From assembly GCA_021784595.1 (NCBI GenBank), contig JAJYHT010000071.1, forward strand, positions 1 to 52,285: a DNA stretch of 52,285 bases. Direction: 5' to 3'. Shown one piece after another: positions 1 to 52,285 of this stretch. The notes beneath the pieces were generated by a model. The model made no database searches. It was not told where the DNA came from and saw only the letters and a list, made by a program, of their open reading frames with translations. The translations under genes and the position numbers were made by a program. This stretch comes from Bacillota bacterium. GTDB lineage: Bacteria > Bacillota > Sulfobacillia > Sulfobacillales > Sulfobacillaceae. Each line of letters starts with the position of its first letter. Within the stretch, counting starts at the first letter, position 1.

Positions 1-1
1 C

Positions 2-529
2 ATAGGCGCACCACATGCCGCCAGCATCATGGAAGAACTGAAGGAACTTGGAGCTGAACGGCTGTGGGTCCTAGGCTATGCGGGCAGCTTGTCACCCCAA
101 TTCCCTTTAGGCGCTTTAGTCGGGGTGGACCGTGCATGGAGCGATGAAGGCACCTCAGCTCATTATGGCCGGTCGGGCTGGGCACGCGCTGATGCCAATT
201 CCAAAAAACTTTTGACTCACTCAGCCCCTTCTCTTTTGTGGGGAGCGAATTGGACTACTGATGCCGTCTATCGAGAAACCCCTTCGAAGATCCAGAAGTT
301 TTCTGACATGGGATGTCAATTGGTCGATATGGAGGCTTCGTGCTATTTTCATGTTGGTGCAGTGCTGGGCCTGCAGGTAGCGGCTCTAATGGTGGTAAGC
401 GATGAGCTATATCATGCTTGGCGGCCCGGCTTTGGATCGCCACCCGTAATAGAAGGCATTGCGGCGGCCTATCAACTCATGTCGGACGTTTTGGAGATAT
501 CGCCACAGGCTTGCACCAGGTCACTTTAA
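2..529 (+). CDS. Nucleoside phosphorylase (PNP/UDP family), 5'-truncated by window edge
   Basis: The reading frame is open from base 2, so the N-terminus lies outside the window; the first internal ATG is at 29. Visible residues match the C-terminal two thirds of the PNP_UDP_1 fold: a GAPHAA segment before MEELKELGAERLW, a GYAGSL turn, and the signature VDMEASCYFHVGAVLGL followed by VVSDEL, where the Met-Glu binds ribose and the Asp contacts the purine base in this family. The enzyme would cleave purine nucleosides (or uridine) with phosphate, in the cytoplasm, for salvage. It converges with the HAD phosphatase gene 8 bp downstream. Which nucleoside it uses cannot be told from the fragment. 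Confidence 0.85.
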   Translation: MGAPHAASIMEELKELGAERLWVLGYAGSLSPQFPLGALVGVDRAWSDEGTSAHYGRSGWARADANSKKLLTHSAPSLLWGANWTTDAVYRETPSKIQKFSDMGCQLVDMEASCYFHVGAVLGLQVAALMVVSDELYHAWRPGFGSPPVIEGIAAAYQLMSDVLEISPQACTRSL

Positions 530-537
530 AACCCGGC

Positions 538-1197
538 TCAGTCCATGGGCCATCCTAGGTGCCGCTTGAGGTCATCGAGCACTGCCGCTGTCGGCCAGGA
601 TCGGCTGGCCGGTGGATGGGACAGAAACCAGGTGGCTTGGATCACCGCAATGCCGGCCGCTTTTGCAGCTCCAACATCATTGAGGGTGTCCCCGACCAGC
701 ACGGCGCGGTCCCTAGACACATTGAACTGCCGCAAGACTTTCCAAATGCCATCTGGTGCTGGTTTAGGGGCAGGTATATCCTGTGCGGTCACTACCAAGT
801 CAAAAGAAGACACCAAGCCAAAATGTTCCAAAGTCATGGTGGTGGTATCGCGTTCCTTATTAGTCACTATCGCCGTCTTGATTCCCTGCCCACGCAACTG
901 CTCAACAAACTGGCGAACATCTGGAGGCACTGTTAAGAGTTGATGGCCCCTGCGATAACACTCTAGATAGGCGGCTAGTACCTCATGCCAGCGGGAACCA
1001 AAGGTTCGAGCAAAAATGACAGATTCTCCGGGCCCAAACAAGGCATGAACGTCCGTCTCTTGCAAATCAACGCCCCCAAACCGGGCAAAAACCTCCTGAA
1101 AACAGTGGGTAATCATAGGCACCGTATCAATTAAGGTGCCATCCAAGTCAAACAACACCGCATCAAAAAAAATGGAGTTCTCCCGCCTTTCTGTCAT
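538..1197 (-). CDS. HAD-family phosphatase, probably phosphoglycolate phosphatase (Gph/PpaX-like)
   Basis: A 219-residue HAD hydrolase. Motif I is FDLDGTLIDT near residues 16-25 (nucleophile and acid Asp), motif II is the VTNK segment, motif III the Lys of KPAPDG, and motif IV VGDTLNDVGAAKAAG. A helical cap lies between motifs I and II, as in phosphoglycolate phosphatase and PpaX. It is the last gene of the minus-strand operon glcE-glcF-glcD, and its ATG overlaps the glcD stop (ATGA). That position suggests it dephosphorylates 2-phosphoglycolate to the glycolate oxidised by the preceding complex. Pyrophosphatase (PpaX) or another sugar-phosphate activity is the alternative; sequence alone cannot separate them. 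Confidence 0.85.
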   Translation of the reverse strand: MTERRENSIFFDAVLFDLDGTLIDTVPMITHCFQEVFARFGGVDLQETDVHALFGPGESVIFARTFGSRWHEVLAAYLECYRRGHQLLTVPPDVRQFVEQLRGQGIKTAIVTNKERDTTTMTLEHFGLVSSFDLVVTAQDIPAPKPAPDGIWKVLRQFNVSRDRAVLVGDTLNDVGAAKAAGIAVIQATWFLSHPPASRSWPTAAVLDDLKRHLGWPMD

Positions 1198-2630
1198 AAC
1201 AAGTTGTTTTCTGTCTCATTCCATGATACTTCAGCGACGCAAGTCGAGCCTACTGGAAGGACTTTTTTGGGATTGGCCAGTTGTTTTGGGTCACAAGCCC
1301 GCTTGAGGGCCCATTGGGCTTCAATCGCAGCATCTGACATCTGCCATCTCAATTCTTCCATTTTTTCCAGGCCCACCCCATGTTCTCCCGTAATGGAGCC
1401 TCCAAAATCCAAACACATGCGCAAAATGTCGCTACCTGCCTGGCGCACGCGCCGCACCATTTCTTCATCCTGATCATCGTAGAGCAACAGCGGGTGAAGA
1501 TTTCCGTCCCCAGCATGAAATACATTTGCGATACGGATGCCGTACTCTTTCGCAATGCGTCCAATGGTATCCAAAGCCTCGGGCAAACGGGCACGGGGAA
1601 TCACCCCATCTTGCACATAATATCGTGGGGCCAATAAGCCCATGGCTCCAAAAGCCGTTTTACGATTGGCCCACCACAATTCACGTTCAGCCGAAGACAA
1701 GGGCACCCGAATTTCCCGTGCTCCACACGTTTTCAAGATATCCGCGATAATTTCCTGTTCTGCCTGGACCTCAGGCCCTGGTCCGTCGACTTCGATCAGC
1801 AGTACAGCGGCCACATCCAAGGGATAGCCCACCCGATAAACACCGCGCTCGACCGCTTCAATGGCCAGTCGATCCATTAATTCGAGCGCAGCGGGAATCA
1901 CTCCCGCTGCGATAATGGCGGACACTGCATGACTGGCATCACTTACATCATCGAACAATGCCATTGTCGTAGCCCGTTCTTCGGGAAGTTCCATAATTCG
2001 TGCCCATATGCCGCTCACAATGCCCAGCATACCTTCAGAACCCACCATCAAACTACGAAAATCGACGGGCGCCGCATAATCAGCCAGACTACCTAGGATG
2101 CCGATCTCTCCGTAGGGCCAGACCACTTCCAATTGACGGATATGATTTAGAGTAACGCCATATTTCAGGCAATGGGGTCCCCCCGAATTCTCCGCGACGT
2201 TTCCACCCAGAGTACAGGCTTGTTGCGACGACGGATCGGGAGCATAATAATATCCTTTGGAGACCAAGGCATCTGACAATCGACGATTGACCACCCCTGG
2301 CTCGCAATAAGCCACCCGATTGTACCAATCGACAGACCGTATTTGATGCATTCGCGACAAATGCACCACAACCGCTCGGTCCAAAGGGATGGCTCCTCCC
2401 GACAAACTGGTGCCGGCACCGCGCGCCACATAGGGAATGCCTGCCGCATAGAGACAGCCGATCACCGAGGACAACTGTTCGCGGTCTGCAGGCAACACCA
2501 CGGCGCGCGGGCGAGCCTTTTCCAAGGTATATCCGTCAGTTCCGTAGCTATCCAACAAAACGGGATCTTCGATCACATAGGGCACTCCCACAATCGTCTT
2601 GAGCTCTTGCGTCCACTCTTGGCTGTTCAC
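1194..2630 (-). CDS. glcD: Glycolate oxidase, FAD-binding subunit GlcD
   Basis: FAD-linked oxidase of the vanillyl-alcohol-oxidase fold, about 478 residues. The N-terminal FAD_binding_4 domain shows ARGAGTSLSGGAI and PDPSSQQACTLGGNVAENSGG; the C-terminal FAD-oxidase domain shows the NVFHAGDGNLHPL metal/substrate segment and GGSITGEHGVGLEK. It oxidises glycolate (or D-lactate) to the 2-oxo acid with GlcE and GlcF. A GTG at 2657 is possible, but I prefer the GTG at 2630: it forms a GTGA overlap with the glcF stop and has a GGGGG ribosome-binding site 8 bp upstream. D-lactate dehydrogenase is the main alternative; the full glcDEF set plus the phosphatase favours glycolate. Confidence 0.9.
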   Translation of the reverse strand: MNSQEWTQELKTIVGVPYVIEDPVLLDSYGTDGYTLEKARPRAVVLPADREQLSSVIGCLYAAGIPYVARGAGTSLSGGAIPLDRAVVVHLSRMHQIRSVDWYNRVAYCEPGVVNRRLSDALVSKGYYYAPDPSSQQACTLGGNVAENSGGPHCLKYGVTLNHIRQLEVVWPYGEIGILGSLADYAAPVDFRSLMVGSEGMLGIVSGIWARIMELPEERATTMALFDDVSDASHAVSAIIAAGVIPAALELMDRLAIEAVERGVYRVGYPLDVAAVLLIEVDGPGPEVQAEQEIIADILKTCGAREIRVPLSSAERELWWANRKTAFGAMGLLAPRYYVQDGVIPRARLPEALDTIGRIAKEYGIRIANVFHAGDGNLHPLLLYDDQDEEMVRRVRQAGSDILRMCLDFGGSITGEHGVGLEKMEELRWQMSDAAIEAQWALKRACDPKQLANPKKVLPVGSTCVAEVSWNETENNLL

Positions 2631-3844
2631 GTCGTTTGCCCCCAGTACGCTTGCCACAAAAGATCTACTGTGTGTTCCACCGGTATATTGCGACCATGTT
2701 TTTTCATCCCTGCAGCAATCTGCAACTGACAGCCCGGGTTTCCCAAAGCGACAGCATTGACCTCGCTTGGTACGTCAGCCACCTTATAGGCTTGCAGGGT
2801 GCGCGCCATTGCCACATGGGTCAAATTGTAGGTGCCGCCGGCTCCGCAACATCGGTCAGCATCCGGCATTTCGACCAGTTCGTATCCGGCATCCTGCAGC
2901 AGCTTTCGGGGCGCTTGCCGTATGTTTTGGCCATGCGCCAAGTGGCAGGCGTCATGCATAGAAATCCGCTGCCCGTTTTTAGGTTTTGACGGCAACCCCA
3001 TCTCTAATAGAACTTCACTAATATCATGGACTGCTTCGGAAAATCGTTGCGCACGAACAAAGTAGGGGTCGGCGGGAGAAAACATTGTTGGATATTCCTT
3101 TAGAAATGCTCCGCAGCCGCCTGACGTTACCGCTACAGTGGTCGCTTGACTGTGCTCAAACACTTCAATATTGTTGACCACCCACTGCCGAATGCCACCC
3201 AATTCTCCACTATGGGCGAGCAGCGCTCCACAGCACTTTTGAGCGCTAGGCACAACTACTTGTGCACCCGCTAGTGTCAGCAGATCGATCGCGCGATGGT
3301 TCGTGGCCTCATAAACCGCTTCCATGACGCATCCCGTAAAAAGCATCACGGATGGGCCATGGACGTTCTTGGAGAGCTCTTTGGGAGATTGATACACTTT
3401 TGTCACGGGAAGTCCCGCAGCCAGGGCCATAGTATCGGGGGGAATCCAATCCGGAAACCAAGACATGGTGCGTTGCACCACACGGTAACGGGACCATGCC
3501 ACTAATTGGCGAAATTGACGACGTCCGCTGCGCGAACCTAGAAAATGACGCAGAGATTTTGACAGTGAGTGCGACGGCAAATACTGAGTGTTCTGACGAA
3601 ATTGATTAACTAGGTGGCCAACTGGGACATGCGCTGGACAGACTTCCTCACAAGCACGGCAATCCAAGCAGTCGTCCAGATGTTGGATGGCTTGGCTTCC
3701 CAGCGTGACGCCTGCTGCGTGTTGATCCAGCAGCCATACCCGCCCGCGAGGGGACTCCGTTTCCAGCCCAGTTACCAGATAGGTGGGACAGCTCGAGATG
3801 CACAGGCCACAATGCACACATCCATGGCTATTCATCCCAGGCAC
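2627..3844 (-). CDS. glcF: Glycolate oxidase, iron-sulfur subunit GlcF
   Basis: A 405-residue protein with two N-terminal 4Fe-4S motifs (CVHCGLCISSCP near residues 9-20 and CLDCRACEEVCP near 58-69), followed by two CCG domains: GCVMEAVY with KCCGALLAHSGE, then HDACHLAHGQ with DRCCGAGGTYN. This is the usual GlcF architecture. It passes electrons from the flavin subunits GlcD/GlcE to the quinone pool at the membrane. The GTG at 3844 has an AGGG site 8 bp upstream and overlaps the end of glcE by 17 bp; the ATG at 3835 is an alternative. It is translationally coupled to glcE and glcD. Confidence 0.93.
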   Translation of the reverse strand: MPGMNSHGCVHCGLCISSCPTYLVTGLETESPRGRVWLLDQHAAGVTLGSQAIQHLDDCLDCRACEEVCPAHVPVGHLVNQFRQNTQYLPSHSLSKSLRHFLGSRSGRRQFRQLVAWSRYRVVQRTMSWFPDWIPPDTMALAAGLPVTKVYQSPKELSKNVHGPSVMLFTGCVMEAVYEATNHRAIDLLTLAGAQVVVPSAQKCCGALLAHSGELGGIRQWVVNNIEVFEHSQATTVAVTSGGCGAFLKEYPTMFSPADPYFVRAQRFSEAVHDISEVLLEMGLPSKPKNGQRISMHDACHLAHGQNIRQAPRKLLQDAGYELVEMPDADRCCGAGGTYNLTHVAMARTLQAYKVADVPSEVNAVALGNPGCQLQIAAGMKKHGRNIPVEHTVDLLWQAYWGQTT

Positions 3845-4838
3845 CCAAAATGCCCTGCGGGTCCAGTTGCGCCTTCAAACGGCTCACCAAAGCTGACGTG
3901 GATGCGTCAACCCCTTTCATATGCATCCTATCCCCATGAGTCGCCACCGCAATGCCCCCTAGTGCGCGAACCTTCGCGATCCATGCATCTTCCTGCCCAT
4001 CATCCACTGGCAGCCAAAACCATCCGGTTTGCCATTCCAACAACATGCGCGTCCCCGCTTCCCGCGCCCATTGGGGGAGGTGCGAACGCGGGATGGCACC
4101 CGTAATCGCTGGCCCGACCGCGTTGGGCGTTAAGTCTGTCGTCGTCATGGGACCCAATGAGTGAGCAAGTTGCTCAACCATTGCAGGATAGCCATGCCAC
4201 TCTGCCCACACTGCGTAGTTTTCAGGCGTTCCTTGCCCTAAGACATATGCCCAAGACTTGCCTGGCCGCAGTAATCGTTCCAAAGTTTGGGGCGTTTGAT
4301 CCAATGTTTGGGTCCAAACCCATCGCGCCTGGGCTCGTGGAATGGGCGACACTTTTAAGGTGGCTTCCAGCACAATGCCAAAAGTGGCACGACTTCCTAA
4401 AAACAGGCGAAGAAGATTAAATCCCGCAACATTTTTCACCACTTTGGCGCCTAAATCGAAAGTGCCCAAGGCGGGTGTCCAAACCTTCAAGGCCACCACC
4501 CGATCCGGCAACGAGCCATAGCCAGCGCGCCATATAGAGTCCAATCCCATCCCCAGCACTGCTCCTAGGGTATCATCAATGCCATCTGGCGACTGATAAG
4601 GAATCCACTGGCCATAAGGTTGAAGCACCGCGTTAAGATGGGTGATGGTAACTCCCGCGCTCGCAGTCACCAACAAGTCTTCTGCCATAGGCTCCACCTG
4701 GGGTTCTTCCCAAATAGAGCGCCATATCACGTCATGGAGATCGCTCGCGCTACGTCGTTGGTTGCCTCGCGCCAAAAGCGGCCGACGACGAGCCGACGCT
4801 TCTCGCGCCAAGTCCTCCAATGCCTCCGTCGAGGTCAT
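3828..4838 (-). CDS. glcE: Glycolate oxidase, FAD-binding subunit GlcE
   Basis: A 336-residue FAD_binding_4 protein, shorter than GlcD because it lacks most of the C-terminal oxidase domain, as is typical for GlcE. Visible segments are TASAGVTITHLNAVLQPYGQ, the LGAVLGMGLDSIWRAGYGSL FAD loop and GAKVVKNVAGFNLLRLF, a well-conserved GlcE stretch. First gene of the glycolate operon, with a GGGGAGG site 7 bp before the ATG. The preceding EamA gene ends only 20 bp upstream, so transcription may start further up. Confidence 0.9.
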   Translation of the reverse strand: MTSTEALEDLAREASARRRPLLARGNQRRSASDLHDVIWRSIWEEPQVEPMAEDLLVTASAGVTITHLNAVLQPYGQWIPYQSPDGIDDTLGAVLGMGLDSIWRAGYGSLPDRVVALKVWTPALGTFDLGAKVVKNVAGFNLLRLFLGSRATFGIVLEATLKVSPIPRAQARWVWTQTLDQTPQTLERLLRPGKSWAYVLGQGTPENYAVWAEWHGYPAMVEQLAHSLGPMTTTDLTPNAVGPAITGAIPRSHLPQWAREAGTRMLLEWQTGWFWLPVDDGQEDAWIAKVRALGGIAVATHGDRMHMKGVDASTSALVSRLKAQLDPQGILGAWDE

Positions 4839-4858
4839 AGAATTGCCTCCCCGGAAAG

Positions 4859-5818
4859 TTATCCTAAGAGATTCGATTCCAGTTCCGGATTTTCCTGCCT
4901 GACTGATGACCCTAAACTATGCAAAATCATCCCGCCGACAATAATGAGCATTCCGGCATCTCCGTATAAATTGGGCCACTGGGCTCCAAACAGGGCTGAC
5001 GACAGCAGTGCTGTAAAAACTATCTCCATCGATTGGGTCGCTTCAATTCTCGCCAACCAATGAGTGCGGCCTCGAGCCATATCGGTTGCAGCAAAAAACA
5101 GCAAGGTTGCCACAATTCCTGACAATATCGCCACCGCCAAGGTGTACCACAACTCACGACTAGTAGGAGGTCCCGCCTGCACTAGACCGATTGCTGCCAC
5201 CACTATCCATAACGGCAAACTGCCTAGTGTCATTCCTAAGGTTCTTTGGTAGACATCAAACGGTCCGTGTTCACGGCTGTACCGCATCATTAGACGGTTC
5301 CCCAACGGATAGGCGCAAGCAGCAATTAAAATAGGAACTAATGCCCACCATACTCGGGGTCCCGTTAACCGGGCCACCGACCATTGGGTTAACAATACGC
5401 CCACTAAAATCAATCCCGATGGCCAAAGCGCTTTTACAGGAATTCGGCGGTCACCCAGAGAAACTCCCCCGATGATAGGCACCAAGAGGCTTCCCGCGAT
5501 AATTGTGAGCTGCCAACTGCTGGCCAACAGCCAGGCTGGAGCCCAAGCGGCAACCCAGGTCAGAGGTAGATAGAACAAACCGAAGCCCACGGTCCCCCAG
5601 AGAATCCATGGCCATGGGCGCACAGCCACCGCGTCCCACACGGGCTTCAATCCGCCTTGAAACCAAACTATCATGATTAGCAAGGGCACCGTAAAAAAGT
5701 ACCGCAAGGAACTCATCCACCAAAGGCTGGCCCCATCGATACCCATCACTCGGTTAAGCACAAAGGTTGATGAAAAAAACAGGGCAGAGGCCACTCCTAA
5801 GACAAGCGCCTTGGTCAC
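4859..5818 (-). CDS. EamA/DMT-superfamily transporter (multidrug-resistance efflux type)
   Basis: A 319-residue hydrophobic protein with about ten predicted membrane segments and no large soluble domain. It opens with ALVLGVASALFFSSTFVLNR, typical of the DMT subfamily annotated as multidrug resistance efflux transporter. Two halves of five helices are visible, the second starting near VWWALVPILIAACAYPLGNR. The start is GTG with GAGG 8 bp upstream. It lies 10 bp after the PHP gene and 20 bp before glcE, so it is probably cotranscribed with them. Its substrate is unknown; export of a small metabolite linked to the glycolate operon is only a guess from position. Confidence 0.8.
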   Translation of the reverse strand: MTKALVLGVASALFFSSTFVLNRVMGIDGASLWWMSSLRYFFTVPLLIMIVWFQGGLKPVWDAVAVRPWPWILWGTVGFGLFYLPLTWVAAWAPAWLLASSWQLTIIAGSLLVPIIGGVSLGDRRIPVKALWPSGLILVGVLLTQWSVARLTGPRVWWALVPILIAACAYPLGNRLMMRYSREHGPFDVYQRTLGMTLGSLPLWIVVAAIGLVQAGPPTSRELWYTLAVAILSGIVATLLFFAATDMARGRTHWLARIEATQSMEIVFTALLSSALFGAQWPNLYGDAGMLIIVGGMILHSLGSSVRQENPELESNLLG

Positions 5819-5828
5819 TTGGGAAACC

Positions 5829-6662
5829 TCACTTCATATCAAATGGAATTGCCCTCTTCTCGCCATTAACAAATCCCCACGCTTCCCGATATCCAACACT
5901 TCGGGCCAGTGCTACCGCTTGCTCGAAAAATATGCCTACGTTTTCTGGTTCATGCGCATCCGAACCTATAGTGATGGGAACATTGGCCTGGTAAGCATAT
6001 TCCAGCAATGCCGACTCAGGATAGATTTCATTGATTGGTCTGCGAAGCCCTGCAGTGTTAATCTCGATCGCCACATTGTGTGCGTTTAGGGCATCACAAA
6101 ACTGTTGATACCAATGTGCTAAAAATTGGGATGAGGGCTTGGGATGTCCATACAACTTGGGAAGATCGGGGTGCGTGATAACATCAAAAAGATCGCTCTG
6201 CACCGCGGCAATCGATGTCTCATAATAGCGCTGCCACACCGTTTCCGGTCCCCATTGGTCATAGTACGGTGTCATTTCTTTAACGTCGATACCGAACTCT
6301 CCGAGAAAGTGCACGGACCCCAATACAAAATCCCAATCAAACTGCTGGAGAAATTGGTGAATCTGCTGCACGTGTTCGGGCACGAAATCCATCTCGAGTC
6401 CCAATGCTGTCCCGAAGCCCTCCCTCAAGTGCCGCATCTCTGAGTAATAGGTTTGGAGCGAATACCGGCATCGCGCAGCCGACCATTCTCCTGGCAACAA
6501 TCCTTTAGCTTCGGTAAATCGATACGCATGCTCAACCAAGCCAATTCCCGACACATCGCGCACTCGTCCCGTCTCGAAGTACTGTGCAACCCATGCTTTA
6601 GGATAGTCGTGAGGAGTATAGGGCCCATGCTCCAAGTGCACGTGGTGGTCAAACACCATCAT
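5829..6662 (-). CDS. PHP-domain phosphoesterase (histidinol-phosphatase-like)
   Basis: A 277-residue PHP-fold metal-dependent phosphoesterase. It shows the first metal motif FDHHVHLEH at the N-terminus, a central Glu (GLEMDFVPEH), LGSVHFLGE with a ligand His, the THPDLPKLYG motif and the late GSDAHEPENVG motif. This ordered set matches HisK-type histidinol phosphatase, and GLVEHAYRF near residue 42 is also typical. It would release phosphate from histidinol phosphate or a related ester in the cytoplasm. No other his genes are nearby, so its role in histidine synthesis is unproven. It sits between ctaG (37 bp upstream) and the EamA gene (10 bp downstream). Confidence 0.8.
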   Translation of the reverse strand: MMVFDHHVHLEHGPYTPHDYPKAWVAQYFETGRVRDVSGIGLVEHAYRFTEAKGLLPGEWSAARCRYSLQTYYSEMRHLREGFGTALGLEMDFVPEHVQQIHQFLQQFDWDFVLGSVHFLGEFGIDVKEMTPYYDQWGPETVWQRYYETSIAAVQSDLFDVITHPDLPKLYGHPKPSSQFLAHWYQQFCDALNAHNVAIEINTAGLRRPINEIYPESALLEYAYQANVPITIGSDAHEPENVGIFFEQAVALARSVGYREAWGFVNGEKRAIPFDMK

Positions 6663-6699
6663 CTATCACGTCTCGCTTTCCATACATTTTGACCGCGCT

Positions 6700-7479
6700 C
6701 TATTCATACCAATGACTGTCATCATATCCGGCGTAGGTTGCAATAAAGGCCACCGCATAGGCCAACAGCATGCCTATGCTCATTACAATGCCTCCCAATT
6801 GCTGGTCGGCCAGGGCGGAAAGATGAAATAAGCGGGGCGCCTCCCGGTAAATCCAATAATCCGGCCGCCCGGTATCAATGATGTAAACGGATGCCGGCAT
6901 CATTAAATCCAAACCAAAAAAAAGATACACCAGAGATGCTCCACGCGAGAGCCGAGGCGATTCGGACAGAGGGCTCATCAGAGGCCACCACATGGCTACC
7001 GCCGTGATTAGCATACCATACGGAGCTGCCAGATAGAGCCATGTATTGCGGAGCGACAAGTCCAGGACAGCCGGATACAACAACCCTGAAAACACCAGGT
7101 TAAAAAGTAGCAAGGCTAGTGGGGGATAAGTGATAATCCGAAAAATTGTGTTCAACCATTTTCTCTGCCAAAGCCACTCCCATATGCTGTTGGGAACCCC
7201 AAAAATGATCAGCGGCGGTACGGCCATTGAAAGCAATACGTACTGCACCATGTGCGCGGTAAGCAAGTACGCATCGCCTAACAATTTCAGCGGCGTTCCC
7301 ATGCTGGCGTAAATTGCGCCGATTCCTGCTACGAACGAGCTATACTGTGCAAACCTGATGGCTTGATGCGTGCGTCGAAACCATTCATAAAGGACCCACA
7401 CGATCAGCAACAACAAGATGATTTCCGGATGCCACAAACCAAACCATCCATACTGCTTTTGTATTTTTGCCCAAGCCAT
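6700..7479 (-). CDS. ctaG: Cytochrome c oxidase assembly factor CtaG (caa3 type)
   Basis: An integral membrane protein of about 259 residues with seven or so hydrophobic segments, and with MVQYVLLSMAVPPLIIFGVP and PLSESPRLSRGASLVYLFFG, hallmarks of the Bacillus CtaG/COX11-replacement family. It supports copper insertion or assembly of caa3-type oxidase. The frame is open to an ATG at 7575, but the ATG at 7479 (MAWAKIQKQYGW) has a GGAGGG site 7 bp upstream, and the extra N-terminal residues look non-coding and include a hairpin. It is separated from the upstream carboxypeptidase gene by about 100 bp. Confidence 0.88.
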   Translation of the reverse strand: MAWAKIQKQYGWFGLWHPEIILLLLIVWVLYEWFRRTHQAIRFAQYSSFVAGIGAIYASMGTPLKLLGDAYLLTAHMVQYVLLSMAVPPLIIFGVPNSIWEWLWQRKWLNTIFRIITYPPLALLLFNLVFSGLLYPAVLDLSLRNTWLYLAAPYGMLITAVAMWWPLMSPLSESPRLSRGASLVYLFFGLDLMMPASVYIIDTGRPDYWIYREAPRLFHLSALADQQLGGIVMSIGMLLAYAVAFIATYAGYDDSHWYE

Positions 7480-7528
7480 GCCTATCCCTCCAGGTTTAGA
7501 TTGCGACAAGGAGGGAAGAACCATGCAA

Positions 7529-7565
7529 GAAGTCCTCCCCAAGAAACATCCTTGGAGAGGACTTC
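7529..7565 (-). terminator. Strong hairpin between carboxypeptidase gene and ctaG
   Basis: Bases 7529-7543 pair with 7551-7565 (15 bp with one mismatch) around a 7-base loop. It lies 18 bp beyond the stop of the carboxypeptidase gene on the minus strand. No clear T-run follows, so it may be a factor-independent terminator of poor type, a processing site or a transcript stabiliser. Confidence 0.45.
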
Positions 7566-7582
7566 CTTTGTTCATGCGTGTG

Positions 7583-8809
7583 TTACAAACGGGTCAAGCG
7601 CCATTTTAGCGAAGGTCCGTGCAAACTAGATCCGGTCACTACCGGAACCGTCACGGTTTGCGATCCGGTTGTCACAGTCAAAGTACCCACTGTAGTCCCG
7701 GTTGCAATCGTCTGCGTATTGGAAGGAAAAGTCTTCAATTTGACATGAATGGCGTAAGACAGTCCGGGCCATCCCAAAAGATTCACTGCTTTAGCAGTTT
7801 TCAGCGACACAGCAGATTGCCACGGAGCGGCAATCTGTCCTACAGTCTGCCCAGCCTGAATCACTGCATGCGATCCTACAATTCCGGTCACCGCATCCAA
7901 CAAATTTTTGCCATCGGTCAAACTCATAACTAATTGGCTGGAGGTTTGAGTTCCCGCCTGTCCCACGATCCCACCATACACCGTGAGATTTTGGTTTCCT
8001 AGTGTGCGTTTGCCAGCAAAAATGAAACAGCCTCCAGCTTGGAGAGTGGATCCGGTCTTCACTCCAATAATGCCATCGTGTCCAATCAAATAGTTGTAGT
8101 TATAATCCAACGCTGTTTGTCCCGGCACCGTCATTTGAGGCATCGCCGCAATTTCGGCAAACACCGGAATTTGCATCGCGACCTCTGCCAGTCGCACCTG
8201 GTCCTGAGCAGTACTTACGGTCTGCGGATTAAGACCACTCGGGCCATAATAATGGGTGTGGACCATTCCTAACTGCTGAGCCTCTTGATTCATCATACTG
8301 GCAAAATGCTGAGGTGTTCCCCCTATCCAATCCGCCAGCATGGTCGCCACGTTGTTTCCGGAGGCAATCATCAAACCCTCCAATAGTTTTCGTTCCGTAA
8401 GCTGTTCACCCGCCACCACCCGCATTACTGATTGCTGGGTCGCGGCATCTTGCTGATACAAAGCCACATCCGCAGGCGTTACCGTAAGGCTAGGACCATT
8501 GCTGTACGGACCCAAAGGGTGCGCCTTCAAGACTAAATATGCGGTCATCGTTTTGGCCACACTGCCAATAGGTCCCGGCGTCACCGGCCCATGTGTGCCA
8601 AAACTTCCAATGCCCGCAATGTCTAACGTGGCCTGGACGCCGCTCGGCCATGGCAAATTAGGTGCTGTGCCCGCAATCGCTGCCTGCGAACCTATGCTCA
8701 ATTGCACATGAGGTTGCGGTGCGGGCCGCACGAACTGAATGATGCCTAGGATGACAATAACCACTGCAACCACGCCTGCCACTATTGATGCACGCATACC
8801 CCCAAACAA
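7583..8809 (-). CDS. D-alanyl-D-alanine carboxypeptidase (peptidase S11, DacF-like)
   Basis: A 408-residue penicillin-binding protein of family S11. An N-terminal membrane anchor (residues about 5-28) is followed by the three active-site motifs: SVAK (SxxK, in GSVAKTMTAYL), SGN (in MIASGNNVATML) and KTG (in GVKTGSTLQAGGC). It removes terminal D-Ala from peptidoglycan stems outside the membrane. The C-terminal third, after KTG, resembles the beta domain of S11 enzymes. The likely start is TTG at 8809 with a GGGAGGG site 6-7 bp upstream; an ATG at 8797 is less well placed. The usual family length is 380-430. Confidence 0.88.
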   Translation of the reverse strand: MFGGMRASIVAGVVAVVIVILGIIQFVRPAPQPHVQLSIGSQAAIAGTAPNLPWPSGVQATLDIAGIGSFGTHGPVTPGPIGSVAKTMTAYLVLKAHPLGPYSNGPSLTVTPADVALYQQDAATQQSVMRVVAGEQLTERKLLEGLMIASGNNVATMLADWIGGTPQHFASMMNQEAQQLGMVHTHYYGPSGLNPQTVSTAQDQVRLAEVAMQIPVFAEIAAMPQMTVPGQTALDYNYNYLIGHDGIIGVKTGSTLQAGGCFIFAGKRTLGNQNLTVYGGIVGQAGTQTSSQLVMSLTDGKNLLDAVTGIVGSHAVIQAGQTVGQIAAPWQSAVSLKTAKAVNLLGWPGLSYAIHVKLKTFPSNTQTIATGTTVGTLTVTTGSQTVTVPVVTGSSLHGPSLKWRLTRL

Positions 8810-9186
8810 AAAAATCCCTCCCTGTCATTCCCCTCTGGAAGGACAACGTTGACCAGGTCGCGCAGGTCACGCGAATCCGGCAACCGGTCCATAATCCGAT
8901 CATGACAGGAACCCACATGAACTGTCTACCCTATTCGACAAGAAAAGTATTACCAAGACTGGCAATAACGGGTTGGATTGCCCTTTTTATCGAACGTTCG
9001 CAGCGCCTGTGGGACACTCCCAAATGTTCTTTGGCACCTGCCCGCAAATCTCGAAAACAGAACTCATGGCATCGGTCAATTCATTGAGGTTTGCGGAGGT
9101 GCCAATTCGCGTCCCTTCACGCGCGGACGGCCTGCAAACAGACCAACCCACCGATGCCACCAGTCTTCGCATCCGCGCCAAGTTGC
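8810..9186. other. Intergenic stretch, no supported gene
   Basis: 377 bp between the carboxypeptidase start and the glycosyltransferase stop, both on the minus strand. The only sizeable frame (9181-8987, minus) has a TTG start, no good ribosome-binding site and no recognisable motif, so I do not call it. The stretch presumably holds the carboxypeptidase promoter. Confidence 0.5.
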
Positions 9187-10407
9187 CTACCCAACCACAT
9201 TAATGGTGCGATTAACCGAGCCGCCTTGGTGCGCTTGCGCAGCCTTCTTGGCGCGACTGTTTAAAATTGCAGCCGCCACAATGCTGCCGTAGCGAGTCAA
9301 AAGCCCTAAGGGGAACAGACGATCGCCATACCATCGCAGACTGGGAGAGTGCGTGTGAATTAAGAATAGCACCGTCAAAGAGTTCAAATAATCAACCACT
9401 CCGCCTAAGGCAAGCCATGCATACGAGGCTGCCGGCCACTCGGCCAAAACAGCGTAAGCCAACATCCAAATCATGTATTGAGGCGAAAACACCTTGTTCA
9501 CAACTAAAAAGATAGCAAAAAGATTGGCAGTAGCCGATATCACGGACCCTCCGCGATATACCTGGTTTCCCAGCCAGAACACTGCAGCCGACACAACGAG
9601 AAAGGACAGTACGTCCACCACGGCCACTGGCATGGCATGAACCCAGTGGTTGGCCCAGATGTCGGCCCCTACCCCGCGTCCCGCATTGAACACAAAGAAG
9701 AACGACCAGTTCTTGAAGTTTAGATAGGCAAACGGAACATTGAGCACCAGTGTCACCACAGAAAAGATGGCAACCATGGTCTTCAAAGTTAATATTTTCC
9801 GATCGCGGTACAGTTCAACCAAGATAAAGGGCAAAACAAAAATGGGGAAAAACTTGAACGACACCGCCAACGCAAATACGACCGCTGCCCAGTTGTAGCG
9901 ACTGCGTTGATACAGGTGCCACCCCAACACTAATAGGAATATTCCGATAATATCCCAGTTTAACATCCCGTACACCAACAACAGCGGCGTCCACGCAAAC
10001 CAGTAGTAGACGCGTGGCACCATTTTTCTCAACAACACCAAGCTTGCTGCCGCAGCCAGCCATATCGCCACGGCATTCACCGTATAGTAGGCATCTATCC
10101 CCGGAGCAAAAGACGTCAGCCACATAAAAATTCCCAACAATACTGGATACTCAATACGATTTTGCACATAGGGCAACAGATGCAAATATAAATGGTGAGT
10201 ATGATAGAGCGCCACAATATCAGAATAGGCCAATCTCCTGTAAGCCCAATGGTGGTAGCCTGGCAATCGGTGAGGAAAGGCGACTAGGCGTCCTCGGGGA
10301 CGCAAACGGCAATAAGCCCATACTAGCCACCCCGTCAAGGCCAGCAACGCTCCAATAAACCGCCAGTCACGCCACCATTTTGGGTTAAAAGGTGCTTCAG
10401 TAGTCAT
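9187..10407 (-). CDS. Polytopic membrane glycosyltransferase (GT87/DUF2029-like)
   Basis: About 406 residues with ten or more hydrophobic segments. After a first helix come IEYPVLLGIFMWL, GMLNWDIIGIFLLVLGW and FALAVSFKFFPIFVLPFILV; the combined YP/NWD and K-F-P-hydrophobic pattern is typical of the GT87 polyprenyl-phosphate-mannose-dependent transferases. It would add sugars to lipids or polymers on the outer membrane face. The open frame reaches 10539, but the ATG at 10407 (MTTEAPFNPKWW) has a GGGAG site and gives a normal N-terminus. Donor and acceptor are unknown. Confidence 0.72.
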   Translation of the reverse strand: MTTEAPFNPKWWRDWRFIGALLALTGWLVWAYCRLRPRGRLVAFPHRLPGYHHWAYRRLAYSDIVALYHTHHLYLHLLPYVQNRIEYPVLLGIFMWLTSFAPGIDAYYTVNAVAIWLAAAASLVLLRKMVPRVYYWFAWTPLLLVYGMLNWDIIGIFLLVLGWHLYQRSRYNWAAVVFALAVSFKFFPIFVLPFILVELYRDRKILTLKTMVAIFSVVTLVLNVPFAYLNFKNWSFFFVFNAGRGVGADIWANHWVHAMPVAVVDVLSFLVVSAAVFWLGNQVYRGGSVISATANLFAIFLVVNKVFSPQYMIWMLAYAVLAEWPAASYAWLALGGVVDYLNSLTVLFLIHTHSPSLRWYGDRLFPLGLLTRYGSIVAAAILNSRAKKAAQAHQGGSVNRTINVVG

Positions 10408-10421
10408 AGATAGTCTCCCTG

Positions 10422-10525
10422 CCAAAATATTTTGGGGATACCAAGATCCTCGAAATCGTGAAGGATATGCATACCGGATCACGACCCCCTGAGAAGTTTT
10501 ATTCCATGATCTATAGATTCCATGA
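10422..10525. promoter_or_regulatory. Palindrome and 9-bp direct repeats upstream of the glycosyltransferase
   Basis: A perfect 14-bp palindrome (CCAAAATATTTTGG, 10422-10435) sits just upstream of the ribosome-binding site. ATTCCATGA occurs twice, at 10501-10509 and 10517-10525, 16 bp apart. These could be binding sites controlling the minus-strand gene, but no regulator can be named. Confidence 0.35.
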
Positions 10526-10608
10526 AAGTAACGTCCCAAGGATCACTTTTGTTACATGCGGGCACACAAAAAATTTGTCTGGCGCGGGGGTTTTCCGATA
10601 AACTTCTG

Positions 10609-10968
10609 TCACTTCAACCAAAATGTGCCGGAAACACCGTAATCGGTCTTATGGAACGGCAAGCGAGGCAAATCGGCTGGGACTGGACGAAAATGCTCGG
10701 TGAGCCGCGCAATGACGTTTTTAAGGGTTTGTCCGATAAAGGGCCGGATAAGAACCAGGCCGGCTGGAGGAGGTTGAAGATCAGTTGGTAGTGGGCGGTA
10801 TGCAATCATAATAACAGTCGCGTCCAGTGCTTTGGCTTGCTCGACGAGATCATAATCACTGTGAGGTTTAGGATTGACCTCCCATGCTGTCAATACCTCA
10901 TGGCCTTGCTGTGTCAAAGCCGAGACCACCGCGGGCAAAGAGAGATTGAAATCCAATAAAAACTTCAT
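10609..10968 (-). CDS. DUF5615 PIN-like toxin-type protein, probably degenerate
   Basis: A 119-residue protein whose N-terminus MKFLLDFNLSLPAVVSALTQ and following GHEVLTAWEV and SDYDLVEQAKAL match the DUF5615/Mut7-C PIN-like family, the usual partner of DUF433 antitoxins. Family members show a T-x-D-x-DF motif after the VI(V/L) strand; here that place reads IMIAYRPLPTD, so both acidic residues are missing. The Glu of the usual LLDEN motif is also changed (LLDFN). Its start overlaps the DUF433 stop by 4 bp (ATGA). It could be an inactivated RNase or a member with a changed function. Confidence 0.7.
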   Translation of the reverse strand: MKFLLDFNLSLPAVVSALTQQGHEVLTAWEVNPKPHSDYDLVEQAKALDATVIMIAYRPLPTDLQPPPAGLVLIRPFIGQTLKNVIARLTEHFRPVPADLPRLPFHKTDYGVSGTFWLK

Positions 10969-11183
10969 GACAGGTCTTCCACCACCCGTTGAAATCGCGA
11001 CACAATCCGATAGCCATAACGATAAACGGCCTGCATGCCGTCTTGGTCAAGTCCCAAATCGTGCTGCAAGTCTTGTGCCGAATACCCAGAAGCCAAGAGT
11101 TGAAAAACCCATTCCACCGATATCCGTGTATCACCGATCACGGGAATGCCGCCTAAGATATCCGACGAATTAGTAACTTTCAC
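10965..11183 (-). CDS. DUF433 antitoxin-type protein
   Basis: A 72-residue protein with the DUF433 core: ILGGIPVIGDTRISVEWVFQ, then LLASGYSAQDLQHDLGLDQ and a C-terminal YRYGYRIVSRF helix. The GG-x-P-V-I-x-x-T-R-I-x-V segment is the family signature and belongs to a small helix-turn-helix. DUF433 proteins are found directly upstream of DUF5615 toxins and are thought to neutralise them and repress the operon. Here the pair overlaps by 4 bp in that order. It follows the amidase start region on the same strand only distantly. Confidence 0.8.
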   Translation of the reverse strand: MKVTNSSDILGGIPVIGDTRISVEWVFQLLASGYSAQDLQHDLGLDQDGMQAVYRYGYRIVSRFQRVVEDLS

Positions 11184-11195
11184 GGTCCACCCCGC

Positions 11196-12635
11196 TTATA
11201 GTTCAGGCAACTGTCGTCGTTGGGTTTTTTGCTCATATACGTATGCCAAACGCAACAACGTAGGTTCTGAAAAACGCAGTCCGGCAAAGGTCAGTCCTAC
11301 AGGTTTTCCGTCCGTACGATATCCAGCGGGCACGGTGATGGAAGGATAGCCCGCTCGAGCAGCAATGTCTGCGCCATAGTTCCCATAGAACAGCACGGCA
11401 TCCAACTGATTATCACTCATCGCACGGTCCAATCCATCAGTACGCGACCATTTGAGGTCATGCTGCCGACTACGCCAATATCGTGATTCAATGAGAGTGC
11501 CTCGAGTGGCCTCGGCCGCTAACAGAACCGACTGCCCGTAGCGCAACGCCCTTTCCGCATGGCGGTGATTAAATTGAATGATATCGCCGAGCGTCCTTAC
11601 GGCAACCTCTGGTCCCAACTGCTGCAAGTACGCATTTAACCCCACCTTAAATTCGTATAACAACACGTCATAAGAAAAATCATGGTTTGGCAAGGTGACA
11701 TCTTCAACAACTTCGGCGCCCAGCCCCCGCAAATCCTTTACAGCCCGCATCATAAGGCCCGCATCCTCATCGGACCAGTCGTCGCGGTAGGTTCCGCCTA
11801 TTAATCCCAACCGCACCCTCGATAAATTGTCCGCATTTAAATATTGGGTAAAGTCATGCCCATCGGGAAACGGAGAGGACAAGGTCACCGGATCAGAAGG
11901 ATCGGGTCCTGCTATGACCGACAGCAACAAGGCCGCATCGCGCACCGTAGGCACCATCGGTCCGGCGGTATCTTGGCTATGGGCAATCGGGACAATGCCC
12001 GCGCGGCTAACTACCCCAATGCTGGGCTTTAAACCCACAATAGAATTTTGGCTGGAAGGGCTTAATATCGATCCCGACGTCTCGGTACCGATGGCCAGCG
12101 GGGTGAATTCCGCCGCCACCGCCACACCGGACCCTGCGCTGGATCCGCCAGTATCCAACCGTCCTGGTCCATACGGGTTTCGGACCTGGCCACCCCGGGC
12201 ACTATAGCCATTAGGCATGTGATCTGACATAAAGTTGGCTAATTCGGTTAAATTGGTTTTCCCAAAAATAATAGCTCCCGCATCTCGCAAGCGTGCCACC
12301 AGATGCGCATCAAATGGTGTTCGGACATGGGCCAGCGCCAATGTCCCCGCCGTCGTATGCATTTTATCTGCGGTGGCAATATTATCTTTAATCATGACGG
12401 GTATGCCATGTAAGGGGCCGCGGATTTTTCCCAAATTCCGTTCCTGGTCCAATGCTTCAGCTATTGACATGGCATCTGGGTTCATTTCCGCTACCGCGTT
12501 CAACTGCGGCCCGTCCTGATCCCACCGCACAATCCGTTCTATATACCGCCATAATATCTCGGTCGATGAGACCTCTCGGTTGTTAAGCAACTGCTCCCAG
12601 GTCGTAGCTTGGTGTACTGGCATCAAATCCGACAT
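11196..12635 (-). CDS. Amidase signature family enzyme
   Basis: About 479 residues with the amidase-signature catalytic set: Lys in VMIKDNIAT, the Gly/Ser-rich stretch DTGGSSAGSGVAVAAEF supplying the cis-Ser, and the nucleophile Ser within GTETSGSILSPSS. Resembles fatty-acid-amide/GatA-like amidases rather than GatA itself, and no gatB or gatC is present. It would hydrolyse an unknown amide in the cytoplasm. The open frame reaches 12725, but the ATG at 12635 (MSDLMPVHQAT) has GAGGGG 8 bp upstream. A near-consensus promoter lies at 12792-12820 on the same strand, diverging from trxB. Confidence 0.85.
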   Translation of the reverse strand: MSDLMPVHQATTWEQLLNNREVSSTEILWRYIERIVRWDQDGPQLNAVAEMNPDAMSIAEALDQERNLGKIRGPLHGIPVMIKDNIATADKMHTTAGTLALAHVRTPFDAHLVARLRDAGAIIFGKTNLTELANFMSDHMPNGYSARGGQVRNPYGPGRLDTGGSSAGSGVAVAAEFTPLAIGTETSGSILSPSSQNSIVGLKPSIGVVSRAGIVPIAHSQDTAGPMVPTVRDAALLLSVIAGPDPSDPVTLSSPFPDGHDFTQYLNADNLSRVRLGLIGGTYRDDWSDEDAGLMMRAVKDLRGLGAEVVEDVTLPNHDFSYDVLLYEFKVGLNAYLQQLGPEVAVRTLGDIIQFNHRHAERALRYGQSVLLAAEATRGTLIESRYWRSRQHDLKWSRTDGLDRAMSDNQLDAVLFYGNYGADIAARAGYPSITVPAGYRTDGKPVGLTFAGLRFSEPTLLRLAYVYEQKTQRRQLPEL

Positions 12636-12778
12636 CGACAAATCCCCTCTGACCAAAGATTTTCCTCCCACCCATCCCATCGTGGGTGCGACATCCGCTA
12701 CTGCCTTTGATTCGACTTCATCCATGACAATTCCTGCCGACAGACCGCACGATATTGGTTCTCAAAAGGATTTTCGGT

Positions 12779-12820
12779 TATACTTCCTGGAAGTATACTG
12801 AGAGACAGAGTCTCTATCAA
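12779..12820 (-). promoter_or_regulatory. Divergent amidase promoter with two nested palindromes
   Basis: On the minus strand, TTGATA (12820-12815) and TATACT (12797-12792) are spaced by 17 bp, a near-consensus housekeeping promoter reading to the amidase. Two inverted repeats lie on it: TATACTTCC-T-GGAAGTATA (12779-12797, perfect 9-bp arms) covers the -10 and start site, and AGAGAC-AGA-GTCTCT (12801-12815) fills the spacer. On the plus strand TATACT also occurs at 12779 and 12794 towards trxB, the first with TTGGTT 18 bp upstream. This looks like a shared operator region. Confidence 0.55.
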
Positions 12821-12848
12821 TTGAGTATTTTTGAGAGGACGAATGACC

Positions 12849-13805
12849 ATGGCAGAACATAAAGTCGTCATTTTGGGAACCGGTCCGGCTGGACTTACAG
12901 CGGCCATTTATGCAGCCAGAGCCAATCTAAGTCCCATCGTGGTGGAAGGCAATGAGCCGGGTGGCCAATTGACCCTGACCACAGAAATTGAAAATTTTCC
13001 CGGTTTTTCCAATGGCATTTTGGGTTCCGACCTCATGGACAACATGAGGAAACAAGCCGAACGGTTTGGCGCCACGTTCCGAGACGGTTGGGCTACCTCG
13101 GTCGATTTGTCGCATCGACCTTTCTCCATCACATTGAACGAAGTCGAAACGTTGTCCGCTGATGCCCTCATCATTTCGACTGGTGCTTCCGCTAAAATGC
13201 TCAGCATTCCTGGCGAATCCGAAATGATAGGGCACGGCGTATCGACGTGTGCTACCTGTGATGGCTTTTTCTTTACCAAAAAGCGTGTCATTGTGGTGGG
13301 CGGCGGGGATTCCGCGATGGAAGAAGCCACCTTTTTAACCAAGTTTGCGTCAGAGCTTACCATTGTCCATCGGCGCGATACCCTTAGGGCTTCCAAGGTG
13401 ATGCAAGAACGCGCGCGCAACAATCCTAAAATCCAATGGGCGCTGGACATGACGCCAATTGCTGTCAAATCTGAAAACAATCACGTCACAGGCCTAGAAG
13501 TTCGCGACAACAAAACCGGCCAGACCCGGATCATTGAAACCGATGGCTTATTTGTTTCAATTGGGCACAGTCCCAACACCAACTTTTTGAATGGCCAGGT
13601 GGCCACAGACAAGGTCGGCTATATCGTTACCAACTACCGCAACAGCGCGACCAATATTGAAGGGGTATTTGCCTGCGGCGACGTCATGGATTCGCACTAC
13701 CGCCAAGCCGTCACCGCAGCCGGAAGCGGGTGTCGCGCGGCCATGGACGTTGAAAAATACCTCGAAGGCGCTTTTGTCCACGACTGGTCAATGTCTTTGA
13801 CTTAA
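12849..13805 (+). CDS. trxB: Thioredoxin reductase TrxB
   Basis: About 318 residues, the normal length of low-molecular-weight TrxB. It has the FAD motif GTGPAG (residues about 10-15), the redox pair CATC near residues 134-137 with CDGFFF, the NADPH motif GGGDSAMEEATFL followed by HRRDTLRASK, and the C-terminal FACGDVMDSHYRQAVTAAGSG. It reduces thioredoxin with NADPH in the cytosol. The frame is open from a TTG at 12831, but GAGAGGA (12833-12839) places the start at the ATG at 12849 (or 12843). The 7Fe ferredoxin gene follows about 100 bp downstream. Confidence 0.93.
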   Translation: MAEHKVVILGTGPAGLTAAIYAARANLSPIVVEGNEPGGQLTLTTEIENFPGFSNGILGSDLMDNMRKQAERFGATFRDGWATSVDLSHRPFSITLNEVETLSADALIISTGASAKMLSIPGESEMIGHGVSTCATCDGFFFTKKRVIVVGGGDSAMEEATFLTKFASELTIVHRRDTLRASKVMQERARNNPKIQWALDMTPIAVKSENNHVTGLEVRDNKTGQTRIIETDGLFVSIGHSPNTNFLNGQVATDKVGYIVTNYRNSATNIEGVFACGDVMDSHYRQAVTAAGSGCRAAMDVEKYLEGAFVHDWSMSLT

Positions 13806-13903
13806 ATCGCCTATCCATGTATTTTCATCTAGGGTCAGAATTGCTATTATCGATGCAATGTGGGCCCTTTTGGCATGGGTCTCACAAGGAGAGGAGCCAA
13901 TCA

Positions 13904-14173
13904 ATGGCGCATGTAATCACCGGTCTTTGTATGGACACCAAAGACCAAAGCTGTGTGGAAGTTTGTCCTGTCGATTGCATCCACCCGGCCAAAAGTTTGG
14001 ATGGAGAAGCTGCATTTGAGGCCAGCCCGCAACTATATATCGATCCCGAGGTTTGCATTGATTGTGGAGCCTGCGCTCCCGAATGCCCGGTCGGAGCCAT
14101 TTTCATGGAAGAGGATTTGGCCCCCGAGGATCGCAAATATATCGATATTAACCGGGAATTTTTTCAGCAGTAA
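13904..14173 (+). CDS. Seven-iron (3Fe-4S/4Fe-4S) ferredoxin, FdxA type
   Basis: An 89-residue ferredoxin with cysteines at 9, 17, 21, 25, 51, 54, 57 and 61. The N-terminal pattern C-x7-C-x3-CP, without the extra Cys that would complete a second cubane, and the C-x2-C-x2-C-x3-CP block match 7Fe ferredoxins of the Azotobacter/Thermus type. The 3Fe-4S cluster would use C9, C17 and C61; the 4Fe-4S cluster would use C21, C51, C54 and C57. It is a cytosolic electron carrier. GGAGAGGAG precedes the ATG. A ferredoxin-NADP reductase encoded at 16-17 kb is a plausible partner. Confidence 0.9.
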   Translation: MAHVITGLCMDTKDQSCVEVCPVDCIHPAKSLDGEAAFEASPQLYIDPEVCIDCGACAPECPVGAIFMEEDLAPEDRKYIDINREFFQQ

Positions 14174-14192
14174 TCAGCATGGACGCAACTTG

Positions 14193-14230
14193 CCCTGCCG
14201 GTGCCAGATCTATGGTTTCGGCAGGGTTTT
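14193..14230 (+). terminator. Rho-independent terminator after ferredoxin gene
   Basis: CCCTGCCG (14193-14200) pairs perfectly with CGGCAGGG (14219-14226) around an 18-base loop, followed by TTTTAATT. It ends trxB-ferredoxin transcription and borders the convergent MFS gene, which stops at 14229. Confidence 0.75.
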
Positions 14231-15395
14231 AATTACCATCTCTCGTGGTCGCAGATGATGGCATCATGGCCACCGTAGGCAAAGTAGTCAGTAGCAACAG
14301 CGCCAAAAGCCACATAATGTCACGGTCACCCCATTGCCCCGCAATAGCGGCAATCGGGATCACCAGCAATGCGCCAAGTCCATTGGCCAAACCTAGCGCG
14401 ATTCCTGACCCCAAGGCTGGATTTTCAGAGAAAATATCCTGCCCAATGAGCATTGTTGTAGGCCCCGACCCAAAGAGCGCCATGCCCAAAAGAGCCAATA
14501 CGGGCCATTCCCAAATGCCATTGGTTACACCGAAGATTCCTAAAAAGAGCACCGCTCCCATGGTGGTCAGCCTTAACACGCGCCCTCGTCCAATACGGTC
14601 CGAAGCCATTCCTCCGGCCAAATTTCCTGCCACGCCAAGACCAACCATTACCGTTACCAAGCTTGCGCTGCCCACTAAGCTGCCTCCGTGTTCATGCCAC
14701 ATAATAGGGGCCAAAGTTATTACACCGTAGGTGGCGACCGAACGCGCAGTGGAAAACACCACCAAAGCCGTAGCAGGACGAAGATGTTGGCGCCACCTTA
14801 GCGGCGTTCGTGAACGTTTTCGCGGAACCATTTGGGGAGTGGCCTTTATCATCCACGGCAATGTCAGCACATACGGCACCGCCAACCACATAATTCCCCG
14901 CATGCCAAAAGACGCTACTAAAAAACCTGCAGCCAATGGCCCTAGCCCTCGACCCAACTCACCACCCACCAAAAAAGTGGACATGAAAAACCCTTCACGT
15001 CCAAGACCTAGCGTCCTGGCCGCGGTTAAAGCCTGTGGATGAAACAAGGTATTGCCAATACCCGTCATCAAAAGCCATAACCCCATCATAACCAACGAAT
15101 GGGAAAGTCCCACTAACACAGTGCCCAAGGTCGTAAGCAGCAACCCGCCTAAAATAAACTTGCGTCCTCCCAAACGGTCCGCCCACCATCCCGTTAACGG
15201 CTGCAAGCTTTGCCCCAAAATCAATGCCGTCATGAGAACCCCAATTAACGGCAGGGGAACATGTCGATCCACTGCCAATGCGGGCAAAATACCCGGCAAG
15301 TAGTTGGCTAGACCATCATTAAGAAAATGCTGCCAAATCAACACAGATAGCCCGGTATTCTGGCCTGCGCGCTCTGCCTCCACCGCCTTTGCCAT
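14229..15395 (-). CDS. MFS transporter (Fsr-like)
   Basis: A 388-residue protein with about twelve hydrophobic segments. The segment IWQHFLNDGLANYLPGILPA and the loop-2 motif GWWADRLGGRKFILGG are typical of the fosmidomycin-resistance (Fsr) branch of the major facilitator superfamily, and ASDRIGRGRVLR marks the repeat in the second half. It is presumably a proton-driven exporter. Its substrate is unknown. A decayed gene lies directly upstream on the same strand. Confidence 0.82.
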   Translation of the reverse strand: MAKAVEAERAGQNTGLSVLIWQHFLNDGLANYLPGILPALAVDRHVPLPLIGVLMTALILGQSLQPLTGWWADRLGGRKFILGGLLLTTLGTVLVGLSHSLVMMGLWLLMTGIGNTLFHPQALTAARTLGLGREGFFMSTFLVGGELGRGLGPLAAGFLVASFGMRGIMWLAVPYVLTLPWMIKATPQMVPRKRSRTPLRWRQHLRPATALVVFSTARSVATYGVITLAPIMWHEHGGSLVGSASLVTVMVGLGVAGNLAGGMASDRIGRGRVLRLTTMGAVLFLGIFGVTNGIWEWPVLALLGMALFGSGPTTMLIGQDIFSENPALGSGIALGLANGLGALLVIPIAAIAGQWGDRDIMWLLALLLLTTLPTVAMMPSSATTRDGN

Positions 15396-15424
15396 TGTGC
15401 CCCCCCAAAGATCTGCAATATGTG

Positions 15425-15902
15425 TTAGGTCAGTCCACGGAGTATGGAGATCTCGGCGACTCTGGAAGCCAATGAGACCATATGGTAGAACTCACCACCG
15501 CGGTTAACCTGAACAGAAGCCATACCAGGGGAAACCATGTCCCTAGCCGAAACAGTAACGGATGCATTGACAAGGCCACGCCCGGGGGATGACAAATTCC
15601 CACACGCACCAATATCCAAAGGTCAGCGATGCAGTTGCACCCGCGCATAATGGACCATGGCCCATTAATTCCGCCAGTATCCCTAGGAGAGCCCCAGCCC
15701 ACGACCCAGATTCACGGGCAACGGCTGCGCCGCCGATTGTTGGGCTAACACCGGCAAAATGCTCGGGCAGGCGATAAACGGCGGCACTAAAAACAGATCT
15801 TCCTGTCCAATGGCTCCACCCCTGCTAAAATGGCGGCTGTTACCCATACTAAACTTGCCATAGTGTCCCTTTAACCCCAAACCGCATCCCACCAATATCA
15901 TG
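15425..15902 (-). pseudogene. Decayed gene of unknown family, several frameshifts
   Basis: No single frame spans this stretch, but all three minus frames carry protein-like pieces that join in order: MASLVWVTAAILAGVEPLD (from about 15860), then VSPTIGGAAVARESGSWAGA and LLGILAELMGHGPLCAGATA (about 15750-15625), then ARDMVSPGMASVQVNRGGEF and VAEISILRGLT to a stop at 15425. I do not recognise the family. The pieces are rich in Ala/Gly helices in the middle and a beta-like C-terminal part. It is immediately upstream of the Fsr-like MFS gene and may once have been its partner. Confidence 0.55.
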
Positions 15903-16054
15903 GCACCTCAGGAATATTGCCGGGGAAGCACGCCATCCGCACCCAATGCGTAAGCACGTTTTCCCTAAAAGCATCCCAGCCCCCTTTTTTGCTGGCTAAA
16001 ACCAGCGCAAGTTGGATAGTTGACTGCAACACTCCGCGGTGTGAAAATGAGGGC

Positions 16055-17059
16055 TTACCCCTGCCTTAGACTTTTTACGTTGGTGCTGTGCGGCAGACCC
16101 TTGAGTTCAGGGTGCAAGTACGTGCGGATGCGCGCCAAAGCGATACCCACTTCTCCAAATCCCGTGGCGATTAGCTTAACCTTTCCGTCATAATGAGCCA
16201 CGTCACCCACCGCATAAATCCCCGCGCGGTTCGTACTCATAGTGGCCAAAGAGACCACCAAGCCGGAGCCTTTGAGATCGAGCCCCCATGTCTTGGCTGG
16301 ACCCAAATTGGGCTGAAATCCCAATCCACCAACCACAGCGTCCACCGGCAACAATTCCTCGCTGTCTGACTCGAGCTTGGATAGTCGCAAGGCCTCTACC
16401 GTCTGACTTCCTAGTATTTCAGCCACCTCAGCAAAAGTATGGACGGTAATGTTGTCCGCACTATCGATCTGACGCAGGCTCTCTTCTTGTGCTCGAAACT
16501 CGTCGCGTCGATGAATCAAATGAACATGCCGCGCATATTGCGCAATGGCTAACGCCCAGTCCACGGCGGTATCACCGCCACCAACCACCGCCACCCGATG
16601 CCCGGCGAAATGCGCCAAAGCAGGCACAAAATAATGCACTCCGTCGCCCTCAAAGCGATCGGCCCCCAAGGCCGGCAGACGACGGGGAACAAAAGAGCCT
16701 AATCCTATGGCAATTAGAACGCTGCGACTTCGATGGCTTCCTTTAGTAGTGTTCAATACAAACTCGTGAGTCAGCGCGCTGCCATGTTCTTCAATCGACA
16801 AAACAGACTCTGAGAGGCAAACCATCGGTTTAAACCGCATCATTTGAGCGACAAGCGCGCCTGCCAAGTCTTTAGCCATGATAGAGGGAAAACCAGCCAC
16901 ATCATAAATTGGCTTTTCCGGGTATAATGCATAGAGTTGTCCTCCTAGTTCCGGCAGGCTTTCGATCACTTTGACCTTCATGCCGTGTAATCCCGCCATC
17001 GTAGCACCAAAGAGGCCTACCGGTCCACCGCCGATAACCGTTACATCGTATAACTCCAT
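16055..17059 (-). CDS. Ferredoxin-NADP reductase, thioredoxin-reductase-like (YumC type)
   Basis: A 334-residue flavoprotein. It has the N-terminal FAD motif VIGGGPVGLFGA, then ELGGQLYALYPEKPIYDVAG, the NADPH motif VVGGGDTAVDWAL with HRRDEFRA, and the late YAVGDVAHYDGKVKLIATGFGE. It lacks the CxxC pair of TrxB, which together with the LYPEK/IYDVAG segment identifies type-2 FNR. It transfers electrons between NADPH and ferredoxin in the cytosol. The ATG has GGGAGAGG 6 bp upstream. The 7Fe ferredoxin about 2 kb away is a natural partner candidate. Confidence 0.9.
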   Translation of the reverse strand: MELYDVTVIGGGPVGLFGATMAGLHGMKVKVIESLPELGGQLYALYPEKPIYDVAGFPSIMAKDLAGALVAQMMRFKPMVCLSESVLSIEEHGSALTHEFVLNTTKGSHRSRSVLIAIGLGSFVPRRLPALGADRFEGDGVHYFVPALAHFAGHRVAVVGGGDTAVDWALAIAQYARHVHLIHRRDEFRAQEESLRQIDSADNITVHTFAEVAEILGSQTVEALRLSKLESDSEELLPVDAVVGGLGFQPNLGPAKTWGLDLKGSGLVVSLATMSTNRAGIYAVGDVAHYDGKVKLIATGFGEVGIALARIRTYLHPELKGLPHSTNVKSLRQG

Positions 17060-17231
17060 TGGCCTCTCCCTTCGTAAAAATGCTGTGCGGTTGACACCGA
17101 GAAACGCGAAATCCCCCTTGCACTTTAGTACCTTATCATACTAGAGTCGGGTTGCTCCTCGCAAGAATAGAATTTACCAATTAATGCGGATAATTCTTAG
17201 CAGTGTGAGGTAGTGGACGAGACCGCTATCG

Positions 17232-18194
17232 TTAGTCTTTTAGGCCCTGGATAGCCGTCATCACCCCGGCTAAACTCTGCAGTTCTGCGGGCAGAAGAAT
17301 CTTCGTGGACGGTGATTGACCTATGGCGCTTAACGTTTCAAGAGATTTCAACTGCAACACTGTCCGAATTTTTTCTTCGCTCCATCCAGTAGCAGGATCT
17401 TGCGCCAGGTCCAATACCGCCTGATTTACCATACGCACAGCTTGAGCCTGGGCCTCCGCCATACGTTGAATCGCGGTGGCTTCACCCTCGGCTTGCATGA
17501 TTCGCGCTTGGCGAGCAGCCTCGGCTCGCAGAACGATCGCCTGCTGTTCTCCTTGGGCTTGAGCAATCGCCGCTTGTTTTGCACCTTCCGCCTCTAAAAT
17601 TGCCGATTCTTTGGCTCCTTGGGCTTGTTCAATAGACGCCAGTTTGTTGGCATCAGCTTTCTTTTGAGCCTCCATAGCTTGTTGCATTTCCTTTGGCAAA
17701 TCTACCTGGCGAATGGATGCTTGCACAACGCGGATACCCCAACTACCCGTCGATTCATCAAGGTCGATTCTAAGCTTAGCGTTAATTTGCTCGCGGTGAA
17801 TCATGACATCGGCCAATTTTCGCTGTCCTACTTCAGACCGCAAAGTAGCCGACACGATATTTTTAATGGCGAGTTCGGGATTGGTAATTTCATAAGTGAA
17901 ATTTTTGGCATCCACCACCTGGTAAATGAAGTACGCATCAATTACGGGACTGACGTTGTCAGCCGTAATTACTGGTTCCGGGTCCAGATTAATCGTCACT
18001 GATTTAGTGCTGACCAATTGTACTGAATCAATCAACGGCACTTTCATAATAAGCCCAGGAGGAGCCTCGCGACGAAATTTCCCCAAGCGCTGGATGAGTC
18101 CTAGAGAACCCTGGGGAACCACACGAAATATTCCTCGGACTACACCCACCACTAACGCAATGCCAATCACCGTTTCAATAATGCCGCTTATCAT
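17232..18194 (-). CDS. SPFH/band 7 membrane protein (stomatin/QmcA-like)
   Basis: About 320 residues: an N-terminal membrane anchor (residues 2-20), then the SPFH domain with VVPQGSLGLIQRLGKFRREA, VQLVSTKSVTINLDPEPVIT and NIVSATLRSEVGQRKLADVM, then a long Ala/Gln/Glu-rich coiled coil (about residues 190-260) and a C-terminal hydrophobic-basic tail. Such proteins form oligomeric cages on membrane microdomains and pair with NfeD proteins, as here. The GTG at 18203 is too close to the GAAAGGG site; the ATG at 18194 is favoured. It directly follows the nfeD-like gene. Confidence 0.88.
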   Translation of the reverse strand: MISGIIETVIGIALVVGVVRGIFRVVPQGSLGLIQRLGKFRREAPPGLIMKVPLIDSVQLVSTKSVTINLDPEPVITADNVSPVIDAYFIYQVVDAKNFTYEITNPELAIKNIVSATLRSEVGQRKLADVMIHREQINAKLRIDLDESTGSWGIRVVQASIRQVDLPKEMQQAMEAQKKADANKLASIEQAQGAKESAILEAEGAKQAAIAQAQGEQQAIVLRAEAARQARIMQAEGEATAIQRMAEAQAQAVRMVNQAVLDLAQDPATGWSEEKIRTVLQLKSLETLSAIGQSPSTKILLPAELQSLAGVMTAIQGLKD

Positions 18195-18218
18195 TTCATT
18201 CACCCTTTCCCTAGGCCC

Positions 18219-18440
18219 CTACACTTCAAGTTGCGGCAAAACCAATAGGGTTGGTCCTACACGCCCGCAAATCCACACCGACACATCTGGCAAAATCTCC
18301 TCAGTACCGTCAGTTTCGCAGGTCCATAACTGTCCTCCCACTTTGACAATTCCTCGCCCTGAACGCTCTGCCGGAACTGGTTCGATGATAACCCCCACTC
18401 GACCTATCAATTGGTCGGTTGCCGACCGATAGCTGGACAC
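18219..18440 (-). CDS. Minimal NfeD-like OB-fold protein
   Basis: A 73-residue protein corresponding to the C-terminal OB-fold domain of NfeD: DQLIGRVGVIIEPVPAE, GRGIVKVGGQLWTCE and PDVSVWICGRVGPTLLVLP. The membrane helices (and the protease domain of long forms) that normally precede it are absent. It has a GTG start with GGAGGGAG 5 bp upstream, so the short form seems genuine rather than a broken gene. Adjacent to the SPFH gene (16 bp gap), the usual NfeD partner. Confidence 0.78.
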   Translation of the reverse strand: MSSYRSATDQLIGRVGVIIEPVPAERSGRGIVKVGGQLWTCETDGTEEILPDVSVWICGRVGPTLLVLPQLEV

Positions 18441-18579
18441 AAAGCTCCCTCCTTGATCGCATCATACTCCGGCCCCGACAAAACAGCTAGCGGCAACCAC
18501 CAGCAAAATAGAGGATTTCAGGGTCTGCACGTCTAATCTTCGCTTTGCGTCACAATTTGTAGAAAGTCGGTGATTTTCT

Positions 18580-19761
18580 GTGTCTAATGCTGACCGATCG
18601 CGTTTTGTACCCGCATATATCTTCATGGGATTTTCGATCGGCTTTGCCTGGTTTGTTTTGGCCCCTTTGGTTCCATCGCTTATCGGCCTCTATAAAGCCT
18701 CCCTGTCCGAAATCATCATGCTGATATCTCTCTATGGTTACGCTATGGTGGTTGTCTCTTTGCCTGCTGCCTGGTGGGCCATGAAGAGCGGGCCTAAACT
18801 GCTCTTTACCACCGCTATTGTCTTGTCCGTCTTGGGGCTGGTTTTGCGCGCCGTCAGCACCCACTACTCACTGCTTTTAATTGGGCAGGCGATTGCCGCC
18901 TTGGCCTACCCTATGATCATATCTCCCATCGGCGCCGTCTTAAAGCTTACCAACCACCCGCGTCCACGCGCCTTAACAGGGTGGACCATCGGCATGCTGT
19001 TTTTAGGCATGGCTTTAGGAGCCTTAGTGGCACCCTCTTTAATCGCCTCTCTGGGCACCCACGGCACTCTCTGGGTTGTGGCCCTGGTCAATGCCGTCGC
19101 CGGCATCTATTTCCTCACCGCATTGCGATACTTGCCCGTGCCATCTGCCCAAACCACAATCCACCGACCCCTGATTATCACGTCGTGGAGCCTGGTCGGC
19201 CTGGCGGTGGCCTCCATCAGTGTCATGCTGGGATCCATTGCCGGCGAGGCATTAGGCAAATTAGGCATGTCTCAATCAAATTCGCTGGCTTTGGGCAGCT
19301 TGCTGACCGCATTGACCTTTTTGGGCTCGGCCTTAGGCGCCATTGTCCTAGCGAGCCTCGCCGATCGCCTGTCAAAGCCCTATCAATACCAAAAAGTCCT
19401 TGCGGTCTTGACTTGGGTCGCACTACTTTGGGTTGCCCTGACCCTGACCGGCAAAATTTCTGGTGGGCCTGGGGGATTGGAAATGGGGTTCTTCATTTTG
19501 GGCGCGTTAGGCAACGGGTGGTACGCTATGGCACTCGAAGCATCGGCCCATCGTGCAAAAACAGCGGGCAGCGCAGGAATCTCCACCGCTGGCTTCAGTA
19601 TTGTTTCAAATCTAGGGGTGGCCCTGATCCCGGTGTATTTGGGACCCCTCATCCTTAGCGCGGACTCTCTTTGGCTTACTCTGACCCTGTTACTCATGCT
19701 CATTGCCGTCATGGTGCCGTTATTGGCTAAGCACCCCGAAGGCACATCGCGAACAGCCTAA
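18580..19761 (+). CDS. MFS transporter
   Basis: A 393-residue protein with about twelve hydrophobic segments. FMGFSIGFAWFVLAPLVPSL opens the first helix, WWAMKSGPKLLFTTA stands at the loop-2 position (motif A weak), and ASLADRLSKPYQYQKV marks the central repeat. It resembles the nitrate/cyanate (CynX/NarK-like) branch, but only loosely. The start is GTG at 18580 with a poor AG-rich site upstream. It is isolated from its neighbours and followed by a strong terminator. Substrate unknown. Confidence 0.8.
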   Translation: MSNADRSRFVPAYIFMGFSIGFAWFVLAPLVPSLIGLYKASLSEIIMLISLYGYAMVVVSLPAAWWAMKSGPKLLFTTAIVLSVLGLVLRAVSTHYSLLLIGQAIAALAYPMIISPIGAVLKLTNHPRPRALTGWTIGMLFLGMALGALVAPSLIASLGTHGTLWVVALVNAVAGIYFLTALRYLPVPSAQTTIHRPLIITSWSLVGLAVASISVMLGSIAGEALGKLGMSQSNSLALGSLLTALTFLGSALGAIVLASLADRLSKPYQYQKVLAVLTWVALLWVALTLTGKISGGPGGLEMGFFILGALGNGWYAMALEASAHRAKTAGSAGISTAGFSIVSNLGVALIPVYLGPLILSADSLWLTLTLLLMLIAVMVPLLAKHPEGTSRTA

Positions 19762-19797
19762 AGCAGCAAGGCAGGAAATCCCTGCCTTGCTGCTTTT
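19761..19797 (+). terminator. Strong Rho-independent terminator
   Basis: Bases 19761-19775 pair perfectly with 19781-19795 (15 bp) around a 5-base loop, ending in a CTTTT run. It lies directly at the stop of the MFS gene and faces the convergent S9 peptidase gene, so it probably works in both directions. Confidence 0.88.
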
Positions 19798-19878
19798 CCC
19801 ACGCATCTTTTGATTTTTTCCCCCGTCAGTACGGTCTTCCGCAATGTCGCCGCATTATCCAGCTAGGGCAATATGACG

Positions 19879-21663
19879 TCAATGCGTTTTCCGTTGATTT
19901 TCCAAAAAATCCGCAATGGCACGGTATGCTCTAATTTCATTTTCTTTCTTAGCAAATCCGTGCCCTTCATCCTCGAGCACCAAATATTCAATGGTTCGGC
20001 CGCGATCTCGCAATGCCGCCACCATTTGGTCTGATTCAGCTTTCACCACGCGGGGGTCGTTTGCGCCTTGCACAACCAGCATAGGACGCGTCATCCGCTC
20101 CACGTAAGTAATGGGAGAATCCGCAATAAAACGTGCCTGGTCGATATCTGGGTCCCCAAGCCACCGTTTCATCATCGGCTTCCAGGTATCTGGAACTGAC
20201 TGGACAAACGTGCGAAGGTCGGATGGTCCAAAAATGTCGACTACTGCTTGAAAACGCTCGGGGTGCCGCCCGTGCAATAGCAATGCCATATATCCCCCGT
20301 AACTGCCACCCACCACAAAAACACGGCTGGGATCCATCCGTCCTGTTTGGACTAACCAATCCATCCCAGCCAGCACATCGCGTCGGGGACCATCCCCCCA
20401 ATCTCCTTCGACCATTTGCGTAAACTGTAGTCCATAGCCTGTGCTGCCCCTAAAATTGGGTGCAAAAATTTGGTATCCAAGAGTGGCTAGATATTGGAAA
20501 ATCGGGCGAAATTGTCGACGCTCCATAGCTTGTGGACCACCATGGGGCCAAACGATGGTGTAGCCATTGCGAACTTGAGGCGCAAACCATAACGCTTCAA
20601 TTTCCAGGCCATCGAACGAGGCATAGTGAACCACCTCAGCACGCGTGGCATTAGACGGACTGATAGCCAGCGACCGGTTCTCGGTCACTGGCTCCCACCG
20701 TCCGTCACAAAAACAGTAGAGGTTGGTCGGCGAAGTCTCTGATTGACCCGCCAAATACCACAGCCCGCTACGCGTCACTGCCATTTGTGTGACCACCGTT
20801 ACAGGTATCGACACCTCCACTGCAACAGGATGGTCCACCGATACTTTATAAAATCGTTGATCCACACCACAATCCGTTAAAAGCAGAATTTGTCGGTGCT
20901 TACGGTCATATTGGATCTCGACAATATCCTCTCCAGGGATTTGCAGCATGCGCTCCATTCGTTGTGTTTGCGAATCATAGCGAGCCAAATAGGCATGCTC
21001 TGCGTCATAATTAGTGGCAAACCAGACCTCTTGATCAGAAACAAAAACAGCGCCGTACACCACGTGTGCCTTCATCGGATCGGGGACCAACGATGCCAAT
21101 GAACCAAATCCACCAAACCAAGCCGACATATGTGTGTTGGCATAGGATTTTAGCGCAATCCACGAGGTCTCCTCAGGCGACACTTGAATAATCAGGGTCG
21201 GCACTTCTTGGCCGGCCAGCAACAGTGTCTCCTCATCTGTTGTCAGGTCGCGAACGTAGTTGTTGTAAAACTGCACATTTTCATGATTAGAGGCATAGTA
21301 CAAGCGGTTGCCGTCCTCGCTCACATGAAGCACATGGTGACGAAACCCCGGATGCACGACCAAAGGTTGTAGTTGCCCACCACGAGCGGGCATCAGATAG
21401 ATTTGCGTGGTCTCATCCCCCGCGTCGTCAGCCGCAATGACCAGATAACGCCCGTTTGGATCATAGTCTATGGTTCTCAATGTTTTGTCTGCGTGTGAGA
21501 TCATTACAGGGTAGTGAGTCTGCAACCCCATCTCCCACACTTCATAACTTCCTGAAAGGTTGGTGATAAGGGCAGCACGTCCCGCTTTCTCATGGATCGA
21601 AAAAGCCATAACCGATGCGTAGCGATAAAACTCCTCAATATCTGGAGAAGGAAAAGTTATCAT
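19879..21663 (-). CDS. S9 family peptidase (prolyl oligopeptidase-like)
   Basis: About 594 residues: an N-terminal beta-propeller-like region (repeats such as LRTIDYDPNGRYLVIAADDA) and a C-terminal alpha/beta hydrolase from about residue 360. The catalytic set is Ser in VVGGSYGGYMALL, Asp in VQGANDPRVVKAES and His in DEGHGFAKKEN, the order expected for S9. It would cleave short peptides in the cytoplasm, as no signal peptide is seen. The start at the ATG at 21663 is chosen because AAGGAG lies 10 bp upstream; the TTG at 21672 is too close to that site. Confidence 0.88.
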   Translation of the reverse strand: MITFPSPDIEEFYRYASVMAFSIHEKAGRAALITNLSGSYEVWEMGLQTHYPVMISHADKTLRTIDYDPNGRYLVIAADDAGDETTQIYLMPARGGQLQPLVVHPGFRHHVLHVSEDGNRLYYASNHENVQFYNNYVRDLTTDEETLLLAGQEVPTLIIQVSPEETSWIALKSYANTHMSAWFGGFGSLASLVPDPMKAHVVYGAVFVSDQEVWFATNYDAEHAYLARYDSQTQRMERMLQIPGEDIVEIQYDRKHRQILLLTDCGVDQRFYKVSVDHPVAVEVSIPVTVVTQMAVTRSGLWYLAGQSETSPTNLYCFCDGRWEPVTENRSLAISPSNATRAEVVHYASFDGLEIEALWFAPQVRNGYTIVWPHGGPQAMERRQFRPIFQYLATLGYQIFAPNFRGSTGYGLQFTQMVEGDWGDGPRRDVLAGMDWLVQTGRMDPSRVFVVGGSYGGYMALLLHGRHPERFQAVVDIFGPSDLRTFVQSVPDTWKPMMKRWLGDPDIDQARFIADSPITYVERMTRPMLVVQGANDPRVVKAESDQMVAALRDRGRTIEYLVLEDEGHGFAKKENEIRAYRAIADFLENQRKTH

Positions 21664-21735
21664 TCGATGCAAGTCTCCTTTTAGAAGATATGTTTCATGT
21701 CCTGCATGTGGTATCCCTACAATTTATCGATCCCA

Positions 21736-22605
21736 TCATGGGGAAGTTCCGTTGAATTCCCGGGGAGGCGTGAGATATCCCGATACCACAAAAATATCAC
21801 AGTAAGCTATTCGCTGCTCAATACGGGCCAGCCACCTCGATCGTTGCAGTTCATCGATCCGATGCGAACTCCAACGCAACAAAAAATACAGGGTATAAAG
21901 GACAGATTTTACGTTCTGCGTCGCGCGATGTGTGTTCACGTCGCGAGTGCGAGACACCAGAAATCGGTTTAAGTGGATATCGACCTCATCACTGTTCGCG
22001 TCCTGCTCAATCAAGCAAAAGAACACCCACGCCCAGCGGTCCATTTCTTCATTAAGCCATGGCAGTGGACGCGAAATAAATTGCCATGCCGCGGCGGTCA
22101 ACAAAGTGCGACTGGCCATCGTAAGGTTAGGATGGCGTGTTAAAGCTGCCGCAGCATCGGCGACATGCGCTCCCGCGTGGATCCATCCCCACGCCTCATG
22201 ATAACCTCGCCAGTCGATTTCCTGGTCCAAATATCTTCTTAAGGCTTCCATTACTCGGTCCAGGTCACCCGCGCTCAATTCAGGAGCGGGATTGGCTTGG
22301 TCGCGCTCCAGTACCGCAGCCACTCCCAGCCACGCAAAACTACGCCGCAATACTGCCGCATCGGCAGTTTCCCCAATGTGAAAAAATGCCTGGCCGCCAC
22401 TTATGAGGCGCTCCAACAATGCGGCCAAGGTTCCCATAGGCAATGCCGCCTTAGCCATCAACTGCGAAAAAATAGTGTACCCCAGCTCATCCCGAATCTC
22501 AGAATCCGTCTCTCCAAAGCATTCGACAAGCGCTGACAACGCCTGTGTAGGGTCTAAAATCTCTTCTTCATGGTCTCTCCACAACAAAAGTATGCGCTGA
22601 TCCAT
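21736..22605 (-). CDS. DUF2785 family protein
   Basis: A 289-residue, mostly helical soluble protein. Its segment DWRGYHEAWGWIHAGAHVAD near residue 130 is the signature of DUF2785, and the N-terminal helix with RDELGYTIFSQLMA and the C-terminal WLARIEQRIAYC also fit. The function of the family is not known. The ATG has AAGGAGAA 6 bp upstream. It diverges from the thioredoxin-like lipoprotein gene and lies 60 bp upstream of the S9 peptidase on the same strand. Confidence 0.78.
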   Translation of the reverse strand: MDQRILLLWRDHEEEILDPTQALSALVECFGETDSEIRDELGYTIFSQLMAKAALPMGTLAALLERLISGGQAFFHIGETADAAVLRRSFAWLGVAAVLERDQANPAPELSAGDLDRVMEALRRYLDQEIDWRGYHEAWGWIHAGAHVADAAAALTRHPNLTMASRTLLTAAAWQFISRPLPWLNEEMDRWAWVFFCLIEQDANSDEVDIHLNRFLVSRTRDVNTHRATQNVKSVLYTLYFLLRWSSHRIDELQRSRWLARIEQRIAYCDIFVVSGYLTPPREFNGTSP

Positions 22606-22664
22606 CGATTCTCCTTAAACGCAAATGCCATCCGTCCGATCCCTACTCACCCATGGAACTGTGA

Positions 22665-22711
22665 TGCACATGTGCACAACTCTTGCACAGAGCAGTCCTT
22701 GCATGTACGAT
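22665..22711 (+). promoter_or_regulatory. Palindrome and promoter before the lipoprotein gene
   Basis: A perfect 12-bp palindrome, TGCACATGTGCA (22665-22676), lies just before TTGCAC (22683-22688), a 17-bp spacer and TACGAT (22706-22711), a fair housekeeping promoter for the gene at 22764. The palindrome would suit an activator or repressor site. Confidence 0.45.
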
Positions 22712-22763
22712 GATATCGCACTTGAAGAGAAAAACTTACAATATTTTGGGAAAGGTTGGGTTC

Positions 22764-23357
22764 ATGTCACAGCGAATCAAAACACTTATGCTGTTGCTGT
22801 CAGGACTTCTGTTAATAGCTGGTTGCGGCCAGACTCCGCCTGAAACCTCGACTTCTCAGGTATGGTCGGTGAACCAAAATCGCTATGTATCCAAGGTGTT
22901 CGGACCCCCAGAGGGAGCCATCGTGATTACCATGGCGTCGTGGTGCAAGTTTTGCGCATGGGAGGCTAAGTGGCAAGAACCGTCTCTCATTGCATGGGCC
23001 CATCAACATCATATCAAAGTCTATTTGCTGGACATCTCGGGATATGGAGGAATCGGCATCCCAGGTCCTCTCTCCAACTCAGGAGCCGGTCTGGATCAAG
23101 TCACTCGCCTGTCCTCGTCTCATCAAATGGCACAACTCGCGGCTACCATGCAAGAATATGCCCGTCATTTTCATGTGAGCCCGACAATAATATATCTTGA
23201 TCCCAAGGGCAGCACTATCTTTGCCAAAGAAACCAAATTAATCCCTAGCATGTTCTTCCTCAATAAGACGGGGAACATCGTCAAACATCTCGACCAAGTG
23301 CAAACGGCATCCCATCTTGAACAAGTAGCCACGCAGCTGGGTCTGGGCAAAGCGTAG
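22764..23357 (+). CDS. Thioredoxin-fold lipoprotein with CKFC motif
   Basis: 197 residues. A lipoprotein signal (MSQRIKTLMLLLSGLLLIAG, then Cys21) anchors it outside the membrane. The mature part has a thioredoxin-like strand and active site, ITMASWCKFCAWEAKW, then ISGYGGIGIPG and a C-terminal SMFFLNKTGNIVKHLDQVQT strand pair. The usual cis-Pro is plausible at LIPSMFF. An insertion of about 60 residues separates active site and C-terminal half. It may act as an extracytoplasmic thiol-disulfide protein, perhaps in oxidase or cytochrome maturation. The ATG at 22764 has AAAGG upstream; the longer frame from 22683 is unlikely. Confidence 0.8.
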   Translation: MSQRIKTLMLLLSGLLLIAGCGQTPPETSTSQVWSVNQNRYVSKVFGPPEGAIVITMASWCKFCAWEAKWQEPSLIAWAHQHHIKVYLLDISGYGGIGIPGPLSNSGAGLDQVTRLSSSHQMAQLAATMQEYARHFHVSPTIIYLDPKGSTIFAKETKLIPSMFFLNKTGNIVKHLDQVQTASHLEQVATQLGLGKA

Positions 23358-23371
23358 TATCAACACAAGCA

Positions 23372-23404
23372 GACTTGCAGGAACCCAAGGAGTCCCTGCA
23401 AGTC
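23372..23404. terminator. Bidirectional hairpin between convergent genes
   Basis: GACTTGCAGG (23372-23381) pairs with CCTGCAAGTC (23395-23404) around a 13-base loop, between the lipoprotein stop and the convergent MFS stop. Neither side has a clear T-run. Confidence 0.4.
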
Positions 23405-23419
23405 GAGGGCTACAACGAA

Positions 23420-24748
23420 CTAGGTATTGGCCACTTGACCGGGCCTGGCCACCTTAACATCAGGCACGAACAGAAATGCCACCAATCCCACCAATGATCC
23501 GACAAACACGACGCCAAACATTCCGGTAAATCCGTGCCAGTTCTCCGCGACTGTCAACAGAATAGGCCCCGCGGCCAGCCCAATGCCCCGAAATACCGCC
23601 ATTAAAGACAGTGCTTCGCCAGCCTGGTCTTCTCGATATAACGCGAGTGCCATACGATTTAACGGGGCTCCCATGGTAAACGCCGTACCAATGCCAAGTG
23701 CCATCATAGCAACCAAGAACCGCCACAATACCAAGTGAGGCCAGGCTAGCAACAGCCCCCCCAACGAAGCTGCCACAAGACCGGCAGCTAAAACCTTGCG
23801 TGGACCGATGCGGTCCACCATGACTCCTCCTGCACCCGAGAAGATGGCCCCGGTAAATGCGGCGGGCAGCAGGGCTACCCCTGATACTAAGACAGTAAAG
23901 TGCAATGTGTCTTGCGTCAACGTAGGCACAAAAATCGCGGCTGACATGTCCAACCCAATCAACGCCGCACCAATCATCATCGCCACGCCAGACGTGTTGG
24001 TCAGCGGCTTGGAATCCAAAAAGGGTACTCGAGCTGTCCTTTGACGTGCCCAAAACAGCACAAAAAACCCAATCGCCAAGACAAGAAATATCCATCGGAC
24101 GGACCCCGATATCATAACAAACAGCAAAATGCTAGCTAAGAAGGAGGAAAATCCCAACCCGCCGATAATATCGGGGACAGCCCGCGAACCCAATTGGGAG
24201 GCGGGCACCCGACGCACCATGAATAATACGAGCAGGGCAATCGGTACATTAATTAAGAATACCGATGGCCATCCAAAATATTGTCCCAAGGCGCCGCCCG
24301 CAGTCGGCCCTAAAATACTGGCCACGCCAAATATCGCGCCGAAGATCCCCAGTGCCATACCACGGCGGTTGGATGGAAACATCTTCAGTCCCTCTGCTTG
24401 TGCGTTGGGGTAGACTGCCCCCGCGCCCGAGCCTTGGATAATTCGCGCAATCACAAACATGGCAAAATTCTGGCTTAAGGCCGCTATCAGGGATGCCAGG
24501 CCAAAAGCCACAATGCCCCATACGAACAATTTGCGGTGTCCAAACCGATCTCCCGCTGCCCCCGCTAATATCGTGGAAGCAATGTAAGCCACCGTGTAAG
24601 CCGTAATAGTCCATGCTGTCCAACTGAACGTGATATGAAAACTGCGAGTGATTAAAGGAAAAACTGGACCTAGCACATTAGTGTCTAAGGCACCAATAAA
24701 GACCCCCACGAAAAAGACGGTGAGGATCCGATAGTTGGGTTTCGTCAC
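23420..24748 (-). CDS. MFS drug exporter (DHA family)
   Basis: A 442-residue transporter with 12-14 hydrophobic segments. It has motif D1-like VFIGALDTNVLGPVFPLI in helix 1, motif A GAAGDRFGHRKLFVWG, motif B ARIIQGSGAGAVYPNAQA and motif C-like GAIFGVASILGPTAGGALG, characteristic of drug:H+ antiporters. Long C-terminal half with VMVDRIGPRKVLAAG. The start is GTG with AAGGAG 8 bp upstream. It ends against the lipoprotein gene and lies just downstream of ctaB on the same strand (18 bp gap). Confidence 0.85.
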   Translation of the reverse strand: MTKPNYRILTVFFVGVFIGALDTNVLGPVFPLITRSFHITFSWTAWTITAYTVAYIASTILAGAAGDRFGHRKLFVWGIVAFGLASLIAALSQNFAMFVIARIIQGSGAGAVYPNAQAEGLKMFPSNRRGMALGIFGAIFGVASILGPTAGGALGQYFGWPSVFLINVPIALLVLFMVRRVPASQLGSRAVPDIIGGLGFSSFLASILLFVMISGSVRWIFLVLAIGFFVLFWARQRTARVPFLDSKPLTNTSGVAMMIGAALIGLDMSAAIFVPTLTQDTLHFTVLVSGVALLPAAFTGAIFSGAGGVMVDRIGPRKVLAAGLVAASLGGLLLAWPHLVLWRFLVAMMALGIGTAFTMGAPLNRMALALYREDQAGEALSLMAVFRGIGLAAGPILLTVAENWHGFTGMFGVVFVGSLVGLVAFLFVPDVKVARPGQVANT

Positions 24749-24766
24749 AAGTTTCTCCTTCCGTCT

Positions 24767-25666
24767 CTAGTGATGTACCGCTACAATCATGGCAAAAAAC
24801 AAGGTTGTCATATAAATCAAAGAAAATTTAAACGTCCTCTTAGCCCATGTTAGTTGGGGAGCACGTTCCCGAATTAAGTATACATTGTAGGCAATAAAAG
24901 CGACCCCTAGAAGTATGGCAACCACCAAATATAATAGATTGACCACGTGCGTCCAATACAGCAGAACGGAAGCCGCCAACAACAAAACACTATATATCAA
25001 ACTTTGAGCCTTGGTTGCCCTTTCGCCTTTGACCACAGGCATCATAGGAATACCCGCTCGCTTATAGTCATCCTGTTTATATAACGCAAGAGCCCAAAAA
25101 TGCGGCGGTGTCCACAAGAAAATAATTAAAAACATCAGCCAGGCAGCAACCCCAAGGTGCCCAGTGACCGCCGCCCACCCCACCAAAGGAGGAAACGCCC
25201 CGGCTGCTCCGCCAATCACAATATTCTGCGGCGTACGGCGTTTGAGCCAAATCGTGTAGATGAACACGTAAAACAAAAACCCGGATAGAGAACAAATCGC
25301 CGCAATCCAATTGGTTAGCAGGCCAAGTCCCACAAAAGAGATGAGTTCCGTGACAATGCCAAAGACCAAGGCATTTATCGGCTCCATGCGCCCCGCCGCT
25401 ACCGGACGCATCTTCGTACGGCGCATCACTTTATCGATATCCCGGTCATACCACATATTCACTGCGTGGGCGCCACCCGTCGACATGGCCAAACCTACCA
25501 AGGTTACGGCAGTGAGCCCCAGGCCTGGCAATCTGCCATAGGCCACCACCATAGCGCAATATGCCGTGATCACCAGAAGCACAATGATGCGTGGTTTGGT
25601 GAGGGCGACATAATCGGCAATAACCGCTATCCAATTCCTCTGCACTGTTACCAGTTCTGAATACAT
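24767..25666 (-). CDS. ctaB: Protoheme IX farnesyltransferase (heme O synthase) CtaB/CyoE
   Basis: About 299 residues, a UbiA-superfamily membrane prenyltransferase with about nine helices. It starts with ADYVALTKPRIIVLLVITAY, has the Asp-rich catalytic motif NMWYDRDIDKVMRRTKMRPV and the second loop LWTPPHFWALALYKQDDYKR. It transfers farnesyl diphosphate to heme B, giving heme O for terminal oxidases. The open frame reaches 25696, but the ATG at 25666 has GAGGTG 5-6 bp upstream. A promoter candidate lies at 25697-25724. No ctaA is nearby. Confidence 0.92.
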   Translation of the reverse strand: MYSELVTVQRNWIAVIADYVALTKPRIIVLLVITAYCAMVVAYGRLPGLGLTAVTLVGLAMSTGGAHAVNMWYDRDIDKVMRRTKMRPVAAGRMEPINALVFGIVTELISFVGLGLLTNWIAAICSLSGFLFYVFIYTIWLKRRTPQNIVIGGAAGAFPPLVGWAAVTGHLGVAAWLMFLIIFLWTPPHFWALALYKQDDYKRAGIPMMPVVKGERATKAQSLIYSVLLLAASVLLYWTHVVNLLYLVVAILLGVAFIAYNVYLIRERAPQLTWAKRTFKFSLIYMTTLFFAMIVAVHH

Positions 25667-25696
25667 AGCCGCACCTCGCGTTCGCCATTGTGACAA

Positions 25697-25724
25697 GTAT
25701 TATCACTGATCCACTTTACTGCAA
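25697..25724 (-). promoter_or_regulatory. Candidate ctaB promoter
   Basis: On the minus strand TTGCAG (25724-25719) is followed after 16 bp by TAATAC (25702-25697), about 30 bp before the ctaB start. The match is moderate. Confidence 0.4.
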
Positions 25725-26360
25725 ATTTCATTGATTTCAATGCCTCATAATTACTACTGGCTAGATATCCTCTTCGGCGAAATAATTTTCAAAACGTCCA
25801 AGAGGCTCTTTCTGACTTATATACTAATCCTTGTAGACGCCTGCCAGCATTGACTACCCCCGATAGTCTGCGGCTGCCGGCCCTCTTTCATTGCATACCC
25901 GCTTTACCGTCCATCAAGGTTTCTTCGCGATGAAAATATTTTTAGAGTGGCCTTTTGGGCTCCACTCCCAGCACGGATAACATTCGACAATTTTAACTAA
26001 TGGATTCTGCGGCTGGCTTCCTCGCATAAAGTGTGTACAGATTATAAAAAAATATGTCCGCCAAACTCGCCGAACTGCTCTTTATGGCACTATCCCACAA
26101 GCGCTGGGGGTCCGAGCTCTTCAGATGCCTCGGCTAAGTACCTGCAGTGAGTCTTTCAGCACGTCGGTTTGTATACTGCCACACCCCATCTGAAAACACA
26201 GCCGACCCACAGTTCCTGGACCAAACACCCAATACCCAGCACCATGAAATCGGCCGGTCTGGCTCTCACCCGCAATCGGATACACTGGTTCCATCATAAC
26301 GTTGCAATTCTCCGGGTTCACCACGATCTGGGACCGCATAACGATTTAGAGCTCACCCAC
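25725..26360. other. Gene-poor stretch upstream of ctaB
   Basis: About 640 bp without a supportable gene. The minus frame 26339-26121 (72 codons) has no recognisable motif and no clear ribosome-binding site. The AT-rich upstream part and the adjoining transporter relic suggest an eroding region. Confidence 0.5.
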
Positions 26361-26616
26361 AAATTTTGACTCTCTTCTCATCGGACTCTGACTCTTCTTA
26401 TACTCCGAAGGACGTTGCCCAGTACCTCAAAACACTGCCACGAAAAGAACGCCGACGAATCCTCAAGCAGCCTGGACATGGGGAAAAGAACTCATCGGGG
26501 TTCTGTCCATACCCTTGTTGGCGATTGCCGGCCACATGTCCCAGGTGAGCGGTATCTACGCGGTATTAGGATTGGATGCCCTTGCCATTTTAGTTGGTGC
26601 CATTCGGCGCTTTTAA
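26360..26616 (+). pseudogene. Relic of the 3' end of a membrane transporter gene
   Basis: One frame reads YTPKDVAQYLKTLPRKERRR then ILKQ to about 26470; the next frame continues AAWTWGKELIGVLSIPLLAI, HMSQVSGIYAVLGLDALAIL and VGAIRRF to a TAA at 26614-26616. The pieces join with one frameshift into a basic cytoplasmic loop and two C-terminal helices. This looks like the last part of an MFS-type carrier. No upstream part of it was found. Confidence 0.5.
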
Positions 26617-26731
26617 TGTCATAACCCGAGAACTTCAGGTCTTTTGAGCAAGTGCTCGAAAGCTTTTTTTCGCTCTGCTTAGAGCCTAATGACGAAGGAC
26701 AGCTATAGTCAGACGCACTCTTGCCCCGCGG

Positions 26732-28378
26732 CTACGCACCCAATCGCACGGCATTTATGCCTTTGACTCGAAACCCGATTCGCCAAGCTATCATATTAGC
26801 CAATACCAGAAAAATCATATACCAGTAAATAGCGCCTGACATTAGAGTGACCAAAAATTGCAGGCCAGCCATAACGCCGACCAGAGCCAAAAGAATCAGC
26901 CCTACGATTCGTTCACTCGGTTGGGCCAGCTGAAAGGGCTCAGAGAAGGGCAGTCCCTTGCGAAGGAATCTAAATGCGATGACTGCATAGACTAACATGC
27001 TCAAAAGAGCCACAGTCAGATCAGGAATCACACGGATTCCGAACAAAACAGTGAATACCAGACCTTCGATAAAGTAAACCGGTAAAAAAAGCTGGTACAC
27101 GAAAGCTTTTACTGTTCCCTTAAAGACATCTTCCAAATGTTCGATGGGACTCACTTGGTATATCCAGGCCGCTTTATATTGCCCAGAGTACCTAAGAGTC
27201 ATGAGCACCGTCGGAATCATGACGCTGCTCATATAGATGGCCAAGTACCAATGACTAGAACCCAAACTGTGCAGTCCTTGCGACCATGCTGGGTTGAAGA
27301 TTAGGATAAAGGGAAACGCAATGGCAAATCCGAGCGAAGGATACACTTTCAACTTGAACTCCCGTTCTCTGCCCATCATAATCGAGGCAAACTCGAACAT
27401 CGTGCGTTCATCGCGACGACGGCATGCCAGACGGGCAAGATTTCTGCGCCACCCATGCTTAGTCGTGGGAGAATGGGTGGTTGTGGCCGAAAGCTTTTCC
27501 AAGCGTGTTTCAAATGCCGGCATAAACCGAACATAAGCAAAAAACAGCGCCAGTGGAACAAACAAGGCCAATACCAACAGTATCATTGTAAGGTTGCTAG
27601 ACTGCCGGCCAAAAAGCTCGGCAAACAGAGCTCCAAACCACATCGGCGGAATCACGGCCTGCCACCAGGCAGGGCGCAGGACTACCCGCAACTTCACCAC
27701 ATCAAATACCCGACCAATCACCTGATATCCAATTACCATGGCAATGGAAAGCCCTATCTGCACGTAATTGATGAAGTCTTTCATGCGTTCGCCATCGAAG
27801 AAATTCAAAATACCCAGGTATAACAGCGTGGTTACCGTCATGATAAGCAAATCCATCCAGACTAGGCTCAAGGCAAACGTGAGCCCAAACCAGAAACCTT
27901 GCGCTATGAAAGCAGCCAACAAAGATGGCCCGGCCAAAACTGTCGTTAATAAAGTGAGATAAATCACCACGTGGATAGCGCGCGCAAAGCCCAATGTGCG
28001 ACCGGTCACTGGCTTAGTCGCGATGATAATTCTATCGCGGATATCGAGCAGAACCGTGGAAAAGTCGGAGATCATCGAGGTCATCACTAAAAACATTAAG
28101 ATACCAAAAACCACACTCATTTGAAACAGATAATTCCTGCCCATCACGACAAATGGGATTAAGATCACACCCATGAACAAATATACCCATAAAGAGGTCA
28201 AAAATCCATTACGGTCTGGCGCACGCCGCGCATTGCGGCTTAAGATCGTTGGCACGCGGCGGCTATCCATCGTCAGTTTGGCCTGTAAAATCTTGCGCAT
28301 TATTGGATAGTCACACCCCACAGCTTCAAAAACGGTCCGAAAACGGTCTAAGATCCGCAAGGAAATAAAATCCTTCAT
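26732..28378 (-). CDS. ABC-2 type exporter permease
   Basis: About 548 residues with ten or more hydrophobic segments in two sets, separated by a basic cytoplasmic stretch (about residues 290-330, HGWRRNLARLACRRRDERTM). It resembles the large ABC_export/YwaF-like permeases of Firmicutes. Its ATG at 28378 shares one base with the stop of the ATPase gene (TGATG), with GGAG 9 bp upstream; the longer frame from 28411 is unlikely. It forms an exporter with the ATPase. Substrate unknown. Confidence 0.8.
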   Translation of the reverse strand: MKDFISLRILDRFRTVFEAVGCDYPIMRKILQAKLTMDSRRVPTILSRNARRAPDRNGFLTSLWVYLFMGVILIPFVVMGRNYLFQMSVVFGILMFLVMTSMISDFSTVLLDIRDRIIIATKPVTGRTLGFARAIHVVIYLTLLTTVLAGPSLLAAFIAQGFWFGLTFALSLVWMDLLIMTVTTLLYLGILNFFDGERMKDFINYVQIGLSIAMVIGYQVIGRVFDVVKLRVVLRPAWWQAVIPPMWFGALFAELFGRQSSNLTMILLVLALFVPLALFFAYVRFMPAFETRLEKLSATTTHSPTTKHGWRRNLARLACRRRDERTMFEFASIMMGREREFKLKVYPSLGFAIAFPFILIFNPAWSQGLHSLGSSHWYLAIYMSSVMIPTVLMTLRYSGQYKAAWIYQVSPIEHLEDVFKGTVKAFVYQLFLPVYFIEGLVFTVLFGIRVIPDLTVALLSMLVYAVIAFRFLRKGLPFSEPFQLAQPSERIVGLILLALVGVMAGLQFLVTLMSGAIYWYMIFLVLANMIAWRIGFRVKGINAVRLGA

Positions 28379-29205
28379 CAGGTCACACTCCCCAAAATGA
28401 TAGACAGACACTCTTGGGCTATTTCCTGGTGATCTAGAAATCCGGTAATTTGTCCAAAAATCCCTTCCAGGGATTTCTCATGGCTAATATTCTTCAATTG
28501 TTCAAAGTTCCCGTCAGCGACAATCTCTCCATGGTTTAACAAAATGATACGATTGCTGATTTTTTCTACCACTTCCATGATATGGGAAGAATAGAAGATC
28601 GTCTTGCCGGCCGCAGCCAACTGAGCCAATAAATCCTTCACTATTATGACGCTGTTGGCGTCCAGCCCACTTAATGGTTCGTCAAGAAACAAAATATCCG
28701 GATTGTGTAACAAGCTCGAGATCAGCAGCACTTTTTGCCGCATTCCTTTGGAATATGAGGCAATGCGGGAGTTATATACATCCTCCAAGCCCAACACCGT
28801 CATTAGCGACTGGGCTTTGCGACTTGCCCGTTCTTCATTAATCCCATACAAGCCTCCCACAAAGGTTAAATATTCCGCCGCGGTTAGCGTCTCGTAAATC
28901 TCTGCAGTTTCCGGCACGTATCCAATTTTTCGCTTATATTCGACATCCCCGTTCGCAATGTCAACACCCATAATCTGAATGGTCCCGGTGTATCCGGTCA
29001 CCAGTCCCAGCATGGCTTTGATGGTGGTGCTCTTACCCGCGCCATTTGGACCGATATACCCAATAATTTGGCCGCGCTGCACCTCCAAATTTATTCCGTT
29101 TAAGACAAGTTGATCGCCATATCTCATTTTCATATCGCGTATTGAAATCACAACCTCTGAACTCATTCGCACGTGCAGGACAGAGCGTTTGCCCAAAAAT
29201 ACCAT
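28378..29205 (-). CDS. ABC transporter ATP-binding protein
   Basis: A 275-residue ATPase. Walker A is GYIGPNGAGKSTTIK, the Q-loop is VPETAEIYETL, the signature is SYSKGMRQKVLLISSL, Walker B is DILFLDEPLSGLD, and the H-loop is SSHIMEVVEKI. It is of the daunorubicin/CcmA type that powers ABC-2 exporters and is cotranscribed with the following permease. The ATG at 29205 and the ATG at 29166 (MSSEVVISIRD) are both possible; neither has a strong ribosome-binding site, and family alignment would favour 29166. Confidence 0.88.
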   Translation of the reverse strand: MVFLGKRSVLHVRMSSEVVISIRDMKMRYGDQLVLNGINLEVQRGQIIGYIGPNGAGKSTTIKAMLGLVTGYTGTIQIMGVDIANGDVEYKRKIGYVPETAEIYETLTAAEYLTFVGGLYGINEERASRKAQSLMTVLGLEDVYNSRIASYSKGMRQKVLLISSLLHNPDILFLDEPLSGLDANSVIIVKDLLAQLAAAGKTIFYSSHIMEVVEKISNRIILLNHGEIVADGNFEQLKNISHEKSLEGIFGQITGFLDHQEIAQECLSIILGSVT

Positions 29206-29414
29206 TCGCCCGTTAAAAGCTGTTTTGTCCCGCTTCCTCCCTCTCCATAACCTATCGTCACGAGTAAACCTATCAGCGATTGTACCATCAAGCGTGGTTA
29301 TGGACTATTGTATACGTCGGAGCGGATCTAGAGATCCCGCCTCTTGTGCCGCATTCTCAGATTGGAGGCATCAAACCATCCACGTAGAGACCCAAATAGA
29401 GGAAATATAGGCTC

Positions 29415-29768
29415 ATGATTTCTTCGGAGCGTGGGCATAGTAGACTCATGAAAACCCTAAGTTTTGCCTTAACTTCTATGGGATTGGCACTGCTGACCTT
29501 TATCATTTGGACGGGGTCGCAGCACACGCTAGACCCATGGCACATAGCGCCAACCTTATATACCTGGACCGCTACTGCGATTGGGGCTCTCTCCTTGATT
29601 GTCGTGTGGGTCCAGCCGCAATTGGCCATGTTTTTGCTGTTCGGCGCCAGCATTGCAGGCATCCCCAGTTGGCTGGCGGTGTGGGCTGGGCCAGGGAGCT
29701 TCTTTTTAAGCGCGGCACTGTTGCTTCTGACTACGATAAGCCAGTCCAAGCCTCCGAGAGCCCCATAA
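29415..29768 (+). CDS. Small four-helix membrane protein, unknown
   Basis: 117 residues with about four hydrophobic segments (for example FALTSMGLALLTFIIWTG, TWTATAIGALSLIVVWV, MFLLFGASIAGIPSWLAVWA and FFLSAALLLLTTI). No known family recognised. The ATG at 29415 has AGAGGA 11 bp upstream; the ATG at 29448 (MKTLSFALTS) is an alternative. Divergent from the ABC exporter operon and convergent with hsp20. Confidence 0.6.
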   Translation: MISSERGHSRLMKTLSFALTSMGLALLTFIIWTGSQHTLDPWHIAPTLYTWTATAIGALSLIVVWVQPQLAMFLLFGASIAGIPSWLAVWAGPGSFFLSAALLLLTTISQSKPPRAP

Positions 29769-29851
29769 ATATACGAACATTCCCTGTGCCACCGGGGTGG
29801 ATGAATTCAACCGCAGTTCGATAGCCCGCTGGATTTGTTTCAAGCGATGCC

Positions 29852-29883
29852 CATAAAAGAAGCGTGGTCCATATGGACCACGC
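29852..29883 (-). terminator. Terminator of hsp20
   Basis: A perfect 22-base palindrome (29862-29883; arms GCGTGGTCCAT) followed on the minus strand by TTCTTTTA, 12 bp beyond the hsp20 stop. It is a typical Rho-independent terminator. Confidence 0.8.
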
Positions 29884-29895
29884 CTTCAACCCGTC

Positions 29896-30300
29896 TTAGT
29901 TGGTGCTCTCGGTCAATGAAACCGGCTTTGCGGTTTCGATTTTAATTGAAATCGTCTTCTTGGCTATCAAGGGCACCCGGATGGTCAGTAATCCATCCTT
30001 CAACTCCGCAGCAATTGCGGACTCATCCGTGGCTTGCGGCAACTGAACTCGATAATGGAATCCCGGCGTCCGAATTTCCCGCCGCATGTAGGACCACCCG
30101 TCGTCCTCCGTACCCTCTTTAGCGCGTTGTCCGACTATATCCAACAATTTATCTTCCCAGGTCATTTCCAGTTGGCTAGCATCATATCCAGGAACAGCCA
30201 ATACAACTTGAAACTCCTGGTCATTCTTGCGAATGTTTATCGAGGGCAGTGCAGCTTCTACTGCCAACGGATTCCACAACATATCTTGAAGCATACTCAT
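29896..30300 (-). CDS. Small heat shock protein (Hsp20/alpha-crystallin)
   Basis: About 134 residues. The alpha-crystallin domain spans most of the protein: INIRKNDQEFQVVLAVPGYD, LEMTWEDKLLDIVGQR, REIRTPGFHYRVQLPQ and LKDGLLTIRVPLI, the last carrying the GLLTI-RVP motif, followed by an IxI-type tail (SIKIETA). It acts as an ATP-independent holdase in the cytoplasm. The ATG at 30300 has GGAGGAG 7 bp upstream. The promoter is at 30343-30371 and the terminator at 29852-29883, so it is a single-gene unit. No CIRCE element was seen. Confidence 0.93.
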   Translation of the reverse strand: MSMLQDMLWNPLAVEAALPSINIRKNDQEFQVVLAVPGYDASQLEMTWEDKLLDIVGQRAKEGTEDDGWSYMRREIRTPGFHYRVQLPQATDESAIAAELKDGLLTIRVPLIAKKTISIKIETAKPVSLTESTN

Positions 30301-30342
30301 CGGTAACTCCTCCTTAAATTGTCTTTGACTTTTCTTGACTTT

Positions 30343-30371
30343 AATGTACATCGAGGGCAGCGTAGAGTCAA
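30343..30371 (-). promoter_or_regulatory. hsp20 promoter
   Basis: On the minus strand TTGACT (30371-30366), a 17-bp spacer and TACATT (30348-30343) form a good housekeeping promoter about 40 bp before the hsp20 ATG. Short AAAGTCAA repeats follow the -10. Confidence 0.6.
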
Positions 30372-30597
30372 TAGGGTTTTTCAATAATCCCAAGAATTTT
30401 TTCGTGGAGTTTGCAATCCTTGCCCCATGTCCTAAAGGGCAAAATTCAAAGTGGTCCGCTTGGCGCGAAATTTTCCTCTACTAATGCCGCGTTGGACCAT
30501 ACACGAAGCTCGTGACCAGCCGCCTATGGTATCACAGGAAATTAATCCGGTAGGCGTTTCGCAACGGTGACACCCACGAGCAAAAAGAATCAGAGGT

Positions 30598-31170
30598 TTA
30601 CGAGGTAAGCAGCCGCAAAAGCCAAGTAGCGTAACGAGCGGCGATAATGTCAGGTGTCAACCTGCCATGGGGACGATACCAGTGGTGTATGCCATTCAAC
30701 GCCGACAAAACCAACAACCGGGCCAAGTGCGGGTCCTCTATCTGAAATGCATGACCTGCAATCCCTTGATCAATTAATTCTTGCCACAAATCCTCGTAAG
30801 CCCGTCGCAAGTCTAATACTTCTTGCCGCCCTTGGTCGCCAAAAGAAGCTTTTTCGTCTAAATAAATGCGCGCGCCGTCCAAGCTGCCAGTGATAACCCC
30901 CACGTGCGCCCTTACCGCCTTGGTAAACTTTTCGTTTACCATCAAATTACTGTGGACAATAGGGTCCAAGGCCGTTGTAAACTGATTCGCCGCCATTCTA
31001 ACTATTTCCAGCAGCAAAGCCTCTTTGTTGGCAATATGGGCGTACAGACTTCCGGAAAGCACTCCCGCGCGTTCGGCAATGTCCCGGACCGTCGTGGCGT
31101 GGTATCCCTTAGTGCTAAACAGATACGCCGCAGCTTCCACAATTTCCGATTTCTTACTGGGACGCGCCAC
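30598..31170 (-). CDS. TetR family transcriptional regulator
   Basis: 190 residues. The N-terminal helix-turn-helix shows IVEAAAYLFSTKGYHATTVR, DIAERAGVLSGSLYAHIANK and EALLLEIV, the TetR signature. The C-terminal ligand domain (TetR_C_33/KstR2-like, with ARLLVLSALNGIHHWYRPHG) suggests a regulator of acyl-CoA or lipid genes, as that family often is, but no such genes are adjacent. The GTG start has GGGAGAG 8 bp upstream, inside the end of the GNAT gene. Last gene of the purE-purK-GNAT-tetR run. Confidence 0.88.
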   Translation of the reverse strand: MARPSKKSEIVEAAAYLFSTKGYHATTVRDIAERAGVLSGSLYAHIANKEALLLEIVRMAANQFTTALDPIVHSNLMVNEKFTKAVRAHVGVITGSLDGARIYLDEKASFGDQGRQEVLDLRRAYEDLWQELIDQGIAGHAFQIEDPHLARLLVLSALNGIHHWYRPHGRLTPDIIAARYATWLLRLLTS

Positions 31171-31172
31171 GT

Positions 31173-31676
31173 CTAATCTCTCCCTTTGGGGGTCAGTCGC
31201 ATGTCAAACCATACCTTATCACGGCCTTCAATGCCATTTTCCACGATGGGTTCGCTATAGCCATGGTCGGCTACGAAATAGTCAGCCTCTATCCATCGCA
31301 TCCGCATGCCAGCCTTTTGATAAAATGCCAGGTTGCCTACACTGCAATTGGCTGTGCCTACCACCATTTGGACGTATCCTAATGCACTATAGCGCAGAGC
31401 CAATTCCTGAATGAAATGGCGACCAATCCCCTGTCCCCGCCACTTCGCTCCTACCGCCAAGAGCTTTAGCTCAATGATGGATTGCGGATCGCGGACATAA
31501 TCCATCATTAGCGCCACGGCACGGCAACTGTCCCGATGGGCAAAGCTCCATAGGGTTCCTTGCTGCCAATATCGCAGTAAGGCAGATGGTTCTTCCGCCA
31601 AAATCATCAAGTCCCAATAGGGATTACGGTTCCGAACCTGCTTCATAGTCCATCCGTTAGCCTGCATCGCCGCCAT
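31173..31676 (-). CDS. GNAT family N-acetyltransferase
   Basis: 167 residues. Acetyl-CoA-binding motif A is LLAVGAKWRGQGIGRHFIQE, preceded by the SIIELK strand and followed by the ALGYVQMVVGTANCSVGNLA and FYQKAGMRMRW strands of the GNAT fold. Acceptor unknown. It overlaps the end of purK by 20 bp if the ATG at 31676 is used; the ATG at 31667 is possible. The close packing implies translation coupled to purK. Confidence 0.82.
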   Translation of the reverse strand: MAAMQANGWTMKQVRNRNPYWDLMILAEEPSALLRYWQQGTLWSFAHRDSCRAVALMMDYVRDPQSIIELKLLAVGAKWRGQGIGRHFIQELALRYSALGYVQMVVGTANCSVGNLAFYQKAGMRMRWIEADYFVADHGYSEPIVENGIEGRDKVWFDMRLTPKGRD

Positions 31677-32826
31677 CTTTAGCTACCATCAGCCGGCGCG
31701 CCCGCAATGCGGTGCGTGCTGCTTGATCGGCACTCCCCTCAATCACCGTCAGATGCCCCATTTTGCGTCCCACGCGCGGTTCGGTTTTCCCGTAAAGATA
31801 CAAATGCGCCCCAGACAACGCGAGTGCTTTGTCGAATGCTGGTGACTCACTTCGTCCTTGCCACAGGTCTCCTAACAGGTTGACCATCGCCGCCGGATAA
31901 AGAAGTTTTGGGTTCGCCAAGGGCAGTCCGGCCACAGCGCGGATCATTTCCTCAAATTGTGAGACCGCGCAAGCTTCCATCGTATAATGGCCGGAATTAT
32001 GCGGTCTGGGTGCCATCTCGTTGACCAGCAGCCGGCCGTCTCGAGTGACAAAGAACTCCACCGCTAAAATTCCCACCAATTCTAGCGCCGCGGCTAGCGC
32101 TCCCGCATATTCTTTGGCTTTGGCTGCTATCCCCGCCCCAACTTGCGCTGGCGCTACCGTTACGTCTAAAATACCCTCTACGTGCTGATTTTCCACTAAA
32201 GGGAAATATTCGATTTCTCCGTCTCGGGCCCGCGCCACCACAATGGACACTTCTGCCGCAAAGTCCACCCACCCTTCAACAATTAGGGGATGCGTTCCAG
32301 CGCCTAACTGATTCCAGACGGATTCTACAACTTGCGCATCGCGAACCACTCGCTGACCCTTGCCGTCATATCCGCCAGTGGCGGTTTTGACCATGAGCGG
32401 GAACCCAATATGTCCGAGCGCAACAATCAAATCTTGGTATTCGGACACAGCAGCAAACGGTGCGGTCGGAATCCCTAATCCCAGACACAACGTCTTTTCC
32501 TGTATCCGATTCTGCGACACGCTCAGTGCCTTTAGTCCCGGCCGTACCTCTACGCCGTGCGCTTGAATCCGCTGCACCGAAGGCACCGGAACATTTTCGA
32601 ATTCATATGTAGCCACTGCCACTTTGGCAGCCATCTGGTCCAGAGCCTGCTCGTCGTCATAATCCGAGACAATCAGTTCTGCCCCCACTTGGCCGGCAGG
32701 ACAGTCTGGATCCGGATCTAATACCACGCAGCGATAGCCTAAGTGGTGGGATGCAATGACCAAATACCGACCGAGTTGGCCTCCGCCTAAAATCCCAATC
32801 ACGGATGACGTAGGCAATGGATTCAC
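31657..32826 (-). CDS. purK: N5-carboxyaminoimidazole ribonucleotide synthase PurK
   Basis: About 389 residues of the ATP-grasp family. It has the N-terminal [31 protein letters not shown], the ATP-binding [19 protein letters not shown] and the C-terminal metal-binding [19 protein letters not shown]. It makes N5-CAIR from AIR, ATP and bicarbonate for purine synthesis. The GTG at 32826 overlaps the purE stop (GTGA) with GGGGGA upstream; the TTG at 32829 is also possible. It follows purE directly. Confidence 0.93.
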
Positions 32827-33302
32827 CAAGGCACATCCCCCGTTTCCACTTGCCGCCGCATGATGTCGCGTGCCTGTTGCAGTCGGTCGCGCAGTGCGGA
32901 ATCATGCAGGGCGAGAATTTGGGCGGCTAAAATCCCAGCATTTCGCGCCCCCGCTCGGCCTACCGCTACGGTAGCCACTGGAATCCCCCCAGGCATTTGT
33001 ACAATGGAGAGTAAAGAATCCAGACCACCCAGATGTTGACTTGGTACCGGCACCCCAATGACCGGGAGCAATGTTTTAGCAGCCGTCATGCCGGGCAAAT
33101 GGGCGGCTCCCCCAGCACCCGCAATAATCACGCCAAACCCATTTTGCTGCGCGGACTCAGCAAATTCGAACATGCGGTCTGGCGTGCGATGTGCAGAAAT
33201 AATGTAGGTCTCGTGGTCCACCTGCAAATTTTTTAAGACCTCTACCGCATGCTGCATGATTTCCCAATCCGACTGACTCCCCATAATGACAGCAACTTTC
33301 AC
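32823..33302 (-). CDS. purE: N5-CAIR mutase PurE
   Basis: 159 residues, class I PurE. The AIR-binding motif [17 protein letters not shown] is at the N-terminus, followed by [34 protein letters not shown] and [20 protein letters not shown]. It converts N5-CAIR to CAIR. The start is GTG at 33302. First gene of the purE-purK run; other pur genes are not in the window. Confidence 0.95.
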
Positions 33303-33380
33303 GCGGATCCCGTTCCTTTGCCATGTAAAATATCACGTTCTGTTCTATCCCATGATAGCCTGAAGTCATGCGCAATGCTA

Positions 33381-33791
33381 CTAATGGGAATAAAGCCGCG
33401 GGTTGAGTGCCAACCAATGAACTTTAAGTTGTGATCCCAATATTTTTATTGCGCTAGGACCTTCGGCGACCGGTGCGAAACGCCATGATGGCCAGTGTTG
33501 GATGGCCATTTTGGAGGGAGTGTTGGGCAATCGTGAGATAAACAGAATGACCATGGAGCGCCCCCGTTGATCGACCCCAGTCAACCCATAAAGTAACCCT
33601 TGGGAAGCCAAGTTATCCAATGACTGACGCGACAGAGGAGGCAATGCAGGAACCATGGGCAAGATCCGAGGAAGCGTTTTAGCAATTATCCGAGGATGGT
33701 GCTCTGCCACGCCATGGGTTAGGAACCCGATGTGCCATGCCGCCAGCACCAATACCGATATGGATAGAACTAAGGACACGATGGATTTCAT
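33381..33791 (-). CDS. Small protein with N-terminal membrane anchor, unknown
   Basis: About 136 residues. One hydrophobic N-terminal segment (SIVSLVLSISVLVLAAWHIG) acts as signal or anchor, followed by a proline-rich linker (LPRILPMVPALPPLSRQ) and a small extracytoplasmic domain with basic residues. No family recognised. The start ATG at 33791 has GAGGTG 7 bp upstream, better than the GTG at 33800. It lies 78 bp upstream of purE on the same strand and diverges from moaA. Confidence 0.55.
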   Translation of the reverse strand: MKSIVSLVLSISVLVLAAWHIGFLTHGVAEHHPRIIAKTLPRILPMVPALPPLSRQSLDNLASQGLLYGLTGVDQRGRSMVILFISRLPNTPSKMAIQHWPSWRFAPVAEGPSAIKILGSQLKVHWLALNPRLYSH

Positions 33792-33848
33792 GCGGATCAC
33801 CTCGGGCAGACGCTCTTACCATACAAAACGCTTTGGCCGCTCAGGAAG

Positions 33849-33879
33849 TTACAACGTTTTGCAAAAGTCTTGCTATACT
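33849..33879 (+). promoter_or_regulatory. Candidate moaA promoter (extended -10)
   Basis: TGCTATACT (33871-33879) is an extended -10 element, with TTACAA 19 bp upstream (33849-33854) as a weak -35. It lies about 125 bp before the moaA start, leaving a fairly long leader in which no riboswitch fold could be verified by eye. Confidence 0.45.
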
Positions 33880-34003
33880 ATAAGAATATCGGGATATGCC
33901 GTCCACGAGCAATTTTTGGAAGATATTTTTTCAAAAAACGGATGCCCTATCCCCTATCCGGGTGTATGGGCGTTACATCCTGAATGAAGGGAGAGGGCCC
34001 ATA

Positions 34004-35032
34004 ATGAACAATGCTAGCGTGCCGGTCGTTCAGGACACACGAAGACGAGGCTTGGAGGATTTACGCATCTCGGTCACCGACCGATGCAATTTTCGTTGTG
34101 TATATTGTATGCCCAAAGAAGTATTTGGCAGCAGTTTTCACTTTTTACCCAGACAGGAATTGCTAACGTTTGATGAAATCACTCGGTTGGCCAGGTTGTT
34201 TGTCGCATTGGGCGTAAGAAAAATTCGTCTAACGGGCGGCGAGCCATTGGTTCGGCGTGACCTTGACGTTTTGGTGAGCCAAATTGCCGCCATCCCAGAA
34301 CTAGAAGATCTGGCCATGACAACCAATGGCTCGATGCTTACGGTCGAACGGGCCAAAGCCCTTAAAGATGCCGGGCTAAAACGAATAACCATTAGCTTGG
34401 ACGCTTTGGATGACGAGTTGTTCCGTAGCATGAACGATGTCAATTTTCCCGTTTCACGAGTGCTGAACGCCATTGACGCAGCAAGACGAGCCAAACTGGA
34501 TCCCGTTAAAGTCAACATGGTCGTAAAAAGAGGACTCAATCAAGACGCTATTCTCCCCATGGCGGACCGTTTTCGCGGGCAGGATGTGGTGGTCCGCTTT
34601 ATAGAGTTCATGGATGTTGGCACCACCAACGGCTGGCGCCTGGAGGATGTAGTACCGGGCGCGGACATTATAAAACAAATCGATCACCAGTGGCCTCTTG
34701 AGGCGGTTGCACCCACACGACCAGGGGATGTCGCAACTCGCTACCGTTACCGTGATGGGCAAGGAGAAATTGGGATCATTACATCGGTCACGCATCCTTT
34801 TTGCCACAGTTGCTCGCGGGCCCGCCTGTCTCCAGAAGGACAGCTCTATACTTGTTTATTCGGTCAATCGGGATTCGATCTTCGCGCGTTGGTGCGCAGC
34901 GAGGCCAGCGAGCAGGACATTTTAGATAAAATTCGCGGACTGTGGGCGCGCCGCGACGACCACTATTCCGAAATTCGCCGTTCCTTAACCCAAGGTCTGC
35001 CTAAAATCGAAATGTCCCATATTGGAGGATGA
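34004..35032 (+). CDS. moaA: GTP 3',8-cyclase MoaA
   Basis: 342 residues, a radical SAM enzyme. The SAM cluster motif CNFRCVYC is at residues 28-35 followed by MPKE. The SAM-binding RKIRLTGGEPLVRRDL follows, then the C-terminal cluster motif CHSC with a distant Cys (RARLSPEGQLYTC), and the protein ends in HIGG, the conserved Gly-Gly tail. It starts molybdopterin synthesis from GTP. The ATG at 34004 has GGGAGAGG upstream. The cofactor is needed by the cox-like hydroxylase in this window. Followed by the LigB-like gene after 6 bp. Confidence 0.95.
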   Translation: MNNASVPVVQDTRRRGLEDLRISVTDRCNFRCVYCMPKEVFGSSFHFLPRQELLTFDEITRLARLFVALGVRKIRLTGGEPLVRRDLDVLVSQIAAIPELEDLAMTTNGSMLTVERAKALKDAGLKRITISLDALDDELFRSMNDVNFPVSRVLNAIDAARRAKLDPVKVNMVVKRGLNQDAILPMADRFRGQDVVVRFIEFMDVGTTNGWRLEDVVPGADIIKQIDHQWPLEAVAPTRPGDVATRYRYRDGQGEIGIITSVTHPFCHSCSRARLSPEGQLYTCLFGQSGFDLRALVRSEASEQDILDKIRGLWARRDDHYSEIRRSLTQGLPKIEMSHIGG

Positions 35033-35038
35033 TGGATT

Positions 35039-35845
35039 GTGATCATGCGTGCTCTGTATGTCCCCAATACCCCAACATTGCTTGATGTTAAGCTTCGGCC
35101 CGACGGATTTCCGGAACATCCAGCCACAATCCAAGCACTATCCACAATCGGTGATGCGTGGCAGGCTCTAAATCTTGATGCCATTGTGGTCATTACACCT
35201 CATTTCTTCAGTCAAGATTTCATCCCATTCATAGCGGACGAACATATTACCCAAATTTTTGACCTCGACGGATTTCCTGAATCATTTTATGGCATTCCCT
35301 ATCCGGCTGTAGGAGCCACAGACCTGGCTCAGCGGCTATCATCTATGGCGGTGCAACAAATGGTTCCCCTGCATGCCGTAAAAAGCTGGGGCTTGGATCA
35401 CGGAGCTTGGACTCCTTTGAGCCGGCTATTCCCAACTGCGCCTTGTCCCTTGTTGCCTATTGGCACAGGGTGGCGCGTGAGCGATGCGATGCACCAAAAA
35501 GCGGGTCAACTGATATCGGCCGCCAGTACCGATTTGAAAATTGGCGTAATTGCCACCGGTTCCCTATACCATCGCTTGGACCTCTGGACGGGCACTGACC
35601 GCATGATGCCGAAGACGGCTTCAAAAAGCCTGGACCACATTCTCACCGCACTGCGGCAAGGCGACTTTAGCTCAGCATTTCAAATCGATACACAGGATTT
35701 TGCCCAATTGGCCCCCGAAGGTGGATTCAAACCTTTAGCCCTCTTGGCTGGCACTTTGGAGGGCCTTCAACCACAAGTGCACGATTGGGCTGAAGAATCC
35801 GAATTTGGGGCGGTCTCGCTATCAACCATAGAGTTTATCGTTTAA
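35039..35845 (+). CDS. LigB/DODA-like extradiol dioxygenase fold protein, altered metal site
   Basis: 268 residues of the class III extradiol dioxygenase (LigB) fold: VVITPHFFSQD (second ligand His region), FDLDGFPESFYGIPYPAVGA and KSWGLDHGAWTPLSRLFP, then ATGSLYHRLD. The first metal-ligand His, normally in an H-x-P segment near the N-terminus, appears as Asn in VPNTPTLL. It would cleave aromatic diols if active, but may instead bind ligand only, or belong to the Memo-like branch. The GTG at 35039 uses the GGAGGA at the end of moaA, so the two are translationally linked. Confidence 0.7.
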   Translation: MIMRALYVPNTPTLLDVKLRPDGFPEHPATIQALSTIGDAWQALNLDAIVVITPHFFSQDFIPFIADEHITQIFDLDGFPESFYGIPYPAVGATDLAQRLSSMAVQQMVPLHAVKSWGLDHGAWTPLSRLFPTAPCPLLPIGTGWRVSDAMHQKAGQLISAASTDLKIGVIATGSLYHRLDLWTGTDRMMPKTASKSLDHILTALRQGDFSSAFQIDTQDFAQLAPEGGFKPLALLAGTLEGLQPQVHDWAEESEFGAVSLSTIEFIV

Positions 35846-35940
35846 AGATACTATTCCGGAAGATCCTGTGGAATGACACCAAGTGTTCCGAGAGGCCAAA
35901 TGCCAAGGTAAACCATAATGATCGGGATTTCTCCTGCCGT

Positions 35941-36423
35941 AAAATATTATCATCAGGCCAGGCGGGCGTCCTGGACAGCGCTACCAATCCAGCCCAATAC
36001 CACTTCTTCGTGGAAGACTACCCACAGTATCCCACATACGAAAATTCCCTCATCACGGTGAGTGCGGGAGATACGGTCTTCGTGTATGCGGACTATAATC
36101 CCGCCACTTTCAATACGACGTTCTTCCTGGAGAATGAAACAACGGGAACAGCCACATCCGTCTTTACCGTACGCACTATTGACTGGGATCCGACATCAGC
36201 CGAGTGTATTGCCGAACACCCGTGGTTGGGTAAGTATGGGACGCCGAACTTTGGGTCGGCGACGTTCTCGAGTTGCGTCGTGAGGTAGATTAACCAGCCA
36301 ACTGGCAACAACGGCAATCTCGCAAACTTTTATATCACCAAAGACACGATAAACGGGGTGACGACCGGTTCCATGAACACCTCACCCAGTGGATTCACTG
36401 ATACGTGGAACGCTGGTTCGTGA
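35941..36423 (+). pseudogene. Peptidase G1 (eqolisin-like acid protease) pseudogene
   Basis: The frame reads SGQAGVLDSATNPAQYHFFV, EDYPQYPTYENSLITVSAGD, then TTGTATSVFTVRTIDWDPTS with AECIAEHPWLGKYGTPNFGS, which is the G1 family region holding the catalytic Glu (SAE-C-I-x-E). An in-frame TAG at 36286-36288 interrupts it; the frame resumes with INQPTGNNGNLANFYITKDT and NTSPSGFTDTWNAGS and ends at a TGA at 36421. The N-terminal part with signal peptide and catalytic Gln is missing. G1 proteases work outside the cell at low pH, which fits a thermoacidophile. Confidence 0.72.
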
Positions 36424-36570
36424 CGGGGTGTCGTCGCTTTTGCAGAAGCCAAGGATAGCTCCCTCGATCTGGATGTTGGCTTTTGTATCTTAGGAACCAA
36501 AAAACCGGAAGGCGGCCCGTCAACGAGAAGTACGGTCATGACGGGTCGTTAATCGGGAACGCCGACGCCG

Positions 36571-37104
36571 ATGAAGGGTCATCGCTTCCGCATGTGTCTA
36601 TGGCCCGTCTTGGTAATTGTTGCCAGGCAAAGGGTTCGAAAGTATGCCGCTTTGCGGGCCGTGTGTTACCCGAATCTTTTTGGCGCTGGCGGCTGGCTCA
36701 ATGGCACCAGCGGGATGTTTTTTCAGGATACGGTTCTCCTTCATCCCTTTGCGCATTTCACCGCGGTCTCCATGGCGGTGGCATGGGTGACATTCAGTGC
36801 CCTGGGGCGCCAATTGAGCCGAAACTGGACACTGCCGGTTCGCGGGCTCGCAGTATTAGGGTATTGGGTTCTCATCGGTGCGACGATTACCAATCCCTGG
36901 ATCAACTTTTGGGTTACCCAATTCTACGGCGATATGTTGGCGTTTCCAACAACGGGGCTGCTCATGGGCGGGTCGTTTTATCCCGCCGAGATTTATCACG
37001 TCATCCTAGGGATTTCTCTCGGCCTCTTATTGGCATCGGTTGGGATCATGGCGGCCCTGGTTCAACGCCATAGAGCGGTCAGGCAACACGCATTGAAGGA
37101 GTGA
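36571..37104 (+). pseudogene. Membrane protein fragment, probably 5'-truncated
   Basis: A 177-codon frame with about four hydrophobic segments (for example FAHFTAVSMAVAWVTFSALG, VRGLAVLGYWVLIGATITNP and VILGISLGLLLASVGIMAAL). The first 40 residues are basic and unlike a normal N-terminus, and the ATG at 36571 has no good ribosome-binding site, so I read it as the 3' part of a larger gene. Family not recognised. It lies between the G1 pseudogene and the IS66 relic in a decay island. It could instead be an intact small membrane protein. Confidence 0.45.
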
Positions 37105-37129
37105 GGCGAGACGAGGGCTGGTGTAGTGC

Positions 37130-37250
37130 CTATGGCCACTTTACTTGATCCCAATCGATGAAGTCGGGAAGGTTCGTGTCGTAATCCGACACGCTCTGGC
37201 TCTTTGAATCACCTCCAGGCTCCCATGCGTGCCTGAGGTCGATTTGTCGC
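37130..37250 (-). pseudogene. C-terminal protein fragment, unknown family
   Basis: In the minus frame ending at TAG 37130-37132, the residues VALRQIDLRHAWEPGGDSKS then SVSDYDTNLPDFIDWDQVKW (P) look like a natural acidic C-terminus. No start or upstream part could be found, and the IS66 relic begins where it ends. I do not recognise the family. Confidence 0.3.
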
Positions 37251-37440
37251 AGGGCGACACTGGGTCCGGAGCAGCGCATAGACGGGCCGTAATCATTCAT
37301 AGGCCACATAGACCACCCAATTAGCTAAGGTTTGCCACGACAACGGGAGCCCTACGCGGGCCCATTCTTAGGATTGCCGATACAGCGGAAGGACCGTGAT
37401 GTACTTCTGCGAAATTCGCTCTATTACTATACTTTCTTGA
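37250..37440 (-). mobile_element. IS66-family transposase (TnpC) relic
   Basis: One minus frame reads SIVIERISQKYITVLPLYRQ, then (after a TAA) EWARVGLPLSWQTLANWVVY and VAYE, then (after a TGA) LRPVYALLRTQ. The pattern QKY-x5-PLYRQ, GLPLS-QTLANW and a following hydrophobic Leu/Tyr stretch is the conserved block before the first catalytic Asp of IS66 transposases. Two in-frame stops and the absence of tnpA/tnpB, of inverted repeats and of the catalytic DDE residues show that it is a remnant. Confidence 0.7.
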
Positions 37441-37604
37441 CACTCCCCACTGAACAACAATCAACCCCCTAGTCCCATCTTCCTGATATTACCGTAGCCG
37501 CACATCCTCACACTCGCCCTTCCGTCACATAGTTTATGGTTACGGGACACATGAAGGGTCATTCCCTTAAAAAGGTGTCGCAGTTTATTGGGAGGGATTC
37601 TCTA

Positions 37605-39449
37605 ATGTGCGGTATTGCTGGATGGATTAATTACACGGAGAACATCGTACAACGTCAAGCGGCTCTAGATGCCATGGTAACTCCTCTAACCTGCCGGGGA
37701 CCTGACGGCAGCGGAACCTTGGTGACGGCTCACGCTGGATTGGGCCATCGTCGGCTTATCGTGATCGATCCAGAAGGTGGCATGCAGCCGATGTCCCGCC
37801 GTCTAGGCGATCATGTCTACACCATCGTCTACAATGGAGAACTGTACAACTTCCAAGAACTTCGCCACGACTTGGAGCATGAAGGTTTTCAGTTCCGCTC
37901 GCGTTCCGATACCGAAGTACTTCTTACATCGTATGTGGCATGGGGATCGGCATGTGTTTCCCGCCTCAATGGGATTTTTGCATTTGCTATTTGGGACCAC
38001 AAAGATCAGACCTTGTTCCTAGCGCGCGATCGGTTAGGTGTCAAACCGCTCTTTTATTCCATCAAAGGATCAACGTTGCTCTTCTCCTCTGAAATCAAGG
38101 GAATTTTGTCCCATCCACAAATGAAGGCCGAAATCGATGCCGAAGGTCTAGCGGAAGTATTTGCCGTGGGTCCTGCCAGAACCCCTGGGCATGGGATCTT
38201 TCGCGATGTGAAAGAATTGCGGCCAGGCCATTTTCTTCATTATGGCCCACGGCACTGCCGGGTTGCCCCTTATTGGCAATTGACATCGCATGCGCACCCA
38301 GACACATGGGAAACCACCACGTCGACGGTCCGTCAGCTGGTTGAAGACACCGTCACGCGCCAATTAGTGGCCGATGTGCCCGTCGTCACACTGCTGTCCG
38401 GCGGCCTAGATTCCAGTGTTGTAACCGCTGTAGCTTCTGCTTACTTGAAGTCGGAAGATCGCGAATCACTCGATACTTACTCGATTGATTTTGTCGATAT
38501 GGAACGCTATTTCAAGCCCACAAAATTTCAAACAAATCTGGATGCGCCCTGGGTTGAAAAAGTGTCCTCATTTCTGGGAACCACTCATCACCGGATTGTC
38601 ATCGATACGCCAGAACTTTATGAGTATTTGCTGCCCGCCATGCGCGCCCGAGACTTGCCCGGAATGGCAGATGTCGATACCTCTTTGTTGATTTTTAGTC
38701 GAGAAATCAAAAAAGCTGCCACCGTCGGATTATCAGGCGAAGCCGCCGACGAGATTTTTGGTGGATATCCCTGGTTTCACCACCCCGATGCCATAGCCGC
38801 CAATACCTTCCCGTGGGCCCGCCGTTTAAAAGATCGGGTCGATATTTTATCACCAGATTTTGTAGCGCATATTCAACCCGTTGATTATGTAGCCCGACGA
38901 TATCGGGAAGCATTAGACGAAGTGCCGAGACTGTCGGGAGAATCGCCAGAGGAGGCGCGAATACGAGAAATCTCCTATCTTAGCATTACAAGATTCCTGC
39001 CAACTCTACTAGATCGCAAGGATCGCATGACAATGGCCGTGGGTCTAGAAGTCCGGGTCCCTTTTTGTGACCATCGTTTAGTCGAATATGTGTGGAACAT
39101 TCCATGGCGGTGGAAAAACTACGATAACGTCGCCAAAGGCGTGCTACGCCACGCCATGCGCGGCATTTTGCCCGATGACGTGATAATGCGGCAAAAAAGT
39201 CCCTATCCATCCACGCCAAATCCGTCGTACTTCGCGGTTATGCGTCAGGGCCTGGAGGAGGTCTTGACCAACCCGGCCAGCCCCTTGCTTCCCCTTATTG
39301 ATCGCAAGAAGATTCGCGCCGTCATGGATGCGGGGCCCATGGGCGACCAAATTCCTTGGTTTGGCCAGCTGATGGGCAACGCCCAACTGTTTGCTTTTTT
39401 AATTCAAGCCAATGCCTGGCTCAAAGAATATCACGTGGCATTGCTGTAA
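37605..39449 (+). CDS. asnB: Glutamine-hydrolysing asparagine synthetase AsnB
   Basis: 614 residues. The N-terminal class II glutaminase begins MCGIAGWINY with Cys2 as nucleophile, then NGELYNFQELR and RSDTEVLL. The C-terminal synthetase has the ATP PP-loop VTLLSGGLDSSVV and GLSGEAADEIFGGY, RKDRMTMAVGLEVRVPF. Similar in length to Bacillus AsnO. It makes asparagine from aspartate, glutamine and ATP. The start at the ATG at 37605 has GGGAGGG 8 bp upstream, and the Cys2 rule fixes it; the frame reaches 37536 upstream. It stands alone, next to the decay island. Confidence 0.93.
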   Translation: MCGIAGWINYTENIVQRQAALDAMVTPLTCRGPDGSGTLVTAHAGLGHRRLIVIDPEGGMQPMSRRLGDHVYTIVYNGELYNFQELRHDLEHEGFQFRSRSDTEVLLTSYVAWGSACVSRLNGIFAFAIWDHKDQTLFLARDRLGVKPLFYSIKGSTLLFSSEIKGILSHPQMKAEIDAEGLAEVFAVGPARTPGHGIFRDVKELRPGHFLHYGPRHCRVAPYWQLTSHAHPDTWETTTSTVRQLVEDTVTRQLVADVPVVTLLSGGLDSSVVTAVASAYLKSEDRESLDTYSIDFVDMERYFKPTKFQTNLDAPWVEKVSSFLGTTHHRIVIDTPELYEYLLPAMRARDLPGMADVDTSLLIFSREIKKAATVGLSGEAADEIFGGYPWFHHPDAIAANTFPWARRLKDRVDILSPDFVAHIQPVDYVARRYREALDEVPRLSGESPEEARIREISYLSITRFLPTLLDRKDRMTMAVGLEVRVPFCDHRLVEYVWNIPWRWKNYDNVAKGVLRHAMRGILPDDVIMRQKSPYPSTPNPSYFAVMRQGLEEVLTNPASPLLPLIDRKKIRAVMDAGPMGDQIPWFGQLMGNAQLFAFLIQANAWLKEYHVALL

Positions 39450-39537
39450 TGCCCCCAAACTTTATGAAGATCAGATCGACATTGGCCCCTTTTCTCCGTC
39501 TTTTAACGACAAGGGCAAAAGAGGCCAATGCCTGGCT
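39408..39537 (+). repeat. 14-bp direct repeat at the asnB 3' end
   Basis: GCCAATGCCTGGCT occurs at 39408-39421 inside the last codons of asnB and again at 39524-39537 downstream, both in a context reading ANAWL. An imperfect hairpin (ATTGGCC at 39481 with GGCCAAT at 39523) overlaps the second copy. It may be a trace of a duplication or a rearranged gene end. Confidence 0.4.
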
Positions 39538-39585
39538 GTTTGATGAACTCTTGTGGACTAATCCTTAGTCGCGATGAATAGTCCC

Positions 39586-40065
39586 TCAGCCAGGAGTCCA
39601 GGACGGATTGCCATCCCCTTTAGGTGCTATTTCCACCGCCGACCGTCCATCTGATCGCGCAATTTTAGCCGACAATTGATTTAATTCCGCCTTAATGCAG
39701 GCTTCCAGCACATCCTCAATGTCCCCGGTCCGATTATCTATCAAAAACATGGTGGGAGTAGCGCTCGGATCGTACGCATAGGACAGTGGATAAGGCGCCA
39801 GATCCGCAATCACAGCAAACGTCGCCCCCCATTGCCGTGCCACATTAGCGCCCGTTGCTTCATCAGTGCCTTGAACCACGCTAAGACATGTCACCAGATC
39901 GGGATAGGCCCGAGCCAGTACTTCCAGGTAGGGGAATGTCACTTCGCAGGTACTGCACGAAGTTTTCCAAAAAATCAGCAGGGTCCATCGCGTGCCTGCT
40001 TTCTCTATCGGTCCCCCATATCTTGGTTCGAACGATACCGCCCTGTCGCCCGGGTTCAACCGCAT
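39586..40065 (-). CDS. TlpA-like thiol-disulfide protein
   Basis: 159 residues with a thioredoxin fold: MRLNPGDRAVSFEPRYGG, LLIFWKTSCSTCEVTFPYLE with the CSTC active site, and the cis-Pro segment SATPTMFLIDNRTGDIEDV. No signal peptide is evident, so it probably acts in the cytosol, unlike most TlpA proteins. The ATG has GGAGGAATT upstream, within the end of the Nudix-like gene. Last in the run DUF4149, Nudix-like, TlpA-like. Peroxiredoxin (AhpC-TSA) relatives are the alternative. Confidence 0.82.
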   Translation of the reverse strand: MRLNPGDRAVSFEPRYGGPIEKAGTRWTLLIFWKTSCSTCEVTFPYLEVLARAYPDLVTCLSVVQGTDEATGANVARQWGATFAVIADLAPYPLSYAYDPSATPTMFLIDNRTGDIEDVLEACIKAELNQLSAKIARSDGRSAVEIAPKGDGNPSWTPG

Positions 40066-40068
40066 GCT

Positions 40069-40833
40069 TTAATTCCTCCAATCGTCCAATTCAAGAACCA
40101 ATCGCTCCAAATATCGGACATGCCGTTGAGGTTGTGTGCGCAGCCACTTGATGCCACTCCATCCCAGAGGTATCGCCACCAATTTATCAAGCTCTCTAGC
40201 CTCGCTGCTTTGGGCCATCTGCTGCCACTGCTCGTCCACTGCTTTAATCACCTCACCAGCCGTCAAAGTAGAACGATAGCCGACGGCCACTGCAACCGAC
40301 CCATTGCCGTCCACGGTACAGCCAAGCACCTCCGGTGCTCGCGAAAGATTTAGCGTTGCAACGACCAACCCGGTCTCCTCTTTCAATTCTTTGGACGCTG
40401 AACGCTGTGGATCGAACACTCCGTCCACCACGTCCTCGAAGATGGGCGACCCCCCAATGGATTGAACCCAGCCGGGACGAGCCGTTTGCGGTCCCATTAC
40501 TCCTGCTATCAAATAACGGTCACGTGTCACCACTAGAGCAGCCGCAAAAATGACCCGGACCTTATAAGGATGATCCACCGGCAACTGAAATCGGCTATAC
40601 AGATAGTGGGCGTAGTCGGTAAACTGCGTGTGAATTGACCAGTGCAGGCCAGAGCGGGCAATGGAACCAATGGATAATACGGGTCCGCGAAAGTAATGGG
40701 GTGAGCCTTTGGCGATCACGGCCCAATGTTCTTCGACCAATGCCTCTATATCCTGCGGAAGGGTCATTGGGGCCGGTTCAACCAACACCTTCAATCCAGA
40801 ATCACTAATCCAGGAAACTGACATTACGTCCAT
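40069..40833 (-). CDS. Divergent Nudix-like hydrolase
   Basis: 254 residues. The Nudix half-box KELKEETGL is clear near residue 150, preceded by GWVQSIGGSPIFEDVV; the first Glu of the standard GX5EX7REUXEEXGU motif is missing at the proper spacing, so the box is irregular. The N-terminal 90 residues form an extra domain. It may hydrolyse a nucleoside-diphosphate-linked compound, or be inactive. It overlaps the DUF4149 gene; ATG 40833 and ATG 40824 are both possible. The TlpA-like gene follows at once. Confidence 0.68.
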   Translation of the reverse strand: MDVMSVSWISDSGLKVLVEPAPMTLPQDIEALVEEHWAVIAKGSPHYFRGPVLSIGSIARSGLHWSIHTQFTDYAHYLYSRFQLPVDHPYKVRVIFAAALVVTRDRYLIAGVMGPQTARPGWVQSIGGSPIFEDVVDGVFDPQRSASKELKEETGLVVATLNLSRAPEVLGCTVDGNGSVAVAVGYRSTLTAGEVIKAVDEQWQQMAQSSEARELDKLVAIPLGWSGIKWLRTQPQRHVRYLERLVLELDDWRN

Positions 40834-41246
40834 GCTTCTATAACAAATCCCCCAATGAGTAAAATTCCAACAACAGTATTTAGAATAATCGATTCAGCAT
40901 GCAGTCGGGTAAACGCAATCGAACTGGGGGTTAAGTGATTCATCACAGAGAGGATGTAGCGAGCCCATATCACTAAAGCCCAAGCCAGGAAAGTCAACAC
41001 CCACACTCCCCCCAGCACGCGAGATCGGCCTCCCCACAGGCGCACTATGCCTCCTGCTAAAGCAGCTAGGCCAGCCCAAATCCCAATTGCGTAATAGGCT
41101 GGGAATATAGAAGTTAAAAAATGGCCCGCAGCTGGCATGGGGACCGTCACAAACACCACCCGCGTAACCACAAGCGAAAAGAACACCAAGGTCCCGAGCC
41201 AAATACCCGCGGCCATTCGCCATAACATGCGTCCAATGTTGCTCAT
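40824..41246 (-). CDS. DUF4149 membrane protein
   Basis: 140 residues with four hydrophobic segments: IWLGTLVFFSLVVTRVVF, AYYAIGIWAGLAALAGGIV, VLTFLAWALVIWARYIL and a last one before the C-terminus, with the loop FTRLHAESIILN. The pattern FF-x4-R and R-LH-x3-N fits DUF4149. Function unknown. The ATG has GGAGGATAA just upstream. It lies 38 bp downstream of the Fur-type regulator gene on the same strand and may be cotranscribed with it. Confidence 0.78.
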   Translation of the reverse strand: MSNIGRMLWRMAAGIWLGTLVFFSLVVTRVVFVTVPMPAAGHFLTSIFPAYYAIGIWAGLAALAGGIVRLWGGRSRVLGGVWVLTFLAWALVIWARYILSVMNHLTPSSIAFTRLHAESIILNTVVGILLIGGFVIEAWT

Positions 41247-41284
41247 TTATCCTCCGCCAGCTTCGTCTTTGCCCCTAGTAAAAT

Positions 41285-41698
41285 CTAGTGCACCGTAGCA
41301 CACGCCGTACAAGTGCCTCGAAAAACTAAATTCACATCTGCAATCGAGGCAATGGGCTCAGCATCCGGTTGTGCAACGATGGGTTGGAATGACTCTGGCA
41401 AATCATAGAGATGCCCGCATTTCACACAGATAAAATGATGGTGCGGCGATAACCGCAAACCATAAAGGTCTCCTCCTGATTCCGCCGGAATATGTTCTAG
41501 CAATTGCGCATCGATCAAGTCGTGCAATGCCTTGTACACGGTGCCCCGCGCAATTTCTGGAAACGCCTGTTGGATATGGTTCCACAAGCCATCCGCTGTC
41601 TGATGATCTCCTCGATTAAAAAGAAAGTAGTGCAGCACCGCTCTTCGTTGTGGTGTGACCCGAAGCCCCCGTTCGCGCAAGACGCTCTCCGCTGTCAT
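41285..41698 (-). CDS. Fur family transcriptional regulator (Fur/PerR type)
   Basis: 137 residues. The N-terminal winged helix has LRVTPQRRAVLHYFLFNRGD and RGTVYKALHDLIDAQLLEHI. The C-terminal dimerisation domain has the HHHFICVKCGHLYDL metal region and a second CTAC, forming the structural zinc site. It represses metal-uptake or peroxide-stress genes when metal-bound. The ATG has AAGGAG 8 bp upstream; the promoter is at 41729-41737. Fur, Zur and PerR cannot be told apart here. Confidence 0.9.
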   Translation of the reverse strand: MTAESVLRERGLRVTPQRRAVLHYFLFNRGDHQTADGLWNHIQQAFPEIARGTVYKALHDLIDAQLLEHIPAESGGDLYGLRLSPHHHFICVKCGHLYDLPESFQPIVAQPDAEPIASIADVNLVFRGTCTACATVH

Positions 41699-41728
41699 AC
41701 TTTTCGCTCCTTAGCTGGTTTCATGCGA

Positions 41729-41737
41729 ATTATATCA
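41729..41737 (-). promoter_or_regulatory. Extended -10 promoter of the Fur-family gene
   Basis: On the minus strand TGATATAAT (41737-41729) is a perfect extended -10 box about 30 bp before the start. No clear -35 box, and no Fur or Per box that I could verify. Confidence 0.55.
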
Positions 41738-42076
41738 CAAACTTTCAGCCAAATTGATCTAATGGCAGACAGAGCCCGCCTCTACCCAGATCTTCTGTCA
41801 CGGTTTGCCGTCGAATGCCGCGGCCCGATGTTCTTCGGGGCATAAATGGCTAATGTTATGGACATACCTGAGTGCATCCTACTGCAGGGGGGATCGCAGT
41901 GCGCCTGGTGTCCAATTACTACCAAATAATTCTTGATATTGGGTTGTTTCTTTTTTTTGTCATTGGTGCCAAGGTGATGGTTCTCTTTACTATCAGGGTA
42001 TCCAGGCCTCGCGTTCTCAAGATCTCGCCGCATTTTATGGACGGCATTCGGTGCCTGGTGGCTAGCGTCTGGAATA

Positions 42077-42892
42077 TTGCAAATATTCCCGTGGACAGTC
42101 ACGTACTCTTTGCCGACACTCACAAGAACTCTATATCGTCATGAGCCCCACTGGTTGGTGGCGTGGTACCATCCAATGTTGGCGCTCTTGACCGCGCGTC
42201 CAATTACCTGGAACATCCTGGTTGTTATATTTCAATTCCTTATCGGGATCATGCTGTTAACCGAACGGGAGAACATTGCCGGACGAATCACATTGCTGAT
42301 GGCCACGGTTTTTGCGTGGCTGGTCTGGGTTATTCCACAAGCTTTTGGGTTTATCTTCTCCGGCCAGCCCTCAGTGGTAAAAGGAAGTCCAGGCGCAGGT
42401 CTGATTGCAGGATTGATCGGCATTTTGCTTCTGCTTCCCGCCCAGTCGTGGCGGTCTCATAATGTTCCCGTGCGTCTTCGCCAAGGACTAGCCGTGTTTT
42501 TTGCGCTGGCATGCCTCCTGCAAATCAATCCGTGGTCAGGATTTTGGAGCTCGCGCCTCATTCAAATTTTTGCGCATTCGCCTGTCCCAGCGGTAAAAAC
42601 ATTGATTAGCCTCATGGCGGAATTTGCTGTGAATTATCCTGTGATACTGAATGGTCTAATAGTGATCGCGCTCTTTTTGATGGCGGTCCTATTATCGAGA
42701 AACCAATTCCCCACCATCCTCCTTCTGCTTTCCGCACTTTTCTTGCTATGGTCATGGGCATCAGGCCAGGGCTTTGGACTCATCCCCGCCATCGGGGCCA
42801 ATGCTAATACTGCGCCGCTGCTATTTCTGCTGATCCTTATATCCACGGGCGACACGTCGCGAATGACAAAGGAAAGCAATCATCCCTCATAA
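42077..42892 (+). CDS. Polytopic membrane protein, unknown
   Basis: At least 271 residues with about seven hydrophobic segments, such as WNILVVIFQFLIGIMLL, ITLLMATVFAWLVWVIPQAF and PTILLLLSALFLLWSWASGQ. The loop WVIPQAFGFIFSGQPSVVKG then SPGAGLIAG resembles a membrane family in acidophiles with a W-x4-FG-x-F...GSPGAG pattern. The frame is open upstream to 41978 and codes for RSRRILWTAFGAWWLASGIL, plausible protein but with no ATG or GTG; TTG 42077 is the first start codon. So the true N-terminus may be lost by frameshift, or use a rare start. Confidence 0.6.
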   Translation: MQIFPWTVTYSLPTLTRTLYRHEPHWLVAWYHPMLALLTARPITWNILVVIFQFLIGIMLLTERENIAGRITLLMATVFAWLVWVIPQAFGFIFSGQPSVVKGSPGAGLIAGLIGILLLLPAQSWRSHNVPVRLRQGLAVFFALACLLQINPWSGFWSSRLIQIFAHSPVPAVKTLISLMAEFAVNYPVILNGLIVIALFLMAVLLSRNQFPTILLLLSALFLLWSWASGQGFGLIPAIGANANTAPLLFLLILISTGDTSRMTKESNHPS

Positions 42893-43097
42893 TTCCCCCC
42901 ATTGCTGAGCACACCGGACAAAGGTGTCGTCAGTCATCATCGCCCCTGCGTCCATAGCAAAAGACCGCCATTGAGCAAACATTCAATTCTCCGCTAAAAG
43001 GGGGCGTACGGCACATTCCCAAAACCCTTTTCTTTTGAACCTCATTGGGATACCATAAAACACTGTAATCGCGACAACGGGAAGGGAGCGCCATGCG

Positions 43098-43895
43098 ATG
43101 CTGGAATCTGTTCGTTTAGTGGAATTTACCGCACAGGAGTCCCTTAAGCTATCCCCCGTGCTGCCTGAGGTGGTGTCCCGGACCGCTGCTCAGCGAAACC
43201 AGTGGGTGGTCTTCGTCCGACGCCAAACTCCCTACGTTTTGCTGGGTCCCAAAGACCAACGTCTGCCAAATCTCAAACCGGCGGTATCGTGGCTCAGATC
43301 ACTAGGTTATCCGGTATTCGTCCGAATTGGGGGAGGATCTGCCGTGTTACTCGACGAAACCTGCCTCAGTTTTGGTGTGGCCCGGCCGTGCCACGACCTT
43401 ACCACATGGGAGACCAATTTCCGTGAATTATCGCAAGGCACCATTAGAGGTCTATCCCTTTTGGGAATTGACGTCCAATTCGGCCGAGCCGTGGGGTCAT
43501 ATTGCGAAGGAGCCTTCGACTTGGTGCATGGGACACAAAAAATTGCTGGCATTGCCCAAGCCATTCGGGCAGGGTTTGCCTTGGTTTCAGGCATGCTGTT
43601 GGTGCGCCAGGACCCGCACAAAACCACCGAGGTGCTACAAGAATTTTATGAGCGGGCGGGATCGCCCTTACGACTGAATCCCGACGCAGTCACCGCGTTG
43701 AATAGGCTACCACACCAATCCCACCTGACCGTCGATCAGGCGCATGATGCATTAGTCGCTGGACATCAGGCCCTTTATTCACTGGAGCATGAGCCTTTAA
43801 CTCAAGAGGAATGGGCTCTTGCCCAACAACTATATTGGGAACGCCAATTAGGCGCTCAGGACAACGAGGAGGTTCGTTATGCAGGCTATCATTGA
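43098..43895 (+). CDS. Octanoyltransferase/lipoate ligase family protein (LipL-like)
   Basis: 265 residues of the BPL_LplA_LipB fold. It shows the GRGGGAV-like [20 protein letters not shown], then [20 protein letters not shown], corresponding to the LipL block with the active-site Cys and the Lys of KIAG. LipL moves octanoyl from GcvH to E2 proteins in Firmicutes. Start at the ATG at 43098 with GGGAG 9 bp upstream (the ATG at 43094 is out of frame). It overlaps the cyclophilin gene by 17 bp. Lipoate-protein ligase LplA is the alternative. Confidence 0.8.
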
Positions 43896-44304
43896 CACTG
43901 ACAAGGGAACTATGGTTTTAGATCTCTACCCCAATGAAGCGCCCGGCACAGTAGACAACTTTGCCAAATTAGCTCGGTCTGGATTCTACGATGGACTTAC
44001 TTTTCACCGCGTTATCCCCAATTTCGTGATTCAAGGCGGCGATCCGCGGGGGGACGGTACCGGCGGCCCGGGATACACCATTAAATGCGAAACCGAAGGC
44101 AATCCCCATAAGCATCAGCGCGGCTCCATTTCGATGGCCCATGCCGGCAAAGATACCGGGGGCAGCCAGTTTTTCATTTGTCATAGCCCGCAACGCCATC
44201 TAGATGGTGTACATACCGTGTTTGGACAAGTTGTTGAAGGACTCGATGTCGTAGACGCGATACAGCGTGGCGACCATATGACGCGAGTCACCATCGTCGA
44301 ATAA
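43879..44304 (+). CDS. Cyclophilin-type peptidyl-prolyl cis-trans isomerase
   Basis: 141 residues, the length of the short bacterial cytosolic type. It has the signature [20 protein letters not shown] with Arg as catalytic residue, then [20 protein letters not shown] and [20 protein letters not shown]. It speeds folding of proline-containing proteins in the cytoplasm, as no signal peptide is present. The GAGGAGG site lies within the end of the lipL-like gene, implying coupled translation. Followed by a terminator. Confidence 0.95.
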
Positions 44305-44309
44305 AACAC

Positions 44310-44346
44310 GGCCCCGGCATCATTAGCCCCGGGGCCTTTTCTCTTT
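44310..44346 (+). terminator. Rho-independent terminator
   Basis: GGCCCCGG (44310-44317) pairs with CCGGGGCC (44329-44336) around an 11-base loop, followed by TTTTCTCTTTT. It ends the lipL-cyclophilin unit and faces the convergent S9 peptidase gene. Confidence 0.85.
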
Positions 44347-44348
44347 TG

Positions 44349-46313
44349 CTAATGCGCTGCCAAATATCTTCTCCACCATGCCGCATGAGTCCGCAACCGA
44401 TGAATGCGATGCCACGGTTTCCCTATTCGACTCATGCCGTGGGATTCCCCAGGATAAACGACTAGTCTGGTTTCTCGTCCCAAATATTTCAACGCACTGT
44501 AGAGTTGCTCGCTTTGTTCGATGGGAAGCCGCTGATCCTCTGCCTGGTGTTCTATCAGGAGGGGAGTATGAATGTTAGAGGCATACCTCAGAGGAGACTG
44601 CTGCCAATATGGCTCGGGGTCTTCCCACCACGGTTTGACTCCATATTGTGGTATACGCAGCCAGCCCAGGTCGCTTGAACCCATGGCGCTAAATCGGTTC
44701 ACTACCGAGCGCATGGTGATTGCCGCGACAAACCGGGTACTGTGCCCCACTATCCAATTCACCATAAATCCTCCATAACTCCCACCAGCCACGCCTAAGC
44801 GAGCCGGGTCCAAGCTTGGATCATGCGCCAAAGCCCCGTCCAAGGCTGCGATCACATCTGCGTAATCCCGGTCACCCCACTGTCCGATGATTTGGGAACA
44901 AAACCGTTTGCCATACCCCACCGATCCTCGTGGATTGGAAAACACCACAGCATAGCCCTGAGAGGTTAGCCAATGAAACTCGAATATGTAACGCCACCCA
45001 TACATCATCATGGGTCCACCATGAATTTCCAATATGGTGGGTAGGGATCCAGATATCTTGGGTTTTAGAATCCATGATTGCACGGGGGTGCCATCGGGGC
45101 TCTTGACCCATAATTCTTCAGGTTTAGGCACAGACTCCTCATTCCATGGCAAAGGCGCCCAGCGCGGATCGGTCAGTCGGCCATCGGTCCAGCCCACCAA
45201 ACCAGACGGGTGACTGGCATCGGCAATGCCTAAAAGCCAGTGGTCGGCCTGACAGTCAAATCCATAGAGCACATGTTGTCCCGTGGTAACAACCCGCCCC
45301 CCGCTCCCATCGATGGCAAATTGCCATAATTGCACTGCGCCCTCCGCCGAAACAAGGGCAAAAACCGTCTGCCCATCCACGGCAAATAGAGGCCGCGTGG
45401 GACCGCTAACCGGAATGTCTGTTGCTGAACCATCCCCGATGGGTCGATCCAATTCTCCCGACAATGACTGCCGGTGACCTTGGGAAAAATACCACAATTC
45501 GGCGTTCCCATAGCCCATATCTTCAGGCTTTGTCGCCACAAGCACAATGCCTGAGCCATCCGGACTTAGACGATAATCCTCGAGGTGCCAGTGCCAGTCG
45601 GTTAATCGCCGTTGGGTTCCCTGAGCCAATTCCAAAACCCATAAATCGCGTTCGCCCGGATGATGACCAGAAGATTCCGGGTTAGACCTAAGGTAATGTA
45701 AATATTGCCCGTCGGGACTGAATTGCGGGGTACCGTACGCCACGGTACCCCCACTGAGCACATCTAACCGTCCAGATGTAACATCCAAAAGAATCAGTTG
45801 ATCTGTCTCCGGTCCAAAAAATCCGCTGCCATCTAGCTTGTAATATTGCTTGTCGATAATTCTGACGTCACCAGTGAAACGAGCCGACGACTTTTTGTCC
45901 CCCTTGTCTTCGAATTCTACTAATCCGTGATTCAATGGGGCTATCAAGGCCACTCGATCGCTTTTCGGATGCCACGCAAAATCTTTCACCCCGTAGGCCA
46001 GGTGCGTTGTCTGGCGCGCTTCGCCCCCGTTTATGGCCATAATCCAAAGTTGTCGCGGACCTCCGTCCAAAGAACGCAAAAAGGCCAGTTGGCGGCCATC
46101 GGGAGACACCACGGGGTGGGAATCTTTCGGGCCCGAGGTAAACCGACGGTCTGCAGTCCAACCTTCGGTATTCCACGTCCACCGGACAATCCACGATTGC
46201 GCATGATTCGCTTCGCCATCCAAACCAGATTCCACCACAAATGCACAAGTCCCCGCAGGATGCAGAGAAAAGTCTCCCCAAGTCCTAATGTGCAGCAAGT
46301 CCTCGGCGTCCAT
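44349..46313 (-). CDS. S9 family peptidase (acylaminoacyl-peptidase-like)
   Basis: About 654 residues: a WD/propeller N-terminal part (repeats such as FTSGPKDSHPVVSPDGRQLA and YGTPQFSPDGQYLHYLRS) and a C-terminal hydrolase from about residue 400. The catalytic set is Ser in GVAGGSYGGFMVNWI, Asp in QAEDQRLPIEQ and His in PGESHGMSR. It probably degrades acylated or short peptides in the cytoplasm. The open frame reaches 46391, but the ATG at 46313 has AGAGGGGG 7 bp upstream. It lies 80 bp after coxL on the same strand. Confidence 0.9.
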   Translation of the reverse strand: MDAEDLLHIRTWGDFSLHPAGTCAFVVESGLDGEANHAQSWIVRWTWNTEGWTADRRFTSGPKDSHPVVSPDGRQLAFLRSLDGGPRQLWIMAINGGEARQTTHLAYGVKDFAWHPKSDRVALIAPLNHGLVEFEDKGDKKSSARFTGDVRIIDKQYYKLDGSGFFGPETDQLILLDVTSGRLDVLSGGTVAYGTPQFSPDGQYLHYLRSNPESSGHHPGERDLWVLELAQGTQRRLTDWHWHLEDYRLSPDGSGIVLVATKPEDMGYGNAELWYFSQGHRQSLSGELDRPIGDGSATDIPVSGPTRPLFAVDGQTVFALVSAEGAVQLWQFAIDGSGGRVVTTGQHVLYGFDCQADHWLLGIADASHPSGLVGWTDGRLTDPRWAPLPWNEESVPKPEELWVKSPDGTPVQSWILKPKISGSLPTILEIHGGPMMMYGWRYIFEFHWLTSQGYAVVFSNPRGSVGYGKRFCSQIIGQWGDRDYADVIAALDGALAHDPSLDPARLGVAGGSYGGFMVNWIVGHSTRFVAAITMRSVVNRFSAMGSSDLGWLRIPQYGVKPWWEDPEPYWQQSPLRYASNIHTPLLIEHQAEDQRLPIEQSEQLYSALKYLGRETRLVVYPGESHGMSRIGKPWHRIHRLRTHAAWWRRYLAAH

Positions 46314-46392
46314 AACCAGGCCCCCTCTTTTGCCCCATCCGATCAATAGCGAGGCTCCAGGGAAGTCAATGCGCTCCCTGGAGAACTCCATA

Positions 46393-48708
46393 TTATGCTA
46401 ATATCCACTGCCTGATGTCTTCCGCGGTTACCGGCAGGCGATTGACCATCACGCCGAACGGTTCTAGAGCGTCAGACACCGCATTGACCAGAGCGGCAGG
46501 AGCGCCAATTAACGATCCTTCTCCCATGCCTTTAATGCCGCCTTCGCCCGCTGATGGAGTCACCAAATGCTTGGTCATCATACGGGGCACATCGGTGGCT
46601 TCAGGCAACAGATAATCCATCAACGAGGTGGTTGTTAATTGGCCATCCTCATCATAGCGCAGAGATTCCAAAAAGGCGCTGCCTATACCTTGCGCCACAC
46701 CTCCGTATATCTGTCCCTCGACGATGAGTGGATTGATGAGTCGTCCGCAGTCATTAACCACCACGTAATTGAGCACCTGTACCATACCCGTGCGGATGTC
46801 CACATCTACTTCTGCGACATGGGTGCCATTAGAAAAGCTCACTGAACGCTCAGGTTGATAGCGTGCCACTAATTCGAGCCCAATAGGCATGCCGGCTGGA
46901 ATCCTTTTGACATGAGTATACGCAATTTCTGCCAGTTGCTGAATCGTCATGGCACGGTCCGGAACCCCTGCCACCCAAGCTTGGCCATTGCCCAGCTCAA
47001 TATCTTCTTCGGCTGCCTCCAGCAAGTGAGCTGCTAACTTAACCAACCTTTGCCTCATCTCGCGCCCCGCCACCAATGCGGCTCCACCGCCGATGGGTCC
47101 CGATCGGCTTCCCCCAGTTCCCCCGCCGAAAGGCGCACTGTCTGTATCGCCGTGTAAAATCACAACGTCCTCTACGTTTACCCCAACCTGGTCGGCAATG
47201 AGTTGCGCCATCGTCGTTTCGTGGCCCTGCCCGGTAGGTCCTAGTCCAAAAGCCGCGGTCACCTTCCCGGTCGGTTCTACGCGGATAAAAACGGACTCAT
47301 AACCCACCGAACCCGCTTCTGAAGAAGCCATGGCGGTCGGTTCCACAAATACCGAAATGCCGATACCGCGATATATGCCTTCTTTCCTTAACTCCGTTTG
47401 GCGGGTTCGAAATGTGTCGTATCCTATCAAACCCAAGGCTTCTTCCATCGATTCCCCATAGGATCCCGGGTCATACACCATGCCTGCCGCATTGCGAAAA
47501 GGAAACTGGTCCGGCCGAATCATGTTGATGCGCCGCACTTCAGCCGGATCCCTGCCCACAGCACGTGCCACCCGATCAACAATGCCTTCCTGCACAAAAG
47601 AAGCAATCGGCCCCCATACTCCGCGATAGGCGCCAAGAGGGGTTTTGTTGGAATAGGTACAGTGAATTTCGGTTTCAATATAAGGGATTTGATAGGGTCC
47701 CGGCAAAACCCGAGAGGCCAAGGAAGTCTCCCCAACCGCTCCAGAAAAGGGATAGGCAGGATAGGCGCCGCCATCCGCCATTAGGTGATCTTTAATCGCG
47801 ATGATGCGCCCATCATCTTCAAACGCGACTTCCACCTCATGAATGTCATCCCGAGCATGTACGTCGGTCAACAGCGATTCGGTGCGGTCCGATACCCACT
47901 TGACCGGTTTTCTCAGCTGATGGGCTGCCCACACTACCACAACGTCTTCTGGATAGGTATTGGCCTTCATGCCGAATCCTCCACCCACTTCGGGCACGAT
48001 CACCCGAATTTGGTTTTCGGGCCATCCTAAAAGTTCGGCCAAGTCGCCCCGTATGCGGTGAGGGGATTGGGTCGACGCATAGACCGTCATTCGGCCTGAT
48101 GCGGGATCGGGCATCGCGGCGGTGCCGCGGGGTTCCAACGTGACTGCTGTTTGACGGGTGGTGCGAAAAGTCTCCTGCAGATGGTGGGCGGCGGCGGGGA
48201 AAGCCTCGTCAAACCCCTTAGTGGTATACTTTTTATAGAAAAAGACGTTGGACGCATTTTCGTGCACCCGTCGAGGGTTCTCTGCAATCGACCGGTACAT
48301 ATCCAAAACCGGTTCCAGCGGCTCATAATGTACAGTAACCAATTCTGCCGCATCCTCCGCCACATAGCGATTCTCAGCCACTATTGCCACCACTGGCTCA
48401 CCGACATAGCGCACTTCCCCATGGGCCAACACGGGTTGGCCGACTTCGTAGGCATCTTTTTGCCACAATACGACTGGACAGTCTTCAAAAGCGATGACAG
48501 CTCTTACCCCCGGCGCTGCTTTGGCTGCCTTCGTGTCAATTCCCATAATGCGCGCCGCGGGATAGGGTGAGCGCACAAAAGCCACTTCGAGCATTCCCGG
48601 CACGTCAATATCATCGAGAAACCGTGCCTGCCCCGTTAAAAGTCGCGGATCTTCGACCCGTTTCACCCGAGCTCCCATGAATTGCGGGCGCATTGCTTGC
48701 TCTGTCAT
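46393..48708 (-). CDS. Molybdenum hydroxylase large subunit (CoxL/xanthine dehydrogenase-like)
   Basis: About 771 residues: domain a/b hammerhead at the N-terminus (MGARVKRVEDPRLLTGQARF), then the Moco-binding regions with GGGFGMKANTYPEDVVVVWA, GAYRGVWGPIASFVQEGIVD, FGLGPTGQGHETTMAQLIAD, GGTGGSRSG and the catalytic Glu in GEGSLIGAPAALVNA. The active-site loop reads AYRGVWGP, neither the AYxCSFR of true CO dehydrogenase nor the usual AYRGAGR of form II, so the substrate is unknown. The ATG at 48708 overlaps coxS (ATGA); GGAGG lies upstream. Confidence 0.9.
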   Translation of the reverse strand: MTEQAMRPQFMGARVKRVEDPRLLTGQARFLDDIDVPGMLEVAFVRSPYPAARIMGIDTKAAKAAPGVRAVIAFEDCPVVLWQKDAYEVGQPVLAHGEVRYVGEPVVAIVAENRYVAEDAAELVTVHYEPLEPVLDMYRSIAENPRRVHENASNVFFYKKYTTKGFDEAFPAAAHHLQETFRTTRQTAVTLEPRGTAAMPDPASGRMTVYASTQSPHRIRGDLAELLGWPENQIRVIVPEVGGGFGMKANTYPEDVVVVWAAHQLRKPVKWVSDRTESLLTDVHARDDIHEVEVAFEDDGRIIAIKDHLMADGGAYPAYPFSGAVGETSLASRVLPGPYQIPYIETEIHCTYSNKTPLGAYRGVWGPIASFVQEGIVDRVARAVGRDPAEVRRINMIRPDQFPFRNAAGMVYDPGSYGESMEEALGLIGYDTFRTRQTELRKEGIYRGIGISVFVEPTAMASSEAGSVGYESVFIRVEPTGKVTAAFGLGPTGQGHETTMAQLIADQVGVNVEDVVILHGDTDSAPFGGGTGGSRSGPIGGGAALVAGREMRQRLVKLAAHLLEAAEEDIELGNGQAWVAGVPDRAMTIQQLAEIAYTHVKRIPAGMPIGLELVARYQPERSVSFSNGTHVAEVDVDIRTGMVQVLNYVVVNDCGRLINPLIVEGQIYGGVAQGIGSAFLESLRYDEDGQLTTTSLMDYLLPEATDVPRMMTKHLVTPSAGEGGIKGMGEGSLIGAPAALVNAVSDALEPFGVMVNRLPVTAEDIRQWILA

Positions 48709-49193
48709 CGTGACGCCTCCTTCGAATCCCCAGCTACCTCCAAAATGGCGTCGACGATGAATTGATATCCCGTGCAACGGCATACATTGCCTGACAGCGC
48801 TTCCCGGATCCGGTGCTCATTGGGATGGGGCTCAGTTTCCAAAAGGGCGGTCGCGGTCAGTAACATTCCCGGAGTGCAATACCCGCACTGCAGGGCGTGA
48901 TGGTTCTGAAACGCCTGTTGCAACGGTGTTAAGTCGGGCTTATTTTGGGTAAGGCCCTCCACCGTGGTAATTTGATGCCCTTGGGCCTGAACCGCAAATA
49001 TCAAGCAGCTTCGTTCAGGCTTGCCATCGATAAGGACAGTGCACGCACCACAGACACCTTGTTCGCAACCCACGTGCGTTCCAATCAATCCCACTTGGTG
49101 TCGAATAACATCCGACAGCAGCCATCGCGGTTCGACTTCAACATTGAATGTCTCTCCGTTAATCGTAAGATTAACGGGCATCTTCGTACTCAT
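48705..49193 (-). CDS. Molybdenum hydroxylase [2Fe-2S] small subunit (CoxS-like)
   Basis: 162 residues. The N-terminal plant-ferredoxin domain has the cluster motif CEQGVCGACTVLIDGKPERS with a final Cys, and the C-terminal helical domain has CGYCTPGM and CRCTGY for the second 2Fe-2S cluster. It carries electrons from the molybdenum site of the large subunit to the FAD of the medium subunit. The ATG at 49193 stands very near AAGAGGA; the ATG at 49181 (MPVNLTING) is possible. Confidence 0.95.
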   Translation of the reverse strand: MSTKMPVNLTINGETFNVEVEPRWLLSDVIRHQVGLIGTHVGCEQGVCGACTVLIDGKPERSCLIFAVQAQGHQITTVEGLTQNKPDLTPLQQAFQNHHALQCGYCTPGMLLTATALLETEPHPNEHRIREALSGNVCRCTGYQFIVDAILEVAGDSKEASR

Positions 49194-49199
49194 GTCCTC

Positions 49200-50042
49200 T
49201 TAGTCCCTCCCCCGAATAGCGTGCGCCCCAAAATAGGCTGCACCGACCAAAGCGCTATGCTTTAACGCCCTCTCCGCTATTTCGATTGCCAACGCAATTT
49301 TGTCTTCTGCTACGTCATTCAAAGTCAACTGCTCGAGCGCTTCGCGCCACGAGGTCTCTCGGGCAGGAGGCAGTGCCACCGCAATCCGCTGGGGTTTGTC
49401 CGAAACGCCAAACCAGGTCACAAATCCGGTGCCATCCAAGCAATCTTCTACAAATGCCCCTGCCAACGCAAAGTCTCCCGTGCGACGAGCCACTTCCGCA
49501 AATCCTATGCGAGAAGCCCCTGTGGCGGGAACCCGCGCCCCAACAATCATTTCGTCCGGTTCCAATACCGTCGTGTAATATCCTAAGAAAAACTCTGATG
49601 CCGGTACCCTATGTACTCCTGGGGATCCTTGCACATCAATTTCCGCTTGCAGTGCCACCATCGCTGCGGGCCATTCCGATGCCGGGTCGGCGTGAGCCAA
49701 ACTTCCGCCCAAGGTCCCCCGATTGCGAATCGCCCAGTGTCCAATGTGGCGGGCAGCCACAGTCAGCACCGGAAATTTCTTTTGAATTTCGGGATGGTCG
49801 GCTATTTCCTGATGATGGATCAACGCCCCGAGATCGAGTGTAGAGCCGTCATACTCCACATGGTGGAGCGCCCGGATACCATTAATGTCAATCAAGACAC
49901 TAGGCCGGGCCAACCTAAAATTCATCAACGGAACCAAGCTTTGTCCTCCCGCTATCACCTTGCCATCAGGGGCGTCTTTGAGCCACTGGACCACGTCAGC
50001 CACCGTCGTGGCCTTGCGGTATTCAAACGTAGCCGGTTTCAT
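49200..50042 (-). CDS. Molybdenum hydroxylase FAD-binding medium subunit (CoxM-like)
   Basis: 280 residues. FAD_binding_5 domain with the pyrophosphate loop VIAGGQSLVPLMNFRLARPS and TLGGSLAHADPASEWPAA, then the CO_deh_flav_C domain with a helical C-terminus. It passes electrons from the iron-sulfur subunit to a quinone or other acceptor. The ATG at 50042 has AAGGAGGA upstream. It lies 30 bp after coxE and 6 bp before coxS. Confidence 0.93.
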   Translation of the reverse strand: MKPATFEYRKATTVADVVQWLKDAPDGKVIAGGQSLVPLMNFRLARPSVLIDINGIRALHHVEYDGSTLDLGALIHHQEIADHPEIQKKFPVLTVAARHIGHWAIRNRGTLGGSLAHADPASEWPAAMVALQAEIDVQGSPGVHRVPASEFFLGYYTTVLEPDEMIVGARVPATGASRIGFAEVARRTGDFALAGAFVEDCLDGTGFVTWFGVSDKPQRIAVALPPARETSWREALEQLTLNDVAEDKIALAIEIAERALKHSALVGAAYFGAHAIRGRD

Positions 50043-50072
50043 ATAATCCTCCTTAGTATCACTCGTTCAAGT

Positions 50073-50756
50073 CTACTGCAATCTTTCCCGCAATCTCAGT
50101 AAAGCCATTCCATCGCCGCCGGCAAACATAGCATCCACGTAGCGGAGAGCAACCCGCAAAGCGCGCGTTTTAGGCTGGAAACCGGGAGTCGCCATTAGGG
50201 GATGAATCCACACCATGCGGCGTATGCGTTGCCGCAATCGCGCCAAAGACCAGCCCAACACGTCCGGCGAACCCACATCCCAGCCGTCAGAAATCATCAC
50301 CACCGTGGTACTAGAGGACAACCACCGATTCCCCCACTGTGTGTCAAAAGACAAAATAGCATCCCCAATAGTGGTGCCCGCACCAAACGCATCCAATTTA
50401 CGCAATGTCTTAATCACTTGAGAGAAGGGCTTGTGCATATTTTCTGTAAGATCCACCACGCGGGTTCCGAAAGCGAACACCCCTGCATTACGGTCTTTGA
50501 CCCATTGATACACCCATGGCAGATACAGCGGCACATAGGGCTCCATTGATCCCGATACATCCCATAAAATAACCACTTTTCCTGGCTGCTTCCAGTATGG
50601 GCGCCACAGCACTGGCCAACCTGACTGCCCGCGGCGCGACCAACGGCGAATTGTTTTAGACCAATCGACAGTACGCTGTCCCCGCTTTAATGCGGCCGTG
50701 CGACTGGCACGGTCTCCACTGCCGGGTGGGATGCCAATAAGGCTCCACACCGGCAC
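50073..50756 (-). CDS. CoxE-like VWA domain protein, N-terminally shortened
   Basis: 227 residues from a GTG at 50756. A von Willebrand A domain is clear: MIDAS motif WDVSGSMEPY, the Thr loop GTTIGDAIL and MISDGWDVGSPD. CoxE proteins with CoxD mature the cox-type molybdenum enzyme by sulfuration. CoxE is normally about 390-400 residues; here the N-terminal half is missing. The frame continues upstream to the CoxD stop (TGA 50931-50933) with an acidic SREEEETVQDQEDVGTSPET linker and no ATG, GTG or TTG before 50756, which has no good ribosome-binding site. It shares its frame with coxD. Confidence 0.75.
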   Translation of the reverse strand: MPVWSLIGIPPGSGDRASRTAALKRGQRTVDWSKTIRRWSRRGQSGWPVLWRPYWKQPGKVVILWDVSGSMEPYVPLYLPWVYQWVKDRNAGVFAFGTRVVDLTENMHKPFSQVIKTLRKLDAFGAGTTIGDAILSFDTQWGNRWLSSSTTVVMISDGWDVGSPDVLGWSLARLRQRIRRMVWIHPLMATPGFQPKTRALRVALRYVDAMFAGGDGMALLRLRERLQ

Positions 50757-50930
50757 ACGGTTGGGCCAAGGCTGGACGTCGGTTGTCCCTTCTGTGGCTC
50801 TAGAAGCCCTTTGTCCTCGCAGTACATTGAGATCACGCCGAGTTTCTGGGGACGTGCCAACGTCTTCTTGGTCCTGGACAGTTTCTTCTTCCTCACGTGA
50901 CAGAGAAACCCGCTCCGCCCGAGTTGCAGC

Positions 50931-51764
50931 TCACCCTCTCACCAAGTCGTCGACCTGTCCTATCACAACTTCCATGTCAAGCGCATCTTTGACCACACAC
51001 CCTAAAGTGGCCGCCACCCAGGCACGTGTCCAGCCGGGATTGTCCATCACCTGCTGCGTACGTGCCCAATCGATGGTCTCCGCTAATCCTGGCGGCTTAA
51101 TCAACTGCCAGGAGCGAAGGCATGAAATGCCGTGCACAATTTGTTCAATAACCTCTCGAGGCACACTGGAAGCATATAATTGTGCAATATCCGCCTCACG
51201 TTGAGGATGTGGCCAATCCAAATAGGCATACAAGCACCGTCTGCGCAAAGCGTCACTTAACGCTCGGGTGCGATTGGAAGTCAAAATTGTGACTGGAGCG
51301 GCATCAGCCCGCACGGTACGCCATTCCGGGATAGTTATCTGATGGTCGGCCAAATACTCCAGCAATAAGGCCTCAAATCCTTCATCAGCACGGTCGATCT
51401 CATCAACTAGCAAAACAGCTCCTGGGCTCTTTAATGCTCTCAATAAGGGTCGTTCGAGCAAAAATTCGGCACTGAAAGGATTGATGTCGCCATGTTGGGA
51501 CATCGCCATCAATTGTCGCTGATAGTTCCAGTCGTACAATGCTTGGGATGCGTCCAAGCCTTCATAGCATGACAAACGGATAAGCTCGCGCTGCATGGCG
51601 TGTGCCAGCGCATAAGCCAGTTGGGTTTTGCCACTGCCAGCAGGTCCTTCGATGAGCAGGGGACGCTCTAACTTCACCGCCAGCCCTACCATGGTTGCCA
51701 GGGAATCGTCCACCAAATAGCCCTGGCTCTGCAGTGTAGACGCCCAATCTTCTGTAGTCAACAT
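50931..51764 (-). CDS. CoxD-like MoxR-type AAA+ ATPase
   Basis: 277 residues. Walker A is IEGPAGSGKTQLAYALA, Walker B is AVLLVDEIDRADEGFEALLL, sensor 1 is VTILTSNRTRALSDALRRRC with the Arg finger. The C-terminal helical part ends with VAATLGCVVKDALDMEVVIG, as in CoxD. With CoxE it acts as a chaperone in maturation of the molybdenum site. The ATG has GAGGG 4 bp upstream. First gene of the operon coxD-coxE-coxM-coxS-coxL. Confidence 0.93.
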   Translation of the reverse strand: MLTTEDWASTLQSQGYLVDDSLATMVGLAVKLERPLLIEGPAGSGKTQLAYALAHAMQRELIRLSCYEGLDASQALYDWNYQRQLMAMSQHGDINPFSAEFLLERPLLRALKSPGAVLLVDEIDRADEGFEALLLEYLADHQITIPEWRTVRADAAPVTILTSNRTRALSDALRRRCLYAYLDWPHPQREADIAQLYASSVPREVIEQIVHGISCLRSWQLIKPPGLAETIDWARTQQVMDNPGWTRAWVAATLGCVVKDALDMEVVIGQVDDLVRG

Positions 51765-51803
51765 GTATCCCTCGTGGATTTCCTAAATTGCCACACATTC
51801 GCT

Positions 51804-51858
51804 GAGTGGCCAAAACCACTCTGCTATCAGTGTACCAGACCCTACCGCGACTCACCAA
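51804..51858 (-). promoter_or_regulatory. Candidate cox operon promoter and operator
   Basis: On the minus strand TTGGTG (51858-51853), an 18-bp spacer and TACACT (51834-51829) with a preceding TGG form a promoter about 65 bp before coxD. The inverted repeat GAGTGG-6 bp-CCACTC (51804-51821) lies just downstream of the start and could be an operator or a leader hairpin. Confidence 0.45.
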
Positions 51859-52273
51859 CCATCTTTCTTAGAAGACCATGAGTAATTCTTAAAACGCATC
51901 CGAGCCACACGCCAGCCCACACTCTATTTTCTCCTCATTCCAATGAATCTCTAACGGCTGCCATTTATAAGATGCTATTTGCCAGCCGACACCACGTTCG
52001 CAAGGCACGCCGTCAGGCCGCTCAAGATTATTGATGGGCTTTGACTGCTATGCAAAGAGATGATAGGGGATATGCTCCCCTGTGACAGCCCTATTCTTCG
52101 AATGGGTCTCGGATGATATGGGGCATGGTGACAAATCCCGTCATGTTGTTCCATAGCGTGTAAAAGACCCGCGGTAAAATGTCAAGCACTAATTTTCTCG
52201 CGAGTGGGCGCAAAAAAGGCATAACTCAGTGAACCGGTTTTGGGAACCAGTTAATGGCAGGGAGGAAATGGCG
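51859..52273. other. Intergenic stretch at the right end
   Basis: About 415 bp without a supported gene. A possible plus promoter has TTGACT at about 52040 but a poor -10. GGGGATATGCTCCCC near 52065 is a small inverted repeat. Confidence 0.4.
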
Positions 52274-52285
52274 ATGGCCTATCGT
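52274..52285 (+). CDS. Possible start of a gene running off the right edge
   Basis: GGGAGGA (about 52260-52266) lies 7 bp before an ATG at 52274, beginning Met-Ala-Tyr-Arg. An ATG at 52268 and a GTG near 52229 share the frame. Only four codons are visible, so no function can be given. Confidence 0.35.

Follow-up and report, generated by a model that had tools for sequence, protein, structure and literature searches.

An invariant in-frame UGA between coxD and a short coxE in an order of Bacillota: a candidate recoded gene

We have analysed a stretch of 52,285 nucleotides from a Bacillota bacterium of the Sulfobacillaceae (contig JAJYHT010000071.1), referred to below as the window, in which the genes of a CoxD-like ATPase and of a short CoxE-type VWA protein share one reading frame and are separated by a single TGA (Table 1). 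This UGA junction is real and is conserved throughout the order. We think it probable that coxD and the short coxE together form a single recoded gene, from which programmed decoding of the UGA gives both CoxD alone and a CoxD-linker-VWA fusion. The UGA would terminate most ribosomes, releasing a complete MoxR-type AAA+ ATPase, and a fraction of them would decode it and continue through the linker and the VWA domain, giving a protein whose domains are arranged as in BchD/ChlD. From this arrangement we infer the decoding of the UGA in the cell, the ratio of the two products and their assembly in a mixed ring, as well as a part in the maturation of the adjacent molybdenum hydroxylase.

Past the coxD stop the frame stays open for 285 codons (50930-50076), without any shift, before it meets a TAG (50073-50075), so that CoxD runs into the CoxE VWA across a single TGA, as a first, sequence-only reading of this DNA had claimed. 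The upstream product has the AAA+ core, the Walker A (GPAGSGKT) and Walker B (LLVDEIDRAD) motifs and the MoxR-like fold of a MoxR-type ATPase, and matches the AAA_5 and AAA profiles. The VWA part scores 116 bits against PF05762, above the cut-off, at residues 357-546 of the fused frame, and contains both DVSGSM and SDGWD; its MIDAS residues are intact, and the stretch that joins it to CoxD is acidic, both in agreement with that reading, which had also counted some 58 codons without ATG, GTG or TTG and seen no ribosome-binding site before the first GTG. The joining stretch is also proline-rich and disordered. The count is correct, and the predicted anti-Shine-Dalgarno pairing of this GTG (codon 59) is only -1.5 kcal/mol. 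An AlphaFold2 model of the fused frame, built from a 28-row alignment (mean pLDDT 80.6, pTM 0.52), has a confident AAA+ domain (residues 1-276), a linker of low confidence (pLDDT <50 at residues 280-330, 345-365 and 383-392) and the strand and helix elements of the VWA from about residue 395; the UGA residue, 278, comes in it after the last AAA+ helix.

Table 1. Features of the coxD-coxE junction and of the neighbouring molybdenum hydroxylase genes in the window.
Feature	Positions	Strand	Description
coxD-like gene, MoxR-type AAA+ ATPase	50931..51764	(-)	ORF of 277 aa, C-terminal ...DDLVRG, TGA stop included
In-frame UGA separating AAA+ and VWA parts	50931..50933	(-)	Invariant in 28/28 loci
SECIS-like hairpin GGCGGAG-CGGGUUU-CUCUGUC	50899..50919	(-)	Loop starts 19 nt past the UGA; weak in the window
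Acidic/proline-rich linker	50583..50930	(-)	Free of start codons until codon 59; model confidence mostly low
First in-frame ATG/GTG/TTG past the TGA, a GTG	50754..50756	(-)	Codon 59; no Shine-Dalgarno
CoxE-type VWA domain, intact MIDAS	50073..50582	(-)	PF05762; DVSGSM at 50544-50561; TAG stop 50073-50075
coxM-like FAD-binding subunit, molybdenum hydroxylase	49200..50042	(-)	PF00941; next gene; phase control
coxS-like [2Fe-2S] subunit	48705..49193	(-)	PF01799 and PF00111
coxL-like molybdopterin subunit, xanthine oxidase family	46393..48783	(-)	PF02738 and PF20256

The Cox gene names are used here by homology only. The coxL-like product falls below every NCBIfam cut-off (546 of 991 bits for TIGR02416, 594 of 950 for NF040766), that is, short of a CO dehydrogenase assignment, its best models being that of glyceraldehyde dehydrogenase alpha, at 617 of 790 bits, and some that are CODH-like, and it reads AYRGVWG at the motif where form II CODH has AYRGAGR.

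Comparable loci number 28, from 27 genomes (two families, 11 genera) and one MAG contig (L048); 20 of the genomes with a short-CoxE orthologue belong to the window's family (8 genera) and 7 to its sister family (3 genera). At all 28 loci coxD ends in TGA and coxE follows in phase 0 with a gap of 0, the frame past the TGA is open for 270-300 codons, and the UGA column (278) is invariant in the protein alignment. The base after the UGA is C at 17 of them. The same loci provide a control, as the stop of coxE itself is TAG in 16, TGA in 7 and TAA in 5, and the phase from coxE to coxM is divided 12/9/6 among the three possibilities. A tree of these proteins requires at least 8 changes of the coxE stop and at least 10 of the coxM phase, against none for the coxD stop and the coxE phase. 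Common descent alone is insufficient to explain the contrast, and the fact that the TGA was never swapped for a sense codon suggests that both termination and continuation have been kept. No homologue with a sense codon or a Cys at the UGA site was found in the order or in samples of 154 genomes from the class and 398 from the phylum, and no short CoxE was found outside the order in those same two samples. Long-frame matches outside the order (L142-L148), considered as possible fusions, were rejected as long-type CoxE.

It had been claimed that CoxE is usually longer at its N-terminus, and two paralogues in the window's own genome (L001 and L003), of 366 and 382 codons from stop to stop, bear this out. 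The long CoxE paralogues of the same genomes and the CoxE of other phyla measure about 360-510 codons. The long paralogues have ordinary separate starts, most long CoxE genes have an overlap with coxD that is in a different phase, and the coxD genes next to them end in TAA, TAG or TGA. The N-terminal domain and start codon of their own that L001 and L003 possess are absent in all 28 short-CoxE orthologues. Of the two origins initially offered for the short gene, readthrough of the TGA to make a fusion is now the best supported, and a deletion of the first half of coxE next to coxD that is private to this genome is refuted, given that the short form is common to all the orthologues found in the order. 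Comparison with orthologous operons, proposed at that time as a check, found every one of them short, in frame and behind a TGA, with no full-length orthologue, and so the arrangement is not an accident of the window's genome; nor is there a base error to restore a start or a longer CoxE N-terminus, with 28 loci sharing the arrangement.

The protein part had been thought to be under selection. This is confirmed for the VWA, with dN/dS of 0.05-0.15 where synonymous sites are unsaturated, and for the linker, in which codons 1-58 gave dN/dS of 0.12-0.57, below 1 in 14 of the 14 pairs compared. These rates indicate a linker that is under protein-coding constraint and is translated. The constraint appears to start at the UGA, since the codons that lie, in the two sequences of a sister pair alike, ahead of any start have a pN/pS of 0.50, from 56 codons with few changes, too few for a firm test.

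The main rival to a recoded gene, which we regard as rather unlikely, is that the UGA is merely a stop and that the short CoxE is made separately, by reinitiation or internal initiation in the linker after termination of CoxD. Translational coupling of adjacent bacterial genes is common (PMC6728339), and good Shine-Dalgarno sequences accompany an in-frame ATG or GTG in L032 (ATG4 behind GAGGAG), L023 and L024 (ATG18), L029 (ATG37), L035 (GTG1) and L185 (GTG3), fair internal starts that make a separate short CoxE possible at those loci. However, the first ATG, GTG or TTG past the TGA varies from codon 1 to codon 72 across loci and its position is not conserved. L028 has none until codon 72, the window none until codon 59, and L030 and L048 none until codon 52; in the window, L028, L030 and L189 much of the linker is without a start having a usable ribosome site, and in L190 the start is likewise missing or unsupported. 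Internal initiation would also leave unexplained why the UGA and phase 0 stay constant while the neighbouring stop and phase drift, and it fits poorly with coding constraint that appears from the UGA onwards.

As for how a recoded coxD-coxE gene would be read, selenocysteine (Sec) is the leading candidate mechanism, probably ahead of a simple leaky reading of the UGA, and as yet unproven. Sec would be inserted by SelB in the lineages that bear a hairpin, and elsewhere a leaky UGA may be read through by near-cognate decoding. The window's genome has a tRNA-Sec with anticodon UCA and a SelB, and its FdhA gene (L135:1738, G000:C54) contains an in-frame TGA with an 8-bp hairpin (loop GGUCU) behind it, which serves as a positive control for Sec coding in this genome. 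With its textbook SECIS hairpin, this FdhA is an unannotated selenoprotein of the window's genome. SelB is above cut-off in 27 of the 27 junction-bearing genomes, most of which also have tRNA-Sec and SelA, versus 11 of 15 others of the order, a difference (one-sided p ~0.012, kinship uncorrected) that gives weak support. We looked for tRNA-Sec without finding it in G001, G002 and G512, and for SelA without finding it in G512. Besides, the selA of the window's genome (G000:C33, L196:1214-1216) has an in-frame TAA after ...LLKVH where its relatives L198-L200 have CAA or CAG, so that this strain may have lost the ability to make Sec, or else the sequence may be in error at this base. A 72-nt stretch of the same genome (G000:C14:39116-39187) is 92% identical to tRNA-Sec in the 3' part of the latter and may be a tRNA-related sequence or a scar of integration; a similar piece is found in G004:C100.

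Hairpins with a small G-bearing loop (GGU, GGA or GGG) about 19 to 25 nt past the UGA were detected in g1, g6, g8, g4 and g276 and in some members of g11, g2 and g277, and in g1, g6 and g8, as in part of g11 and g2, they are among the highest-ranking positions of the frame. The one in the window ranks 12th among 549 positions in the frame and its stability is no better than that of shuffled sequence (z 0.34). Three congeners (L018-L020) have a stronger hairpin, ranking 4th to 8th of 545 positions, and zero synonymous changes in codons 1-22 past the UGA; rates are low there in g8, g2 and g6 too, and the synonymous depletion is strong in g1 and absent in g11 and g277. The helix is paired in 93.8% of cells (6 sequences), with no double compensatory change among these six and with shuffles doing equally well. 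No SECIS-like hairpin was found in L027, L035, L048, L053, L187, L188 and L190, and it is missing at a third of the loci. An Rfam scan of the junction gave no score near the gathering threshold, and around the UGA there is no conserved motif, the flanking residues varying across loci. In the L190/L191 pair, where no SECIS-like hairpin was found, synonymous change across the coxD-coxE frame is at its lowest over codons -8 to +12 around the TGA, and some other RNA element may be present upstream.

With these elements we would put forward, tentatively, a selenium-gated fusion, in which the gain of a VWA arm by a metal-site AAA+ chaperone would hinge on SelB-dependent insertion of Sec at the UGA of coxD, Sec acting as a tether and ratio setter and not in chemistry. 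That Sec insertion is the sole mechanism at all loci and the fusion a conventional selenoprotein, with a chemical role for Sec, seems to us doubtful. The Sec genes, the FdhA control and the presence of the hairpins in several genera favour it, but the lack of the hairpin at a third of the loci, the unconserved flanking residues, the absence of a Cys homologue and the place of the UGA residue at the edge of a disordered linker speak against it. Sec decoding in any form also has to face the window hairpin, which is neither stabler than shuffles nor supported by covariation, the TAA in selA, and the gaps of tRNA-Sec or SelA in G001, G002 and G512.

Decay of coxE into a pseudogene in the window's genome, which the missing N-terminal half and start would suggest if this genome were viewed alone, or a TGA due to sequencing or assembly error, has practically no probability left, being ruled out by 28 independent loci, the low dN/dS of the VWA and its intact MIDAS; equally negligible is a TGA that is a sense codon throughout the lineage, which would make coxD-coxE an ordinary fusion gene, as TGA ends coxE in 7 of the 28 loci and also many long-type coxD genes; and frameshifting at a slippery site is ruled out by phase 0 on both sides of the UGA in 28/28 loci.

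In the BchI/BchD (ChlI/ChlD) and CobS/CobT systems an AAA+ subunit and a second subunit made of AAA+, acidic/proline linker and VWA come together in a mixed ring. Their subunits come from separate genes, and the likeness drawn here to the window is one of working mode. If the coxD UGA is decoded as we propose, some protomers of the AAA+ ring would carry a covalently attached VWA arm, in a ratio set by recoding efficiency, and this fused arm would substitute for docking by the N-terminal domain of the long CoxE. CoxD and the fusion would share one ring, and 30-40% recoding, or a lower readthrough, would give one or two arms per ring. For the Sec system of E. coli, recoding amounts to 30-40% of passages (PMC4513850), and in NorQ/NorD roughly one VWA protein goes with each MoxR hexamer, at a ratio of about 6:1 (PMC9976466), figures that make a mixed ring plausible. 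NorQ and CbbQ (PDB 9qh8, 6l1q), of the NorQ/NorD and CbbQ/CbbO pairs, are the top PDB folds for the AAA+ domain of the model and the closest AAA+ folds solved, and a hexameric ring of either takes up about one VWA partner. NorQ/NorD serves in metal-site maturation (PMC9976466); in both pairs, the VWA partner is separate and has its own N-terminal domain, unlike in the window.

The CoxD/CoxE pair of the Oligotropha carboxidovorans CO dehydrogenase cluster (PMC3471820, PMC4240915) is similar in that a MoxR AAA+ ATPase and a MIDAS VWA protein adjoin M, S and L molybdenum hydroxylase genes. Its CoxE, however, is a separate protein of 399 aa with its own N-terminal half, whereas that of the window is only linker and VWA, in the frame of coxD and behind a UGA. 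A parallel in gene design is the fs-chlD of Mg/Co chelatases (PMC9227772), where one gene yields by recoding an AAA+-only and an AAA+-linker-VWA product, which in our case are predicted from the gene anatomy. But fs-chlD uses ribosomal frameshifting and belongs to the BchI/BchD family, and since the window has an in-frame UGA, no frameshift and a protein of the MoxR/CoxD family, coxD-coxE is not a member of that class. Like selenoprotein genes of the fdhA/fdhF type, coxD-coxE has coding sequence on either side of a conserved in-frame UGA, with Sec genes in most of the genomes that carry it and a SECIS-like hairpin at some of the loci, and it differs from them in the lack of a Cys homologue or UGA-flanking motif and in having complete domains on both sides. 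A complete domain before the UGA means that termination also yields a useful product, unlike in fdhA/fdhF. As a selenoprotein gene, coxD-coxE is a candidate only.

We found no report of a coxD-UGA-coxE arrangement in the literature searched, which covers the field in part. To our knowledge, there are few documented cases of conserved stop-codon readthrough in a bacterial cellular gene that fuses two complete functional domains, and the literature searched gave none. The locus makes it testable whether recoding sets the stoichiometry of a MoxR/VWA chaperone. If Sec is used, the fusion would represent a new family of selenoproteins, one devoid of Cys homologues and of the kind missed by searches that demand them, a limitation of Cys-homologue-based searches that the deep-Sep authors acknowledge (PMC12013277). 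In this order, the N-terminus of automatically annotated coxE is likely to be wrong.
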